Below are positions 1 to 64,000 of a stretch of DNA of 64,000 nucleotides, in pieces (positions within the stretch are counted from its first letter, which is position 1; every line of letters starts with the position of its first letter). A program made the translations under genes and the position numbers. The notes below the pieces were generated by a model. The model was given only the letters and a program-made list of their open reading frames with translations, was not told the DNA's origin and searched no databases. Source of the stretch: Pseudomonas sp. (lineage in GTDB: Bacteria > Pseudomonadota > Gammaproteobacteria > Pseudomonadales > Pseudomonadaceae); NCBI RefSeq assembly GCF_028293835.1, contig NZ_JAQGNX010000001.1, forward strand, positions 1 to 64,000, read 5' to 3'.

Positions 1-605
1 TTTTTTATAACAAGCATCCCGCCATCGACTGTAGTCATATGCTTGATGGCTTGAAAGGAAAATATTGCATAATCTCCGATGCTGCCAATTGGTTGGTCAT
101 CGTATTCAGCTCCCAGCGCGTGTGCACAATCCTCAATTAGAGACAAGCTATATCGGTCAGCAATATTTCTTAACTCTTTAAGACTCGCAGGGTAGCCCGC
201 ATAATGCACAACACAAATAGCTTTTGTATTCGTAGTTATCAGGGCCTCAACCGAAGCTGGAAACAAGTTTCCAGTCGTCGCGTCAACATCGGCAAATACG
301 GGTTTTGCGCCAACTTGCAGAATAGTAGTGTTAGTTGGCTCAGCGGTCATCGAGGTCGTTATCACCTCGTCTCCCGGCATAACGCCTGACAGCAGGAACG
401 CTAAGTGTAAGGCAGCTGTGCCGCTACTCGTGGCAAGTACGTTTTTCAATTTAAATTGTTCTGAAAACCTTTTTTCGAACTGGTAAACAAACTCCCCTTC
501 TGCGATCATCCCGCTATAAAGTACTGATTCCAAAGCTGGCATCAACCGATCACGCGAAGGCATCGCGACCTTTACTAGCGGAATCATGGGGTTTTTATTT
601 GACAT
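1..605 (-). CDS. DegT/DnrJ/EryC1/StrS sugar aminotransferase, 3' part outside the window
   Basis: This is the N-terminal 201 codons of a PLP-dependent nucleotide-sugar aminotransferase; the gene runs off the left edge, so it is absent from the ORF track. The translation begins MSNKNPMIPLVKVAMPSRD and contains TSSGTAALHLAFLL (PLP phosphate-binding region), VEDCAHALGA and FSFQAIKHMTTVDGG; the Lys in the last motif is the expected Schiff-base lysine of the family. The enzyme should transfer an amino group from glutamate to a keto sugar nucleotide, plausibly the dTDP-4-keto-6-deoxyhexose made by the rfbA/rfbB products upstream, but which sugar and which carbon cannot be read from half a gene. Its ATG lies 3 bases after the stop of the GNAT gene, so the two are probably translationally coupled and part of the O-antigen transcription unit. 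Confidence 0.88.
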   Translation of the reverse strand, partial: MSNKNPMIPLVKVAMPSRDRLMPALESVLYSGMIAEGEFVYQFEKRFSEQFKLKNVLATSSGTAALHLAFLLSGVMPGDEVITTSMTAEPTNTTILQVGAKPVFADVDATTGNLFPASVEALITTNTKAICVVHYAGYPASLKELRNIADRYSLSLIEDCAHALGAEYDDQPIGSIGDYAIFSFQAIKHMTTVDGGMLVIK

Positions 606-608
606 GAT

Positions 609-1475
609 TTAGACTCTATCAAGAAATTCGATTGCAATGTAATTTAATATGGATGAATTTTTTAATTCTTTAACCATACACACCGCTGAAGGTTCAAGGC
701 TGATTTCGAAGTTCCGTTCTAGCAATTCAACAATTATCCCATCGCTTTCTAACACGTTGAATGACCACTTATTTGGTAAAGAACTCATTAACAGGTCGAC
801 GACATCACTATTCTTCCCTTGCCATTTTGCTAATGTAATTCCCTTATTTTGGGTTTCCAGAACTACTATACTTGCAAGCTCACTTCTGATTAATTTACCG
901 GTTTTTGCGAAAGGTGGTAATCCTTGTTGCTTTTTCGTACTTAATAGATCTGGCCACACATCGGTCGAATAAATTACTTTGCACGTGTTTACACATTTTT
1001 GTTCAGCAGTTCCAAACATTTCTTGTACGTTCGAAATAAACCCGTGACGGGTGTAAATCTCTGGTAGTTGAGTCCAGAGTAGCAGTGCATCAAGATTAAT
1101 TTTCTTCCCATGTTCGATCGCTTCTGACATGAGGCGATTGCTAAAGCCGTTCCCCCTCCACCCCTCCGCCACACAGACCAAACCAATCAGCCCGATGTAT
1201 CTATCATCTGCCATGCTAATTATTTTTATTATTAGCGTTGCAATTATTACCTGCTTATTCTCAGGTTCAGCATCGTATAAACCGATGCAAACAACGTTTT
1301 CATTATTATCCATCCACGGAAAATGGACTGGAAGACTGATTCCGCGCCCTTTTGACGCAAAAAAAACGTTCCATAGTAGGGTTCGGCTAGGTGCTGGTAC
1401 ACCCGCCGTGAAAACAACCGTCAGAGTGTCGGGGTTGATCACTAAGTTAAGCTCCTGCCCGAGATCATAAATCAT
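609..1475 (-). CDS. GNAT-family N-acetyltransferase of the O-antigen locus
   Basis: A 288-residue protein with a GNAT core: a beta-strand/loop IGLIGLVCVAEGWRGNGFSN, in which RGNGFS is the acetyl-CoA pyrophosphate-binding loop, followed by LWTQLPEIYTRHGF, typical of the C-terminal half of the fold. The roughly 130 residues after it are unassigned and make the protein longer than a minimal GNAT. It sits between rfaH and a sugar aminotransferase and directly precedes the latter, so acylation of an amino sugar precursor is a reasonable guess, although the acceptor is unknown. An ops element lies about 90 bases upstream of its start. The Shine-Dalgarno (TTGGAT) is weak, so the exact start is uncertain. 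The region is more AT-rich than the core genes to the right, as is common for O-antigen loci. Confidence 0.75.
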   Translation of the reverse strand: MIYDLGQELNLVINPDTLTVVFTAGVPAPSRTLLWNVFFASKGRGISLPVHFPWMDNNENVVCIGLYDAEPENKQVIIATLIIKIISMADDRYIGLIGLVCVAEGWRGNGFSNRLMSEAIEHGKKINLDALLLWTQLPEIYTRHGFISNVQEMFGTAEQKCVNTCKVIYSTDVWPDLLSTKKQQGLPPFAKTGKLIRSELASIVVLETQNKGITLAKWQGKNSDVVDLLMSSLPNKWSFNVLESDGIIVELLERNFEISLEPSAVCMVKELKNSSILNYIAIEFLDRV

Positions 1476-1563
1476 ATATCCAAGGTTAGTGCAAAATGCA
1501 ATTTTTTGCCGTCTATCGGGTGGTTACGATCTCAACCGCGCTCGCCTTGGAGGTCGTTCAAGC

Positions 1564-1574
1564 ACGCTACCGCC
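1564..1574 (-). promoter_or_regulatory. ops element (RfaH recruitment site), exact match
   Basis: On the minus strand the sequence reads GGCGGTAGCGT, identical to the enterobacterial operon polarity suppressor element, inside a JUMPstart-like context (GGTAAATCCTGGG just upstream, GC after it). It lies between the stop of rfaH and the GNAT start, in the leader of the downstream polysaccharide genes. In the RfaH family, the paused RNA polymerase exposes this element on the non-template strand, where RfaH binds. That RfaH encoded next door acts here is inference. Confidence 0.75.
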
Positions 1575-1620
1575 CCAGGATTTACCGTTGGGTTCCTGAA
1601 AACGCGTTCATCTATTGTTC

Positions 1621-1645
1621 CCACTGAATCATTAGGACTCAGTGG
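1621..1645 (-). other. Hairpin directly after rfaH
   Basis: Seven-base perfect arms CCACTGA and TCAGTGG enclose an 11-base loop and begin 2 bases after the rfaH stop. No U-tract follows, so it is not a standard intrinsic terminator. It could be an RNA processing or protective stem-loop, or a partial attenuator between rfaH and the ops-led genes. Confidence 0.4.
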
Positions 1646-1647
1646 CC

Positions 1648-2178
1648 TCACCTGTTGCAGTCGATACTCGCCATCGGTACGGTAATTTGGTGTTGACGGT
1701 TTAGAAAATGGATCAGCAAAATAACTCGCTCCTCACCGTCCATTGAAATAAAGATTGCATCAAGCTCACTGGCTGCGCCATCAATAATTCGTACATTATC
1801 GCCTAAGCTTAGCTTCATCTTCACGTCGATTTCTACTCGATCCTGAAGCTGTTTAATAAGACTATCATCCACTGCAACTGGCGCTCCACCGAAGTTGACA
1901 ACACGACTGACTCCTCGCGTCGAGCGAAGTGGTCCCCAGTTGGATTCTCGGGGGAGGAAAATAAATAGGTAACCTGGAAACAGCGACTCAGTGACCCACA
2001 TCGGCTTGCCGCGGATAATTTTTTCAAATTTCCGCTTAGGCCGAAAAATTTCATAGCCTTGGCCAGCCAGATTCTCTTCAGCACGCTCATCCTGCCGTAG
2101 CTTGCACTGGACTAGGTACCAATTTCTCTCCGTCGCGTACGTTGAGCCATCTGCAGTGGCTGTAAAAATAGTCATCAT
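1648..2178 (-). CDS. rfaH: RfaH-type transcription antiterminator (NusG paralogue)
   Basis: About 176 residues. An N-terminal NGN domain starts at RNWYLVQCKLRQDERAEENL and includes ESLFPGYLFIFL, the NusG/RfaH signature; a C-terminal KOW-like domain begins near LSLGDNVRIIDGAASELDAI. Proteins of this family bind RNA polymerase at ops sites, suppress Rho-dependent polarity and help recruit ribosomes on long surface-polysaccharide operons. The ORF track extends to 2259, but I prefer the ATG-ATG pair at 2178/2175, preceded by GATGAAAGA, because the upstream extension does not look like NusG. It lies inside the locus it should control, downstream of wzz and upstream of the GNAT gene, with ops sites at 1564-1574 and 6098-6108. 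RfaH rather than housekeeping NusG follows from the sequence divergence and location. Confidence 0.88.
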   Translation of the reverse strand: MMTIFTATADGSTYATERNWYLVQCKLRQDERAEENLAGQGYEIFRPKRKFEKIIRGKPMWVTESLFPGYLFIFLPRESNWGPLRSTRGVSRVVNFGGAPVAVDDSLIKQLQDRVEIDVKMKLSLGDNVRIIDGAASELDAIFISMDGEERVILLIHFLNRQHQITVPMASIDCNR

Positions 2179-2595
2179 TCTTTCATCATTGACAATGCGT
2201 CCATAGCTAAGTCGGGCTAGCTGATTGAGTCTTCTGGCCATGCAACCCACCGGTTCCATGGGGCGATGCAGACAAAAACGGCGGTAACTCTACCCGGCAT
2301 ATATTCAACTCGCCGACACTGATTGCCTTTTGGACCGTAACGTTGAGTGCTCCTATCCCATCAAATTGCCACCTACAATTACCCTAACCTCAAGTGGTGG
2401 AAGGATAAAGCTGATGCTAAATTCTAGCAAACCTTCTGGTCCTCATGTGCAGAATCACTTTTCGATAGGGCGTTCGCGCGTGTAGTAATAGGGAGGCACG
2501 CACATCTCCGCGTTGTATCAAACCAACTCCGAGCGATCATGCCCCCAACAGTAAATAAATGAAGCAACCTGACGCTGCTCGGATATTAGCTATCC
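2179..2595. other. Intergenic region between wzz and rfaH, no gene seen
   Basis: About 417 bases without a convincing ORF on either strand. It should hold the ribosome-binding site and perhaps a separate promoter for rfaH. I see no clear -35/-10 pair, terminator hairpin or repeat. A GGCGGTAACTC on the plus strand near 2280 resembles ops but faces away from the genes. Confidence 0.5.
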
Positions 2596-3648
2596 CTATC
2601 GACTCCGACCTTTTCGAACTAAAATCAAATGGCGGAACAGAGCGATCAGCAAACCTAAACCTCCACCCAGAATCATGCCTACTGCAACGATTAAAAGCTT
2701 TTTCGGTTTAATAGGACGATCTGGTTGTTCTACAGAGCCATCAACCCTATAAACCGACACTGCATTAGGATTAACTTGCATATTCTTGTAGAAGCTCTGT
2801 TTAATTTGCAATGATCGAAGAGAAACAATGAACGGGTCATTCGACTTACGTTCGTCGAGATTTCTGATTTCAGCCTCAAGCGCCTTGGTCCCACGCATAT
2901 AGGTTAGTTCGCCATTCATTGCGGCTGAAACTTCTGCCGCAACGTTGCCCGAAATTATTGGAGGGTCCGTAAGGTGGATAGCTTGTGCTATTTTTAACGC
3001 TTCATGCAATTGGGTTATGGAGTCTGCGCGGATTTTATCTTCGGTCTCCTGTAACGTTATAATTTGTTGACCTAAATTGCGTGCACGAACCTCCGCCTCA
3101 CGGGCAACGTTTTTAATCACTTCGTTTTTAGCTGCGACACCAGCCCGAGCAACAAATGCTTTAGTCCACTCTGTAGCTTGAGCTGGATTTTGACTCTGGA
3201 CACTTACCGAATAACGATCTGGTTGCTCTTTTGTAGGAAGCCCTATAGCCAAATCGTTCAAATACTCAGAATATAAACCATCTTGTGATCCGACTCTTCT
3301 AGCCTCTGGCAATGAAGGTAAATACACCTCTACAAAAAATGCCCTGCGCAAATCCTCGCTTTGAAGATTTCTGATAAAAACGTCATATATATCTCTTATA
3401 GAAAATGGAACAAGTTCAGCCGCTGTCGTCCGCCCGTAATTGAAATCGGCGATCTCATTCGACGTCGGAGGTTGCAAAAAAATGCGAGCCTCGTAGATAG
3501 GTTTAGTCAGAAGTGCATAGGCAGCAGCGATGGCGGTTACAAGTACCGCTACGCTCACGATCAGAAGCTTTTGCTTCCAAAGGACACCTAATAATTCGAA
3601 CAGATCAATTTCATCCGCATCCTGCGTGCTTGCTGAGTTATTCACCAT
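2596..3648 (-). CDS. wzz: Wzz-type O-antigen chain length determinant
   Basis: A 350-residue polysaccharide co-polymerase. Residues about 30-50 form the first membrane helix (KLLIVSVAVLVTAIAAAYAL), followed by a periplasmic domain rich in coiled-coil helices, and a second helix near the C terminus (LLIVAVGMILGGGLGLLIALF) preceded by the family's Pro-rich stretch PDRPIKPKK. This topology and motif are diagnostic of Wzz/Chain_length_det proteins, which set the modal length of Wzy-polymerised O-antigen in the inner membrane. The start ATG follows AGAGATCC. It lies about 115 bases downstream of rfbA in the same direction and is the boundary gene seen next to the ihfB-rpsA block in many pseudomonads. 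Confidence 0.92.
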   Translation of the reverse strand: MVNNSASTQDADEIDLFELLGVLWKQKLLIVSVAVLVTAIAAAYALLTKPIYEARIFLQPPTSNEIADFNYGRTTAAELVPFSIRDIYDVFIRNLQSEDLRRAFFVEVYLPSLPEARRVGSQDGLYSEYLNDLAIGLPTKEQPDRYSVSVQSQNPAQATEWTKAFVARAGVAAKNEVIKNVAREAEVRARNLGQQIITLQETEDKIRADSITQLHEALKIAQAIHLTDPPIISGNVAAEVSAAMNGELTYMRGTKALEAEIRNLDERKSNDPFIVSLRSLQIKQSFYKNMQVNPNAVSVYRVDGSVEQPDRPIKPKKLLIVAVGMILGGGLGLLIALFRHLILVRKGRSR

Positions 3649-3762
3649 TTTGGATCTCTGGCCTTATTTGACATTGGTTAGCTTGGTTTTACCCAGCCCT
3701 TGCTTTGATTTTGTGAAGAATGATGATGCCACAATACTGCAGAATCAAACTTCGTTTTGCTC

Positions 3763-4656
3763 CTAGCGACCCTGCTCGTCCAGCAGCTTCTGCAAATACA
3801 GCCCGTAGCCGGTCTTTTTCAACCGGCTCGCTTGTTCGCCCAATTTCGCCGCGTCAATCCAACCCGAATTGAACGCGATCTCTTCCAGACAAGCGACCTT
3901 CAAACCCTGACGCTGCTCAATTGTGTGAACAAAATGACTCGCCTCAAGCAGCGACTCATGAGTCCCGGTATCCAGCCAGGCGAAGCCACGACCCAATATC
4001 TCTACATTGAGGCTCTGCTGTTCGAGATAGGCGAGGTTGACGTCGGTGATTTCCAGCTCGCCCCGCTCGGAAGGCTTGATGCTTTTAGCAATTTCCACGA
4101 CCTGGTTGTCATAGAAATACAGGCCAGTGACCGCATAATTCGATTTCGGCACAGGCGGTTTTTCTTCAATGCTCAGGGCACGGCCAGATTTATCGAACTC
4201 GACTACACCAAAGCGCTCGGGATCGGCTACGTGGTAGCCGAACACCGTTGCCCCGTGAGTCTGGTCGTTAGCGGAGCGCAGGTTGTCGGAAAAGTGCTGG
4301 CCGTAAAATATGTTATCGCCCAGGATCAAGCAGCATGGGTCTTTGCCAATGAACGCTTCGCCGATGATGAAAGCCTGGGCCAAGCCATCAGGGGTAGGCT
4401 GTTCGGCGTACGTCAGCTGAATACCGTATTGACTACCATCTCCTAACAGCTTACGGAAGGAAGGGAGATCCTCCGGAGTAGAAATGATCAAGACTTCACG
4501 CATGCCGGCGAGCATCAGAACCGACAACGGATAGAAAATCATCGGCTTGTCGAAGATTGGCAGCATCTGTTTAGACACACCCAGCGTCAGGGGATGCAGG
4601 CGCGTGCCCGAACCACCAGCGAGGATAATGCCTTTACGAACAGGGGTGGTGGTCAT
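3763..4656 (-). CDS. rfbA: Glucose-1-phosphate thymidylyltransferase
   Basis: A 297-residue RmlA. It joins dTTP and glucose-1-phosphate to give dTDP-glucose, the first step of dTDP-deoxysugar synthesis in the cytoplasm. Visible signatures are [17 protein letters not shown] (nucleotide-binding loop), [26 protein letters not shown] and [20 protein letters not shown]. Length and sequence are typical of the short bacterial RmlA. Its ATG overlaps the stop of the rfbD remnant as ATGA, a relic of the normal rfbB-rfbD-rfbA arrangement. No rfbC follows it within the window; wzz comes next. Confidence 0.96.
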
Positions 4657-4964
4657 CTAGTCAGGGCTTCCGTAAGCATTCGGGTTACTCCACTTTGCCA
4701 ATCCGGCAAGTGCAGCGAAAAAAGTCGCGCAGTTTCTGAGTATCCAGACGAAAATTCAAGTGGTCGCCGAGCAGGTATTGGATAAGCCGCAGTAGCCATT
4801 GGTTCAACTTCCTCGACGGACGATCTTTCGCCGGCAGTCGCAGGATGGAAAACACCATGATTAGTGGAAGATTGCGACGCTGTTCGTAATCCACCCAGCA
4901 TATTGAGCAAGCGCTGTAGCTCCCAATCTACCTGGCTGTTTTTCCCTAACAACCAAATCTTCAT
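4653..4964 (-). pseudogene. rfbD: Remnant of rfbD (dTDP-4-dehydrorhamnose reductase)
   Basis: The 103-codon frame retains the first residues of RmlD ([18 protein letters not shown]) and its last part (YPIPARRP, then [20 protein letters not shown]), but about 190 residues of the usual ~300 are missing, including the catalytic YxxxK region. Within the tail, the conserved stretch NFRLDTQKLRDFF is in a second frame while both flanks are in the first, so two compensating frameshifts are present (an extra T near CCACTTGAAT, and base loss near TTTTTTCGCTG). The gene is therefore dead as a reductase. It still overlaps rfbB upstream and rfbA downstream by ATGA, so the frame may be kept because it couples translation of its neighbours. 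A functional short peptide cannot be excluded. Confidence 0.88.
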
Positions 4965-6037
4965 GGCTTGCCTGAGGCTGTCGTGTAGTGGGCATCAATC
5001 CACTGCTGATAAGCACCGCTCTTTACGTGTGCAACCCATTCCGGGTTATCCAGGTACCACGCCACGGTTTTGCGAATGCCTGACTCGAATGTCTCTTGGG
5101 GCACCCAACCCAGCTCTCGCTGAATCTTGCTGGCATCGATTGCGTAGCGCAGGTCATGCCCTGGCCGATCTTGTACGTAAGTGATCAAACTCGCGTGCGG
5201 GCGGAATTTTGAATCAGGTCTTAGCTCATCAAGCAATTCACACAGCGTGTGGACGACATCGAGATTCTGCTTCTCGTTGTGGCCACCGATGTTGTAGGTC
5301 TCGCCGACCTTTCCAATGGAAACGACCTGGTACAACGCTCGGGCGTGGTCTTCCACATACAACCAATCGCGCACTTGATTGCCTTTGCCGTATACCGGCA
5401 GCGGCTTGCCTTCCAAAGCGTTAAGGATGATCAGCGGGATCAACTTCTCAGGAAAATGGTACGGGCCGTAGTTGTTCGAGCAGTTGGTTACCAAAATGGG
5501 CAGGCCGTAGGTACGGCTCCAGGCGCGGACCAGATGGTCGGAGCTGGCTTTGCTGGCCGAGTAGGGTGAGCTCGGCTGGTAAGGTGTCTCTTCGGTGAAG
5601 AGGTCATCGGGTGCTGCCAGGTCGCCGTACACTTCATCCGTGGAGATGTGATGAAAGCGGAAGGCGGCCTTGCGAACGTCGTCGAGGCCGTTCAAATAGT
5701 GTCGGGCCACTTCCAACAAGGTGTAAGTGCCGATGATATTGGTCTGGATAAACGTCGACGGGCCGGTGATTGAGCGATCCACATGGGACTCTGCGGCCAG
5801 ATGCATCACGACGTCAGGATTATGATCGCGAAATACTCGCTCAACGTCATCGCGATTACAAATGTCGACCCGCTCGAACGCGTAACGTGAGTCATTAGCC
5901 ACCTCAGCGAGAGACTCTAAATTGCCCGCGTAGGTCAGTTTATCGACGTTCACTACAGAATCAGAGGTGCTGGTAATAATGTGGCGGATGACAGCGGACC
6001 CGATAAAGCCTGCACCGCCAGTGACTAAAATCTTCAC
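4961..6037 (-). CDS. rfbB: dTDP-glucose 4,6-dehydratase
   Basis: A 358-residue extended SDR that converts dTDP-glucose to dTDP-4-keto-6-deoxyglucose. Motifs are the NAD-binding [13 protein letters not shown] near the N terminus, [35 protein letters not shown] (catalytic YxxxK), and [14 protein letters not shown]. The track begins upstream at 6088, but the family starts at KILVTGGAG; a GTG at 6037, preceded by CAGGGATTTGATTCGC, fits that exactly and I take it as the start. It is the first gene of the O-antigen transcription unit here, with an ops-like element in its leader. Its stop overlaps the start of the rfbD remnant. Confidence 0.96.
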
Positions 6038-6097
6038 GCGAATCAAATCCCTGATTGATTGGGCCAAGTGTAGGAAAGTCTTGTCCAATCTTTAAAT

Positions 6098-6108
6098 AGA
6101 CTACCGCC
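6098..6108 (-). promoter_or_regulatory. ops-like element in the rfbB leader
   Basis: The minus strand reads GGCGGTAGTCT, which fits the ops consensus GGCGGTAGNNT as I recall it, differing from the 1564-1574 copy only at the two variable positions. It lies about 60 bases upstream of the rfbB GTG. The AT-rich stretch at about 6200-6260 (AATAACAAAGC, GATAAAATATG on the minus strand) is a plausible promoter area, but no unambiguous -35/-10 pair is visible. Confidence 0.55.
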
Positions 6109-6326
6109 CCGCCCCTCAGCAAAGGGAGCGGTCGACTGAGACCGGCGATGTGACAGCCGAGCTTGACGGCTCAATGCGCCATCTTACCGCTAAAACGTGC
6201 TTTGTTATTAATACAAACATATTTTATCTAGACGATTTTTTCGTTATAAACGAACGGTTATGAAAATAGCGTTGGCGTGACCCGAACCAAACATATGCTG
6301 ATCCGAGTCATGCCTAAAAAAAAAAC

Positions 6327-7787
6327 TTAGCTGCCAGCGATCACGACCTCCCCTTCCCGCTTCGCCAGCGAATACTTCCTACGTAAAACCTCACTCAAAG
6401 CCTTCTTCGCCCCAGCCTCCCCATGAACCAGCCTGATCTCCGAAGGCCACTCATCCATACCCGTCACAAAATCCACCAATCCCTGCTGATCAGCATGAGC
6501 GGAATAGCCGCCTAAGGTAGTGACGGCTGCACGAACCACGTAGCGATCTTTGTCCAGCTCAACATACCCGCCCCGTGGACCATGAGCCTGGAGCGCTGCC
6601 CCTGGAGTTCCTTTGGCCTGGTAGCCGACGAAGATCACGTTATGACGGCTGTCACCCAGCATGGCTTTCAAGTAGTTAACGATTCGGCCACCTGCGCACA
6701 TCCCGTGGCCAGCAATCACAATCGCCGGGCGAGCGGTGCTTGTCAGGTAATTAACGGTTCGCAGGTGTTGGTCGTGGCTGTCGATGGTGACCAATTGAGA
6801 GAACTTGAGCGGTGTGCGACCGCTTTCGAGCCGAGCCGATGCTTCGGCATCCCAGGTATCGTCGAATTGCTGATAAACCTTTGTGATGCGACTTGCCAGC
6901 GGAGAATCGAGGATGATCGGCAACTGCGGCCAGTTAACGGTTTCGCCTCGCTGATTGTCCCCTTGCGTAAGGTAGGTGTTGTGCCCAAGCGCTTTGCGGT
7001 GAAGGATGTCCTCGATCTCGTAGAGCAGCTCTTGAGTACGGCCCAGGCTGAACGCGGGGATTAATATCGTGCCGTTGTCTTCAAGCGCTTTATCGATAGC
7101 CTGCTCCAGGCGCAGGTGACGGGTCGTGCGGTCTTCATGCAGACGATCACCGTAGGTACTTTCCAACAGCAGAATATCCGCACGCTCCGGGGATTTGGGG
7201 CTTGGCAATAGGGGGGTGTGCGACGCACCCAGGTCACCGGAGAACACCACGCGCTGCTGCCTGTTTTCCACGTGATAAACCATGTCGCATTCGACGTAGG
7301 CCGAGCCTAAGACATGGCCGGCGCGCTGCAGGCGAATACGACAGGTCAGTTCCGGCAAGCTAATAAGGTCGAACCACGTATTGAAGGGCAACGCGATGGT
7401 GCGCTTGGCAATCAGCTCAAGGTATTGGTCAACCTCTTTCTGGGTACGACCGACTTGAAGCCGAAAGGCATCTTCCAGAACCAGAGGCATCAGCTGAGCC
7501 GAGGGCTCGCTGCAGAGTATCGGGCCCGAGAAGCCCGCCGCCAACAACTGAGGGATGCGACCGATGTGGTCGGCATGAACATGAGTCACGATAAGCGCTT
7601 TGATGGTTTTTAGCGAAAACAGCACTGCGGATTGCGCGGCCGCAGCCTCCTTTCCGTTGCCGACATCAGAACCTTGAAACAAGCCACAATCAATCAGGAA
7701 GCTATGCTCGGCATCAACACACAGTTGATGACATGAACCGGTAACGCCTTGTGTAGCACCGTGATGAATGATCTCAGGAAAAAGCAT
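6327..7787 (-). CDS. Metallo-beta-lactamase/beta-CASP ribonuclease-like protein
   Basis: A 486-residue member of the CPSF73/Ysh1-like group of RNA-processing hydrolases. The MBL half carries the zinc motif THVHADHIGRIP, then RAGHVLGSAYVE and FSGDLGASHTPLL; the beta-CASP insert follows with STYGDR, IPAFSLGRTQELL, ILDSPLASRITKVY and IAGHGMCAGGRI; the C-terminal part has LGGYSAHADQQGLVDFV, supplying the last metal-binding His. All expected metal ligands are present. Related bacterial proteins act as endo- or exoribonucleases, but the substrate of this one is unknown. It is a single gene between the O-antigen promoter region and lapA, and its start at 7787 is followed directly by the family's conserved N terminus. 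Confidence 0.88.
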   Translation of the reverse strand: MLFPEIIHHGATQGVTGSCHQLCVDAEHSFLIDCGLFQGSDVGNGKEAAAAQSAVLFSLKTIKALIVTHVHADHIGRIPQLLAAGFSGPILCSEPSAQLMPLVLEDAFRLQVGRTQKEVDQYLELIAKRTIALPFNTWFDLISLPELTCRIRLQRAGHVLGSAYVECDMVYHVENRQQRVVFSGDLGASHTPLLPSPKSPERADILLLESTYGDRLHEDRTTRHLRLEQAIDKALEDNGTILIPAFSLGRTQELLYEIEDILHRKALGHNTYLTQGDNQRGETVNWPQLPIILDSPLASRITKVYQQFDDTWDAEASARLESGRTPLKFSQLVTIDSHDQHLRTVNYLTSTARPAIVIAGHGMCAGGRIVNYLKAMLGDSRHNVIFVGYQAKGTPGAALQAHGPRGGYVELDKDRYVVRAAVTTLGGYSAHADQQGLVDFVTGMDEWPSEIRLVHGEAGAKKALSEVLRRKYSLAKREGEVVIAGS

Positions 7788-7931
7788 GCGACTCCCTTGG
7801 GTAAAGCGATTTTGAGGCGCAATTAGCCCATAAAAAACAGGCTAATGCAGCCAAACCAAGGGGGAAATAAGCGGCTAACGTTTTACAAAATCTTTCTGCC
7901 GCAGTAAGGCGGCGGGATTAAAGACCGAAGA

Positions 7932-8171
7932 TCAGGCGGTTTTAACCCCTTTGGGTCGCTTGCGCAGTGAAGCGACCCAACTTAGCAGCGGCCCGATCAT
8001 CATTCCGACGAGCAGTGCCAGAATAATAGGGATTGCTACCGACATCTGCGGCCCCGCCCAACCAAGAAAGACCAACGCAACAGGCTGTTGGTTTTCCAAC
8101 ATGAACACTACCGTCGCCAGAACTACCAGCGATGTGATTAAGACAAAGATGACGCGTTTCAAGTTGCGCAT
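7932..8171 (-). CDS. lapA: LapA-domain (DUF1049) inner-membrane protein
   Basis: A 79-residue protein with two predicted membrane helices, FVLITSLVVLATVVFML and VAIPIILALLVGMMIGPLLSW, separated by ENQQPVALVFLGWAGPQMS, and ending in a basic tail RKRPKGVKTA. This is the DUF1049/LapA pattern: short membrane proteins linked in enterobacteria to lipopolysaccharide assembly and turnover of LpxC. In pseudomonads it is usually found right after ihfB, as here (24 bases after the ihfB stop), so co-transcription from rpsA-ihfB promoters is likely. The role here is inferred from the family. Confidence 0.85.
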   Translation of the reverse strand: MRNLKRVIFVLITSLVVLATVVFMLENQQPVALVFLGWAGPQMSVAIPIILALLVGMMIGPLLSWVASLRKRPKGVKTA

Positions 8172-8195
8172 TTGGCGCTCCTGTCTACTGGAGCA

Positions 8196-8492
8196 TTAAT
8201 AGCCCTCTTCCTCGTCTTCATTGACCCGGTCGCGCAATTCTTTTCCCGGTTTGAAGTGAGGGACGAACTTGCCATCCAGGCTAACGGATTGGCCAGTCTT
8301 CGGGTTCCGGCCTACGCGGGGGGCACGGTAATGAAGGGAGAAGCTGCCAAAGCCACGTATCTCGATGCGATCACCGGTGGCGAGGCATTGGGACATTTGC
8401 TCAAGCATTGTCTTGATGGCCAGCTCGACATCCTTGGATGAGAGCAGTCCCTGATGGGTGACAATTCGTTCGATCAACTCCGACTTCGTCAT
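8196..8492 (-). CDS. ihfB: Integration host factor beta subunit
   Basis: A 98-residue HU/IHF-family protein beginning [15 protein letters not shown], with the DNA-intercalating arm [10 protein letters not shown] and the segment [15 protein letters not shown] that defines IHF-beta. It pairs with IHF-alpha to bend DNA about 160 degrees at specific sites and acts in transcription, recombination and replication. The acidic C-terminal tail NEDEEEGY is common in pseudomonads. It lies downstream of rpsA, the usual position, but two small exported-protein genes and a terminator separate them here. Confidence 0.97.
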
Positions 8493-8656
8493 ATTTTTCC
8501 CTTCTGTTTCAAGCAGCTAGGTAAAGCGCTTCAAAGGTTTTAGCATGACTTGAAGGATTTGAACAGTCCGAGGGTTGACTTATCTGGATGGACGAATGGG
8601 CTCGAGTGCTACGGATGTTATTTTTCACAAAACGACTGCACGAAGGTCCCTGCTGA

Positions 8657-8938
8657 CTAATGGCAAACGATCAGCATGCGGCGACTAAAATAGCCTGCAG
8701 GGTTCCAGCCAAACGCATAGTCATCGGGATCTTCTTTGACATCGCTGGACTTGGCGATGACCTTGTAAGCGCGGGGGCGGCACACATGCTCGGCCCGGGT
8801 ATAGCACCGGTCCCAGTTGGAAAACATACCTGAACATTCAACCCGTACCGCGCTTTGACCGCGTACGGCTTTGGTTTTTTGGGCGGAGGAACAACCGGCA
8901 AGTGTGATTATTAGCAGCAATATTATAACTTGGCGCAT
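8657..8938 (-). CDS. Small putative lipoprotein, conserved hypothetical
   Basis: A 93-residue protein with a signal peptide ending in a lipobox (IILLLIITLAGCSSAQ), so Cys16 should be lipidated. The mature part is short, with four more cysteines (VECSG, DRCYT, HVCRP and the penultimate Cys), which suggests disulfides in the periplasm or outer membrane. I do not recognise the domain. It stands alone between ihfB and another small exported protein, all on the minus strand. No function is proposed. Confidence 0.65.
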   Translation of the reverse strand: MRQVIILLLIITLAGCSSAQKTKAVRGQSAVRVECSGMFSNWDRCYTRAEHVCRPRAYKVIAKSSDVKEDPDDYAFGWNPAGYFSRRMLIVCH

Positions 8939-9117
8939 GTATTCCCTTATGCGGGCGTGTGCCCGGCGACATCTCGGAGATGCTCTGAGTCTAGCCGGGT
9001 ATGGGCCTGACTGTCTGCATCGGAAAGATAAGCGCGGGACGCGGGAATATTCCTACAGAAAATGTTGGAGGCGGGACTCTCGGGCCGGGCGGTCTATGCG
9101 GGCGGATTGCAGACAGC

Positions 9118-9143
9118 AAAAAGCCCGGATAACCGGGCTTTTT
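9118..9143 (-). terminator. Rho-independent terminator
   Basis: AAAAAGCCCGG ATAA CCGGGCTTTTT: an 11-bp perfect stem with a 4-base loop and a T-run on both strands. It lies about 30 bases after the stop of the small exported-protein gene at 9172-9408 and should end its transcript; it could also act in the other direction. Confidence 0.9.
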
Positions 9144-9171
9144 GGCTGACCCCTGTAGGGCTGTCAGTCAA

Positions 9172-9408
9172 TCAATAGCGCTGATACTGCGAACCGAACT
9201 CTTTGCGGTTTTCAGCGACGATCACGTTGCCGTGCAGGTTAGCTTCCAGACGATCAAACGTCTTGGCTGTGTTGTCAGCAACGCGGACGTGATCCGATTC
9301 AGCGACAACCACCGGCTTGGCGGCCGACGTGCTGGTCATAGGGCTGGCGAAGGCTGAAGTAGCGGCCAGAACCGAAAGGGCAAAGCCGAAAGCGATGGTA
9401 GTTTTCAT
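9172..9408 (-). CDS. Small secreted/periplasmic protein, hypothetical
   Basis: A 78-residue protein with a clear Sec signal peptide (MKTTIAFGFALSVLAATSAFASPM, likely cleavage after AFA-S). The mature part of about 55 residues has no cysteine, is polar and ends in EFGSQYQRY. I do not recognise a family, although such small exported proteins are common in Pseudomonas. It has its own Shine-Dalgarno (CTGGAGCTTAACC) and a strong terminator downstream, so it is probably a free-standing, well-expressed gene. Confidence 0.65.
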   Translation of the reverse strand: MKTTIAFGFALSVLAATSAFASPMTSTSAAKPVVVAESDHVRVADNTAKTFDRLEANLHGNVIVAENRKEFGSQYQRY

Positions 9409-9744
9409 GGTTAAGCTCCAGTAGGTAGTTCAAGAGAGGTTGTTGGAAGCGATGGCGCTAAGTTACCGCCCTGCCCTTCATATGAAAAACCACGGGTAAG
9501 CATGATGACTATTGTTGGTGTTGATTCGTGGGGTTCGCCGACGGAGGTCGGTGTATCAGGCGACACCGAGTTGTGGCCATTTGCGGGTAAGCCTGTTCCA
9601 CAGGATCCATAGGAGGGTCCGCCACGTCTTCGACGCCGCGCTGTCGCGCAGCAAACACAAACCTGTAGGTGCAGGGCCTTCACTAAATCGCAGGCATGAA
9701 AAAGGGCGACCGAAGTCGCCCTTTTTCTAATGGTTAATCAGAAC
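9409..9744. other. Intergenic region downstream of rpsA
   Basis: About 336 bases holding the rpsA terminator at its right end and the promoter/ribosome-binding site of the small secreted-protein gene at its left end. The middle shows several short imperfect palindromes, such as CGACGCCGCGCTGTCGCG, typical of Pseudomonas intergenic repeats, and a CCTGTAGGTGCAGG near 9661. No gene is supported. Confidence 0.5.
9699..9726 (-). terminator. Rho-independent terminator of rpsA
   Basis: AAAAAGGGCGAC CGAA GTCGCCCTTTTT: a 12-bp perfect stem with a CGAA tetraloop and a T-run, 18 bases after the rpsA stop. It is symmetrical enough to work on both strands. Confidence 0.92.
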
Positions 9745-11436
9745 TTAGTTCTGTTTTTCCATTTGTGCGCGAAGCAGGTCACCAATGGTGGTAGGACCTG
9801 TGCTTTCCGCAGCTTCTGGCTTAGTGCGCAGGCTTTGGATAGCTTCTTTCTCGTCTTCAACGTCTTTCGACTTGATGGACAATTGGATTACGCGGCTCTT
9901 GCGGTCAACGCTGATGATCTTGGCTTCAACTTCTTCGCCTTCTTTCAGAACGTTACGCGCGTCTTCAACGCGGTCACGGCTGATTTCGGAGGCTTTCAGG
10001 GAAGCTTCGATGTCGTCGGCCAGAGTGATGATGGCGCCTTTGGCGTCAACTTCTTTAACGATACCGCGAACGATAGCGCCTTTGTCGTTGGTCATCACGT
10101 ACTCGGAGAACGGATCGCTTTCCAGCTGCTTGATACCCAGCGAGATGCGCTCACGCTCTGGATCAACAGACAGGATCACGGTGTCGAGCTCGTCGCCCTT
10201 CTTGAAGCGACGTACGGCTTCTTCGCCCACTTCGTTCCAGGAGATGTCGGACAGGTGAACCAGGCCGTCGATGCCGCCGTCCAGACCAATGAAGATACCG
10301 AAATCGGTGATCGACTTGATGGTGCCGGAGATTTTATCGCCCTTGTTGAACTGGCCAGAGAAATCTTCCCATGGGTTAGATTTGCACTGCTTGATGCCGA
10401 GGGAGATACGACGACGCTCTTCGTCGATGTCCAGAACCATAACTTCCACTTCGTCGCCAACTTGTACGACTTTCGAAGGGTGGATGTTTTTGTTGGTCCA
10501 GTCCATTTCGGAAACGTGTACCAGGCCTTCAACGCCTTCTTCCAGCTCAGCGAAGCAGCCGTAGTCGGTCAGGTTGGTAACACGAGCGGTCACGCGAGTG
10601 CCTTCTGGGTAACGCGCTTTGATAGCGACCCATGGATCTTCGCCCAACTGCTTCAGACCCAGGGAAACACGATTGCGTTCGCGATCGTACTTCAGGACCT
10701 TGACATCGATCTCATCGCCAACGTTGACGATTTCCGATGGATGCTTGATACGTTTCCAAGCCATGTCGGTAATGTGCAGCAGGCCATCGACGCCACCCAG
10801 ATCGACGAATGCGCCGTAATCGGTGAGGTTTTTGACGATACCTTTGACTTGCTGACCTTCTTGCAAGGATTCCAGCAGAGCTTCGCGCTCAGCGCTGTTC
10901 TCGGCTTCAAGGACGCTACGGCGGGAAACGACAACGTTGTTGCGTTTCTGGTCGAGTTTGATGACCTTGAATTCGAGCTCTTTGCCTTCCAGGTGGGTGG
11001 TGTCGCGCACTGGGCGGACATCAACCAGAGAACCAGGCAGGAACGCACGGATGCCGTTAACGTCGACAGTGAAGCCGCCTTTAACCTTACCGTTGATAAC
11101 GCCCTTGACCACTTCTTCAGCTGCGAAAGCCGCTTCCAGAACGATCCAGCACTCAGCACGCTTGGCTTTTTCGCGGGACAGCTTGGTTTCGCCAAAGCCA
11201 TCTTCGACCGCGTCCAGTGCAACGTGCACTTCGTCGCCGATCTTGATGGTCAGCTCGCCAGCATCGTTGTGGAACTGCTCAAGCGGGATGAGGCCTTCAG
11301 ATTTCAGACCGGCGTGGACCGTCACCCAACCAGCCTGGTAATCGATATCAACGATGATCGCGGTGATGATCGAACCGGCCTGAAGGTTGAGGGTCTTTAG
11401 GCTTTCTTCAAAAAGTTCTGCAAAGCTTTCGCTCAT
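9745..11436 (-). CDS. rpsA: 30S ribosomal protein S1
   Basis: A 563-residue protein built from six S1/OB-fold repeats; the first two are divergent, and repeats three to six share motifs such as [47 protein letters not shown] and [26 protein letters not shown]1 anchors mRNA on the small subunit and is needed to start translation of most mRNAs. Length and start ([12 protein letters not shown]) are standard for gamma-proteobacteria. It follows cmk in the same direction, the conserved cmk-rpsA pair, and ends at a strong terminator. Codon use is that of a highly expressed gene. Confidence 0.98.
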
Positions 11437-11558
11437 TTTAATTCCTGTTGATCAAGGGCGAAGAATACGCCCATCTGCCACATTCCAGACAACGTGGGTT
11501 TCGTTCAAGTAAAAGAAAGCCTGTGGGACTATGACTGGTCTCCCACACGCTTCTTCTG

Positions 11559-12248
11559 TCATCCGGCGATATCGCGTAATGCGACTTCACTCAAGATGCG
11601 TTCCAACACCTGCTCAATCGATAATTCGGTGGAATCCAGCTGTATGGCGTCATGCGCCGGCTTGAGCGGGGCTACCGCTCGCTGGGTGTCACGCTCATCG
11701 CGTGCACATATCTCATCTAGCAGACTCGACAGACTAACATCATCACCCTTGGCCTTCAACTGCAAGTAACGGCGACGGGCACGTTCCTCGGCCGTAGCGG
11801 TAAGAAAAATCTTCAACGGCGCGTCGGGAAAAACCACCGTACCCATGTCGCGACCGTCTGCCACAAGGCCTGGCGCTTCGAGGAAGGCGCGCTGACGCTG
11901 GAGCAATGCATCGCGAACCGCAGGCAAAGAAGCGACCTGTGACGCGCCATTACCAATCTGTTCGTTGCGGATGGCGTGGGTAACGTCCTCGCCTTCGAGG
12001 GTAATACGCTGCCCATGATCATCGTTGCCGGCATTGAACTGCACGTCCAGGTGCGCGGCGAGCAATTTCAGCGCTTCTTCGTTGGTCAGGTCGACGCCGT
12101 GGTTGCGTGCAGCGAAGGCCAGCAAGCGATACAGCGCACCGGAATCCAGCAGGCACCAGCCCAAATGCTTGGCCAATCTGCCGGCGACCGTGCCTTTACC
12201 GGAACCGCTAGGCCCGTCGATGGTGATGACTGGAGGTTGAATCTTCAC
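11559..12248 (-). CDS. cmk: Cytidylate kinase
   Basis: A 229-residue NMP kinase that phosphorylates CMP and dCMP. The P-loop is [17 protein letters not shown], followed by [36 protein letters not shown], and the lid/Arg region [15 protein letters not shown]. It overlaps the stop of tyrA-aroA by 4 bases and precedes rpsA, so it is the link between the aromatic amino acid genes and S1 in the conserved supra-operon. Confidence 0.97.
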
Positions 12249-14491
12249 GACTGCGCCTCTTTAACGACCCGCATGCCGACTTTCCCACACAATTCGAGGA
12301 AGTTGGGGAACGAAGTGGCAACGTTGGCGCAGTCATGAATGCGGATCGGCGCCGACGCACGCAGGGAAGCCACGCTGAAGGCCATGCCAATCCGGTGATC
12401 GCCATGGGCGTGGACTTCACCGCCGCTGAACGCGTCAGCGCCAAAGCCAGCGCCATCAATAATGATGCCGTCTGCGGTTGGCTCAGCTTTGACGCCCAAG
12501 GCGAGTAAGCCGTCCGCCATGACCTGAATGCGGTCTGACTCTTTGACGCGAAGCTCTTCGGCGCCGCGCAATACCGTACGCCCATCGGCACAGGCCGCAG
12601 CCACGAACAGCACCGGAAATTCGTCGATGGCTAATGGCACCAGTTCTTCGGGGATGTCGATGCCTTTGAGTTTGGCCGAGCGCACGCGCAGGTCAGCCAC
12701 AGGCTCGCCGCCGACTTCCCGTTGGTTTTCGAGGGTGATGTCAGCGCCCATCAACCGAAGGATGTCGATGACCCCGGTGCGGGTCGGGTTGATGCCGACG
12801 TGTTCCAGCAGTAAATCCGAGTTTTCGGCAATTGACGCCGCCACCAGGAAGAACGCCGACGAGGAGATATCCGCAGGCACTTCGATGTGGGTCGCGGTCA
12901 GCGTGTGGCCAGATTCCACGGAAGCGGTGCTGCCCTCGGTGGTTACCGGGTAGCCAAAACCGCGCAGCATGCGTTCGGTATGATCGCGGGTTGGTGCGGG
13001 CTCGGTGACGCGGGTTTCGCCCTCGGCGTACAAGCCCGCCAACAACAGGCAGGATTTAACCTGGGCACTCGCCATCGGCAAGGTGTACGTCAGACCTGTC
13101 AGACGCTTGCCGCCACGGATGACCATCGGCGGACGGCCTTCAGCGGCAGTCTCGATCACGGCGCCCATTTCCCGCAAGGGATTGGCCACGCGATTCATCG
13201 GACGCTTGGACAATGACGGGTCGCCGGTCAGGGTGCTGTCGAAACTTTGCGCCGCCAGCAAACCGGACAGCAGGCGCATGGAAGTGCCGGAGTTGCCCAG
13301 ATAGATCGGGCCCGGAGCCGCTTTCAAGCCATGCAGGCCGACCCCGTGAACGGTCACGCGGCCATGGTTCGGGCCTTCAATGACCACGCCCATGTCACGG
13401 AACGCCTGGATGGTCGCCAGGGCGTCTTCGCCTTCGAGGAAGCCTTCGACTTCGGTAGTGCCTTCGGCCAGGGAGCCGAGCATGATCGAGCGGTGAGAAA
13501 TTGATTTGTCGCCTGGAACTCGGATGCGTCCGGAAACGCGTCCACCAGGGTTAGCCAGGAAGATCAGGTCGTTGGAGTTCATAGCGTCCACATAGGCCCG
13601 ACGGGCCAGGATTTTACTGAAATGCTCGCGAGCAACACGGGCGCGGGTGAAGACGCCCAACAATTGATGCCCATCCCCTGCATCGACCGCGTCGCGCAAG
13701 GCGTCGAGATCGCTGCGAAATGTATCTAATGTGCGTAACACCGCCTCGCGGTTGGCGAGAAAGATGTCGTGCCACATCACCGGGTCGCTTCCGGCGATTC
13801 TTGTGAAATCGCGAAAACCACCCGCAGCGTATCGAAAAATGTCCAGATTTTCGTTGCGTTTGGCCAGTGAATCCACCAGACCAAAGGCCAGCAGGTGCGG
13901 CAAATGACTGGTGGCGGCCAACACTTCGTCGTGGCGCTCGACCTGCATGTGCTCAACATCTGCGCCCAGCTCAGACCATAAGCGGTCGATCAGGGCCAAT
14001 GCCGCCGGGTCAGTTTCGGCCAGCGGGGTCAAAATAACTTTGTGGCGACGGAACAGCTGGGCGTTGGACGCTTCCACCCCGCTCTGCTCGGACCCGGCAA
14101 TCGGATGCCCAGGCACAAAGCGCGCGGGACAATTACCAAAGGCCAGGCGCGCGGCACGCACTACATTACCCTTGGCGCTGCCGACGTCGGTCAACACCGC
14201 GTCACCCAAGTCGAATGTCGCCAACAGCGCCAACAGTTTTTCCATCGCCAGAATAGGCACGGCGAGCATGATGACGTCAGCGCCGCGACAGGCGGCAGCA
14301 ATGTCGCCTTCGCAGCGATCAACCACACCTAGCTCAATGGCCAACTCGCATGAGTGCGGGTTCAGATCGACACCCACCACTTCCCCACACAGCCCGCTTT
14401 CACGCAGGCCTTTGGCAAAGGAGCCGCCGATTAAACCGAGGCCGATCACCACCAGGCGACTGATCATAGGCCGGGCCGATTGCAGTGGCAT
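12245..14491 (-). CDS. Bifunctional prephenate dehydrogenase / EPSP synthase
   Basis: A natural fusion of TyrA and AroA, about 748 residues. The N-terminal ~290 residues are NAD-dependent prephenate (or arogenate) dehydrogenase ([43 protein letters not shown]). The remainder is 3-phosphoshikimate 1-carboxyvinyltransferase ([72 protein letters not shown]). It joins the last shikimate-pathway step but one with the tyrosine branch. The track runs to 14548; I prefer the ATG at 14491, 4 bases after the hisC stop, with the ATG at 14467 (MISRLVVIG) as an alternative, since Shine-Dalgarno sequences are weak at both. The fusion is usual for pseudomonads. Confidence 0.95.
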
Positions 14492-14495
14492 GACA

Positions 14496-15608
14496 TCAAC
14501 CACGCGCCAGCACCGTCGCCAACGCGTCGAGGAACCGCAGATTTTCACTCGGCAGGCCGATGCTCACCCGCAGGTGATTGGGCATGCCGTAACCAGCAAT
14601 CGGACGCACGATTACACCTTCGCCCAGCAGCCCTTGATACACCGAGGCGCTTTCGCGACCGAGATCAACGGCCAGGAAGTTGGCTTTCGATGCAATCCAG
14701 CTCAGGCCCAGCTCGCGTAGACCCTGCTCCAGCGAGCGCATGCCCACTTCGTTCAGGCGGCGGCTTTCAGCGACATACTCGACATCGTCCAGCGCTGCAC
14801 AGGCGGCCGCCAGTGCAAGGCTGTTCACATTGAATGGCTGGCGGACGCGATTGAGTACATCTGCAACGGCTGGCGATGACAAGCCATAGCCGACACGCAA
14901 CGACGCCAGGCCATAGGCTTTGGAAAAGGTGCGCGAGACCAGCAAGTTCGGATAGTCAGCCAGATAATCCAGGCCGTTCGGCAGGTCGCTGCCCGCGGCG
15001 TATTCGATATAAGCCTCGTCCAGCACCACCACGACAGTGGCCGGCACTTTGGCAAGGAAATCAGCCAACGCGCTCGGACCAAACCAGGTCCCGGTGGGGT
15101 TGTTCGGATTAGCGATGAACACCACGCGGGTGTCGCTATCGATAGCGGCCAACATGGCTGGCAGGTCGTGGCCCCACTCTTTGGCGGGCGCGACGCGGGC
15201 ATCGGCGCCTACCGCTTGGGTGACAATCGGATAGATGGCGAATGCATGCTCACTGAACACCGCATTCAAGCCCGGCGCCAAATAGGCACGGGCGACCAGT
15301 TCCAGAATGTCGTTGGAACCGTTGCCCAACGTCACTTGATTGGCCTGAACACCGCAACGCTCAGACAGCTTGGCTTTGAGATCAAAGCCGTTGCCGTCCG
15401 GATAACGCGTTAGCTCGGCCAATTCGCGGTGAATCGCTGCCAAGGCTTTGGGACTGGCACCCAGAGGGTTTTCGTTGCTGGCCAATTTGATAATGCCGGC
15501 CGGATCGATGTTCAGCTCGCGCGCCAATTCATCCACAGGCTTGCCCGGGACGTATGGCGAGAGTTTTTGCACGCCTGGCTGGGCCAGAGCGAGGAAATCG
15601 CTGCTCAT
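14496..15608 (-). CDS. hisC: Histidinol-phosphate aminotransferase (aromatic aminotransferase type)
   Basis: A 370-residue fold-type I PLP enzyme: IKLASNENPLGASPKAL near the N terminus, FIANPNNPTGTWF, VVLDEAYIEYA, and SRTFSKAYGLASLRVGYG with the PLP lysine. In this position, between pheA and tyrA-aroA, the HisC2-type enzyme is thought to serve phenylalanine and tyrosine formation as well as histidine synthesis. The start is set by AAAGG nine bases before the ATG at 15608; the track's extra 18 codons have no family match. A palindrome lies just upstream at 15661-15694. Confidence 0.95.
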   Translation of the reverse strand: MSSDFLALAQPGVQKLSPYVPGKPVDELARELNIDPAGIIKLASNENPLGASPKALAAIHRELAELTRYPDGNGFDLKAKLSERCGVQANQVTLGNGSNDILELVARAYLAPGLNAVFSEHAFAIYPIVTQAVGADARVAPAKEWGHDLPAMLAAIDSDTRVVFIANPNNPTGTWFGPSALADFLAKVPATVVVVLDEAYIEYAAGSDLPNGLDYLADYPNLLVSRTFSKAYGLASLRVGYGLSSPAVADVLNRVRQPFNVNSLALAAACAALDDVEYVAESRRLNEVGMRSLEQGLRELGLSWIASKANFLAVDLGRESASVYQGLLGEGVIVRPIAGYGMPNHLRVSIGLPSENLRFLDALATVLARG

Positions 15609-15660
15609 GCTAGTAAACCTTTTATCAAATAACCCATAACTTATTGAATTCGCACACACC

Positions 15661-15694
15661 AACTGTAGGAGCGAACGTGTTCGTTCCTACAGTT
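15661..15694. repeat. REP-like palindrome between pheA and hisC
   Basis: AACTGTAGGAGCGAAC followed by GTTCGTTCCTACAGTT around a central TG forms a near-perfect 16-bp-arm palindrome with one mismatch. The TGTAGGAGC core is the common Pseudomonas extragenic repeat. In the transcript it would form a stem-loop between two operon genes. Confidence 0.75.
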
Positions 15695-15739
15695 AATCTT
15701 CGGCAGCTCCCACAGTTACCGTGTTTGCCGCACGTTCTT

Positions 15740-16834
15740 TTACAAAACCGCTTTCGGGTACGAACCGAGCACTTTTAGCGCGACGGCTTCCTGACTGATC
15801 TGCTCCAGCACGGCTTTGATCAGCGGATCCCGGTGATGGCCCACGAAATCGATGAAGAACACGTAGGTCCATTTACCGCTGCGCGAAGGCCGGGTCTCGA
15901 TGCGAGTCAGGTCGATCCCGTTCTGATGGAACGGCACCAGTAATTCGTGCAACGCACCGGGCTTGTTGCTCATCGACACAATAATCGAGGTTTTGTCATC
16001 GCCAGTCGGCGGGACTTCCTGGCTGCCAATAATCAGGAAGCGCGTGGCGTTGTCCGGGCGGTCTTCAATTTTTTCGGCGATACGCGTCAGGCCGTACAGG
16101 CCAGCGGCCATGTCCCCGGCAATCGCGGCAGAACTCCATTCGCCTTTGACGCGTTTGGCGGCTTCGGCGTTGCTGGCGACGGCGATACGCTCGACGTTCG
16201 GGTAGTGCGCGTCCAGCCACTTACGGCATTGGGCCAAGGACTGAGCGTGGGAATAGATGCGGCTGATGCTGTCGGTCTTGGTGTTATCGCCGATCAACAA
16301 ATGATGGTGAATACGCAGTTCGACTTCGCCACAGATCACCATGTCGTGTTCGAGGAAGCTGTCGAGGGTGTGATTGACAGCGCCCTCGGTGGAGTTTTCC
16401 ACCGGGACCACGCCGAAGTTCACCGACCCTGCGGCGACTTCACGGAACACTTCGTCGATAGCGGCCATGGGCAGGCTGATCACGGCGTGGCCAAAATGCT
16501 TCATGGCCGCTGCCTGAGTGAACGTGCCTTCCGGACCGAGGTACGAAACTTTCAATGGCTGCTCAAGCGCCAGGCACGAAGACATGATTTCGCGGAACAA
16601 ACGCGCCATTTCTTCGTTGCCCAACGGCCCTTTGTTGCGCTCCATCACACGCTTCAGCACCTGGGCTTCGCGTTCTGGACGGTAGAAAACCGGCACTTCG
16701 CCTTCCTTCAGCGAGGCCATTTTCACCCGTGCAACTTCTTGCGCACAGCGGGCGCGCTCACTGATCAACTCCAGGACTTTCTCGTCCAGGCTGTCGATGC
16801 GTACCCGCAGCGCCTTGAGTTCTTGTTCAGACAT
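15740..16834 (-). CDS. pheA: Bifunctional chorismate mutase / prephenate dehydratase (P-protein)
   Basis: A 364-residue enzyme. Residues 1-90 are an AroQ-type chorismate mutase (LKALRVRIDSLDEKVLELISERARCAQEVARVK). Then comes prephenate dehydratase (VSYLGPEGTFTQAA, NFGVVPVENSTEGAV, ATRFLIIG), and a C-terminal ACT domain (SNKPGALHELLVPF, IETRPSRSGKW), where phenylalanine normally inhibits the enzyme. It overlaps the serC stop by one base, so the two are translationally coupled. It works with hisC and tyrA-aroA beside it in phenylalanine and tyrosine synthesis. Confidence 0.97.
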   Translation of the reverse strand: MSEQELKALRVRIDSLDEKVLELISERARCAQEVARVKMASLKEGEVPVFYRPEREAQVLKRVMERNKGPLGNEEMARLFREIMSSCLALEQPLKVSYLGPEGTFTQAAAMKHFGHAVISLPMAAIDEVFREVAAGSVNFGVVPVENSTEGAVNHTLDSFLEHDMVICGEVELRIHHHLLIGDNTKTDSISRIYSHAQSLAQCRKWLDAHYPNVERIAVASNAEAAKRVKGEWSSAAIAGDMAAGLYGLTRIAEKIEDRPDNATRFLIIGSQEVPPTGDDKTSIIVSMSNKPGALHELLVPFHQNGIDLTRIETRPSRSGKWTYVFFIDFVGHHRDPLIKAVLEQISQEAVALKVLGSYPKAVL

Positions 16835-17919
16835 TAGCCGTGTTCCTTCTCGAACTCTGCCATGTAAGACACCAGGGCATTGACCCCATGGATATCTACG
16901 GCGTTATAGATGGAGGCACGCATGCCACCGACCGAACGATGGCCCTTGAGATTGAGCAGGCCGTGCGCTTCGGCACCGATCAGGAACGGCTTGTCCAGAC
17001 GATCATCGGCCAGACGGAACGGCACGTTCATCCACGAGCGATCGGGCTTGTTGATGGGGTTGCTGTACAAGCCGCTGGCGTCGATGAAGTCATACAGCGT
17101 GCGCTGTTTGAGGTCATTGCGCTTGCCCATGGCTTCAACGCCGCCTTGCTCCTTGAGCCATTCGAACACCAGACCCGACAGGTACCAGGACAACGTTGGC
17201 GGGGTGTTGTACATCGAGGCGTTATCGGCGGCGACTTTGTAGTTGAGCATGGTCGGGCAGATGGAACGGGCACGCCCCAGCAGGTCTTCGCGAATGATCA
17301 CGACGACAATGCCGCTAGGGCCGATGTTCTTTTGTGCGCCAGCGTAGATCATGCCGAATCTGGAAATGTCCACAGGTCGCGACAGAATATCCGAGGACAT
17401 GTCGGCCACCAGCGGGACATCGCCAGTCTCAGGGATCCAGTTAAATTCCAGGCCGCCAATGGTTTCGTTGGGTGCGTAGTGAACGTAGGCAGCGTCTTTG
17501 GACAGCTTCCACTCGTTCTGACCCGGAATAGCGAAATAGTCGTAAGGCTTGGCGGTGGCTGCAATGTTGACGTTGCCGTAGCGCGAAGCTTCTTCGATAG
17601 CTTTCTGCGACCAGATACCAGTGTCGATGTAATCGGCGGTGGCGTCTTCGGGCAGCAGGTTCAGCGGAATCTGTGCAAATTGCTGGCTTGCGCCGCCTTG
17701 CAGGAACAACACTTTGTAGTTCGAGGGAATGCTTAGCAGGTCGCGCAGGTCTTGTTCGGCCTTATTGGCTATGGAGACGAACTCATCGCTGCGATGACTC
17801 ATCTCCATGACCGACAGGCCTTTGCCATGCCAGTCCAGAAGTTCCGCCTGGGCACGCAGCAGAACAGCTTCGGGAAGCGCGGCAGGACCGGCGCAGAAGT
17901 TAAAAGCTCGCTTGCTCAT
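16834..17919 (-). CDS. serC: Phosphoserine aminotransferase
   Basis: A 361-residue PLP enzyme of serine and pyridoxine synthesis. Signatures are RAFNFCAGPAALPEAVL, FLQGGASQQFAQIPLNL, and DMSSDILSRPVDISRFGMIYAGAQKNIGPSG with the PLP lysine in AGAQKN. The start at 17919 is chosen because AGTGGAT precedes that ATG and the family begins MSKRAFNF; the track start is five codons earlier. It lies between gyrA and pheA in the standard Pseudomonas order gyrA-serC-pheA. A long inverted repeat separates it from gyrA. Confidence 0.97.
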   Translation of the reverse strand: MSKRAFNFCAGPAALPEAVLLRAQAELLDWHGKGLSVMEMSHRSDEFVSIANKAEQDLRDLLSIPSNYKVLFLQGGASQQFAQIPLNLLPEDATADYIDTGIWSQKAIEEASRYGNVNIAATAKPYDYFAIPGQNEWKLSKDAAYVHYAPNETIGGLEFNWIPETGDVPLVADMSSDILSRPVDISRFGMIYAGAQKNIGPSGIVVVIIREDLLGRARSICPTMLNYKVAADNASMYNTPPTLSWYLSGLVFEWLKEQGGVEAMGKRNDLKQRTLYDFIDASGLYSNPINKPDRSWMNVPFRLADDRLDKPFLIGAEAHGLLNLKGHRSVGGMRASIYNAVDIHGVNALVSYMAEFEKEHG

Positions 17920-17980
17920 ATCCACTCTCGTCAAATGCTGGGGTCTGTACGCGTTGCGTGTGTATCAAATGAACCGCATC

Positions 17981-18080
17981 TGTAGGAGCTGCCGAAGGCT
18001 GCGATCGGCCGGGAACCGGTCGCTGGACCTAAATCCATGAGGCCGTTCCGGCCTTATCGCAGCCTTCGGCAGCTCCTACA
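17981..18080. repeat. Long inverted repeat (REP pair) between gyrA and serC
   Basis: Perfect 25-base arms, TGTAGGAGCTGCCGAAGGCTGCGAT and its complement, bracket a 50-base centre that itself contains a smaller palindrome (GGCCGGGAAC / GTTCCGGCC). The same two arms recur at 62924-62985. The unit starts 9 bases after the gyrA stop and is typical of Pseudomonas REP doublets. Confidence 0.9.
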
Positions 18081-18089
18081 GGTTTTGCT

Positions 18090-20882
18090 TTACTCCTCTT
18101 CTGGCGCGTCGGCCTGGAGGGTGTCGGAGGCGTCGTCAGCGTCCGGGACGATCAAGTCATCGTCGCCTTCCATTACTTCGCCGTCGAATGCTTCGCCTTC
18201 AAGCTCCTCGCCTTCCTCACCCTCAACTTCTGAAGGTTCTTGAACGCGTTCCAGACCAACCAGTTTTTCGTCACTGGCCAGTTTGATCAGGGTCACGCCT
18301 TGGGTGTTACGGCCCAGGCTTGACACCTCATCGACACGGGTGCGAACCAACGTGCCCTGGTCGGAAATCAACATGATTTCTTCGCCGTCGAGTACTTGTA
18401 CCGCGCCGACCAAGCGGCCGTTACGGTCGTTGCTGACCATGGCGATAACGCCCTGCCCGCCACGTTTGTACTCTGGGAACTCGGTGATCGCCGTGCGCTT
18501 GCCGAAACCACGTTCGGATGCAGTCAGAATCTGGCTGCCTTCTTCCGGGATCAGCATGGAAATCAGCTTTTGCCCTTCTGGCAGACGCATGCCGCGCACA
18601 CCGCGAGCGGTACGGCCCATGGCGCGAACGTCGGACTCTTTGAAGCGCGTGACCTTGCCGCCGTCAGAGAACAGCATGACTTCGCGCTCGCCATCGGTGA
18701 TAGCTGCAGAAATCAGGATGTCGCCTTCGTCCAGCTCCAGCGCGATCAGGCCAACACTGCGTTGACGGCTGAATTGCACCAGCGGGGTTTTCTTCACCGT
18801 ACCGTTGGCGGTAGACATGAAGATAAACGGCGCTTTCTTCCGGTCTTCGGCCTTGATACGGGCTTTGCGTTCTTCTTCGGTTTCGTCGGTGGCGACTTCG
18901 TCCGACTCAACGGTGATGACATCATCACCGCCTTCTTCTTCGGACTTCTTGCGCATGGCTTCCATGTCCACCGGCAACATGGTGGTGATGTATTCACCCT
19001 CACTCAGCGGCAACAGGTTGACCAACGGACGACCACGGGCAGCGCGGGACGCTTCCGGAATTTCATAGGTCTTGAGCCAGTACACCTTACCCTTGCTGGA
19101 GAACATCAACAGCGTGGTGTGGCTGTTGGCAACCAGCAGGTGCGCGATGTAGTCCTCGTCCTTGACGCCAGTAGCCGACTTGCCTTTACCGCCACGGCGC
19201 TGAGCCTGGTAGACGGCCAATGGCTGAGTCTTGGCATAACCACCGTGAGAGATGGTGACAACCCGCTCTTCTTCGGTGATCAGGTCGCCCAGGGTCAGGT
19301 CCAAACGGGCATCGAGAATCTCGGTGCGACGGGCATCGCCGTATTCAGCGCGGATCAACTCCAGTTCTTCGCGGATGATTTCCATCAAACGCTCGGCACT
19401 GTTGAGGATGCGCAGCAGTTCGCCGATCTGGGTCAGGATTTCCTGGTATTCGGTCAACAGTTTTTCGTGTTCGAGACCGGTCAACCGGTGCAGACGCAGT
19501 TCAAGAATCGCCTGGGCCTGTTCTGGCGACAGGAAATACTTGCCGTCGCGCAGACCGTATTGCGGGTCAAGGTTGTCCGGGCGGCAAGAATCGGCGCCGG
19601 CACGCTCAACCATTTCAACAACCGCGCTGGATTCCCACGGGGTTGCGATCAACGCCACTTTGGCTTCAGCCGGCGTCGGCGAGGCCTTGATCAGCGCAAT
19701 AACCGGGTCGATGTTCGACAAGGCAACGGCTTGACCTTCAAGCAAATGACCGCGTTCACGGGCTTTACGCAGCTCGAAAACAGTACGACGGGTAACTACT
19801 TCGCGACGGTGACGAACGAAGGCTTCCAGCAGGTCCTTGAGGTTCAGGATTCGCGGACGGCCATCAATCAACGCAACGATGTTGATACCGAAAACACTTT
19901 GCAACTGGGTCTGAGCGTAAAGGTTGTTCAGAACAACTTCCGGCACTTCGCCACGACGCAGCTCGATCACCACGCGCATACCGTCTTTGTCAGACTCGTC
20001 GCGCAGTTCAGTAATACCTTCGAGCTTTTTCTCTTTGACCAGCTCGGCGATCTTCTCGATCAGACGCGCCTTGTTCAGTTGGTACGGCAATTCAGTGATG
20101 ACGATTTGCTGACGACCACCGACCTTGTCGATGTCTTCGATCATCGAACGCGCACGCATGTAAATGCGCCCGCGACCGGTGCGATAGGCTTCGACGATAC
20201 CGGCGCGACCGTTGATGATCGCGGCGGTCGGGAAGTCTGGACCGGGGATGAACTGCATCAGCTCATCGATGGTGATGTCGGCGTTATCGATCAGCGCCAG
20301 GCAACCGTCGATGACTTCACCAAGGTTGTGCGGCGGAATGTTGGTCGCCATGCCCACAGCGATACCGCTGGAACCGTTGACCAACAAATTGGGGATACGC
20401 GTCGGCATGACCGCAGGGATCATTTCGGTGCCGTCGTAGTTCGGCACCCAGTCCACGGTTTCTTTATGCAGGTCGGCCAGCAGTTCATGCGCCAACTTGG
20501 TCATGCGCACTTCGGTGTATCGCATGGCCGCGGCGTTGTCGCCGTCCACCGAACCGAAGTTGCCCTGACCGTCTACCAGCAGGTAGCGCAGGGAGAATGG
20601 CTGCGCCATACGTACGATGGTGTCGTAAACGGCAGTGTCACCGTGGGGGTGATACTTACCGATAACGTCGCCGACCACACGGGCAGATTTCTTGTACGGT
20701 TTGTTCCAGTCGTTACCCAGTTCGCTCATTGCGAACAGTACACGCCGGTGCACAGGCTTCAAGCCATCACGCGCATCGGGCAGTGCTCGACCGACGATGA
20801 CGCTCATCGCGTAGTCGAGGTAGGACTGTTTCAGCTCGTCTTCGATATTGACCGGGAGGATTTCTTTGGCCAGTTCGCCCAT
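18090..20882 (-). CDS. gyrA: DNA gyrase subunit A
   Basis: A 930-residue breakage-reunion subunit. The N-terminal half has the winged-helix/tower domain with [17 protein letters not shown] (quinolone region; Thr83 and Asp87, the wild-type state in Pseudomonas) and the catalytic tyrosine in [11 protein letters not shown] (Tyr122). The C-terminal half is a beta-pinwheel that includes the GyrA box QRRGGKG. An acidic insert ([22 protein letters not shown]) and a very acidic tail are normal for the genus. The track extends upstream to 21032, but [15 protein letters not shown] at 20882, preceded by AGGCTTCTC, is the family start. The stop lies next to a REP doublet that separates it from serC. Confidence 0.97.
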
Positions 20883-21429
20883 GAGAAGCCTGATTCCTTT
20901 TTCTGGTGAAACTTCGTCACATCCATGCGGGACGAACGAAGCTCGCCGCTGCAGGCGTTTGCCATGCAGCGACTTACGACAAATCAACGAGTTGTGCCAT
21001 GGATCTGCGCAGTAAAGGCAGCGACATTGCACTGCCCTGGAAACCGCCGAATGTTATCACAATCGCGATCAGGGACCTATCCCTTGAAAGCCTGCCGAAC
21101 CACTAATCGATGAGTGATCGGGCTTTATGGCGGCTCTGAGGGGCTTGGGCGGGTTTCGTAGCGGCTTGCTGACGGGTGTAAGTGATGCTGGAGACTGTGA
21201 AAAGGCCAGCATGGGGTTGCTTTGGTATGGAAATGTTGGTTGGCGTTGGATTTGGAGATCACGTGGCCTCGAAATCTCTGCAGGAGCGAATTCATTCGCG
21301 ATGGAGCGCGAAGCGGTCCCCAAGCGGTAAATACAGAACTAGCAGTCAGAAACCGAATCCGCCACTCCACGGCCTTCGGCCAGAAGCGGGCAGGCAGCAG
21401 CCCAAACGCATAACTGCTGTTGATCTTCG

Positions 21430-21690
21430 CTTGTAAACCAGCAGGCCCGCAGGGCCTTCATCAATCAGGCCCCGTAAAACCATCTAGGCCGAGTGCAGGC
21501 GTTGCGCAGGGGGTAACGAGGCAAGGATGCCGAGTTAGCCGTGCGCGGCCAGGGATGGCCGCTCACGGCGACCCCCGGAGCGGCGCCGGAACGAGGGAAG
21601 TCGAGCCTTAGCGAGACCCGATGGTGAGGCAAGCGTTTTTGGTTACTTTTTTGGCGGTTGAAAAAAGTGACTCGCTGTAAGAGCGAAACC
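21430..21690. repeat. Probable dispersed Pseudomonas intergenic repeat
   Basis: A GC-rich block (for example GGGGGTAACGAGGCAAGGAT, GACCCCCGGAGCGGCGCCGG, GGGAAGTCGAGCCTTAGCGA) followed by GGTTACTTTTTTGGCGGTTG and a GACTCGCTGTAAGAGCG tail. I recall closely similar blocks in intergenic regions of many fluorescent pseudomonads. No second copy is present in this window, so the repeat status rests on memory. The short ORFs within it are not credible proteins. Confidence 0.5.
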
Positions 21691-21698
21691 ATAAGACC

Positions 21699-21787
21699 AG
21701 CAACCACACATAATGGATATACACACCAAATCCAGCGCCAATACGTAGCCAATACACTGCCTCGCCAACAAGTTGGCTTCTACAGAT
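21699..21787. repeat. Dispersed repeat, copy A
   Basis: AGCAACCACACATAATGGAT followed by ATACACACCAAATCCAGCGC and ending CTCGCCAACAAGTTGGCTTC TACAGAT. It matches 47649-47727 over nearly its full length, with a 10-base length difference in the middle. The end is a REP-type unit (TGTAGAAGCCAACTTGTTGGCGAG on the other strand). Confidence 0.75.
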
Positions 21788-21809
21788 ACGGGACGCCCGC
21801 AGGTTTCCG

Positions 21810-22886
21810 TCAATGCAACCGCTTACGACACATCAACAACGCCATCTTCGCGGTGTCGGGCCGCTCAACAATGCCCTTCTCAGTCACAATCGCATCAATC
21901 AAATCCGCCGGCGTAACATCAAACACCGGATTAAACGCATCAACATCCGCCCCAACCCGCTTGCCACCCAATTCCAGCAACTCACGACTTTCGCGCTCTT
22001 CAATAGGAATGTCGTCACCGCTGGCCAGGGCCATGTCGATGGTCGAACTAGGCGCGACGACCATAAAACGTACGCCGTGGTGCATGGCCGCGACGGCCAG
22101 CTGGTAAGTACCGATTTTGTTCGCCACGTCACCGTTGGCGGTAATGCGGTCGGCGCCGACGATGACCCAGGTAATGCCTTTGGTCTTCATCAAATGTGCA
22201 GCTGCCGAGTCAGCATTGACCGTGACAGGGATACCTTCGTTGGCCAGTTCCCAGGCAGTCAGCCGTGATCCCTGGAGCCAAGGCCGGGTTTCGTCGGCAT
22301 ATACGCGCTCGATCATGCCCTCCAGATGCGCTGCCCGGATCACGCCCAGAGCCGTACCAAATCCACCGGTTGCCAGCGCACCGGTGTTGCAATGAGTCAA
22401 TACGGTTTGCAGGTTGCCTTGATGCTTGCGGATCAGGTCAGCACCGAGCTGGGCCATGGTCAGGTTAGCTTCGCGGTCGCTGAGGTGAATCGCCACCGCC
22501 TCTGCTTCCAACACCGCCAACGGCGATTCATTGTTCTTAATCCGTGCCAAGCGATCGCGCATGCGGTTTAGCGCCCAGAACAGATTGACCGCAGTGGGTC
22601 GCGAATTGGCCAGCACTTCGAAGTCCTGTACCAGCGCCCCGGCCCAGTCGCCACCTTTGGCAAATCGCTCGCGCGCCGCCAGGGCAATGCCGTAGGCCGC
22701 AGCGATGCCAATGGCTGGCGCGCCACGCACGACCATCGAACGAATCGCCTCTGCCACACCCGCAGCGGTGGTGTAGGCATGCCAGGTTTCCTCGAATGGC
22801 AGCACACGCTGATCGAGCAAATACAGAGCGTCGTCCCGCCAATCGATGGCTTTCACCTTCTCCGCAGCCAATAGTCGATCGCGCAT
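21810..22886 (-). CDS. mtnA: S-methyl-5-thioribose-1-phosphate isomerase
   Basis: A 358-residue member of the eIF2B-like isomerase family. It converts methylthioribose-1-phosphate to methylthioribulose-1-phosphate in methionine salvage. Motifs include [62 protein letters not shown] and [24 protein letters not shown], which carry the expected catalytic Cys (HCNTG) and Asp (GADR). It is divergent from mtaD, which supplies the salvage pathway from the nucleoside side. Confidence 0.96.
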
Positions 22887-23022
22887 CTGTCACCCCACCA
22901 CTGAGAAATTCAAAAAGCTGGAAATCAAAAGCCGCCGATTATAGCGAGCCGCCCACCAAGACGCTCGGGTATACTTCGCCGTCCCTGTCCCTTTACATAA
23001 GATAAGCCCTGGAAGCCCCGCC

Positions 23023-24363
23023 ATGCCCAACGCCGCCGCCCCGCTCGACCTGCTGCTCTTGCCCACTTGGCTGGTGCCGGTCGAACCTGCCGGGGTAGTC
23101 CTTAAAGAGCATGGCCTGGGCATTCGCGATGGCCTTATTGTCTACCTCGGCCCCAGAGCCGAAGCCTTGAAACAGCCAGCACTGGAAGTCCGCGAGCTGC
23201 CGGGCATGTTACTCAGCCCTGGTTTGATCAATGCCCATGGGCATGCGGCGATGACGTTGTTTCGTGGGTTGGCCGATGATTTGCCATTGATGACCTGGCT
23301 GGAGAACCACATCTGGCCCGCCGAAGCCAAATGGGTCGATGAAGAGTTTGTCCGTGATGGCACCGACCTGGCCATCGCCGAGCAACTGAAAGGCGGCATC
23401 ACCTGTTTCTCTGACATGTACTTCTATCCGCAAGTTGCCAGCGAACGTGTGCATAACAGCGGCATCCGCGCACAAATCACCGTGCCGGTGCTGGATTTTC
23501 CGATTCCCGGAGCACGCACCACTGACGAAGCGCTGCATAAAGGCGTCGAGCTGTTCAACGACCTCAAGCACCATCCGCGAATCAAAATTGCCTTCGGCCC
23601 CCATGCGCCGTACACCATTGGCGACGACAACCTGGAAAAAATCCGCATCCTCGCCGATGAGCTCGACGCGATGATCCACATGCACGTGCATGAGACCGCC
23701 TTCGAAGTGCAACAGTCCATAGAGACACGCCAGGAACGGCCATTGGCCCGACTGAACCGCCTCGGACTGTTGGGCCCGCGCTTTCAAGCGGTGCACATGA
23801 CTCAGATCAGCGACGAAGACCTGGCGTTACTGGTAGAAAGCAACTCCAGCGTGATCCATTGCCCGGAATCGAACCTGAAGCTGGCCAGCGGTTTTTGCCC
23901 AGTGGAGCGTTTGTGGCAGGCCGGGGTCAACGTCGCGGTGGGCACCGACGGCGCCGCCAGCAACAATGATTTGGACCTGCTAGGCGAAACCCGCACCGCA
24001 GCGCTGCTGGCAAAAGCTGTTGCAGGCTCGGCGACTGCACTGGACGCCCACCGCGCGCTGCGCATGGCCACGCTGAACGGAGCACGCGCCATGGGCATTC
24101 AGGCCGAAACCGGCTCGCTGGAAATTGGCAAGGCCGCCGATATGGTCGCATTTGACCTGTCCGGACTGGCCCAACAGCCGGTTTATGACCCGGTGTCACA
24201 GCTTATATATGCCACCGGCCGCGACTGTGTCACCCATGTTTGGGTGGCGGGTAAGCATTTACTCGACGACAAGCGCCTGACGCGCATGGACGAACAAGCG
24301 CTGTGCGCAACCGCCAAGGCGTGGGGCCAGCGGATATCGGGCCAAAAAAGCCAGACCGAATAA
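23023..24363 (+). CDS. mtaD: 5-methylthioadenosine / S-adenosylhomocysteine deaminase (TRZ/ATZ family)
   Basis: A 446-residue amidohydrolase-fold metalloenzyme. The N-terminal metal motif is [30 protein letters not shown], then [51 protein letters not shown] and [16 protein letters not shown], which give the metal ligands and the catalytic Glu. Proteins at this locus in Pseudomonas deaminate methylthioadenosine to methylthioinosine. It starts 136 bases from the divergent mtnA, in line with a shared role in purine and methylthio salvage, and is followed by ubiG. The exact substrate is inferred from context. Confidence 0.9.
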
Positions 24364-24423
24364 TGACCGTTTGGGTCTAACCCCCCGAGCAGGTCGCAAG
24401 AATCAAGTTTTAGAGGATTACCC

Positions 24424-25122
24424 ATGAGCAACGTCGACCACGCTGAAATCGCTAAATTCGAGGCTTTGGCCCATCGCTGGTGGGACCGCAACAGCGAATT
24501 CAAGCCGCTGCACGACATCAACCCGCTGCGGGTCAACTGGATCGACGAACGCGTCAGTCTCGCGGGCAAGTCCGTACTGGATGTGGGGTGTGGCGGCGGT
24601 ATTCTCAGCGAAGCCATGGCCCTGCGCGGCGCTACGGTCATGGGCATCGACATGGGTGAAGCACCGTTAGCGGTTGCGCGGTTGCATCAGTTGGAATCCG
24701 GCGTGACCGTCGATTATCGACAGATCACCGCCGAAGACCTGGCCGACGAAATGCCCGAGCAGTTCGATGTGGTGACGTGCCTGGAAATGCTGGAGCACGT
24801 GCCCGATCCTTCGTCAGTGATTCGTGCCTGTTTTCGCATGGTCAAGCCGGGCGGCCAAGTGTTTTTCTCTACCATCAACCGCAACCCCAAGGCGTACCTG
24901 TTCGCGATTATCGGCGCTGAATACATCATGGGCTTGCTGCCGCGCGGTACGCACGATTTCAAGAAATTCATTCGCCCTTCCGAATTGGGTGCCTGGAGCC
25001 GAGAAGCCGGTTTGCAGGTCAAGGACATCATCGGCCTGACCTACAACCCGCTGACCAAGCACTACAAGTTAGCGTCCGACGTCGATGTCAACTACATGAT
25101 TCAAACACTTCGAGAGGCGTGA
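24424..25122 (+). CDS. ubiG: Ubiquinone biosynthesis O-methyltransferase
   Basis: A 232-residue class I SAM methyltransferase that carries out both O-methylations of the ubiquinone ring. Motif I is [20 protein letters not shown]; other UbiG hallmarks are [47 protein letters not shown] and [16 protein letters not shown] Shine-Dalgarno (AGAGGATTACCC) precedes the ATG. It lies 60 bases after mtaD and 4 bases before mupP, so the genes are probably one operon. Confidence 0.97.
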
Positions 25123-25126
25123 ACCC

Positions 25127-25798
25127 ATGCGTTTGCGAGCGGTTTTGTTCGACATGGACGGTACGCTGCTCGATACCGCGCCGGATTTCATCGCCATCTG
25201 CCAGAGCATGCTTGCCGACCGTGGCTTTCCTGCGGTGGCAGACAAATTGATACGTGATGAAATCTCCGGTGGTGCCAAGGCAATGGTGGCGGCGACGTTC
25301 GCGCTGTCGCCCACTGCGCCGGAGTTTGAAGCGCTGCGCCTGGAATTTCTTGAACGCTATCAAGTGGATTGCGCCGTCCACAGCAAGCTGTTCGATGGCA
25401 TGGCGCAGTTATTGGCCGACATCGAGAAAGCCAAGCTGATCTGGGGCGTGGTCACCAATAAACCGGTGCGCTTTGCTCAGCCGATCATGGAGCAACTGGG
25501 ATTGGCGAAGCGCTCGGCCATCCTGATCTGCCCGGACCATGTGACCCACAGCAAGCCGCACCCGGAACCGCTGATTCTCGCCTGCAAGATGCTTGATCTG
25601 CCCCCGGCCAGCGTGTTGTTTGTCGGCGATGACTTACGTGACATCGAGTCGGGCCGCGACGCCGGGACCAAAACCGCCGCGGTGCGTTATGGCTATATCC
25701 ACCCACACGACAACCCGGATCATTGGGGCGCCGACGTCGTGGTCGATCACCCGTCGGACCTGCGCCGCGTACTCGATAACGCGCTGTGTAGCTGCTGA
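25127..25798 (+). CDS. mupP: N-acetylmuramic acid 6-phosphate phosphatase (HAD family)
   Basis: A 223-residue HAD-superfamily phosphatase with motif [16 protein letters not shown], motif II/III region [15 protein letters not shown] and [15 protein letters not shown], and motif [18 protein letters not shown]. The position between ubiG and a yciK-type SDR is that of Pseudomonas MupP, which dephosphorylates MurNAc-6-phosphate in the cell-wall recycling route that bypasses de novo UDP-MurNAc synthesis and contributes to intrinsic fosfomycin resistance. A phosphoglycolate phosphatase label is the common automated alternative. Confidence 0.9.
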
Positions 25799-25818
25799 AT
25801 TGCTGAGTACTGGCTTTT

Positions 25819-25956
25819 GTAAGAGCGCGCTTGCCCGCGATCGGCGGCGAGGCAGTGGTAATTCAGACAGCTCGTTCTTCCTGTGCAGGCTGTGTAAGAC
25901 CTGATTTGGGCATTTGGGACCGCTTCGCGATCCATCGCGGGCAAGCGCGCTCCTAC
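25819..25956. repeat. Inverted repeat (REP pair) between mupP and yciK
   Basis: GTAAGAGCGCGCTTGCCCGCGAT and ATCGCGGGCAAGCGCGCTCC TAC are arms of about 23 bases separated by about 91 bases. Inside, CGATCGGCGGCGAGG and GGGACCGCTTCGCG look like unit-specific centre sequence. A typical Pseudomonas REP doublet; it lies just upstream of the yciK ribosome-binding site. Confidence 0.8.
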
Positions 25957-25999
25957 AATGACGGTGTGTGCTGCGCTATTTATTTCTGCTGGAGTTTTT

Positions 26000-26740
26000 A
26001 TGTTTGATTATTCTGCACCCGCTGAACTGCTCAAGGGCCGGGTTATTCTGGTGACGGGCGCTGGCCGTGGGATTGGTGCTGCGGCGGCCAAGACCTACGC
26101 GGCGCATGGTGCCACGGTGCTGTTGCTGGGCAAGACCGAAGCCAACCTGACTCAGGTCTACGATGAAATCGAAGCCGCGGGCCATCCTCAGCCAGGCGTC
26201 ATTCCGTTCAACCTTGAGACCGCCCTGCCCCATCAATACGATGAATTGGCAGCGATGATCGAAACTGAATTCGGCCACCTCGACGGCTTGCTACACAACG
26301 CCTCGATCATTGGCCCACGAACGCCGATAGAACAGCTGTCCGGCGAGAACTTCATGCGCGTCATGCACATCAACGTCAACGCCATGTTCATGCTCACCAG
26401 CACCCTGCTGCCACTGCTCAAGCTGTCCAGCGACGCCTCGGTAGTCTTCACCTCCAGCAGTGTCGGACGCAAAGGCCGGGCTTATTGGGGTGCGTACGGG
26501 GTGTCGAAATTCGCCACGGAAGGCTTTATGCAAACCCTGGCCGATGAGTTGGAAGACGTCGCAGCCGTTCGCGCCAACAGCATCAACCCCGGCGCTACCC
26601 GCACCAGCATGCGCGCCCAGGCGTACCCGGGCGAAAACCCACAAAACAACCCCGCGCCTGAAGCCATCATGCCCGTGTACCTGTATTTGATGGGTCCGGA
26701 CAGCTCCGGCGTCAACGGCCAGGCATTCGACGCTCAATGA
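26000..26740 (+). CDS. YciK-family SDR oxidoreductase
   Basis: A 246-residue short-chain dehydrogenase with the cofactor motif VTGAGRGIGAAAAKTYAAHGA, LLHNASIIGPRTP (NNAG-like), a catalytic Ser in VVFTSSSVGRKGRA, YxxxK as YGVSKFATEGF, and NSINPGATRTSMRAQAYPGE. The track begins at 25958, but CTGGAGTTTTT precedes the ATG at 26000, where the family start MFDYSAPAELLKGRV lies. The substrate is unknown. It follows mupP, as in other pseudomonads, although a REP doublet of about 140 bases separates them. Confidence 0.9.
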   Translation: MFDYSAPAELLKGRVILVTGAGRGIGAAAAKTYAAHGATVLLLGKTEANLTQVYDEIEAAGHPQPGVIPFNLETALPHQYDELAAMIETEFGHLDGLLHNASIIGPRTPIEQLSGENFMRVMHINVNAMFMLTSTLLPLLKLSSDASVVFTSSSVGRKGRAYWGAYGVSKFATEGFMQTLADELEDVAAVRANSINPGATRTSMRAQAYPGENPQNNPAPEAIMPVYLYLMGPDSSGVNGQAFDAQ

Positions 26741-27007
26741 CTCATAGACCGTTTCCCTGGCGGGTAAACGACGTGCACGGACATGCCGTCGGCAATGACG
26801 TGCACAAGGCCGTAACGAATTCGATCAGGGGTTGACTGCGTAATATCGATAGGGTGTTCAGGTTCGGCGCAGAAGGGTTTTTAACCGTGCGGTCCAATAC
26901 CCCGGGCGACGCGGCGGCAATGGCGGGTTAAGCTCGATTAGCTCGATGCGCTCAACCAGCTCAATACTTCGAACCTACAGCTCACAGCTTGAAGCGCGTA
27001 CCTGCGT

Positions 27008-27790
27008 CTATGCCTTTTCTACTGCCCGCTCGCGAGCATGTGGCGCTTTTTCCTGCTGCATGCAGCGTTCCAGGAACAGGTACATGTAATCATAGCTTTT
27101 GGTGATGGCCTGGCGAAGCTCTGTCTGCAGCTGAACGCTTGGGTTATTGCCAGCCAACGTGCAGATAATTTCCAGCGCTTCCCACGGGTGAGAGTCATCG
27201 TACTGCGCGTGCATTTTCAACCATTTCATTGCGCGCTTGCGTTGGTCGTCGGGGAAACCCGCCGCATACACGTCGCTTGAGCACACAACGGCAGACCACT
27301 CACCGGTCGCGCCTTCAATGGCGTAATTAGTGGCCGCCACAGCGACGATCAATGAATCTGACGCGCTGGTGTGCCAGCACCAATGGCTAAGCGCATGTAA
27401 CTCCGACGGCACATGCTGAGCCTGCAAGTCTTGCAGACTGACGCCGTGGGCGAGGCTCCAATTCACCCAATAATCAGCATGATTGAGTTCAACCCGAATA
27501 TTTCGCATCAACCAGCGACGCGCCATGTCTTCGCCGGGATGACGGGCGAAACGGGTCTTGGTCAGGTTTTGCGACATATAGATCGCAAACTGCTCTACCA
27601 CCGGCCAGCCGCCAATTAAATACTGGCGCATGGTTTTAGCGCTCAAACGCCCGTCACGCATTCGCTGATAAAGCTCATGCTCGACCACCCGACGCTTGGC
27701 TTCACTGCAGTTTTGAATCAGTTGCTGCGCCCAGCCCGGGTAACTGGCGGCTTCCATAAGCGGCCCGGTTCGGCTAAAGGTATCGATCAC
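27008..27790 (-). CDS. undA: UndA: non-heme iron fatty-acid decarboxylase making 1-undecene
   Basis: A 260-residue all-helical TenA/heme-oxygenase-like protein. UndA of P. protegens Pf-5 converts dodecanoic acid with oxygen to the volatile 1-undecene and CO2. The iron ligands are visible as VELNHADYW (ExxH), YAIEGATGEW (Glu) and HAQYDDSHPWE (HxxxDxxH); counted from the GTG start they are Glu101, His104, Glu159 and His194, which are the positions I recall for UndA. The start is the GTG at 27790, seven bases after AAGGAG; the track's ATG at 27796 is only two bases from that Shine-Dalgarno. Automated pipelines often call this gene a TenA-family regulator. It lies 72 bases downstream of a GGDEF/EAL gene in the same direction. 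Confidence 0.88.
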   Translation of the reverse strand: MIDTFSRTGPLMEAASYPGWAQQLIQNCSEAKRRVVEHELYQRMRDGRLSAKTMRQYLIGGWPVVEQFAIYMSQNLTKTRFARHPGEDMARRWLMRNIRVELNHADYWVNWSLAHGVSLQDLQAQHVPSELHALSHWCWHTSASDSLIVAVAATNYAIEGATGEWSAVVCSSDVYAAGFPDDQRKRAMKWLKMHAQYDDSHPWEALEIICTLAGNNPSVQLQTELRQAITKSYDYMYLFLERCMQQEKAPHARERAVEKA

Positions 27791-27862
27791 TAGCATTCTC
27801 CTTTTTTTTGTAAGTGACAGGTCTTACGCCAACAGCACTTCACCGCCAGCGTTAAAAACAGT

Positions 27863-30325
27863 TTAGCGAAAAGTCCCAGGCGCCCGAAAGAGCAGCGGTG
27901 CGGGCCGAACAGGCCGGGCATGCAAGCTTTCACACGTAAACGGCTGCGGGCGCTCAATAATGTAGCCCTGCGCAAAATCAACGCCGATCTCTAACAACGC
28001 CTGCTCGATCTGGGGCGTTTCTACAAATTCGGCTATGGTTTTTTTCCCCATGACGTGGCCGATGTGATTGATTACTTCGACCATGGCCCGATTAATCGGG
28101 TCATCAAGCATGTCCTTGACGAAGCTACCGTCTATCTTGAGAAAGTCTACAGGCAAATGTTTGAGGTAAGCGAACGACGACATCCCGGCACAGAAGTCAT
28201 CCAGCGAGAACAGGCACCCTAACCCTTTTAACTCGTTAATAAAACGGATTGCGCTGCCAAGGTTAGAGATGGCACTGGTTTCGGTAATTTCAAAGCAAAT
28301 CAGATCAGGAGGTATCTGGTAGGTGTCAAACTGCTCCTTCAGATACTCCAAAAACGCGTCATCGCCGATACTGGTGCCTGACAGGTTGATCGCACACATC
28401 GCCATCGGCCCCGTGTGTTTATTTTCGCGCAGGCATTGAGCGATGATTTTGAACACGTTCTGCACCACCCAACGATCAAGGGTGGTCATCAGCCCATAAC
28501 GCTCGGCAGCAGGAATGAAACTGTCGGGCAAAATCATCCGCCCGGTTTCATCACGCAAGCGCAGGAGGATTTCGATATGGCCTCCGTGGTGGGCATTCAC
28601 TTGCCCGATGTCGGCAATTTCCTGGGCGTATAGGCAGAAACGGTTTTCTTCCAGTGCGATGTGCAAACGCTGAACCCAGGCCATTTCACCGAAACGCATG
28701 GAGAGCTCCGAATCGTCGGCGTGATACACCTGCACCCGGTTACGGCCTTTTTCCTTGGCCATGTAGCACGCCATGTCTGCCGCGCGCAGCGAGGTTTCGA
28801 GGGTGGTCGGGCTTTGGGAAATATGCACCAGGCCAATACTGACCGTGGTCACGAATGGCCGACCCTTCCAGACGAAATGCAGGCTTTGCACCGTTGCACG
28901 CAGGGACTCTGCAATGCGTTCGGCGGCTTGCGGCGGACAGTTTTTCAGCAGGATGCCAAATTCGTCGCCGCCCAGTCGCGCCAGTGTGTCGCCTTCACGC
29001 AGGCCCTGCTGGAGCAACGTGCAAATATGTCGCAGCAGCTCGTCACCCGCCGCATGGCCGCTGGTATCGTTAACCAGTTTGAATTGATCGAGGTCCAGGA
29101 ACATCAGTGAATGCCGATCCGAATGGCGCGTCAGCATGCCCAGCGCCTGCTCCAGACGTAATTCGAATTCACGCCGGTTGGCCAACCCGGTCAAGGCGTC
29201 ATGGGTTGCCTGCCAGGACAGGTTGGCGATGTACTGCCGTTCCTGAGTCATATCATGCAAGACCAGCACGGTGCCGCTGGTTTTGCCATTGGTCTGGATG
29301 GGCGAACCCACCAGCGCCACCGAGACCGTGCTGCCATCGAGCCGTTGGATCAGCCGGGAATGCTCACTGCCGCCACTCAACTTTCCACCGAGAATGTGCT
29401 CGATGAGGGTGAAGCTGTCTTTCTGGTCGTTCTCGTCCAACAGGTTGAACAGCGCGGCCAGGGGCAACCCTTGAGCCTGATCGCTTTTCCAGTGGGTCAG
29501 CTGCTCGGCGGCGGGGTTCATGTAGGCAATCGAACCGTCGACATCGGTGGTGATCACCCCGTCGCCAATGGACTCAAGGGTTACCTGGGCGCGTTCTTTT
29601 TCCTGCTGCAACGCACTGGCAAACGCCCGGCGCTGCGTCAGCAGTTTATGGGTGCGCAGCAGCGCCAACAAAATCAATCCCAAGGCGGTGGTCATGTTGA
29701 CTATCAACAGCAGCCGCAAGATAAACCGTGAGCCTTCTCCCAATGCGTCACTGAACGCTTTGGCCGCCGGAGTAACACCCTCGTTGATCGCATTAATCCG
29801 CGTCTTCCAGCCCAATACGTCGCCATCGCTGACCGTACCTTGGGTAACGGCGCTGTGCATCTGCCGCGCAATAGCATCAAGTTGCAGCAAATACCCGTCG
29901 CCAATCCGCCATAAGTCGATGGCTTTTTCCAGGTAGCTGAAATGACGGAAATTCAGATACAGCCAAATAATGCTCGGTGCATCATCCGGGTGGTTACCGC
30001 CTTGCAAAAGTCCGGCACGGGCAGCCGACAAGTCTGGAATCGGACGATCAAGGGCCACGCGCAGATCGTGACCCCCTTGAGGAATAGCAATTGCTTCCTG
30101 GTACTTCAGGTAGTTCTGCTCATCCCGGCTATTGGCATATAAGTTCAGGTAGTAAATGGCGTCTTTCTGCCCTTTCGACCACAGACTTTCACCGGCGACA
30201 TAACCACGCACAGCTGACAGCGTGTACAGGCTCAAACACCCCAAAAGCGCCTGAAACAGCACAACGGCGATAAATGGCCAAACGATACCCAACAACCGGG
30301 GCTCAAGACTGCGCGTTCGCTTCAT
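27863..30325 (-). CDS. Membrane PAS-GGDEF-EAL protein (cyclic di-GMP turnover)
   Basis: An 820-residue protein. Helix 1 (about 12-36) and helix 2 (about 200-222, LLLIVNMTTALGLILLALL) bracket a periplasmic sensor domain with no family I recognise. Then a PAS domain (TLESIGDGVITTDVDGSIAYMNPAAEQL), a diguanylate cyclase domain with intact ARLGGDEFG, and an EAL domain in which the signature is EILLRL. The phosphodiesterase residues look complete: NLSGTS, FEITETSAI, SLDDFCAG, LKIDGSFV and TIAEFVET. Both activities are therefore possible. The Cys in DDFCAG, where Gly is usual, is a small oddity. It may be co-transcribed with undA downstream. Confidence 0.92.
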   Translation of the reverse strand: MKRTRSLEPRLLGIVWPFIAVVLFQALLGCLSLYTLSAVRGYVAGESLWSKGQKDAIYYLNLYANSRDEQNYLKYQEAIAIPQGGHDLRVALDRPIPDLSAARAGLLQGGNHPDDAPSIIWLYLNFRHFSYLEKAIDLWRIGDGYLLQLDAIARQMHSAVTQGTVSDGDVLGWKTRINAINEGVTPAAKAFSDALGEGSRFILRLLLIVNMTTALGLILLALLRTHKLLTQRRAFASALQQEKERAQVTLESIGDGVITTDVDGSIAYMNPAAEQLTHWKSDQAQGLPLAALFNLLDENDQKDSFTLIEHILGGKLSGGSEHSRLIQRLDGSTVSVALVGSPIQTNGKTSGTVLVLHDMTQERQYIANLSWQATHDALTGLANRREFELRLEQALGMLTRHSDRHSLMFLDLDQFKLVNDTSGHAAGDELLRHICTLLQQGLREGDTLARLGGDEFGILLKNCPPQAAERIAESLRATVQSLHFVWKGRPFVTTVSIGLVHISQSPTTLETSLRAADMACYMAKEKGRNRVQVYHADDSELSMRFGEMAWVQRLHIALEENRFCLYAQEIADIGQVNAHHGGHIEILLRLRDETGRMILPDSFIPAAERYGLMTTLDRWVVQNVFKIIAQCLRENKHTGPMAMCAINLSGTSIGDDAFLEYLKEQFDTYQIPPDLICFEITETSAISNLGSAIRFINELKGLGCLFSLDDFCAGMSSFAYLKHLPVDFLKIDGSFVKDMLDDPINRAMVEVINHIGHVMGKKTIAEFVETPQIEQALLEIGVDFAQGYIIERPQPFTCESLHARPVRPAPLLFRAPGTFR

Positions 30326-30549
30326 GGGTTCCCTTTCATAATCCGTCCTTTAATACTCACCATGTAGCAAAGTGACAGTGCTCTCAGACTAGGCTAAACC
30401 GCGCGACAACAGGTCTTTTTTCTTAAAAATTAAAACGATGCGGCAGGGCAATACGCGCCCGTCATCAGCGGTACTCCATATGAATACGAAGAACAGGGAA
30501 AAGTTCGCGCTATAGCGCATGGAAATAAAAATCTGTAACGACGTCGCCG

Positions 30550-32367
30550 CTAGATTTGTTGTAGATGCCCATAGAGTTTGGCGTAAAGACCGCCGTCTGC
30601 GATCAACTGTTGATGGTCGCCATCTTCGGCGATACGCCCGCCATCAAACACCAGTACCCGGTCCGCCTGTTTCACCGCCGAGAGACGATGAGCAATGATC
30701 AATGTGGTGCGGCCGCTGAGAAAACGCGCCAGCGCTTGATGCAGGTTGTATTCGGTGGCGGCGTCCAGAGCCGATGTCGCTTCATCGAGGATAACGACCT
30801 TAGGTTCAGCCAACACCATACGGGCGATGGCCAATCGTTGCCGCTGGCCGCCAGACAAGCGCACCCCGGAACGGCCGACGATGGTGTCCAGACCCTTGGG
30901 CAAACTGTGAATCGTCACGTCCAGCTGAGCGATTTCCAGCGCCCGCCAGCAGCTTTCGTCACTGCGCTCACGGCCCATGGTCAAGTTGGCGCGTACGCTG
31001 TCGTTGAATAACGCGGGGTGTTGCAGCACCACGGCGACATGTTCGCGCACGGATTCCAGACCAATGTCCTGCTGGGTCATGCCACCAAAACGGATGCTGC
31101 CGGACTGCGCCGTATACAGCCCGAGCAGCAATTGCACCAAGGTGCTTTTGCCGCCGCCGCTGGCACCGACGATGGCAACCTTCTCTCCCGGTTCGATCGT
31201 CAGGTTCAACTGATCAAGCACCGGTTCTTCGCCATAGCGGAAGGTCAGGTTACGCACCTCGATGCCAACCGTCTCATGCCCGGTAAACGGGTCACCGCCA
31301 CCGGGGTAGTGCGGCTCATCGGCGCGCGCCAGCAATTCGTTGATCCGGGTTAGCGCGCCGCCCGCGGCGTAGTACGCATACTGCAGATTGAGCAGTTGTT
31401 CCACCGGGCCGATCATGAACCATAAGTAACTGAACACCGCGAGCATTTGGCCGATGGACAGGTCGGAGAACAGCACGGTAAGCATGGCCGCCGCGCGAAA
31501 TATATCGATGCCAAATTGAAACAACAGGCCGCTGGCTCGGTTGGACGCATCGCTTTTCCATTGCGAAGCCACGGCGTAATCGCGCACTTCCCTGGCCCGC
31601 ACACCGAGCCTGCCAAGAAAGAATCCCTGACGATTACCGGCGCGAACTTCTTGAATCGCATCCAGGGTTTCTGCCAGCGCTTGGGTGAAGCGTGAAGTGC
31701 TATCGTTTTCCTGCTTCTTCAAGTGCTTGACGCGTTTGCCCAGCTGTACCGTGGCGTAGATCACCAGCGGATTAAACAGCAAGATCAGCACCGCAAGTTG
31801 CCAATGCATCCACAGCAGAATGCCTGCGGTGCCCACCAGGGTCAGCATGGCGACCAGAAATCGACTCAGGGTTTCGCCGACAAACCTGTCCAGCGTGTCG
31901 AGGTCGGTGACCAGGTGCGTGGTGACGGTGCCACTGCCCAGGCTCTCGTATTCAGCCAGGGATATACGCTTGAGTCGCTCGATCAGGCGCAGGCGAATCC
32001 GATACACGATGTCTTTGGCTAACCGGGCGAACAATCGCGCCTGCAAGACGTTGAACACCAGCGCACCGAGACGCAGGGTGAAGGTCGCCAAGAGCATCAG
32101 GCCGATGTAACCCACGGCTTTTTGCAAGCCGTCAGGGAGAAAGTGATTCATGAACTTGAGGGCGGAATCGCCGTGTCCGAGCAGGACTTCGTCCACCAGC
32201 AATGGCAACAGCAACGGAATCGGCACACTGCACAAGGTGGCTAGCACGGCCACGCCGTTGGCGATCCACAGCGATTTGCGGTGATGCAGTGCCAGGCGGC
32301 GAATTTCGGCCCAGCTCAGTCGGTCAATGCGCGGTGCCGAATCAGCGTGATGCGGTTGTTCAGACAC
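30550..32367 (-). CDS. ABC exporter, fused permease and ATPase
   Basis: About 605 residues. An N-terminal six-helix type-1 exporter domain (SLWIANGVAVLATLCSVPIPLLLPLLVDEV onward) is followed by a nucleotide-binding domain with Walker A VGASGGGKSTLVQLL, Q-loop VVLQHPALFNDSVRANL, signature VRLSGGQRQRLAIARM, Walker B KVVILDEATSALD and switch His IIAHRLSAVKQ. It should work as a homodimer exporting a lipid, peptide or drug; the substrate cannot be read. I chose the GTG at 32367 (SEQPHHADSAP); the track start is an upstream extension inside the preceding gene. It overlaps the end of the DsbA-like gene by 8 bases. Confidence 0.9.
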   Translation of the reverse strand: MSEQPHHADSAPRIDRLSWAEIRRLALHHRKSLWIANGVAVLATLCSVPIPLLLPLLVDEVLLGHGDSALKFMNHFLPDGLQKAVGYIGLMLLATFTLRLGALVFNVLQARLFARLAKDIVYRIRLRLIERLKRISLAEYESLGSGTVTTHLVTDLDTLDRFVGETLSRFLVAMLTLVGTAGILLWMHWQLAVLILLFNPLVIYATVQLGKRVKHLKKQENDSTSRFTQALAETLDAIQEVRAGNRQGFFLGRLGVRAREVRDYAVASQWKSDASNRASGLLFQFGIDIFRAAAMLTVLFSDLSIGQMLAVFSYLWFMIGPVEQLLNLQYAYYAAGGALTRINELLARADEPHYPGGGDPFTGHETVGIEVRNLTFRYGEEPVLDQLNLTIEPGEKVAIVGASGGGKSTLVQLLLGLYTAQSGSIRFGGMTQQDIGLESVREHVAVVLQHPALFNDSVRANLTMGRERSDESCWRALEIAQLDVTIHSLPKGLDTIVGRSGVRLSGGQRQRLAIARMVLAEPKVVILDEATSALDAATEYNLHQALARFLSGRTTLIIAHRLSAVKQADRVLVFDGGRIAEDGDHQQLIADGGLYAKLYGHLQQI

Positions 32368-32995
32368 TGGCTGCACGCTCCAGCCAACGACTGAGCAACG
32401 GAGCCAGTTCATCGAGGGATTGATAGCCGTTAGTCAGCAGCGCCAGTTGACCCTTACGCTCAGCGAGTAGGGTCGGGAAGCCGGCAATCCCCAAGTCTTG
32501 CACCCAGGTAAAGTCCGCCGCTGTGGCCGTCAGTTGTTCAGCGCTGTCGAAGGCCTCGGCGAACACGATGCGTGGCAGGCCCGCCTGTTCCGCCAGTTCA
32601 ACCAGCACCGAGGCCTGGGTCACGTCGCGGCCTTCGGTGTAGAACGCCGTTTGAATCAATTTGACCAGTCCCCAGGCCATCTGCGGATCAAGGCTGCGTG
32701 CTGCGACCATGGCGCGACATGCAGGCTCTGTGTCGTAGACAAATCCATCTGGCAATGCGCTGTCAAACAGAAACGGCTGACCGGTGAGCTTCGCCACCGC
32801 TTGCCAGTGTTCAAGGATGTAGCGGCGCGTGGTGGGTTCAAGCGCCGCGCCGCTGCCCGTGCGTAAACCGCCCGCTACCAGATGCAGCTCCACGCCCGCC
32901 GCCTGCGCCTGTTGCACCAAGGCTTCGGCCACCGGCGCAAAGCCCCAGCACCAGGAACACATAGGGTCCATCACATAGAGCAGGCGGGCTTGCAT
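32360..32995 (-). CDS. DsbA-family thioredoxin-fold protein
   Basis: A 211-residue cytoplasmic (no signal peptide) DsbA/FrnE-like protein: LLYVMDPMCSWCWGFAPVAEAL contains a CSWC redox motif, and GIAGFPTLLAERKGQ the cis-Pro region of the thioredoxin fold. The helical insert between them matches the 2-hydroxychromene isomerase/FrnE type. Its role is probably thiol-disulfide exchange, but the partner is unknown. The ATG comes 3 bases before... after the trhO stop (TGAGCCATG), and its 3' end overlaps the ABC exporter gene, so trhO, this gene and the exporter form one unit. Confidence 0.85.
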   Translation of the reverse strand: MQARLLYVMDPMCSWCWGFAPVAEALVQQAQAAGVELHLVAGGLRTGSGAALEPTTRRYILEHWQAVAKLTGQPFLFDSALPDGFVYDTEPACRAMVAARSLDPQMAWGLVKLIQTAFYTEGRDVTQASVLVELAEQAGLPRIVFAEAFDSAEQLTATAADFTWVQDLGIAGFPTLLAERKGQLALLTNGYQSLDELAPLLSRWLERAASV

Positions 32996-32998
32996 GGC

Positions 32999-33937
32999 TC
33001 AGGCCTCGGTAGGCAGTCGATAGTTGCGACCGATAGGGTGCGGTTCGTTGCGCGCTTTCGCCAGTTCGATTTGCTTCTGCCGGTCAATGGCGCTGCGCCG
33101 GGTTTTGTCGCTCAATTTATCCCAGCAATGGGGGCAGCTAATGCCGGGTGTGTAGTGTTCGCTGGCCCGGTCTTCGACGCTGACGGGCGTGCGGCACGCG
33201 TGGCATTGATCGTAGTTGCCCTCGGTCAGGTCGTGGCGAACGGTCACTCGGTTATCGAATACAAAACAGTCGCCGCGCCACTGGCTTTCATCCTGCGGGA
33301 CTGTTTCCAGGTACTTGAGGATGCCGCCCTTGAGGTGGTAAACCTCGTCAAAGCCTTGGCTGAGCATGTAGCTGGAGGCTTTTTCACAGCGAATGCCGCC
33401 GGTGCAGAACATGGCGACTTTCTTGTGCCTGGCCGGGTCGAAGTGGGCTTTGATGTAGTCAGGGAATTCGCGAAAGCTGGTGGTCTTTGGATCGATAGCG
33501 CCTTGGAACGTACCTATCGACACTTCGTAGTCGTTGCGGGTATCGATCAGTAGGACTTCAGGGTCGCTGATCAGCGCATTCCAGTTTTCCGGATCGACAT
33601 AGGTGCCGACCTGTTTGTTCGGGTCGACGCCTTCAACCCCAAGGGTGACGATTTCTTTCTTGAGCTTAACCTTGGTCCGGTAGAACGGCTGATCGTCACA
33701 GTACGATTCCTTGTGATCGATATCGTCCATGCGCGGGTCGTTTTTCAGCCAGGCCATCAAACCGTCGATACCTTCACGGCTGCCGGAAACGGTGCCGTTG
33801 ATGCCTTCTTCAGCGATGAGCAGCGTGCCTTTGATGCCGTTGTCGACCATCGCTTGCTGCAGGGGCTCGCGCAGGTCAACGTAATCGGTCAGCGTGACGA
33901 ATTTATACAATGCCGCCACGACAATCTTTTGAGTCAT
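32999..33937 (-). CDS. trhO: Oxygen-dependent tRNA uridine-34 hydroxylase (rhodanese domain)
   Basis: A 312-residue YceA-type protein. An N-terminal ferredoxin-like region ([32 protein letters not shown]), a central rhodanese domain with active-site loop [14 protein letters not shown], and a C-terminal Cys-rich segment (CHACRTPVS... [10 protein letters not shown]) are all present. The family forms 5-hydroxyuridine at the wobble position of certain tRNAs using oxygen. Length and motifs are complete. A Shine-Dalgarno CTGGAGAAACAAC precedes the ATG. Confidence 0.94.
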
Positions 33938-33982
33938 GTTGTTTCTCCAGGTGGGTGCTCTCGCAAAGAGCCGACCCGATAC

Positions 33983-34008
33983 AAAAAAAAGCGCCGACTA
34001 AGCGGCGC
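33983..34008 (-). terminator. Rho-independent terminator after bolA-like gene
   Basis: On the minus strand GCGCCG CTTAGT CGGCGC is followed by eight Ts, a compact 6-bp GC stem about 50 bases after the stop of the BolA-family gene. Confidence 0.88.
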
Positions 34009-34057
34009 GATCACGATTCTAACAAAATCCAACAATGAAAACTGTAGGAGCTCAACC

Positions 34058-34351
34058 TCAGTGGCCACCAGCACACGTCGGTGACTCGGGAGCGGCAGCG
34101 GTTTTAGCCCATTCTTCGGGCGTGTAGGTGTGCAGCGCCAAGGCATGGAACTCGCCCATCAGATCACCCAGCGCGGCGTAAACCTTCTGGTGACGCTTGA
34201 CCGCATTCAAGCCGGCAAACTGATCACTGACCAGCACCGCCTTGAAATGGGTTTGCAGGCCACGGCTGTGCATGTGGCTTTCATCAAGCACTTGCAGGTG
34301 CTGCGGCTGCAAAGCGGCCAGCGCCGCCTCGATTCGCTGTTGCATGGTCAT
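34058..34351 (-). CDS. BolA family protein
   Basis: A 97-residue protein with the BolA fold: RIEAALAALQPQHLQVLDESHMHSRG (the ESHMH motif), THFKAVLVSDQFAGLNAVKRHQKVYAALGDLM (helix-turn-helix-like region with RHQxVY) and HALALHTYTPEEW. The His residues typical of BolA proteins that share iron-sulfur clusters with monothiol glutaredoxins are present. It could influence cell shape, stress genes or cluster trafficking. A TGTAGGAGC repeat half-unit follows its stop immediately, and a terminator lies beyond it. Upstream is the DUF2059 gene, 12 bases away. Confidence 0.92.
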   Translation of the reverse strand: MTMQQRIEAALAALQPQHLQVLDESHMHSRGLQTHFKAVLVSDQFAGLNAVKRHQKVYAALGDLMGEFHALALHTYTPEEWAKTAAAPESPTCAGGH

Positions 34352-34363
34352 GTTGGGCTTCGC

Positions 34364-34897
34364 TTAAGGCTTCTTGGCCGGAGCAGGAGGTGGGACAGCG
34401 TTCTTGCCCGGGTCCAGTTCATTGGTCATATCGGCCAGCAACTTGTTGACAACCGGTACTGCGGCTTCCAGTTTACCTTGGGTCAACTGAGCCGATTGCT
34501 GAGTCAGTTCAGGCATCTTGGTCAATACTTTCTTGCCCAGTGGGGACTGATAGAACGCAACCAGATCCTTCAACTCTTGCTCAGTAAAGTTCGCGGTGTA
34601 GAGCTTGACCATGTCTGGCTTAAGCTTGTTCCAGCCAATGGATTGGTCCAGGGCGGCGTTGGCTTTGGCCTGGTACGTTTCAAGCAGGGCTTTTTTCGAC
34701 TCAGGGGCTTTGGACTCGTCAAAGCGCTGTAGGAACATTTGCTGCACTTGCATGTACACCGGGGTACCGAGCTTATCGGCATGAGCCAGCTTCAGGAAAG
34801 TTTCGGCACTGGCGTTGTGGCTAGCGGTATCGGCAAAAACCTGGCCGCTGGCGCATACCAGAGCAACCGCAGTACAGATGGCACGAAGACGGGTCAT
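34364..34897 (-). CDS. DUF2059 domain periplasmic protein
   Basis: A 177-residue protein with a signal peptide (MTRLRAICTAVALVCASGQVFAD) and a helical domain containing YQAKANAALDQSIGWNKLKPDMVKLYTANFTEQELKDLVAFYQSPLGKKVLTKMPEL, the DUF2059 hallmark. The C terminus is Pro-rich (PPPAPAKKP). The function of the family is unknown; it is widespread in pseudomonads. It probably shares a transcript with the BolA gene downstream. Confidence 0.88.
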   Translation of the reverse strand: MTRLRAICTAVALVCASGQVFADTASHNASAETFLKLAHADKLGTPVYMQVQQMFLQRFDESKAPESKKALLETYQAKANAALDQSIGWNKLKPDMVKLYTANFTEQELKDLVAFYQSPLGKKVLTKMPELTQQSAQLTQGKLEAAVPVVNKLLADMTNELDPGKNAVPPPAPAKKP

Positions 34898-35081
34898 CGA
34901 GTTTCCTTATCATCTAGCAGGCGAGGCTGAACCCCAAGGCCGAACATTCTGCACCCATGTCCGCTTGCGGCTCAAGCCCTGACTGCCTCAGCGGTTCGTT
35001 CAGCGGCTTAAAAGCCGTTTCAGGGAACCCCTCGGGATTAACTAAGCCTAAACTGCGCATTCAGCCATGAGGAGCAAGCAG

Positions 35082-36470
35082 ATGAGCCGTATCGAAACCG
35101 ACAGCATTGGTCAGATCGACGTTCCCGACGACGCTTATTGGGGGGCTCAGACTCAACGCTCGCTGATTAACTTTGCCATCGGTGACCAGCGTATGCCGCT
35201 GGCTGTACTGCATGCCCTGGCATTGATCAAAAAAGCTGCAGCGCGAGTCAATGACCGTAACGGCGACCTGCCCGCTGATATTGCCCGCCTGATCGAACAG
35301 TCGGCCGATGAAGTTCTGGGGGGCCAACTGGATGGGCAATTCCCACTGGTGGTGTGGCAGACCGGCAGCGGCACCCAAAGCAACATGAACGTCAACGAAG
35401 TGATTGCCGGGCGCGCTAATGAGTTGGCCGGCAAGGGTCGCGGCGGCAAGTCCCCGGTGCACCCCAACGACCATGTAAATCGGTCGCAAAGCTCTAACGA
35501 TTGTTTCCCAACGGCGATGCACATTGCCGCAGCGCAAGCGGTCAATGAACATCTGCTACCAGCGATTGCTGAATTGTCCGACGGCCTGGCTGAGCAATCC
35601 GCGCGGCATATGGGGCTGGTTAAAACCGGTCGTACGCACATGATGGACGCGACGCCCATCACCTTTGGCCAAGAGCTGTCGGCGTTCGTGGCGCAGCTGG
35701 ATTACTCCGTCAAAGCGATTCGGCACACGCTGCCAGCGGTGTACGAGCTGGCCCAGGGCGGCACCGCTGTGGGCACTGGCTTGAACGCACCACAAGGGTT
35801 TGCCGAAGCAGTGGCTGCGGAATTGGCGGCGCTTTCCGGCCTGCCCTTCGTCACTGCGCCGAACAAATTTGCCGCGCTGGCAGGTCATGAGCCGCTGACG
35901 GCATTATCTGGCGCGCTGAAAACCTTGGCCGTGACCTTGATGAAAATCGCCAACGACCTGCGTCTGCTGGGTTCCGGTCCGCGGGCGGGCCTGGCTGAAG
36001 TCAAGTTGCCGGCCAACGAGCCGGGCAGTTCGATCATGCCAGGCAAGGTCAACCCGACTCAGTGCGAAGCGCTGTCGATGCTGGCCTGCCAGGTCTTGGG
36101 CAATGATGTCACGATCGGCTTCGCCGCCAGTCAGGGCCATTTGCAGTTGAACGTGTTCAAGCCCGTGATCATCCATAACCTGCTGCAATCGATTCGTTTG
36201 CTGGCAGATGGCTGCAGCAACTTCCAGGAGCACTGCGTTGCTGGAATGGAGCCTGACGCTGCAAAAATGGCCGAGCATCTGGAACGCGGCTTGATGCTGG
36301 TGACAGCGTTGAACCCACACATTGGCTACGACAAATCAGCGCAAATCGCCAAAAAAGCCTACAGCGAAGGGTTGACCCTGCGCGAAGCCTCGTTGGCGTT
36401 GGGGTTTTTGACAGAAGAAGAGTTCGACGCCTGGGTGCGGCCGGAAAATATGCTTGAGGCGGGTAAGTGA
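35082..36470 (+). CDS. fumC: Fumarate hydratase class II
   Basis: A 462-residue class II fumarase of the aspartase/fumarase superfamily, hydrating fumarate to malate in the TCA cycle without an iron-sulfur cluster. Visible regions: [60 protein letters not shown], and the catalytic loop [19 protein letters not shown]. Start: the ATG at 35082 is preceded by GAGGAGCAAGCAG; the track's upstream ATG (35067) lies before that Shine-Dalgarno. It stands alone, divergent from the DUF2059 gene. Confidence 0.96.
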
Positions 36471-36490
36471 CTATTAGGCCCTGCGGGGCT

Positions 36491-36515
36491 CTGTAAGAGC
36501 CGACTTGTTGGCGAC
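36491..36515. repeat. REP-type half unit after fumC
   Basis: CTGTAAGAGCCGACTTGTTG GCGAC, a single unit of the same family as those at 58396 and 63824, starting about 20 bases after the fumC stop. No clear partner follows. Confidence 0.55.
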
Positions 36516-36606
36516 ATGCCCGGCACAGCGGTCGTCCTGAACCACCGCTGTGCTGCTGAAATCGCCAGTAAGAGTTGACCCCTCCAGAGGATTTACTGAG
36601 GGCTTG

Positions 36607-37566
36607 TCAAACCGCAGCCAGCCTTAGTTTCCTTGCCCGCAGTCCGGCGATTATTGAGGGGGCGAGCGCGGTGACGGCTGAGCCCAGCACGACCAATACG
36701 GCACCTGTGTAGCCCAGGCCGTTGAGGTCTTCTGCTTGCACGTAGTCCGGCCATAACCAGGCGGCCGTCGCCACTGTGGCCAAGGTGACTAACGGCGTCA
36801 GCGCCAAAGTGGCGCTGACTCGGGAGGCTTCCCAATGAGCCAATGCTTCCGCAAATGCGCCATACGCCACCAATGTGTTCAGACAGCACGCCAGCAATAG
36901 CCAACCTTGCAATGGGCTCAATTGCAGCGCTTCGGCCGGGTGTGCCCACGGCGTGATCAACAAGGCACAAAACAGGTAAATCACCATCATTACTTGCAGC
37001 GAATTCCACACGGTCAGCAGCTGTTTTTGGCTCAGGCCGTAGAACGTCCACACCGCTGAGGCCAGCAACACCGTGAGTATCCCGGCGGTGTAATCCCCCA
37101 GCGACGTCAGTAGTTCCTCCAGACGCTGATTGAAGAACAAAGCAAAACCCACCAGCAGCACCAATAGCCCAATCCCCTGGCCCATGCTGAATCGCTCTTT
37201 GAACAGAAAAACACTGCTGATAAGCAACAGAATGGGCCCTACCTGGATCACCAACTGCGCGGTGCTGGGGCTGAGCATTTTGAGGCCGATCAAGTACAAC
37301 AGGTAGTTGCCCACCAAGCCGAACACCGACAGTACCAGCAGAATTTTACCTCTGCGTCCGAGTACTTTAAAACTCGGCAGGCGCCGCACCGAGGCCAGCC
37401 AGATAAACAGCAACGAGCCTGAAACCAATAGTCGGAACCACGTCACCGTCACGGGGTCCATCACTTGCAGCACTTGTTTAAGCTTGACTGGCAGGACACC
37501 CCATAACACGGCGGTGACCAGCGCCAAAGACAGGCCATACAACCAGCGGCCAGATGAAACATGCAT
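36607..37566 (-). CDS. EamA/DMT-superfamily transporter
   Basis: A 319-residue inner-membrane protein with ten hydrophobic helices in two five-helix EamA halves (first half from YGLSLALVTAVLWGVLPVKLKQV, second from AGILTVLLASAVWTFYGLSQKQLL). Such proteins export or exchange metabolites, often amino acids, but the substrate is unknown. The start at 37566 is chosen because GAGAGTCC precedes it and the first helix follows; the track extends 52 codons further upstream without membrane-protein character. It is a single gene between fumC and the DUF6316-like gene. Confidence 0.88.
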   Translation of the reverse strand: MHVSSGRWLYGLSLALVTAVLWGVLPVKLKQVLQVMDPVTVTWFRLLVSGSLLFIWLASVRRLPSFKVLGRRGKILLVLSVFGLVGNYLLYLIGLKMLSPSTAQLVIQVGPILLLISSVFLFKERFSMGQGIGLLVLLVGFALFFNQRLEELLTSLGDYTAGILTVLLASAVWTFYGLSQKQLLTVWNSLQVMMVIYLFCALLITPWAHPAEALQLSPLQGWLLLACCLNTLVAYGAFAEALAHWEASRVSATLALTPLVTLATVATAAWLWPDYVQAEDLNGLGYTGAVLVVLGSAVTALAPSIIAGLRARKLRLAAV

Positions 37567-37793
37567 GAAAGGACTCTCGATAATGGCAGTAACACGAAAT
37601 GCTACGAAGGACGCCATTCTAGGCATGGATTGTTTGGCGACATAGGGACAGTTGCGGTGGAGATAATGGAAAACTGTGTTTATTGTCCCAACGCTGTCAC
37701 AGAACTGATGGTTTTGTGCCACTGTCGAAGTGATTTAAGTTAATGTTTTGTGACTAACCCAAGCAGTCCCAGGTCCGACTTCAGGTAACGACC

Positions 37794-38006
37794 ATGTACG
37801 GAAAGCGCTCGCAAGATCCAATCCCCACCGTTCACTACCGCAGTGATCGTGTTTCGCTGGTCAATGGGCATTACTTTTTCAGCACCCGGGAAAACACTCT
37901 GGAAGGCCCGTATTACACGCGCCTTGATGCGGAACGTGAAACCGGGGCTTACATCAATCGCATGATTCAGGCCAAGGCAGCACAGCAGTCTTCGTTGAAT
38001 GGTTGA
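37794..38006 (+). CDS. Small conserved protein, probably DUF6316 family
   Basis: A 70-residue soluble protein: TVHYRSDRVSLVNGHYFFSTREN is followed by EGPYYTRLDAERETGAYINRM. From memory this resembles a family of short Pseudomonas proteins (DUF6316) with an HYRSDR motif near the N terminus. No function is known. It has a plausible Shine-Dalgarno (TCAGGTAACGACC) and converges on the DTW gene, 8 bases away. Confidence 0.7.
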   Translation: MYGKRSQDPIPTVHYRSDRVSLVNGHYFFSTRENTLEGPYYTRLDAERETGAYINRMIQAKAAQQSSLNG

Positions 38007-38014
38007 TGCTGTTG

Positions 38015-38620
38015 CTACAGGTGATTGCGCTGATAGGTGTCTGCATCCATTGCCGCGATTTGTCCGTCGATGAGCGCGTCAAACGGTAACAACAGCTCAT
38101 TGAAGGTCTGCGGCGCTTCCAACGTATTCAGCGCGTGGGTGATCGCTTCTATGGTGGATAACGCGTCCGGCCCCGGTGCTTTGCGCAATCTGTAGCGTGA
38201 CGTGGCAGCCGCCCCCAGCGTGACCCGTGGCAACGCAGCCAGGGCCGGGTTCAGGTGTAGTAATTTACGTGCCTTGCGCCACGTTCCGTCCGGCACTACT
38301 AACAGCAATGGCTGACCGTGTGGCGTGTCGCTGCCGCCCGCATTCGCCTGCAACGTCTGCGCATCGTCCCCCGGAAATAATAACCGCGCCAGATAGCCCG
38401 GCCGATTCAGCAATCCGTTCAGGTCCTCAATCACCTCCCCCACTACCAACTCGGCATTGATCAGCCCCAACACGGCCAGGCGTGCAGTGTTCAGGGCATG
38501 GCCGACCTCGCTTGGATGCTGAATCACCAGCACCCGCGTGCGGCTGTCGAGCTGCGGTATCAGTGCGCACAGGCAATGGGTTTCGGGACGCAGACAACGG
38601 GCGCATTGGGTCCGGGACAT
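38015..38620 (-). CDS. DTW-domain protein, probable tRNA-uridine aminocarboxypropyltransferase
   Basis: A 201-residue protein with N-terminal zinc-binding type cysteines (CARCLRPETHCLC), the segment VLVIQHPSEVGHALNTARLA, and the family motif DGTWRKARKLLHLNPALAALPRV (DxTW). DTW/TapT-type enzymes transfer the 3-amino-3-carboxypropyl group of SAM to uridine in tRNA. Length is normal. It lies 9 bases after the LysR gene's stop in the same direction, so co-transcription is possible, without an obvious functional link. Confidence 0.88.
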   Translation of the reverse strand: MSRTQCARCLRPETHCLCALIPQLDSRTRVLVIQHPSEVGHALNTARLAVLGLINAELVVGEVIEDLNGLLNRPGYLARLLFPGDDAQTLQANAGGSDTPHGQPLLLVVPDGTWRKARKLLHLNPALAALPRVTLGAAATSRYRLRKAPGPDALSTIEAITHALNTLEAPQTFNELLLPFDALIDGQIAAMDADTYQRNHL

Positions 38621-38629
38621 GGGCGCCTC

Positions 38630-39529
38630 TCAGCTCTGATTCTGGTTGAGCTGGGTTTTCAGCAGATCACGAAACGCCTGGATCAACGGTTCCCGGCTGC
38701 GGCCCCGGCGCGCGATCATGGAAAACGGCGCTTGATAGCCGAACGTGGCGGGCAGCAACACCCGTAAATGGCCGGAGTCGGTCCAAGCCTGGGCGTAATG
38801 CTCGGGCAGATAACCGATGTAGGCCCCCGACAGCACCAATATAAGCTGCGCTTCCATACTTTCTACCGTGGCGGCGCTGTGCTTGAAACCGTGTCGTGCC
38901 AGTTCGGCTTGACTCCAATAACCGCGCCCGACCATACGTTGCTGGGCAATCACCGGCTCGGGGATGCGACGCTCAGCGAACAATGGGTGCCGGTTACTGC
39001 AATACAGCCAGTGTTGTTCGCGGTACAGCGGTTGATACACCAAACCGCTCATGCGCGTGGAAAAAGCACCGATGGCCAGGTCGAGACGGTTGTCCTGCAC
39101 GCCGAGTTGTAATTCATAGGGACTCATGACCGACAAGTGCAAATGCACCGCGGGATGATCCTGGCTGTAGGCGCCAATAGCTTCGGCAAAGGGCAACGCC
39201 CGGTCACTGACCGTGGAATCGATAACGCCTAAATTCAGAGTCCCTCGCAGCTCGCCTTTAAGTGCTGCGGCGTATTGCTCGAACCCTTCCAACTCGCCCA
39301 ACAGGCGTAGGGTTTCCTGATGGAATAGCTCGCCTTTGCTGGTCAGACTGAACCCGCCGCGCCCACGGTGGCACAACACCAACCCCAAGGCCGCTTCGAG
39401 CTGACTCATGTAGGTGCTGATGGCTGAGGTCGACAGGTTGAGTTCCTGCTGAGCGCTGGCAAACCCCTGATGGCGCACCACACTGGCGAATATCCGCAGG
39501 AGTTTCAGGTCGGGTAAAGTGCTGGCCAT
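38630..39529 (-). CDS. LysR-family regulator of the adjacent ureohydrolase genes
   Basis: A 299-residue LysR-type regulator: N-terminal winged helix (LPDLKLLRIFASVVRHQGFASAQQELNLSTSAISTYMSQLEAALG) and a periplasmic-binding-like effector domain. The start at 39529 matches the family length; the track adds ten codons. It is divergent from the guanidinobutyrase-type gene, the usual layout in which the LysR protein activates its neighbour in response to the guanidino compound (GbuR/GpuR in P. aeruginosa). The shared 172-base intergenic region must hold its operator, but I could not pick a single convincing T-N11-A site. Confidence 0.88.
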   Translation of the reverse strand: MASTLPDLKLLRIFASVVRHQGFASAQQELNLSTSAISTYMSQLEAALGLVLCHRGRGGFSLTSKGELFHQETLRLLGELEGFEQYAAALKGELRGTLNLGVIDSTVSDRALPFAEAIGAYSQDHPAVHLHLSVMSPYELQLGVQDNRLDLAIGAFSTRMSGLVYQPLYREQHWLYCSNRHPLFAERRIPEPVIAQQRMVGRGYWSQAELARHGFKHSAATVESMEAQLILVLSGAYIGYLPEHYAQAWTDSGHLRVLLPATFGYQAPFSMIARRGRSREPLIQAFRDLLKTQLNQNQS

Positions 39530-39701
39530 TAAAAATCCGTGAATGTCATTGGATGCCAATCTGCAGGAGATCGGCGCAGAACGGCGTTCAGTCTAGCGTT
39601 AGTTCAGAATTCTCTGAACTAAGTATTTCGCCTCAGCGATTCCTTCCACGGGTTGCGCTTTGCAGAATCCGCTCATACCACAACGACAATGAGGCTATCC
39701 C

Positions 39702-40652
39702 GTGGAAAAGATTTTTCACCAACCACTGGGCGGCAATGAAATGCCGCGCTTCGCCGGCATTGCCACCATGATGCGTTTGCCGCACCTGCAATCGGCCGCT
39801 GGGCTGGATGCTGCTTTCGTTGGCGTGCCGCTGGACATCGGTACCTCGCTACGCCCCGGCACGCGCTTCGGGCCACGTGAAATTCGTGCCGAGTCGGTGA
39901 TGATTCGCCCGTACAACATGGCCACCGGCGCCGCCCCGTTTGACTCGTTGTCCGTGGCCGATATTGGTGACGTGGCGATCAACACGTTCAACTTGCTGGA
40001 TGCCGTACGCATTATCGAAGAGTCCTACGATCAGATTCTCGAACACGATGTCATTCCGCTGACCCTGGGTGGCGACCACACCATCACCCTGCCGATCCTG
40101 CGTGCGATTCACAAAAAGCATGGCAAGGTCGGACTGGTGCACATCGACGCTCACGCCGACGTCAACGACCACATGTTCGGCGAGAAAATCGCCCACGGCA
40201 CCACCTTCCGCCGCGCGGTTGAAGAAGGCTTGCTGGATTGCGACCGGGTGGTTCAGATCGGTCTGCGTGCCCAAGGCTATACCGCTGAAGATTTCAACTG
40301 GAGCCGCAAACAAGGCTTCCGTGTGGTTCAGGCCGAGGAGTGCTGGCATAAGTCGCTGTCGCAACTAATGGAAGAAGTCCGCGAGAAAGTCGGCGGCGGT
40401 CCGGTGTACCTGAGCTTCGACATCGACGGCATCGACCCCGCGTGGGCGCCCGGTACGGGCACACCTGAAATTGGCGGCTTGACCACGATTCAGGCCATCG
40501 AGATCATCCGCGGGTGCCAAGGCCTCGAATTGGTTGGCTGCGACCTGGTAGAGGTCTCGCCGCCGTACGACACCACCGGCAACACCTCGTTGCTGGGCGC
40601 TAACCTGCTGTACGAAATGCTCTGCGTGCTGCCGGGCGTTACACACCGCTAA
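39702..40652 (+). CDS. gbuA: Agmatinase-family ureohydrolase, likely 4-guanidinobutyrase
   Basis: A 316-residue binuclear manganese ureohydrolase. The metal ligands are in LGGDHTITLP, HIDAHADVNDH and SFDIDGIDPAWAPGTGTPE, all intact. It releases urea from a guanidino compound. The N terminus HQPLGGNEMPRFAGIATMMRLPHLQ resembles P. aeruginosa guanidinobutyrase (GbuA) more than guanidinopropionase as I recall them, and automated pipelines usually write speB/agmatinase. A divergent LysR regulator and a downstream sodium:solute symporter form the expected uptake-and-use module for guanidinobutyrate, a product of arginine breakdown. Confidence 0.85.
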   Translation: MEKIFHQPLGGNEMPRFAGIATMMRLPHLQSAAGLDAAFVGVPLDIGTSLRPGTRFGPREIRAESVMIRPYNMATGAAPFDSLSVADIGDVAINTFNLLDAVRIIEESYDQILEHDVIPLTLGGDHTITLPILRAIHKKHGKVGLVHIDAHADVNDHMFGEKIAHGTTFRRAVEEGLLDCDRVVQIGLRAQGYTAEDFNWSRKQGFRVVQAEECWHKSLSQLMEEVREKVGGGPVYLSFDIDGIDPAWAPGTGTPEIGGLTTIQAIEIIRGCQGLELVGCDLVEVSPPYDTTGNTSLLGANLLYEMLCVLPGVTHR

Positions 40653-40681
40653 AGTAATACCCCGCTAAAACTGTTGAACCC

Positions 40682-40709
40682 ACCCGACCGCATTGTTTGC
40701 CGTCGGGTG
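40682..40709 (+). other. Hairpin between the ureohydrolase and symporter genes
   Basis: ACCCGAC followed by a 14-base loop and GTCGGGT forms a 7-bp stem about 30 bases after the ureohydrolase stop, with no T-run. It could reduce read-through into the symporter or protect the upstream message. Confidence 0.45.
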
Positions 40710-40777
40710 TGGCTGATAAACGACTGCGTTCGACAGTCGACGAACATTATAAAAACAATGATTGGAGACACCCTGCC

Positions 40778-42157
40778 ATGGCTTTAGATATTTTCGTTGT
40801 CCTCATTTATGCCGCCGGCATGCTGGTACTCGGCTGGTACGGCATGCGCAAGGCTAAAACCCACGAAGACTACCTGGTTGCCGGCCGTAACCTCGGCCCA
40901 ACCCTGTACATGGGCACCATGGCCGCGACGGTACTCGGCGGTGCATCCACCGTCGGCACCGTCCGTTTGGGTTATGTTCACGGCATTTCAGGATTTTGGC
41001 TGTGCGCAGCCTTGGGTCTAGGCATCATTGCCTTGAACCTGTTTCTGGCTAAGCCCCTGCTCAAGCTGCGCATTTTCACTGTCACTCAGGTGCTGGAAAA
41101 GCGCTACAACCCCATGGCCCGCCAGGCCAGTGCCGTGATTATGTTGGCCTACGCCCTGATGATTGGCGTGACCTCGATTCTCGCCATCGGCACGGTAATG
41201 CAAGTGCTGTTCGGCTTGCCGTTCTGGCTGTCAGTGTTGCTGGGCGGTGGCGTGGTAGTGGTGTATTCGGCGATTGGCGGAATGTGGTCGCTGACCCTGA
41301 CCGATATCGTCCAGTTTGTGATCAAAACCGTAGGCCTGATGTTTATCTTGCTGCCTATCTGCCTATACCGCGTCGGTGGTTGGGATCAATTGGTGGCCAA
41401 GCTGCCAGCGTCGAGTTTCAGCTGGACCACCATCGGCTGGGACACGATCATCACCTACTTCCTGATCTACTTCTTCGGCATTTTGATTGGCCAGGACATC
41501 TGGCAACGGGTGTTCACCGCCCGGACGGATAAAGTTGCCAAATACGCGGGTTCTGTTGCCGGTGTGTATTGCATTTTCTATGGCCTGGCCTGCGCGCTGA
41601 TTGGCATGGCGGCCCATGTGCTGCTGCCCGATCTGGACAACGTCAACAACGCCTTCGCCGCCATCGTCAAAGTGTCATTGCCCGACGGCCTGCGCGGCTT
41701 AGTGATCGCGGCGGCATTGGCGGCCATGATGTCCACGGCCAGCGCTGGCCTGCTTGCGGCATCAACCACCCTCACCGAGGACCTGTTGCCGCGCCTGCGT
41801 GGCGGCAAACAATCAAGCCTGGGCATCAACCGACTGTTCACAGCGCTAACCGGCCTGGTGGTACTCGCCATCGCGTTGGTAGTGCACGACGTCATCAGCG
41901 CGCTCACCCTGGCGTACAACCTGCTGGTGGGCGGCATGTTGGTCCCGCTGATCGGGGCCATCTACTGGAAAAAAGCCACTACCGCAGGCGCGATCAGCAG
42001 CATGGTGCTGGGCTTCCTGACTGCGCTGGCGTTCATGCTCAAAGACGGCTTCGATGCTAATACGCCGATCTACTACAGCTTGTCGGTGGGTTTGATCAGC
42101 TTCGTAGTGATCAGCCTGTTATCGCCGCGGCCTGTGGTCATTGCACAGACGGTTTGA
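40778..42157 (+). CDS. Sodium:solute symporter (SSS family)
   Basis: A 459-residue, roughly 12-13 helix transporter. It contains the SSS-like MRKAKTHEDYLVAGRNLGP, a sodium-site region MMSTASAGLLAASTTLTEDLL, and many Gly-rich helices. The track's start at 40697 precedes the Shine-Dalgarno TTGGAGACACCC; the ATG at 40778 begins with MALDIFVVLIYAAGMLVLGW, a proper first helix. Placed directly after the ureohydrolase, it probably imports the guanidino substrate or a related amine/acid, which is inference from context. Confidence 0.9.
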   Translation: MALDIFVVLIYAAGMLVLGWYGMRKAKTHEDYLVAGRNLGPTLYMGTMAATVLGGASTVGTVRLGYVHGISGFWLCAALGLGIIALNLFLAKPLLKLRIFTVTQVLEKRYNPMARQASAVIMLAYALMIGVTSILAIGTVMQVLFGLPFWLSVLLGGGVVVVYSAIGGMWSLTLTDIVQFVIKTVGLMFILLPICLYRVGGWDQLVAKLPASSFSWTTIGWDTIITYFLIYFFGILIGQDIWQRVFTARTDKVAKYAGSVAGVYCIFYGLACALIGMAAHVLLPDLDNVNNAFAAIVKVSLPDGLRGLVIAAALAAMMSTASAGLLAASTTLTEDLLPRLRGGKQSSLGINRLFTALTGLVVLAIALVVHDVISALTLAYNLLVGGMLVPLIGAIYWKKATTAGAISSMVLGFLTALAFMLKDGFDANTPIYYSLSVGLISFVVISLLSPRPVVIAQTV

Positions 42158-42230
42158 TCGCAACCTGTGGACTGAGTTTATTGGGGAAGCGAGTGGCGCG
42201 GTTTGTCTGACGGACCGCGTTGCTGCCTTC

Positions 42231-42297
42231 GCGAACACGTTCGCTCCCACCGGGATCTGCGTCACGCCGGGTATACCGCGAACAAGTTAGCTACAGA
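42231..42297. repeat. REP-type repeat after the symporter
   Basis: GCGAACACGTTCGCTCCCAC and CGCGAACAAGTTAGCTACAG lie about 30 bases apart; both are divergent units of the TGTAGGAGC family. The region 42158-42406 holds no other visible element apart from the ribosome-binding site of the next gene. Confidence 0.5.
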
Positions 42298-42406
42298 GTA
42301 TTTCTGGACCCACGCCTGATCACAGAGTGAGCTAGCCTTACCGAACAGAGCCTCGGTTCCTTGAGTACGGGGTTCATTTTCTGTCAGTGACAGAAGCAGG
42401 CGTTTC

Positions 42407-42667
42407 ATGGAGCGGCTCGACGTTCAACAACGACTCTACAACACCTTGGGAGTCATGCTGATAGACAAAGCTGAGATTAAGGAAGATGCAACGCTCAGAG
42501 ATTTAGCGCTGGATGATTTGGAGATCGAGGCATTGCTCGATCAACTGGAGTTCGAATTCGATATTGTCTTTCCAATTCGCATCAGAAAACGCATTTACAA
42601 AGCGCCCGAACACCTGACGCTGCAAATTCTGGTTGACGTTATTCTGGTGCTGATTGAAAACGACTGA
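42407..42667 (+). CDS. Acyl-carrier-protein-like protein lacking the phosphopantetheine serine
   Basis: An 86-residue acidic protein with the ACP four-helix pattern: DVQQRLYNTLGVMLIDKAEIKEDATLRDLALDDLEIEALLDQLEFEFDIVFP lines up well with ACP, where the modified site is DSL. Here that position reads LDDLEI (codons GAT GAT), so the attachment Ser is Asp and the protein should not be loaded by a phosphopantetheinyl transferase. It may act as a binding partner or regulator rather than an acyl carrier. No fatty-acid or polyketide genes adjoin it. The family name is unknown to me; the fold call is from motif alignment by eye. Confidence 0.7.
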   Translation: MERLDVQQRLYNTLGVMLIDKAEIKEDATLRDLALDDLEIEALLDQLEFEFDIVFPIRIRKRIYKAPEHLTLQILVDVILVLIEND

Positions 42668-42677
42668 GTACCACGAC

Positions 42678-42800
42678 TTACCGGCGTGGGCGCCGACGCT
42701 CGTCGTCAGTACGAACCGGGATAGGCTGCAGCTTCGGCCGTTCGATCAGGCCCAGAGCAACGCCGAGGTCATGGAGCCATTCTTGCAATTTACTATTCAT
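42678..42800 (-). CDS. Very small basic protein (40 residues)
   Basis: MNSKLQEWLHDLGVALGLIERP followed by a basic tail ending DDERRRPRR. The track reports an 80-residue ORF, but a strong Shine-Dalgarno (AAGGGGGGCGTT) sits just before the internal ATG at 42800, and the upstream half looks random. I recall similar short proteins in other pseudomonads but no function. It is convergent with the ACP-like gene, 10 bases apart. Confidence 0.55.
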   Translation of the reverse strand: MNSKLQEWLHDLGVALGLIERPKLQPIPVRTDDERRRPRR

Positions 42801-43111
42801 AACGCCCCCCTTCAGGGAAATACTCCGCGACTGACATCCGCCTTGTCGCGTCCTACTAATCATAGTGCGATGTCGTACTTTACGCCTGCTTCCGAATGTC
42901 GCGGGAAGAATTTGTGACATTAAGTCTCAACACACCATCCGCTCGTCGACTGAAACCATCTGCTCGTCCGTAAAACATTAAATAGCTGTTAACGATTAAA
43001 CGTTCAATCAGACTTTAGCCGTGACATGGCGGCACATATCAATAGACCTACCCGTTGCGCTCATGCCTACAAACCAAGCGACCGACGGTCATCTGCCCTG
43101 GATATTCGGGT
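42801..43111. other. Intergenic region, no gene seen
   Basis: About 310 bases between the 40-residue protein gene and rmuC. AT-rich around 42970-43010 (AACATTAAATAGCTGTTAAC), where the promoter of the small gene may lie. ORFs in the track here are antisense shadows of rmuC. No terminator hairpin after rmuC was found. Confidence 0.45.
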
Positions 43112-44590
43112 CTACTCCGGCAGCTGCAACACGCCATCGTCGTCAGTCATGGCCCTTTCAAGCAGGTCCGCTGGCAGGTTCTTGCTGGCTCGGGCGCCGA
43201 GCAGCTTCAATTGTTCGCTACGGCTGACCAGATTACCGCGACCTTCAGTCAATTTGTTACGAGCCGCGCCATACGCTTTATCGAGTTGCTGCAGCCGATT
43301 GCCGACTTCATCGAGGTCTTGGATGAACAGCACAAACTTGTCGTACAGCCAGCCCGCACGTTCGGCGATTTCCCGCGCATTCTGACTTTGCCGCTCTTGC
43401 TTCCACAAGCTGTCGATCACCCGCAACGTTGCCAATAACGTCGTCGGGCTTACGATCACGATATTGCGGTCGAAGGCCTCTTGGAAAAGATTGGGCTCCG
43501 CTTGCAACGCTGCCGAAAACGCCGCTTCGATAGGCACGAACAGCAAGACAAAATCCAGACTGTGCAGACCTTCGAGACGCTTATAGTCTTTACCGGACAG
43601 GCCTTTGACGTGATTGCGCAACGACAGCACGTGTTGCTTCAGTGCGGCCTGGCCAATGACATCATCGTCGGCAGACACGTATTGCTGGTAAGCGGTCAGG
43701 CTGACCTTGGCGTCGACTACGACTTGTTTATTGCCGGGCAGCATGATTAACACGTCTGGCTGGAAACGTTCGCCATCCGGCCCTTTCAGACTCACCTGGG
43801 TCTGATATTCGCGGCCCTTTTCCAGGCCCGCGTGCTCCAGCACCCGCTCCAGGATCAGTTCGCCCCAGTTGCCCTGAGTCTTCTGCCCCTTAAGCGCACG
43901 GGTGAGGTTGGTGGCCTCGTCACTGAGGCGCTGGTTCAGCTGTTGCAGACGCTCCAGTTCTTTACTCAGCGAGAACCGTTCCCGAGCTTCCTGCTGGTAA
44001 CTTTCTTCCACACGCTTTTCAAACGATTGAATGCGCTCTTTCAACGGATCGAGCAGTTGGCCAAGCTGTTGCTGGCTGGTTTCAGCGAAACGTTGCTCCC
44101 GTTCGTCGAAAATTTTACCGGCCAATTCGGCAAACTGGGCACGCAGTTCATCCCGGGAACCCTGGAGGTCGCTCAGGCGCTGCTGATGGCTTTCTTGCTG
44201 CTCACGAAGCGCTGCGCCCAATGACGCGCAATGCGCATCCAGGTGACGCAACTCAGCTTCTTTACTGGTTCGTTCCTGAGTCCACAGCTGAGCAGCGTCG
44301 TGGGCGCTGCCACGTTCTTGCTGTAATAACTCAACCTCACGACGCGCTGCCGCAAGGTCAGCTTGCTTAGCTGCATTAGCGTGGCTCAAGTCGCTGATCT
44401 CATCGCGGCTCGCATCAAGCTGGGCGTTGAGCCCGTGTTGGGCCATTTGTGCGGTGCTCAGCCGTTCGTCGAGCAATGCGGCATCGGCCCGTTCTAACGC
44501 GAGCCGCCGCTGCAGTTGCCAAGCCAGTGCCAGCAATGGCAATGCCGCCACAGCCAAGCCAAGCAACAGGCTGGTCAGGTCCAATGCCAT
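43112..44590 (-). CDS. rmuC: DNA recombination protein RmuC
   Basis: A 492-residue protein: an N-terminal membrane helix (LTSLLLGLAVAALPLLALAW), a long coiled coil (about 30-200, LALERADAALLDERLSTAQ onward), and the RmuC nuclease-like domain with KGQKTQGNWGELILERVLEHAGLEKGREY, QPDVLIMLPGNKQVVVDAKVSLTAYQQY, FVPIEAAFSAAL and the NAREIAERAGWLYDKFVLF region. RmuC limits inversion at short inverted repeats in E. coli. The start at 44590 is preceded by CTGGAGTTTTTT; the track start is 17 codons upstream. Confidence 0.93.
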   Translation of the reverse strand: MALDLTSLLLGLAVAALPLLALAWQLQRRLALERADAALLDERLSTAQMAQHGLNAQLDASRDEISDLSHANAAKQADLAAARREVELLQQERGSAHDAAQLWTQERTSKEAELRHLDAHCASLGAALREQQESHQQRLSDLQGSRDELRAQFAELAGKIFDEREQRFAETSQQQLGQLLDPLKERIQSFEKRVEESYQQEARERFSLSKELERLQQLNQRLSDEATNLTRALKGQKTQGNWGELILERVLEHAGLEKGREYQTQVSLKGPDGERFQPDVLIMLPGNKQVVVDAKVSLTAYQQYVSADDDVIGQAALKQHVLSLRNHVKGLSGKDYKRLEGLHSLDFVLLFVPIEAAFSAALQAEPNLFQEAFDRNIVIVSPTTLLATLRVIDSLWKQERQSQNAREIAERAGWLYDKFVLFIQDLDEVGNRLQQLDKAYGAARNKLTEGRGNLVSRSEQLKLLGARASKNLPADLLERAMTDDDGVLQLPE

Positions 44591-45478
44591 AAAAAACTCC
44601 AGGTCCAGCGTCAAATTCGGCGTGGATTTTGCCACCGCCAAGAAAAAAAACCCAGCACCCGCGGACTAGAGCAAGCGCTCGGGACAATCCACAGAAGCTG
44701 TGGATAACTCAGTGGACAACCCGCCTTGAACCCTCGCAAAGGCCGATGGAATGGGGCCTGCGTTCAAACTGACGATTTTTTCACCAGTGAAAAAAAACGA
44801 TGTTTTTCATTGACTTAATAATTCGTGCCAAAACAACAAACGTTCTGCCGAGGTGATAACCGGTGCATGGCAGGTTGCTGCCAACGTGTGTACAAGTCCA
44901 CACCAACGGCTATAACGCGACCGATTTAAAGTGCATAACCCGTTCTTGCAAGCCCTCAAGCGTCGCACCATCAGGCACACGGTTCATCCCGCGGAAAATG
45001 TTTTGCACCCACGGCTTCCCTTGTGCGTCCTATTCGGTTAATATTGCCGCCGTTAGTACCAAGCTGAAAGTCAATTCTGGTCGAACAAATCCCCTCGGCA
45101 CCCACGTTTAACACGTGAAATGTTGTCGACAACAAGGGATCGACCACCTCGATGGTTTCCAGACATAAACTCGATACACTGCCTTCCTCATTAACAGGAA
45201 GGGTGTTAGCAGCTCTGATGCCCTGATAGAACCAGCCTGCAAATTGATCAGGATCTCCACCTCTGGCGTCGAACCTTTGCCATTGTTGTGCCGCCTGCCC
45301 TCCTAAGTACCTACCGGTCAGCCCGAGCGCCATACGATTAAGCGCGCTTCAACTGTCTGCTTTGTTCCAGTCAGGTTACTCGCCCAGCCACGTTGCATTT
45401 GAAGCACGGGCCCGCGTTAACTGGAACGTTTTATTTTTGCACGGTCTTATACCGTGTCGCTTTAGGAAACACCCAACC
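44591..45478. other. Non-coding region upstream of rmuC with dyads
   Basis: About 890 bases. Near rmuC it holds a perfect dyad ATCCACAG AAG CTGTGGAT (44687-44705) containing a DnaA-box-like TGTGGATAA, and a second dyad TTTTTTCAC CA GTGAAAAAA (44776-44795). The stretch 44860-45340 has open frames on both strands (82 and 120 codons in the track) with no recognisable protein and no Shine-Dalgarno, so it may be decayed sequence. The promoter of the small gene at 45479 should be at the right end. Confidence 0.5.
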
Positions 45479-45703
45479 ATGAATAATCATATCCAGACCC
45501 AGGACGCCATCCGCACCCTGACTAACGCTTTTGCTCCGATGAACTGCCTGATCATGGCCGCTCGTAAAGGCTGCTTCAGCTTCACCATCGTCAACGAACA
45601 CGGCATCGCGCGTCACAGCGAACGTCTTTACCCCGATCAGTATTCCAGCGCCGAACCGCTGCAAATGGTGATCGACCGCACACGTCAGGCACTGGTTGCC
45701 TGA
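45479..45703 (+). CDS. Small conserved hypothetical protein (possibly DUF3509)
   Basis: A 74-residue soluble protein, MNNHIQTQDAIRTLTNAFAP... The track starts at 45362, but TTAGGAAACACCC precedes the ATG at 45479 and the upstream codons do not look coding. It resembles short DUF3509-type proteins of Pseudomonas in size and pattern (FSFTIVNEHGIARHSERLY), a tentative match. A terminator follows about 45 bases after the stop, so it is a free-standing gene. Confidence 0.6.
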   Translation: MNNHIQTQDAIRTLTNAFAPMNCLIMAARKGCFSFTIVNEHGIARHSERLYPDQYSSAEPLQMVIDRTRQALVA

Positions 45704-46182
45704 AGGTGCTGACGCCCTTCACTTGCTGAAGCGCTCATATATCAAGCCTCGCCTCGCAGCGGGGCTTTTTATTGCCCCGGATTTGCCTTAACCGATGGTC
45801 GACGTCTGCCAAGCGCAAGCACAAATATTTCAGAAACAGTCCTTTACGCTCGTAATTTGACACTACACTTCAACTCAAGCGACCTTGGTCGCTTCCGGCG
45901 GGCTCTAGTCGATTCACTGCTGCCAAGCGTCAGAGCCTCGTCGGCCATCTACCTGTTTACAAATTGATAAAGCTGCGCAACTTCACGACGTCTTGGCAAA
46001 ACTGTGTAACTACCCATTAACAGCGCGTTTGGAACCTTCACTGATTGCACGGATTTACTGGAGATCGATGCCGTTTGGAAAGATTGTCCTACAAGATGGC
46101 TCTATTCCGGGCAATTCAGGCTATAGCGCAACGGCGAAAATGTTGGTAATTTCCGCCCGGTGATCAACAAGGAGTTCTAATA
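45704..46182. other. fadL upstream region
   Basis: About 480 bases. After the terminator it contains the palindrome AAGCGACC TT GGTCGCTT (45878-45895), a possible operator, and an AT-rich promoter-like stretch around 45955-45980 (TGTTTACAAATTGATAAAGC). No ORF is supported. The fadL ribosome-binding site is AAGGAGTTCTAATA. Confidence 0.5.
45745..45771 (+). terminator. Rho-independent terminator
   Basis: AGCCTCGC CTCGCA GCGGGGCT followed by TTTTATT: an 8-bp stem with one G-T wobble, loop of six, and a T-run, downstream of the 74-residue protein gene. Confidence 0.85.
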
Positions 46183-47448
46183 ATGAAAAAAGTAATGCTC
46201 AAGACCACACTTAGCCTCGCTGTAGGCCTTATCTCTACCCAGCTCTTCGCGAGCGGTTTTGCACTTAACGAACAAAGCGTAAGTGGGATGGGCACCGGCT
46301 ACGCAGGCCGCTCCTCTTCCGCCGATGACGCGAGCACCGTTGTCGGTAACCCGGCCGGCATGTCGAAAATCAAACGCGAACAAATCAGCCTGGGTGCGGT
46401 TGCTATCGATGCCAGCACCGACATCAAACATACAAGCGGCCAACCAGGCAGCACCAACGACGGCGACATGGTTCCGCTGACCGTTGTTCCTTTTGGCTAC
46501 TACGTCAAACCAATCGACGAGCATTGGGCAGTGGGTCTGGGTGTCTATGCGCCGTTCGGTCTGGTGACCGACTATGAAAAAAGCTTCCAGGGACGTTACT
46601 ACGGTGACAAGAGCAACGTCTCGGTCCTCACGGTTCAACCGACCATCAGCTATGCGTTTAACGACTACGTGTCGATCGGTGCAGGTCCCACCTTCAACCA
46701 CATCAAAGGTGAGTTGACCTCGGCCATTCAGGTGAACCCTGCTGGCACCAACGACAGCAAAGCGCGCATCAACGGTGAAGACAACGCATGGGGTTACAAC
46801 GTCGGCATCCTCGTCACGCCGACTGCCACTACCAATTTGGGCGTGACCTATCACTCCAAAGTGAGCTTCGCCCTGGAAGGTAACACCAAGTACGCTGGCG
46901 CGAATTTCGGCCCTAACGGCCTTAAGTTTGACGGCGGTCTGGACCTTACTACACCAGAGTCGGTTGACTTCTCCATCACCCAGAAGCTTAACCAGGACTG
47001 GACCGTATACGCCGGCAGCACGTGGACCCGTTGGAGCCGCCTCAAAGACATCACCGTCAACAACGAAGGCGTTCCAGCGCTCCTTGGCGGCAACAGCGGT
47101 CCCCTGGGGACGATTTCCGAGCAGGAAAACTGGCATGACACCTGGGCGCAAGCCATCGGCGCCGCTTACCAGTTGAACAAAGAAGTCGTGTTACGCGCCG
47201 GTTTCTCGGTTGACCAATCGCCTACCAACAACGTTGATCGTTCGGTACGGATTCCAACCGGCGACCGCCGCATCTTCAGCCTGGGTGCTGGCTGGAGCCC
47301 TACCGACGACATCACTATCGACGTTGCTTATTCTTACTTGAAAGAAGAAAGCGTGTCGGTCAACGACACAGGTAAAGGCGCGCCGTATAGCGCCACCTAC
47401 CACAACAGCGCCAACGGCTTCGGTTCGTCTCTGACCTACCGCTTCTGA
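46183..47448 (+). CDS. fadL: FadL/TodX-family outer-membrane porin
   Basis: A 421-residue outer-membrane beta-barrel with a signal peptide (MKKVMLKTTLSLAVGLISTQLFASG). The mature N terminus GFALNEQSVSGMGTGYAGRSSSADDASTVVGNPAGMSKIKREQISLG has the NPAG motif of the FadL hatch region; the C terminus ends in Phe (SLTYRF), the barrel assembly signal. The family carries long-chain fatty acids or hydrophobic aromatics across the outer membrane. It has a strong ribosome-binding site and a strong terminator. In related genomes a glutathione peroxidase gene follows in the opposite direction; here only a remnant remains. Confidence 0.93.
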   Translation: MKKVMLKTTLSLAVGLISTQLFASGFALNEQSVSGMGTGYAGRSSSADDASTVVGNPAGMSKIKREQISLGAVAIDASTDIKHTSGQPGSTNDGDMVPLTVVPFGYYVKPIDEHWAVGLGVYAPFGLVTDYEKSFQGRYYGDKSNVSVLTVQPTISYAFNDYVSIGAGPTFNHIKGELTSAIQVNPAGTNDSKARINGEDNAWGYNVGILVTPTATTNLGVTYHSKVSFALEGNTKYAGANFGPNGLKFDGGLDLTTPESVDFSITQKLNQDWTVYAGSTWTRWSRLKDITVNNEGVPALLGGNSGPLGTISEQENWHDTWAQAIGAAYQLNKEVVLRAGFSVDQSPTNNVDRSVRIPTGDRRIFSLGAGWSPTDDITIDVAYSYLKEESVSVNDTGKGAPYSATYHNSANGFGSSLTYRF

Positions 47449-47492
47449 CGCGCCCATTCGCGGCAGGCTGAAAGGTCTGCATCGCGAATACT

Positions 47493-47530
47493 AAAAAGCC
47501 CGACCGCCAGCAGTGGCAGTCGGGCTTTTT
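47493..47530 (+). terminator. Rho-independent terminator of fadL
   Basis: AAAAAGCCCGAC and GTCGGGCTTTTT enclose a smaller GCC/GGC stem, giving a long hairpin with T-runs on both strands, about 45 bases after the fadL stop. It would also end transcripts of a gene arriving from the right, such as the peroxidase remnant. Confidence 0.92.
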
Positions 47531-47551
47531 CATGGCTTTGTTTATCAAAGG

Positions 47552-47629
47552 CTAACGCTTGGACGCGATGACTTTCTCGACAGCCGCGATCATCGCCGGG
47601 TCGTCCGGCTTGGTGGGGTGCCGGTCGCC
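47552..47629 (-). pseudogene. 3' remnant of a glutathione-peroxidase-like gene
   Basis: On the minus strand the last 25 codons before a TAG read GDRHPTKPDDPAMIAAVEKV and then IASKR. This looks like the C-terminal helix of bacterial glutathione peroxidases (RFxPxTxPDDPxxxxAIEKAL). No start codon or upstream homology remains; directly upstream lies the dispersed repeat at 47649-47727. In P. aeruginosa a peroxidase gene occupies the place next to the fadL homologue. The assignment rests on a short stretch and is tentative. Confidence 0.5.
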
Positions 47630-47648
47630 CGCGACCCCGGCCTATCGC

Positions 47649-47727
47649 AGCAACCACAAAGGCCGGATATACACTCCAAACCCAGCGCCAACACAAAACC
47701 CTCGCCAACACGTTAGTTCCTACAGAT
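47649..47727. repeat. Dispersed repeat, copy B, overlapping the end of cobS
   Basis: AGCAACCACAAAGGCCGGAT, ATACACTCCAAACCCAGCGC and CTCGCCAACACGTTAGTTCC TACAGAT match copy A at 21699-21787. The REP-type end reads TGTAGGAACTAACGTGTTGG on the minus strand and runs into cobS, supplying its last codons and stop. Confidence 0.75.
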
Positions 47728-48456
47728 TGCCAACACCACCAACACCCCCATTTCCAACAACTCCAACATTGCCCCGGCCGTATCCCCCGTACTCCCCCCC
47801 AGCCTGCGAATCATCAAACCCCGCAACCCATAAAAACCAACAACCGCCGTCACCAGCACAACAAGCCCACCAACCCCGGCCACCAACAAACAACCCATCG
47901 CACTCACAACCAATACCTGTTTCCCGGCTGTGCGAGGAACATGATCAGCCAATGCCTGTCCCAACCCGCCAGCCCGCACGTAAGGGGTACTCAAGAACAA
48001 ACCGAGCATGGCGCTGCGACCGATCACTGGGGCCAGTAACAAACCGATGGTGTGATGGCTTTCAATCAACGCCAGCACTGCACAGAATTTGAGTAACAAC
48101 ACCAGCACCAGGGTAACCACCGCAATCGGCCCGCTGCGAGGGTCTTTCATGATGCTCAATGTGCGTTCGCGATCACCGAATCCACCCAGCCAGGCGTCAG
48201 CGCTGTCGGCCAGGCCGTCGAGGTGCAGGCCGCCGCTGAGCAACACCCAAACGGTCAACAGCAACGCCGCGTGCAGCAACGACGGCGCGTTGGCCAACAG
48301 CGTATTCAGGCCCAACAGCAGCAACCCAAACAGCCCGCCCACCAGCGGATAAAACAATAACGAGCGACCCAATTCGTCTGGTTTCGGCATCCCCGGCAAA
48401 CGAACAGGCAGGCTGCTGAGAAATTGTAGGGCGATCCACAGCGGCAATAACTTCAT
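47713..48456 (-). CDS. cobS: Adenosylcobinamide-GDP ribazoletransferase (cobalamin synthase)
   Basis: A 247-residue polytopic membrane protein that joins alpha-ribazole to adenosylcobinamide-GDP in the last stage of B12 synthesis. LQFLSSLPVRLPGMPKPDELGRSLLFYPLVGGLFGLLL and GGLHLDGLADSADAWLGGFGDRERTLSIMKDPRSGPIAV are the family signatures (DGLAD..DA acidic motif). It overlaps cobC by 4 bases. The final residues (CRN and the stop) lie in a REP-type repeat, so the native C terminus may have been altered slightly. Last gene of the cob operon. Confidence 0.95.
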   Translation of the reverse strand: MKLLPLWIALQFLSSLPVRLPGMPKPDELGRSLLFYPLVGGLFGLLLLGLNTLLANAPSLLHAALLLTVWVLLSGGLHLDGLADSADAWLGGFGDRERTLSIMKDPRSGPIAVVTLVLVLLLKFCAVLALIESHHTIGLLLAPVIGRSAMLGLFLSTPYVRAGGLGQALADHVPRTAGKQVLVVSAMGCLLVAGVGGLVVLVTAVVGFYGLRGLMIRRLGGSTGDTAGAMLELLEMGVLVVLAICRN

Positions 48457-49022
48457 TCGCTCAGCACACCGTTGGCATCGATCTGAATCGACAACAGCGC
48501 GCCGTGCCCAACGTCGACTTGTAACAACTGCTCACGGGGCAGCCCTCGCGCCTGAGCCAATAACAAGCGCATGACGCCGCCATGACAGACCAGCAATACC
48601 CGTTCGCCGACGTATGTCTGTTGTAAGCGCAACGCGGCCCCGAGTACCCGCGCTGAAAACACCGGCAATGGCTCACCCTGGGGTGGGGTAAAGGCATACG
48701 GATCCGCCCAAAACAAACCCAGACCCTCGGCGTCGGTTTCCATCAATTGCGCTGCGCTTCGCCCTTCCCACTCGCCGAAGTGCAGTTCTTGCATGTCAGG
48801 CTCCAACTGCACCAGCAGCCCTAGCTTCTCAGCCAATTCTTCGGCAAAGCGCGCGCAGCGTTGCAGCGGCGAGCTGATGATGCGGCTCCATGGCCCGGCA
48901 CCGACCACTGCCGCCCGCATCTGCATCCAACCGACATCCGTCAGTGCGTCATCCAGGCTGCCGCGCAAACCGCCACCCAGTTCGGTTTCGCCATGGCGCA
49001 GCAGGTCGAGGCGTAGGGTCAT
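48453..49022 (-). CDS. cobC: Alpha-ribazole phosphatase (histidine phosphatase family)
   Basis: A 189-residue phosphoglycerate-mutase-like enzyme: [24 protein letters not shown] carries the catalytic RHG motif and [15 protein letters not shown] the second His. It removes the phosphate from alpha-ribazole-5'-phosphate (or from cobalamin phosphate) during assembly of the nucleotide loop. It overlaps the upstream cobT stop and the downstream cobS start by 4 bases each. Confidence 0.93.
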
Positions 49023-50071
49023 GCCGGGCGGTCCGCCACGGCAGCTTCGGCGAAGGTCGCCATGCCGTTGTGCAGCTCGCAGGCCAGACGCAGCAAAGGC
49101 ACGGCCAGTGCCGCGCCGCTACCCTCGCCCAAGCGTAAACCGAGGTCGAGCAATGGCTCGGCTTGTAACACTTCCAGCAAATGACGATGGCCCGGCTCCG
49201 CACCGCGATGGGCAAACAACAGCCAATCGCGGCACGACGGGTTCAAGCGCACCGCGACCAACGCCGCAACGCTACAGATAAAGCCATCGACCAACACCGC
49301 GACGCCTTCTTGGGCACAAGCCAGATAAGCTCCCACCAACGCAGCAATTTCAAAGCCGCCCAAACAAAACAGACCACGCAGCGGATCGCTTGCGTGTTCG
49401 GCGTGCAAGGCCAGCGCACGTTCGATGACCAGTGCTTTATGAGTGACGCCCGCCACGTTCAGACCCGTACCTGGCCCAACCAATAAACTCACTGGGCTTT
49501 CCAACAGCAGGCATGCCAAAGCACTGGCGGCGGTGGTATTGCCAATGCCCATTTCGCCGCCGATGAACAGTTCTGCCCCCGACGCCACTGCGCGCAGGAC
49601 ACTGTCGCGCCCCGCCTCCAAGGCCAGTAAGCCTTGGGCGTCTGTCATGGCCGGGGCTTCGACGAAGTTCGCGGTGCCCGCCCCCAGGTTGAGGTGGCGA
49701 ACGCCTGGCAGGTTCAATGGCGAAACAGTGCCCAAGTCGACCACTTCCAGTTGTGCCGGCAGTTGCCGAGCCAGCACGCTAATAGCGGCGCCACCGGTGA
49801 CAAAGTTGTGCAGCATTTGTCCGGTCACGGCTTGGGGAAACGCAGAAACGCCTTCAGCCACCACCCCATGATCGCCGGCGAAAATCGCGATCCAGACATT
49901 ATCGACCGTCGGTTTTGCGCGCCCTTGCAGGCCGGCAAGCTGCACCGCAACGCGTTCCAGTTGCCCAAGGGAGCCAGCCGGTTTAGTCAGTTGTTGCTGA
50001 CGGGCCAAGGCTTCTTCACGGGCCGGAACGTCCATCGCCTGTGCAGGCATGAGCCACCAGGAATTACTCAT
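49019..50071 (-). CDS. cobT: Nicotinate-nucleotide--dimethylbenzimidazole phosphoribosyltransferase
   Basis: A 350-residue enzyme that makes alpha-ribazole phosphate from dimethylbenzimidazole, the product of BluB encoded in the same operon. Motifs: [60 protein letters not shown] and [15 protein letters not shown], with a catalytic Glu near the C terminus ([14 protein letters not shown]). The start at 50071 ([11 protein letters not shown]) overlaps the cobU stop by 4 bases and is preferred to the longer track ORF. Confidence 0.95.
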
Positions 50072-50589
50072 AATGCGGGTCCTTTCAACGTCAGCGGCAA
50101 GCCAGCAACAGTCAACACCACACGCTGGCAACGTTCCGCCAGGGCTTGGTGCAGCCAGCCGGCTTCGTCGACATAACGGCGGGTCAGTTCGCCGAGGGGC
50201 ACGACGCCCAACCCGGTTTCGTTGCTGACAAAAATGATTTCGCCCGGCAGATCCGCCAGGCAGCTCAACAGCGCCTCGCGTTCGCTGGCCAGGCGTTCGG
50301 AATCTTCCAGCATCAACAGATTAGTCAGCCACAACGTCAGGCAATCCACCAATAAACAACGATCGCCGCGCCCCTGTTCGCGCAGTACCCGCGCCAGCTC
50401 GATGGGTTCTTCGATCAAGCCCCACTGCTGGGGGCGGCGCTGGCGGTGCAGGGCCACGCGCTGATTCATTTCGCCGTCCAATGGCTGACTGGTAGCGATA
50501 TAAATAACGTCGAGCGCGCTTTGAGCCGCCAGCCGTTCGGCCAACGCGCTCTTGCCGGAACGCGCCCCGCCGAGGATCAGTTGCAGCAT
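50068..50589 (-). CDS. cobU: Adenosylcobinamide kinase / guanylyltransferase
   Basis: A 173-residue RecA-like enzyme (CobP in Pseudomonas nomenclature) with P-loop [37 protein letters not shown] (guanylylated-His region) and [12 protein letters not shown] plus [11 protein letters not shown]. It phosphorylates adenosylcobinamide and adds GMP. The track ORF is 167 codons too long at its start; [14 protein letters not shown] at 50589 is the real N terminus, one base from the cobQ stop. Confidence 0.95.
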
Positions 50590-50590
50590 G

Positions 50591-52066
50591 TCAATTGACC
50601 TCCGCGGACGAAGCATCCAAACCACAGAGCTGGCGTAATAGCGCGCCATCCAGATGATTCTCCACCAAGTCCGCCAAGCGCTCGATGTCGCGTTCGCGCA
50701 AGGCGTGGTAATCCACGTCCTGCACGTCCTGTAACCCGGCCCAGCGCAGCAAAGCGCTACAGGCTTGCGGCGATTCAAACAGGCCGTGCAGATAGGTGCC
50801 GATAATCTGCCCGTCGGTACTTTGCACACCGTCACAGCGGCCATCGTCCAAGCGCACCGCCGGGGTATCCAAGGCCGTTCCCTGGGTGACCCCCGCGTGA
50901 ATTTCGTAACCGCTGACGAGGGCATCTTCCAGCAGCAGTCGGCCTCGCACGTTACGCAGTTGCTTTTCTGCCTCCAGCACCGTGCTGATGTCCAGCAAGG
51001 CAAAACCAGCGCTGGACCCAGGCCCCCCTTCCAGCCCCAGGGGATCATGGATGTGCTGGCCGAGCATCTGCAAGCCGCCGCAAACGCCAATCACTTTGCC
51101 GCCATAGCGCAGATGACGGGCAATGGCGGTGTCCCAGCCGTTGGCGCGCAGATAGCCCAGGTCGCTGCGCACGCTTTTCGAGCCAGGCAAGATGATCAGG
51201 TCGGCGGCCGGAATCCCCTGGCCGGGACCGATGAATTGCAGATTAACCTGAGGGTGCAAGCGCAACGGATCGAAGTCCGTGTGGTTGCTGATGCGCGGCA
51301 ACACCGGCACCACCACATTTAACACCTGCTCGACCTTCTCGGTTTGGCGCTGATCAAGCCCGTCTTCGGCCTCAAGGTGCAAGTCCATCACGTAGGGCAG
51401 TACGCCGATCACTGGTTTGCCGGTGCGCGCTTCGAGCCAGTCGAGGCCCGGCTGCAGCAGGGCGATGTCGCCGCGAAAACGGTTGATGATAAAGCCTTTG
51501 ACCCGCGCCTGTTCGCTGGGGGACAGCAATTCCAGGGTGCCCACCAAATGCGCAAAAACCCCGCCGCGATTGATGTCGGCGATCAACAGCACCGGGCAAT
51601 CCACCGCCTCGGCGAAGCCCATGTTGGCGATGTCACCGGCGCGCAAATTGATTTCGGCCGGGGAGCCCGCCCCTTCCACCATCACCACCGGGTACGTTGC
51701 GCTCAAGCGTAGGTGGGAGGCCAATACTGCCTGCATCGCTATTTCTTTATAGCGGTGATAGGCCACCGCGTTCATGGTCGTGACGGCCCGCCCGTGAATG
51801 ATCACTTGCGCGCCGGTGTCACTGTTGGGCTTGAGCAGCACCGGATTCATGTCGGTGTGGGGCTCCAGTCCGGCGGCTTGCGCCTGCACCGCCTGAGCAC
51901 GGCCTATCTCGCCACCGTCGGCGGTCACCGCGCTGTTAAGCGCCATATTTTGCGGCTTGAATGGCACCACACTGACACCTTGGCGGGTCAGCCAGCGGCA
52001 CAACGCTGTCACCAGGGTACTTTTGCCGGCATCGGAGGTGGTGCCCTGCACCATCAACGTGGTCAT
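50591..52066 (-). CDS. cobQ: Cobyric acid synthase (amidating)
   Basis: A 491-residue enzyme that amidates four carboxylates of adenosylcobyrinic acid diamide. The N-terminal dethiobiotin-synthetase-like domain has [22 protein letters not shown] (P-loop) and [14 protein letters not shown]; the C-terminal class I glutaminase domain has [12 protein letters not shown] (nucleophile Cys) and [11 protein letters not shown] (catalytic His). It overlaps cobD by ATGA. CbiP is the equivalent enterobacterial name. Confidence 0.96.
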
Positions 52067-53070
52067 GGGGTTTCCCTGTCGTATTCGCTGAGTACCTGTT
52101 CCAGCCGTTGCCAGCAGAGTTCATCCGCTGGCAATCCAAAGCGCACGCTGTCGTTATGCGGACGATCCCGGCTGACAAACAAACGCAACAGAACCCCCCG
52201 ACGGGCGCAGAATTCGTGCAGCGCAACGGCGTGCGGGGTGCTGAGCCATTGAAACAATGCGCAGCCACCCTGGGGTTTCAGGCCATACCAGGTCAGCATC
52301 GCCGCCAGACGGTCACTGGCCTGCTCGGCGCGCAGACGTTGCTGGTGATGGCCAACAACGTCTTTCAGACACGCTTGACCCAACACCCGGGTCGGCCCGC
52401 TGACAGCCCAAGGGCCGATGTGCCGCTCCAGCAGTTTAAGCAATTGCGGCTCAGCGAGGACGAAACCCAGGCGCACCCCGGCCAGCCCGAAAAACTTGCC
52501 AAACGACCGCAATACGATCAACCCCACTCGCCACGTCTCGGCGCTCAGGCTGAATGGCGGTGTGTTGTCCATGAACGCTTCATCGACCACCAACCAGCCA
52601 CCGCGCTGGGCCAACCGTGCGTGCCATGCCAGCAAGCGCTCGGGAGGAATATTCAAGCCGGTGGGATTGTTGGGATTGACCACCACCAACACGTTTAGGT
52701 TGTCGAGAAAGAACTCAACTTCGTGTTCGAGCACTTCCCGGACCAGAAAACCGTTACTGCGCCAGGCTTCCGCGTGCTCGGCATAGCACGGTGACAGCAC
52801 CCCCACTTTGCCCGAGCGACGCAATCGCGGCAGCGCCTGAATCGCCGCCTGGGAACCGGGAACTGGCAGCACCTGTGGTGCGCCGTAATATTCACAGGCA
52901 GCCTTTTCCAGACCGTCATCGGTTTCCGGCAGACGCGCCCATGCACGGGCCGGGATGTCTGGAACGGGCCATGACCACGGCGCGATGCCACTGGACAGGT
53001 CCAGCCAATCTTGCTCGGCGATGCCGTATTTCAACGCCGCTTCCCGCAAGCGGCCGCCATGTTCAAGCAT
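52063..53070 (-). CDS. cobD: Threonine-phosphate decarboxylase
   Basis: A 335-residue fold-type I PLP enzyme that forms (R)-1-amino-2-propanol phosphate, the linker of the cobalamin nucleotide loop (named CobC in the Pseudomonas scheme). Motifs: [55 protein letters not shown] and [17 protein letters not shown] with the PLP lysine. The track start at 53079 is a TTG; the ATG at 53070, where the family begins MLEHGG, is preferred and lies 5 bases after the cbiB stop. Confidence 0.94.
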
Positions 53071-53075
53071 AACGT

Positions 53076-53984
53076 TCAAACATAAAACTCAGCCCCCACA
53101 CACACGACCAATAACCATAACCAGACCCCGCGCTGAACCAGTTGCCAGCCACGGTCGATTGAATCGGCATCAGCGGCAGCGCCTTCGCCCAGTTGCGGAC
53201 GCTGGTGCAGTTCGCCGTGATAAACCGCTGCTCCGCCCAACTCGACGCTTAACGCGCCAGCGCCTGCGGCCATGACCGGGCCAGCGTTGGGACTGTCCCA
53301 AAGCGGCGCCTGGTAACGCCAGCAACGCAGCGCCAATCGGGTGTTGCCCAGTAAGGCGTAGGTCAGCGCCACCAGCCGTGCGGGAATGTAATTAAGAACG
53401 TCATCGATTTTCGCCGCTGCCCAGCCGAAACGCTGGAAACGTTCGTTACGATAACCCCACATGGCATCCAGGGTATTGCTCAAGCGGTACAGGACCACGC
53501 CTGGCACACCGGCGACCACAAACCAGAACAACGCGGCAAATACTGCATCGCTGCCATTTTCCAGAACCGACTCCGTGGCGGCCCGCGCTACTTCGGTGGC
53601 ATCCAGCTCGGCGGTTTGCCGGCTCACCAGATACGAAACCCGGCGTCGCGCCTGGTCGAGATTTTCAGCGCGTAACGCCTGCGCCACCGGTTCAACGTGC
53701 TCGCCAAGGCTGCGCAGGCCCAGCGCGCAATACAGCGCGGCGATATCAACCAGCCAGCCTATATACGGCAGCCAGCTCAAGGCCGTCGCCAATAGCGTCA
53801 ACGGGATAACAGCGATGAACCACGCCGTCACGCCATGGCTGCGCCAGCCACGTCCCGCCGAATTGAAACGCTGCTCGATGCGGTCCGCAAAACGTCCGAA
53901 CGCCACCAACGGGTGCGCTCGTTTCGGCTCGCCGAGCAATGCGTCCAGTGCGAACCCGGCGACGCTCAGTAACGCCACGCTCAT
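53076..53984 (-). CDS. cbiB: Adenosylcobinamide-phosphate synthase
   Basis: A 302-residue membrane protein (CobD in Pseudomonas naming) that attaches aminopropanol (phosphate) to cobyric acid. It begins [33 protein letters not shown] and has [53 protein letters not shown] and [23 protein letters not shown], all typical. The start at 53984 overlaps the bluB stop by ATGA; the track start is five codons further upstream. Confidence 0.95.
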
Positions 53985-54631
53985 CGGGTCATTCCCCACT
54001 GGTTTTCATACAGCAGCTCACTCAACGGCCGTACTTCGGCCCAACCTTCCAATACCAACATCGGCGCCGGGTAAAACTCGGCCACCGGTCCCAAGCATAA
54101 GACCGCCAGAGGCTTGGCCCCGGCTGGCATGCCGAGCAGGTCAGCCAAGGCTTGGGGTTCGAACAGCGACACCCAACCCATGCCGAGCCCTTCAGCGCGC
54201 GCGGCCAGCCATAAATTCTGAATTGCGCAGGACAACGATGCCATGTCCATCTCCGGCAAGGTACGGCGACCGAAGATGTGCTTCTCGCGACCGTCCATCA
54301 GCGCGGCGACCAGCACCTCCGCACAGTCATTGATGCCTTCGACTTTGAGCTTCATGAAGTCGTCCGAGCGCTCACCCAACGCTTCAGCGGTGCGAATCCG
54401 CTCTTCCTCTACCTGGGCCTGAATACGTGCACGCAAATCCCGGTCAGTGATCCGAATAAAACGCCACGGCTGCATCAAGCCAACGCTGGGCGCGTGATGC
54501 GCTGCTTCAAGCAAACGAGCAAGCAATTCAGGGGCCACTTCACCGCCTATGAAGTGGCGCATGTCTCGCCGCTCGGCTATCGCCCGATACACCGCGGCAC
54601 GTTCATCGGGGCTGAAGGCCTGATCATTCAT
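53981..54631 (-). CDS. bluB: 5,6-dimethylbenzimidazole synthase
   Basis: A 216-residue flavin-destructase of the nitroreductase fold that cleaves reduced FMN with oxygen to give the lower ligand of B12. Features: [45 protein letters not shown] at the N terminus and [33 protein letters not shown]. Its presence implies aerobic, self-sufficient cobalamin synthesis. It overlaps cobB upstream and cbiB downstream by 4 bases. Confidence 0.95.
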
Positions 54632-55923
54632 GGTTTGAAAAGCGCCGCAACCGCTTGTGGGTTGGAAGGGAAATAGAAGTGCACATAAGACGCGGTCATG
54701 CGCCCGTCACGGTAAACGGCCTCAGCGCCGCGCCCGCCATTGGGGCTGACGCCACGGGCAATGGGCTGTAATTGGGTGCTGGTCAGCGAATGGTGATAGG
54801 TATGCCCACGCAGCACACCTTCCGGCAACTCGACGGTTTGCAATGCCAGCGCGGCCAAACGTTTTTGCATCACCGCTTCGCCCGTGAGCAAACCCACCAG
54901 TTCAGCCCGTTGGCCATCGACATCGGTCAAGGCATCCAGCAAATAGAGCATGCCGCCACACTCCGCCAACAGCGGTTTACCTGCGGCATAGTGCGCACGA
55001 ATAGCCGCCAGCATTGGCAAGTTTTGTCCCAGGGTCACGTGGTGCAATTCCGGGTAGCCGCCGGGCAAGTATAGGCTGTCAGCGGGGGGAATCCGGGTGT
55101 CGTGGATCGGCGAGAAAAACGCCAGTTCGGCGCCCATGGCCCGCAGCAGGTCCAGGTTAGCGCCATAGATAAAGGCAAAGGCCTCGTCGTGGGCTACGGC
55201 AATGCGTACGCCATTCAGTAACGGCTCGGTCGGCGCCTCTTCGGGTACGGAAAATTCAACCGGTGGCGGCAGCGACACTTCACAGGTGCTGCCTAACGCA
55301 GCGGCGGCGGCATCGAGTCGGGCGTCCAGATCAGTCAGCTCGCTGGCCTGGACCAGCCCCAAATGACGGCTGGGCAATTCGATCCCGGTGTCCCGGGACA
55401 ACGCACCGTACCAACGCAGGCCTTCTGTCAGGCTGCCCTCAAGCAATTGCGCATGGCGCACGGTGCCGACGCGATTGGCCAAAACTCCGGCAAACGGCAA
55501 ATCCGGCTGATAACGGGCCAAGCCCAACGCCAAGGCACCGAAGGTTTGTGCCATGGCCGTGCCGTCAATCACTGCCAACACCGGCACCCCGAAGTGCCGG
55601 GCGAGGTCAGCGCTGGAAGGTGTTCCATCGAACAAGCCCATGACGCCTTCGATCAGGATCAGGTCCGCCTCGCCTGCCGCTTCCCATAGCAGGCGACGAC
55701 TTTCATCGGCGCCTACCATCCATAAGTCCAACTGATAAACCGGCGCACCGCTGGCCCGCTCAAGGATCATCGGGTCGAGAAAATCCGGTCCACATTTGAA
55801 CACGCGCACGCTGCGACCCTGATTGCGATGCAGACGCGCCAACGCGGCGGTCACCGTGGTTTTGCCCTGGCCAGACGCTGGCGCAGCGATCAATACCGCC
55901 GGGCAATGACGCGACGTTCTCAT
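54628..55923 (-). CDS. cobB: Cobyrinate a,c-diamide synthase
   Basis: A 431-residue glutamine amidotransferase that amidates the a and c side chains of (hydrogeno)byrinic acid. P-loop domain VLIAAPASGQGKTTVTAALARLH, VEGVMGLFDGTPSSADLARHFGVPVLAVIDG; glutaminase domain PLLAECGGMLYLLDALTD with the nucleophilic Cys, and YHHSLT near the end. The start at 55923 (MRTSRHCPAVLIAAP) is preferred to the longer track ORF, giving a 10-base gap from the cobO stop. Confidence 0.95.
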   Translation of the reverse strand: MRTSRHCPAVLIAAPASGQGKTTVTAALARLHRNQGRSVRVFKCGPDFLDPMILERASGAPVYQLDLWMVGADESRRLLWEAAGEADLILIEGVMGLFDGTPSSADLARHFGVPVLAVIDGTAMAQTFGALALGLARYQPDLPFAGVLANRVGTVRHAQLLEGSLTEGLRWYGALSRDTGIELPSRHLGLVQASELTDLDARLDAAAAALGSTCEVSLPPPVEFSVPEEAPTEPLLNGVRIAVAHDEAFAFIYGANLDLLRAMGAELAFFSPIHDTRIPPADSLYLPGGYPELHHVTLGQNLPMLAAIRAHYAAGKPLLAECGGMLYLLDALTDVDGQRAELVGLLTGEAVMQKRLAALALQTVELPEGVLRGHTYHHSLTSTQLQPIARGVSPNGGRGAEAVYRDGRMTASYVHFYFPSNPQAVAALFKP

Positions 55924-55933
55924 TGATGCGTAC

Positions 55934-56545
55934 TCACAACTCGATGCCTTTTTGCGCGCGGATGCCAGCCTGGAAGGCATGCTTGACCACGGCGATGTCG
56001 GAGACAGTGTCCGCCAGCTCGATCATCTCCGGCTTGGCTCCGCGACCGGTGACCAGCACGTGCTGCATCGGCGGACGGCCCTGCAAATCGCTGAGCACTT
56101 TTTCAAGGTCCAGGTAACCGTGCTTGAGGGCGATGTTCAGTTCATCAAGGACGATCAAGCCGATACTCGGGTCGCGAAGCATCTCCCGGGACACTTCCCA
56201 GGCGGCTTCGGCGGCAGCGATATCGCGCTGACGGTCCTGAGTTTCCCAGGTGAAGCCTTCGCCCATGACGTGATAGCGCACTTGCTCGGGAAACCGTCGA
56301 AAGAACAGCTCTTCGCCGGTGCTGTTGCGACCTTTGATGAATTGCACCACGCCGCACTGCATCCCATGGCCCATGGCTCGGGCGAGCATGCCGAACGCAG
56401 AGCTGCTTTTGCCCTTGCCATTGCCGGTAAGCACTAGCAACAAGCCGCATTCATCCGGTGAATTGGCGATGCGTTCGTCGATGACGGCTTTTTTGCGCTG
56501 CATACGCGCCAGATGGCGCTCATCACGTTCGGGGGTTTCGTTCAT
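55934..56545 (-). CDS. cobO: Cob(I)yrinic acid a,c-diamide adenosyltransferase
   Basis: A 203-residue CobA/CobO/BtuR-type enzyme that attaches the adenosyl group to cobalt. Motifs: LLVLTGNGKGKSSSAFGMLARAMGHGM (modified P-loop GNGKGKSS), VVQFIKGRNSTGEE, LIVLDELNIALKHGYL and HVLVTGRGAKPEMIELADTVSDI. The start at 56545 has a clear Shine-Dalgarno (GGAGAGCTGAG); the track adds 23 codons. It is the first gene after the cobalamin riboswitch. Confidence 0.95.
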   Translation of the reverse strand: MNETPERDERHLARMQRKKAVIDERIANSPDECGLLLVLTGNGKGKSSSAFGMLARAMGHGMQCGVVQFIKGRNSTGEELFFRRFPEQVRYHVMGEGFTWETQDRQRDIAAAEAAWEVSREMLRDPSIGLIVLDELNIALKHGYLDLEKVLSDLQGRPPMQHVLVTGRGAKPEMIELADTVSDIAVVKHAFQAGIRAQKGIEL

Positions 56546-56657
56546 CTCAGCTCTCCGCTTGAGGCAGGCGATAGCAAACGGAAGGCACTGAAATTGACTG
56601 CCAGCACGGCCCAAAAAGCCCTGCGCAGAGCATCGCCCGCCGTGATGCTGTTGAATG

Positions 56658-56853
56658 GATCAGGCCGGTCTCCGGGCTCATGAGTGGGAATTCCCTGCTA
56701 TGCGCCTTCCCATGTCGCTTCGGACACAGTGGCTGAAATGCACAGCTTCGACTCATTTACCGTTGCGGGGGCAGCGCCGGGATCGAGCGCTTGACGCGCC
56801 CTCACCGGCTTCCCTGTTTCACTCCGCCAATCGTTGATTGCGAAGCACCTGAA
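56658..56853 (-). promoter_or_regulatory. Cobalamin riboswitch (AdoCbl type)
   Basis: On the minus strand, from 5' to 3', the region holds TTTCAGGTGCTTCGC, then GGGAAGCCGGTGAG, GCTGCCCCCGCAACGGTAA, a GCCACTG element, and the B12 box GAGCCCGGAGACCGGCC. These are the conserved landmarks of the cobalamin riboswitch in correct order, with TCAGG/CCTGA able to close the P1 stem. It lies about 110 bases upstream of cobO, so B12 coenzyme should repress the whole cob operon. Confidence 0.95.
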
Positions 56854-57028
56854 ACACGTCGCGAAGGGTAGAGGGTTGGGGGTAGAGCGTCAATCAAAGT
56901 GCCGCTTGCTTTGGGACGCTTGAACGGTTTAAACCACATACGGGGTCGCGCACCCGGAAAGTTGAACCTCAACAGCTCAACTGCCTCTGATTATTGACGC
57001 GACTTTTCGTCTTTCATGGAGATCACTC
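56854..57028. other. Divergent promoter region of the cob operon and the sugar dehydrogenase
   Basis: About 175 bases between the riboswitch and the plus-strand lipoprotein gene. The promoter of the riboswitch RNA (minus strand) must lie here, but no clean -35/-10 pair was recognised. The plus-strand gene has GGAGATCACTC as ribosome-binding site. Confidence 0.45.
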
Positions 57029-58375
57029 ATGCCCACAATAAGACCTCAATGGGTCGTTCTGCTGGTAGTGACCGCTGGCCTCGCGGCTTGCGGCGACACG
57101 TCCCGGTTGCAAGTAGCCGATGGCACTGGCCCCACGCCCAAACTGCCAGAACCCACCAAGACGTTGATCCCTACCGTGAACATTGCGCCTGCCGTGGGCT
57201 GGGCAAAAGGCGAGAAACCGATCGCCGCACCCGGAACCCAGGTGGCTGCCTTCGCCGAAAACCTGGATCACCCGCGTTGGCTGTATGTACTTCCAAACGG
57301 TGATGTGTTGGTGGCAGAAACCAATTCTCCCGCCAAGCCAGACGACTCGCCGGGTATTCGCGGCTGGGTCATGAAAAAAGTCATGGGCCGTGCGGGTGCA
57401 GGCGTACCCAGCGCTAACAGGATCACTTTGCTGCGGGACAACGACCATAATGGCGTGGCGCAAACGCGCACGGTGTTTCTGAAAGGCTTGAATTCGCCTT
57501 TTGGCATGGCGCTGGTCGGCAATGACTTTTACGTTGCCGACACCGACAAGTTACTGCGTTATCACTATGAGAAAGGCCAGACCTCCATCCTCGGCGAGCC
57601 GACCACCGTGACTGAATTGCCGGCCGGGCCGATTAACCACCACTGGACCAAAAACGTCATCGCCAGCAAAGACGGGAAGAAGCTGTACGTGACGGTGGGC
57701 TCCAACAGTAACGTCGGCGAAAACGGCCTGGACAAGGAAGAAGGCCGGGCTGCCATTTGGGAAGTTGACGCGGCCACGGGCGCGCATCGAGTTTTCGCCT
57801 CCGGCCTGCGCAACCCCAACGGCATGGATTGGGAGCCGCAAACCGGCAAACTGTGGACATCAGTCAATGAACGCGACGAGATCGGCAGCGATTTGGTACC
57901 CGATTACGTAACCTCGGTAAAAGACGGGGGGTTTTATGGCTGGCCGTTCAGCTATTACGGCCAGCATGTGGACGTGCGGGTTAAACCACAAAATCCGCAG
58001 ATGGTGGCCAAGGCCATACCGCCTGATTACGCGGTGGGCCCACACACCGCATCACTGGGCATGACCTTCGCCGACGGTAAATCGCTGCCTGCACCCTTCA
58101 ATCAAGGGATGTTCGTTAGCCAACACGGCTCATGGAACCGTAACCCGCACAGCGGCTATAAAGTGTTGTTCGTGCCGTTTGCCAACGGCAAACCCAGCGG
58201 GACACCGGTTGACCTGCTGAGCGGTTTTCTAAACGCAGACGACAAAGCCCAGGGCCGGCCTGTCGGTGTGATCAATGATCAACAGGGTGGTTTGTTGGTG
58301 GCGGATGACGTAGGCAACAAAATCTGGCGCGTGACCGCGGCGAAAGGACAACAGGCGCCAGCGGCTACGCCTTGA
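57029..58375 (+). CDS. PQQ-dependent sugar (sorbosone-type) dehydrogenase lipoprotein
   Basis: A 448-residue protein with a lipoprotein signal (WVVLLVVTAGLAACGD; Cys at the lipobox) and a six-bladed beta-propeller of the glucose/sorbosone dehydrogenase family: FAENLDHPRWLYVLPNGDVLVAET, GLNSPFGMALVGNDFYVAD, GLRNPNGMDWEPQTGKLWTSVNERD, VSQHGSWNR and GQRPVG-like AQGRPVGVINDQQGGLLVADD. Such proteins oxidise aldoses or related sugars in the periplasm with PQQ, though the real substrate is unknown and PQQ binding is inferred. Single gene, followed by a REP doublet. Confidence 0.87.
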   Translation: MPTIRPQWVVLLVVTAGLAACGDTSRLQVADGTGPTPKLPEPTKTLIPTVNIAPAVGWAKGEKPIAAPGTQVAAFAENLDHPRWLYVLPNGDVLVAETNSPAKPDDSPGIRGWVMKKVMGRAGAGVPSANRITLLRDNDHNGVAQTRTVFLKGLNSPFGMALVGNDFYVADTDKLLRYHYEKGQTSILGEPTTVTELPAGPINHHWTKNVIASKDGKKLYVTVGSNSNVGENGLDKEEGRAAIWEVDAATGAHRVFASGLRNPNGMDWEPQTGKLWTSVNERDEIGSDLVPDYVTSVKDGGFYGWPFSYYGQHVDVRVKPQNPQMVAKAIPPDYAVGPHTASLGMTFADGKSLPAPFNQGMFVSQHGSWNRNPHSGYKVLFVPFANGKPSGTPVDLLSGFLNADDKAQGRPVGVINDQQGGLLVADDVGNKIWRVTAAKGQQAPAATP

Positions 58376-58395
58376 TGGAATATCCGGACGCCAAT

Positions 58396-58480
58396 CTGTA
58401 GGAGCCAACGTGTTGGCGAGGCTTCAACGCGGTACACAGACACACCGCATCGAATCATTCGCGAACAAGTTCGCTCCACC
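58396..58480. repeat. REP doublet after the sugar dehydrogenase
   Basis: CTGTAGGAGCCAACGTGTTG GCGAG and, inverted, CGCGAACAAGTTCGCTCCAC, about 85 bases overall, between two convergent genes. Related units are at 63824-63901. Confidence 0.65.
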
Positions 58481-58543
58481 GAGCTCAGACCGCCAAAGCT
58501 TCAGCACCTCCTCACCAAGTGCAGAATTGTCTCTTCTCTATAG

Positions 58544-59536
58544 CTACAACGCTTTGACCTGTCCCGGCTCGTACACTGACTCAACCGGGGCGATGCCATT
58601 GATTAGTGGCGCGCCGAAGTCGGCTTGGCTGACTTCGAATTGATCGCCTGGCTGCGTACGTACCCCGTCAGCAAACGACAGCGTGGCAGTGCCGAAAAAA
58701 TGCACGTGCACATCGCCCGGCGTGAGGAACTGGTTGTATTTGAAGTGGTGGTATTCGAGGTTCTCGAAGCTGTGGCACATGTTGGCCTCGCCGCTGAGAA
58801 ACTCTTTTTCCCAAAGCACTTCGCCATCGCGGCGAATGCGGCTGGTGCCTGCGAGGTTTTTTGGCAGTTCTCCAACCCTCAGTTCCGGGCCGAACGAACA
58901 GGCGCGCAACTTCGAGTGAGCGAGGTACAGGTAGTTTTTACGCTCCATCACATGGTCGGAGAATTCGTTACCGATGGCAAAACCCAGTCGGTACGGCTTG
59001 CGGTCATGACCGATCACGTACAAACCGCTGAGTTCCGGCTCTTCGCCTGCATCTTCAGCGAACGGTGGCAGCGGAAACGCCTGGCCCGGACGCACCACAA
59101 TGCTGCCGTCACCTTTATAGAACCATTCGGGTTGCACACCGGCTACACCGGCCTGCGGCTTGCCGCCTTCCAGACCCCACTGAAAAATACGCATGCTGTC
59201 GGTCAGCGAGGCATCATCTACCGCGTGCTGGTGCATTTTGTCTCGAGCAGACGCACTGCCCAAATGGGTCAAACCGGTGCCGCTGACCAACACGTGCGCG
59301 GGATCGGGATGGTCCAGCGGCGGCAAGATTCGCAAATCTTGCAGCAATTGCGCGTAGTCGTGATTGGCGCCGAGGCCTTGGCTGTCGACTTGCTCAACCA
59401 GGCTCACGCCCGCTTCGATGGCCGACAACGCCAATTCCCGAACGCTGTCGGCGCCCAGCACTTCATGGACACGGTCACTGTCGACCACGCCAACGCGACG
59501 CTGGCCGTTGCTCAATTCGAACTGTACTAAACGCAT
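58544..59536 (-). CDS. AraD1/GguC-type fumarylacetoacetate-hydrolase-family protein
   Basis: A 330-residue member of the FAH superfamily: HVLVSGTGLTHLGSASARDKMH, VQPEWFYKGDGSIVVRPGQAF, EEPELSGLYVIGHDRKPYRLGFAIGNEFSDHVMERKNYLYLAHSKLRACSFGPEL, with the metal-binding acidic residues E-E and D in those segments. Members found beside sugar-acid dehydratases act on 2-keto-3-deoxy acids. The Shine-Dalgarno AAGGAG lies 1 base before the first ATG (59542) and 7 bases before the second (59536), so the second is taken as the start. It follows the MFS gene by 25 bases. Confidence 0.85.
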   Translation of the reverse strand: MRLVQFELSNGQRRVGVVDSDRVHEVLGADSVRELALSAIEAGVSLVEQVDSQGLGANHDYAQLLQDLRILPPLDHPDPAHVLVSGTGLTHLGSASARDKMHQHAVDDASLTDSMRIFQWGLEGGKPQAGVAGVQPEWFYKGDGSIVVRPGQAFPLPPFAEDAGEEPELSGLYVIGHDRKPYRLGFAIGNEFSDHVMERKNYLYLAHSKLRACSFGPELRVGELPKNLAGTSRIRRDGEVLWEKEFLSGEANMCHSFENLEYHHFKYNQFLTPGDVHVHFFGTATLSFADGVRTQPGDQFEVSQADFGAPLINGIAPVESVYEPGQVKAL

Positions 59537-59561
59537 ATTCATGCTCCTTACTTGGCAGGAT

Positions 59562-60899
59562 TCAAGGACGACTGGCGGGCTGCGCCCTTTGGTTACGGGC
59601 GCTGGCGGCAAATTCTGTGGGAGCCAACGCGTGTTTGCGCTCCAGTAGACTGTAGACGACGCCGGTCAACACCAGCCCGAACAGCATCACCGCAGACAAG
59701 AAGTACAAGCCCGACGCAAGGCTGCCGGTGTATTCCTTCAACGCGCCGATGACGAACGGTCCGATATAACCGCCGAGATTGCCCACAGAATTAATCAACG
59801 CAATACCTGCCGCTGCGCTGGCACCGGCAAAGAAACGCCCCGGCAACGTCCAGAACACGGCGGTGCAAGAAAACAGCGAAAATGCCACCAGACACAAGGC
59901 GGCCAGTTGCAGCATGGGCAACGTCAGCCAGGCGCTCAAGAACAAGCCGATGGCGCCCAACACATACAGCACCGCCAAATGGCCATAGCGATCATTCAAG
60001 CGATCGGAACTGCGCGGAATGATCAGCAAACCGATGATGCCGAAGATATACGGCACGGCGGAAACGAAACCGGTGGCGAGGTCGCTGCCGCCGAACTGTT
60101 TGATCAACGTCGGCAGCCATAAACCCAAGCCATAAATGCTCAAGGTGACTGGCAGATAGAACAGCGCCAGCAGTAACACCCGCTTGTCTTTGAGCGCGTG
60201 CAGCGGGTTGCCGTGACGGGTCTGGCCGTATTCTTCCAAGTCCTGTTTAAGCTCGCCGGCCAACCAGTCCTTCTCTGACTGATCCATCCATTTGACTTGC
60301 TTGGGACCATCCGGCAACCAACGCAGCACCGGCCAGGTCAGCAGAATCGCCGGGGTGCCGATCACGATGAACAGCCATTGCCAGCCATGGAGGCCGAGCA
60401 CGCCGTCCATGCCCAACAGGCCACCGGATACCGGACCGGTGATCATCATGGCAATGGGTTGCGAGAGGATGAACAGCCCCAGGATTTTGCCGCGATGGCG
60501 AACCGGGAACCACTGCGTAATGTAGTACAGCACCCCGGGGAAAAAACCGGCCTCAGCCGCGCCGAGCAGCAAACGCATGGCGTAGAAACTGTGCGGGCCC
60601 TGAACGAAGGCCATACCGATGGTGATCGCGCCCCAGGTAATCATGATCCGGGCGAACCAGCGGCGAGCGCCGAAGCGTTCGAGCATCAGGTTACTGGGGA
60701 TTTCCAGCAGGAAGTAGCCAATGAAAAACAGACCAGCGCCCAAGCCATAAGCGGCATCACCGATACCGAGGTCCGCGCCCATGTGCAGCTTGGCGAAACC
60801 CACGGCGGAGCGATCGACGTAAGCGACCAGGTACAACAGGATCAGAAAAGGGATCAGTTTCAGGGTGATGCGACGTATAAGCCTGAGTTCCTGGCTCAT
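59562..60899 (-). CDS. MFS transporter, anion:cation symporter (ACS) family
   Basis: A 445-residue 12-helix permease. The first helix is ITLKLIPFLILLYLVAYVDRSAVGFAKL, typical of the ACS/phthalate permease group, with MLERFGARRWFARIMITWG in the loop between helices 2 and 3, and GGYIGPFVIGALKEYTGS late in the protein. It should import a sugar acid by proton symport; galactonate, arabonate or a related aldonate is likely from its neighbours. The start at 60899 has GGAGACCGC before it; the track begins five codons earlier at the ATG that contains this Shine-Dalgarno. Divergent from the dehydratase gene. Confidence 0.9.
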   Translation of the reverse strand: MSQELRLIRRITLKLIPFLILLYLVAYVDRSAVGFAKLHMGADLGIGDAAYGLGAGLFFIGYFLLEIPSNLMLERFGARRWFARIMITWGAITIGMAFVQGPHSFYAMRLLLGAAEAGFFPGVLYYITQWFPVRHRGKILGLFILSQPIAMMITGPVSGGLLGMDGVLGLHGWQWLFIVIGTPAILLTWPVLRWLPDGPKQVKWMDQSEKDWLAGELKQDLEEYGQTRHGNPLHALKDKRVLLLALFYLPVTLSIYGLGLWLPTLIKQFGGSDLATGFVSAVPYIFGIIGLLIIPRSSDRLNDRYGHLAVLYVLGAIGLFLSAWLTLPMLQLAALCLVAFSLFSCTAVFWTLPGRFFAGASAAAGIALINSVGNLGGYIGPFVIGALKEYTGSLASGLYFLSAVMLFGLVLTGVVYSLLERKHALAPTEFAASARNQRAQPASRP

Positions 60900-61114
60900 G
60901 AAAGCGGTCTCCATTTATTGTTGTTATGGAAGCTCTGGGGCTCGCCTCTGCCCGTCGACGCCTCGATAAAAGCGCCATCGTCGACAGGGTCGTCCCTCAA
61001 TGAAAATCGACTATATAGTATTACTATTTGAGCTACAACACTTCCAAAGCCAACCATTTAGGCTTACTTTAACCTTCGAAAAAGCCATTAAGTCTTACAA
61101 TAAGAGTGCTGATC

Positions 61115-62857
61115 ATGTCTGACCTGCCTGATAAAAAACCTACCCTGCGCTCTGCCCAATGGTTCGGTACCGCCGATAAAAACGGCTTTATGTACCGCAG
61201 CTGGATGAAGAATCAGGGCATTGCCGATCATCAATTCAGCAAACCGATCATTGGCATCTGCAACACGTGGTCGGAGTTGACCCCGTGCAATGCGCATTTC
61301 CGCACCATCGCCGAACACGTGAAACGTGGCGTGATCGAAGCCGGTGGTTTCCCGGTGGAATTCCCGGTGTTCTCCAACGGCGAATCCAACCTGCGCCCTA
61401 CCGCCATGTTCACCCGCAACCTGACCAGCATGGACGTTGAAGAAGCGATTCGCGGCAACCCCATCGATGGCGTGGTGTTGCTGACCGGCTGCGATAAAAC
61501 TACCCCTGCCCTGCTGATGGGCGCGGCCAGCTGTGATATCCCGGCCATCGTCGTTACTGGCGGACCGATGCTCAACGGCAAGCACAAAGGCAAAGACATC
61601 GGCTCTGGCACGGTGGTCTGGCAGATGCACGAAGCTTATAAAGGCGGGCAGATTACCCTGGACGATTTCTTGTCGGCCGAAGGCGACATGTCCCGTTCAG
61701 CCGGCACCTGCAACACCATGGGCACCGCCTCGACCATGGCCTGCATGGCCGAAGCGCTGGGCACGTCATTGCCCCACAACGCCGCGATTCCGGCCGTCGA
61801 CTCTCGCCGTTATGTACTGGCGCACATGTCCGGCATGCGTGCCGTCGAGATGGTCAAAGAAGACCTGCGCCTGTCGAAAATCCTCACCAAAGAAGCCTTC
61901 GAAAATGCCATCCGGGTGAACGCCGCCATTGGCGGCTCGACCAACGCGGTGATTCACTTGAAAGCGATTGCCGGGCGGATCGGTGTCGAGCTGGACCTGG
62001 ACGACTGGACGCGCATGGGCCGTGGCATGCCGACCATTGTCGACCTGCAACCGTCCGGGCGTTTTTTGATGGAAGAGTTCTACTACGCCGGCGGGTTGCC
62101 TGCAGTGCTGCGTCGCCTTGATGAAGCCAATTTGCTGCCGAACCCGGACGCCCTGACGGTCAACGGCAAGAGCATTCGCGACAACGTCAAAGCCGCGCCG
62201 ATTTATGGCGATGACGAAGTGATTCGTGCCCTGGACAATCCGATTCGTGCGGACGGCGGGATCTGCGTGTTGCGTGGGAATTTGGCGCCGCTGGGTGCGG
62301 TGCTTAAACCTTCGGCCGCCACTGCCGAGCTGATGCAGCACCGGGGCCGTGCAGTGGTGTTCGAGAATTTCGACCATTACAAGGCTCGGATCAACGACCC
62401 GGAACTGGACATCGACGCGACCTGCGTCATGGTCATGAAAAACTGCGGGCCGAAGGGTTATCCAGGCATGGCAGAGGTGGGCAACATGGGCCTGCCGGCA
62501 AAACTGTTGGCTCAGGGTGTGACTGACATGGTGCGCATTTCCGATGCACGCATGAGCGGCACCGCGTACGGCACCGTGGTTCTACACGTCGCGCCCGAAG
62601 CCGCAGCGGGCGGGCCGTTGGCGGTAGTGCAAGAAGGTGACTTCATCGAACTCGACTGCGCCAGTGGTCGCTTGCATCTGGACATTTCCGACGCCGAACT
62701 GGCAGCGCGTCTGGCCGAATGGAAGGCGCCGCAGAAGCTGATATCGGGCGGCTATCGCCAGTTGTACATCGACCATGTGATGCAAGCGGACCAAGGCTGC
62801 GACTTTGACTTCCTGGTCGGCTGCCGCGGCGCCGAAGTGCCGCGTCATTCTCATTGA
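61115..62857 (+). CDS. IlvD/Edd-family sugar-acid dehydratase (L-arabonate dehydratase type)
   Basis: A 580-residue iron-sulfur dehydratase. Cluster ligands are visible as CNTWSELTPCNAHF, LLTGCDKTTPALLMGA and SAGTCNTMGTASTMACMAEALG; other family landmarks are GGSTNAVIHLKAIAGRIG, MKNCGPKGYPGMAEVGNM and ISDARMSGTAYGTVVLHVAPE. It converts an aldonic acid to its 2-keto-3-deoxy form; sequence and context favour L-arabonate or a near relative, not the branched-chain IlvD. The start is the ATG at 61115 after AAGAGTGCTGATC; the track uses a GTG three codons upstream. Confidence 0.92.
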   Translation: MSDLPDKKPTLRSAQWFGTADKNGFMYRSWMKNQGIADHQFSKPIIGICNTWSELTPCNAHFRTIAEHVKRGVIEAGGFPVEFPVFSNGESNLRPTAMFTRNLTSMDVEEAIRGNPIDGVVLLTGCDKTTPALLMGAASCDIPAIVVTGGPMLNGKHKGKDIGSGTVVWQMHEAYKGGQITLDDFLSAEGDMSRSAGTCNTMGTASTMACMAEALGTSLPHNAAIPAVDSRRYVLAHMSGMRAVEMVKEDLRLSKILTKEAFENAIRVNAAIGGSTNAVIHLKAIAGRIGVELDLDDWTRMGRGMPTIVDLQPSGRFLMEEFYYAGGLPAVLRRLDEANLLPNPDALTVNGKSIRDNVKAAPIYGDDEVIRALDNPIRADGGICVLRGNLAPLGAVLKPSAATAELMQHRGRAVVFENFDHYKARINDPELDIDATCVMVMKNCGPKGYPGMAEVGNMGLPAKLLAQGVTDMVRISDARMSGTAYGTVVLHVAPEAAAGGPLAVVQEGDFIELDCASGRLHLDISDAELAARLAEWKAPQKLISGGYRQLYIDHVMQADQGCDFDFLVGCRGAEVPRHSH

Positions 62858-62871
62858 TTAAGGTCCTTGGC

Positions 62872-62896
62872 GACGGTGTGCTTCAAACACACCGTC
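62872..62896 (+). terminator. Possible terminator hairpin after the dehydratase
   Basis: GACGGTGTG CTTCAAA CACACCGTC: a perfect 9-bp stem with a 7-base loop, starting about 14 bases after the stop. The T-run is missing, so termination efficiency is doubtful. Confidence 0.5.
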
Positions 62897-62923
62897 TAAA
62901 GCCATCCGCGCCGCACTTGAATT

Positions 62924-62985
62924 TGTAGGAGCTGCCGAAGGCTGCGATTGGGCCGAAATAATCGCAGCCTTCGGCAGCTCCTACA
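62924..62985. repeat. Perfect long palindrome (REP pair), second copy
   Basis: Arms TGTAGGAGCTGCCGAAGGCT GCGAT and the exact complement, 25 bp each, around a 12-base centre (TGGGCCGAAATA). The arms are identical to those at 17981-18080, but the spacer here is much shorter. It lies between the dehydratase and its putative regulator. Confidence 0.9.
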
Positions 62986-63094
62986 GAAAGCCCGCTGCAG
63001 CACCGAATTTATTCCGGAAGGGGCCTCAACGGTGTTTACGCCCAGCGCAATGCTATGATTCGCCGCATTCACGCTCAGGATCGACCCGCACCCC

Positions 63095-63817
63095 ATGGAT
63101 TACCGTAAGCCTTCCGACCGTAAAAGCATGCACGCCCGTATTGTTCAGGAAATCGGCATGCAGATTGTCTCCGGCCGCTTCAAGCCCGACGACAAACTGC
63201 CTGCTGAAGCGACCCTGTGCGAAGAATATGCGGTCAGCCGGCCGGTGTTGCGTGAGGCCACGCGGGTCCTGGTTGCCAAAGGCCTGGTGTATTCCCGGCC
63301 TCGCGTTGGCACGGTGGTCAAGCCGCGTCGTGAATGGCATTTGCTCGACCCCGACGTGTTGCACTGGGTCATGCAAAGCACCCCGCAAAATGAGTTCTTC
63401 ACCCTGCTGACCAGCGTGCGCAGCATTATCGAACCCGCCGCCGCCGCCCTCGCCGCCCAGCACGCGACAGACGCGGACATCGCTTCGATCAGCGAGGCGT
63501 ACCATCGCATGGACGCCGCGACCACGCCTGAAGAGCTATTGCAACCAGACCTGGATTTCCACAGCCGTATCGCCGACGCCACCCACAACGATTTGCTCGC
63601 ACACTTGAGCAATATGTTGTCTCTGGCCTTGCGTGAGGCATTGAAGCATTCCAATCAGCGGCCCAACTTGCATGAGTTGGCGATGCCGCGTCACAAGGCG
63701 ATCCTCACCGCCATCCAAAACCGCGACGCCCTCGGCGCGAAGCACGCGACACTGGTGCAATTGGACGACGCAAAAAATGCCCTGAAGCTGGTGCTAGGCC
63801 AAGAATCCGGAGGTTAA
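63095..63817 (+). CDS. GntR-family (FadR/FCD) transcriptional regulator
   Basis: A 240-residue regulator: an N-terminal winged helix (MHARIVQEIGMQIVSGRFKPDDKLPAEATLCEEYAVSRPVLREATRVLVAKGLVYSRPRVGTVV) and a C-terminal helical FCD ligand domain (DLDFHSRIADATHNDLL with the metal-ligand Asp/His, and PRHKAILTAIQNRDALGA with another His). It probably represses the dehydratase and transporter genes next door and is released by a sugar acid, as other FCD proteins are. The gene is separate from the dehydratase by about 240 bases holding a REP pair. Confidence 0.92.
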   Translation: MDYRKPSDRKSMHARIVQEIGMQIVSGRFKPDDKLPAEATLCEEYAVSRPVLREATRVLVAKGLVYSRPRVGTVVKPRREWHLLDPDVLHWVMQSTPQNEFFTLLTSVRSIIEPAAAALAAQHATDADIASISEAYHRMDAATTPEELLQPDLDFHSRIADATHNDLLAHLSNMLSLALREALKHSNQRPNLHELAMPRHKAILTAIQNRDALGAKHATLVQLDDAKNALKLVLGQESGG

Positions 63818-63823
63818 TTCCAT

Positions 63824-63901
63824 CTGTAAGAGCCAACATGTCGGCGAGAGGTGTGACGCGGTGTATCAGGCACAGCCCCTCGTCAACAAGTTGGCTCCAC
63901 C
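63824..63901. repeat. REP doublet downstream of the GntR gene
   Basis: CTGTAAGAGCCAACATGTCG GCGAG and the inverted CGTCAACAAGTTGGCTCCAC lie about 35 bases apart, between two convergent genes. Same family as 58396-58480. Confidence 0.65.
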
Positions 63902-63912
63902 AGGGGGTTAGG

Positions 63913-64000
63913 CTACGGATTACGCGCGAGATGCTCTGGCTGAATCACGCGTTTGGCGTTGAGGTAGGCTTTTTGCCAATAGGGTTTGGACAGGCTGTCC
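63913..64000 (-). CDS. C-terminal end of an unidentified gene, cut by the window edge
   Basis: The last 28 codons before a TAG read DSLSKPYWQKAYLNAKRVIQ and then PEHLARNP on the minus strand; the frame is open to the edge. The codon use looks coding, and the REP doublet directly after its stop fits a gene end. The family cannot be told from this stretch. Confidence 0.6.
   Translation of the reverse strand, partial: DSLSKPYWQKAYLNAKRVIQPEHLARNP

Follow-up and report, generated by a model that had tools for sequence, protein, structure and literature searches.

Comparison of Pseudomonas genomes shows that, in many species of the genus, rfaH lies about 50-100 bases ahead of an ops element. In the 64,000 nt stretch of Pseudomonas sp. 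DNA analyzed here (termed the window), this pair stands at the head of an O-antigen locus, and we hold with good confidence that rfaH is the regulator of that locus and that the hairpin and ops behind it form the site at which RfaH is loaded. The anatomy of the locus, its conservation, the co-occurrence of the element with RfaH and a breakpoint in DNA identity at ops are direct observations.

On the minus strand of the window, genes and elements follow one another in the order wzz, rfaH, a hairpin just past the rfaH stop codon, a CAGGA-N13-TCCTG hairpin, ops, a GNAT acetyltransferase gene and a DegT-type aminotransferase gene. The wzz gene (2596-3648; PF02706), which encodes an O-antigen chain-length determinant, is followed just upstream of rfaH by a weak terminator-like hairpin on the same strand (2562-2580), called by consensus scan only in a search that found one such site against 1.1 expected. 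Further upstream of rfaH are rmlA, rmlB and a gene that we take to be rpsA, and the region is therefore recognized as the O-antigen locus adjoining rpsA, a gene that is 93-97% identical in relatives. The first gene past ops is that of the GNAT acetyltransferase (609-1475, minus strand; PF00583), and the second is that of the DegT/DnrJ/EryC1/StrS aminotransferase (3-605, minus strand; PF01041, 3e-65). In a syntenic relative (locus L079), the acetyltransferase occupies the same position (47% identical), the aminotransferase is 84% identical, and the operon goes on with a second aminotransferase, a flippase-like protein and an epimerase/dehydratase. A preliminary description of this DNA was right that ops leads the GNAT-aminotransferase genes, but the long distal operon of which it spoke is cut off by the contig end, which truncates the aminotransferase gene itself.

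Several other features of the window and its relatives were recorded. Between rmlB and rmlA lies a remnant of rmlD (4653-4964), of which only a brief initial part and the final ~55 residues of the RmlD domain survive; an intact rmlD is present on contig C31. Many O-antigen loci of Pseudomonas (L080, L083, L096, L098, L099, L117 and others) have a gene for a nuclease-like β-CASP/RMMBL metallo-hydrolase immediately ahead of rfaH; the corresponding gene of the window (6327-7787) is further upstream, before rmlB. Also on the minus strand are a cobalamin riboswitch (56646-56867) and a gyrA leader RNA (20894-20979), both ordinary representatives above their Rfam thresholds. The genome is a 95%-complete draft of 187 contigs, among which housekeeping NusG was not detected. 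The missing NusG is probably an assembly gap, and other parts of the genome may therefore be missing as well.

The rfaH gene (1648-2178, minus strand) ends with a stop codon at 1648-1650. Its start had been placed at 2178, which agrees with the likely ATG at 2178 or 2175, and the longest open reading frame begins at 2259. The 203-amino-acid frame encodes an RfaH-type NusG paralogue, with an NGN domain (PF02357) and a KOW-like C-terminal domain, that passes NCBI's RfaH equivalog model TIGR01955 (156.1 bits; cut-off 144.5) and NF006534 (131; cut-off 124). The same protein scores far under the cut-off of the nusG model (40.6 versus 135.7) and also falls under those for UpxY (58.6 versus 100) and LoaP (37.2 versus 125). 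A phmmer search matches it to E. coli RfaH structures at 8e-25, and in Foldseek the top matches of its AlphaFold2 model (pLDDT 78.5) include the ops-bound form of E. coli RfaH. That model, built from a 45-row alignment, has a β-barrel C-terminal domain. Because E. coli RfaH was not run as a control, this domain cannot separate a metamorphic from a monomorphic fold.

The residues E48, R138 and F130, which in E. coli RfaH take part in the interdomain contacts of the closed state, are kept in the window protein, as are K10, Q13, R16, Q24, T72 and R73. In E. coli, RfaH contacts ops through K10, H20, R23 and R73 (PMC5995543; PMC13015549 is a further source of residue roles). Two of these four positions differ in the window strain, where H20 is replaced by N and R23 by G. 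Among the 46 relatives that have ops downstream, 40 carry asparagine at position 20, which is thus the usual state, and glycine at position 23 occurs in this set in the window protein only. To judge from the residue change, R23G might weaken ops recognition in this strain.

A sequence search of the window finds the exact 12-mer ops GGCGGTAGCGTG on the minus strand at 1574-1563, identical to the ops of the E. coli K-12 JUMPstart element. An exact ops had been described there before, and the match of GGCGGTAGCGT at 1564-1574 on the minus strand bears this out, extending by one base to the 12-mer; the distance from the rfaH stop codon to the start of ops, previously put at about 75 bases, measures 73 nt. 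Read along the non-template strand, the sequence matches GGCGGTAGCNT(G), and it stands ahead of the GNAT-aminotransferase genes, as expected for an operon leader. Directly upstream of ops is a JUMPstart-like hairpin, CAGGA-N13-TCCTG (1576-1598, minus strand). In an alignment of 32 sequences, 93% of cells in the stem pair, two of the pairs show changes on both sides, and the covariation score of the stem was reached by none of 500 shuffles. Across the aligned elements, the core of ops hardly varies. A 5-bp covarying stem at constant distance from ops, ahead of polysaccharide genes, constitutes a JUMPstart-type arrangement, even though the window element scores 20.2 bits against the Rfam JUMPstart model RF01707 and so stays below the gathering score of 35.

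By itself the 12-mer match is weak, because a dinucleotide model expects the bare sequence about once in a genome of this size. Three exact copies are present in the genome: the one in the window, one in an exopolysaccharide locus on contig C86, and one on contig C134 that lies antisense within a presumably purA-like reading frame and is probably a chance match. The 17-mer CCTGGGGCGGTAGCGTG, by comparison, is expected 0.0009 times per genome. For the window ops a chance origin was ruled out by this rarity, by the conserved spacing and by the co-occurrence with RfaH.

This co-occurrence was examined in 400 Pseudomonas genomes, of which 141 contain relatives of RfaH and 259 contain none. The extended element CCTKGGGCGGTAGCRTG is present in 50 of the 400, and comparison of the two lists places all 50 among the RfaH-positive genomes and none among the 259 RfaH-negative ones (hypergeometric 2.7e-26, a value that ignores relatedness, so that the true significance is smaller). 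The reversed pattern, searched as a control in the same genomes, gave no matches. Most copies of the extended element lie close to an rfaH gene; the exceptions are one copy 3.7 Mb away in genome G310 and extra copies in G278 and G230. Two loci carry further copies of the element downstream (three extra in L093 of G244, two in L090 of G209), and genome G404 has two separate rfaH-ops modules 37 kb apart (L082 and L084).

The loci around rfaH were compared in a set of 95 from the window's genome and its relatives, plus two from named genomes. In all 22 rpsA-wzz O-antigen loci, ops follows the rfaH stop codon on the same strand, at 50-100 nt in 21 of them and at 318 nt in one, which belongs to another family of the order. 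These 22 include a locus whose rfaH has an in-frame stop (G035) and three in which ops has one mismatch or an altered last base. The preliminary description had proposed examining close relatives for conserved rfaH-ops spacing, and the element is kept in every one of these loci. In the RfaH tree, the window protein belongs to a 31-row clade, each row of which has ops shortly past the stop codon. Named loci from Pseudomonas sp. BGI-2 and P. lundensis cluster with the window. The genes past ops vary widely between loci (GNAT-DegT, rmlA, rmlB and others). Together, the comparative sequence data support the site as a genuine, conserved RfaH-associated element.

The constancy of rfaH and ops ends abruptly at the element. 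When pairs of loci with ops after rfaH were aligned as DNA through rfaH, the alignments ended a median of 3 nt past the last base of ops, and this was true also of pairs that are 84-94% identical through rfaH. Among 46 pairs that are at least 80% identical and reach rfaH, 32 end 1-20 nt past ops and 2 end at or before it. For example, L090 and L092 are 93.5% identical across rfaH and ops, and similarity is gone within 5 nt. Since identity ends right after ops, the rfaH-ops pair would represent an unchanging left-hand boundary of O-antigen operons that can be exchanged, with the operon body apparently swapped repeatedly while the border was kept. Every cluster that recombines into the place after ops would then probably come under RfaH control. 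A swap boundary at ops offers a simple account of how new O-antigen clusters could join existing control.

Other arrangements of rfaH and ops occur in the genus. Eight further loci have ops 318-666 nt past rfaH, and in 18 loci ops is on the strand opposite rfaH, 3.5-5.4 kb away. On contig C86 of the window's own genome (G000, L032), the 44%-identical second RfaH (78422-78895) lies within an exopolysaccharide-type operon, with the exact ops (86960-86971) ~8.5 kb upstream of rfaH and an ops-like sequence ~100 nt ahead of that ops; this layout is also kept in three other genomes (G018, G020 and G022). The C86 match was first recognized by its NusG domain. An assignment as housekeeping NusG was rejected on its score of 58.4 against the nusG cut-off of 135.7 and on its identity to the window RfaH, and with it the assumption of a single RfaH per genome was given up.

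Thirty loci were at first labeled as having no ops, but in 23 of these, which form one clade, a variant element, GCGGTAGCTTT, was recognized a short way ahead of rfaH. Within that clade (support 100/98; L033-L037, L127, L129-L132, L139, L140, L144, L146, L150, L151 and L154-L160), the GTGCGGTAGCTTTG-type element is 150-340 nt ahead of rfaH and in many members is preceded by a GGTC...GACC hairpin. In L130, rfaH is followed by genes for a porin-like protein, a polysaccharide export protein and a Wzc-like protein. Of the 30 loci, a set that includes the clade of 23, 17 encode an RfaH with Q at residue 23. The variant element, with one mismatch at most, is found in 35 genomes, 34 of which are RfaH-positive by list comparison. 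There is perhaps an even chance that rfaH and JUMPstart-ops form a portable control module, one that stays in place as the left edge while the polysaccharide operons beyond it are exchanged, with at least four lineage-specific layouts in the genus (ops shortly past rfaH, divergent, ~8.5 kb upstream, or variant and ahead of rfaH) that make up a cis-trans series in which recognition residue and element change together. If this proposal is true, the layouts would grade naturally from cis-acting to trans-acting RfaH.

The preliminary description placed rfaH and ops in one transcription unit and proposed a local feed-forward loop. The layout fits a shared unit. A consensus scan of the window found no terminator and no promoter between rfaH and ops, and no run of five or more T residues occurs in this interval in 38 loci. 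The hairpin right after the rfaH stop codon (CCACTGAGTC...GATTCAGTGG; 1621-1645, minus strand), predicted by folding, has no T-tract behind it; foldable stretches of -5 kcal/mol or better follow the stop codon in 34 of 38 relatives, a count not compared with shuffles. The shortest intervals from stop codon to ops are 50-51 nt, of which only ~15 nt are not taken up by the element, so that in those species a separate promoter would not fit between rfaH and ops. The promoter of rfaH itself was not found by a sigma-70 scan of the window, and a promoter inside rfaH is a possible alternative source of the leader. A transcript shared by rfaH and ops would accommodate these observations.

From E. coli biology, RNA polymerase would be expected to pause on reaching ops, where RfaH would bind the looped non-template strand and shut out NusG and Rho; the polymerase carrying RfaH could then run through the long and often exchanged O-antigen operon. 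With rfaH upstream of its own loading site, expression of rfaH would need no RfaH. We therefore propose that the layout is one of feed-forward rather than a self-activating loop. The window locus has no ops upstream of rfaH, which fits the feed-forward layout, and a one-mismatch ops match lies within 1 kb upstream of rfaH in two relatives. A feed-forward arrangement is likely, although the second RfaH on C86 could act on the same site in trans.

This last point opens a somewhat doubtful but real possibility, namely that ops works but that rfaH and ops are separate units, with RfaH from the local gene or from C86 acting in trans and adjacency reflecting co-inheritance only. E. coli RfaH does work in trans, a second RfaH is available in this genome, and the loci with rfaH and ops on opposite strands imply that a shared transcript is not required in general. 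Such a reading sits poorly with the tight spacing kept across a deep clade and with gaps of as little as 50 nt that contain no intervening terminator. A further reading is that this RfaH is constitutively active and NusG-like (monomorphic) and is loaded in cis close to where it is encoded; the chief role of ops would then be to pause the polymerase, with strict recognition of the site less important. We regard this as unlikely. A 2026 preprint reports monomorphic RfaH beside operons in 7 of 10 cases versus 17 of 212 for metamorphic RfaH (PMC13015549), and AlphaFold2 gives a β C-terminal domain for the C86 protein as well as the window RfaH; these predictions come from shallow alignments with no E. 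coli control, and their use to tell the two forms apart was dropped. Against a monomorphic protein are the near-invariance of the ops core and the conservation of E48, R138 and F130.

The breakpoint could also be read to mean that the element persists chiefly because it serves as a border for recombination in O-antigen exchange, its regulatory role being secondary or lost in this strain. The end of identity right past ops in most pairs and the R23G change in the window RfaH both agree with this idea. A pure border would not need RfaH, however, and the element is absent from every sampled RfaH-negative genome, which makes this explanation very improbable. Regulation of the O-antigen locus by RfaH loaded at ops remains our preferred reading.

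Linkage of RfaH-like proteins to polysaccharide genes is not new in itself, having been described for the envelope-linked RfaH clusters CL2-CL8 (Wang et al., 2020; PMC7593976) and for operon-adjacent monomorphic RfaH (PMC13015549). The hairpin as such is likewise known, since Weinberg et al. reported a stem-loop in JUMPstart elements (PMC2864571). Pseudomonas is not mentioned in the main texts of PMC7593976 and PMC13015549, and we found no report of the rfaH-then-ops arrangement in this genus in the open-access literature. What is new is the conserved order of rfaH then ops, the breakpoint at ops and the existence of at least three other layouts in the genus. It is an open question by what means a scarce paralogue of NusG reaches its small set of targets amid an excess of NusG, and how RfaH acting in trans arose from cis-acting ancestors; the introduction of PMC13015549 states that neither direct nor indirect evidence exists for extant monomorphic forms regulating in cis. 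Pseudomonas offers, within a single genus and in strains open to manipulation, a series of layouts with both the canonical ops and a variant of it.

Among known systems, UpxY, LoaP, TaA, ActX and RfaH CL2-CL8 (PMC7593976) share with the Pseudomonas locus the placement of the regulator gene within or next to the long locus that it controls, in many cases one for polysaccharide. UpxY acts in the leader upstream of upxY (PMC7819879), whereas Pseudomonas rfaH precedes a canonical, E. coli-type ops. The monomorphic RfaH homologues found beside long operons (PMC13015549) resemble the window protein in being operon-adjacent and perhaps in the β C-terminal domain, which AlphaFold2 predicted without a control, but the window combines a canonical ops with retention of the three closed-state residues. 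In the Rfam JUMPstart RNA (RF01707), the ops half agrees letter for letter with the Pseudomonas element, and the helix half of the latter misfits the model. The galF-rfbB interval of E. coli K-12 has a CTGG/CCAG stem at the place of the Pseudomonas CAGGA/TCCTG stem. The closest counterpart is E. coli RfaH with ops/JUMPstart, with which the window shares an RfaH equivalog match, an exact ops and an O-antigen operon as target. In E. coli, these elements precede O-antigen, core and capsule operons and rfaH is unlinked to its targets, a contrast correctly drawn in the preliminary description, whereas in Pseudomonas rfaH lies 50-100 nt before ops.
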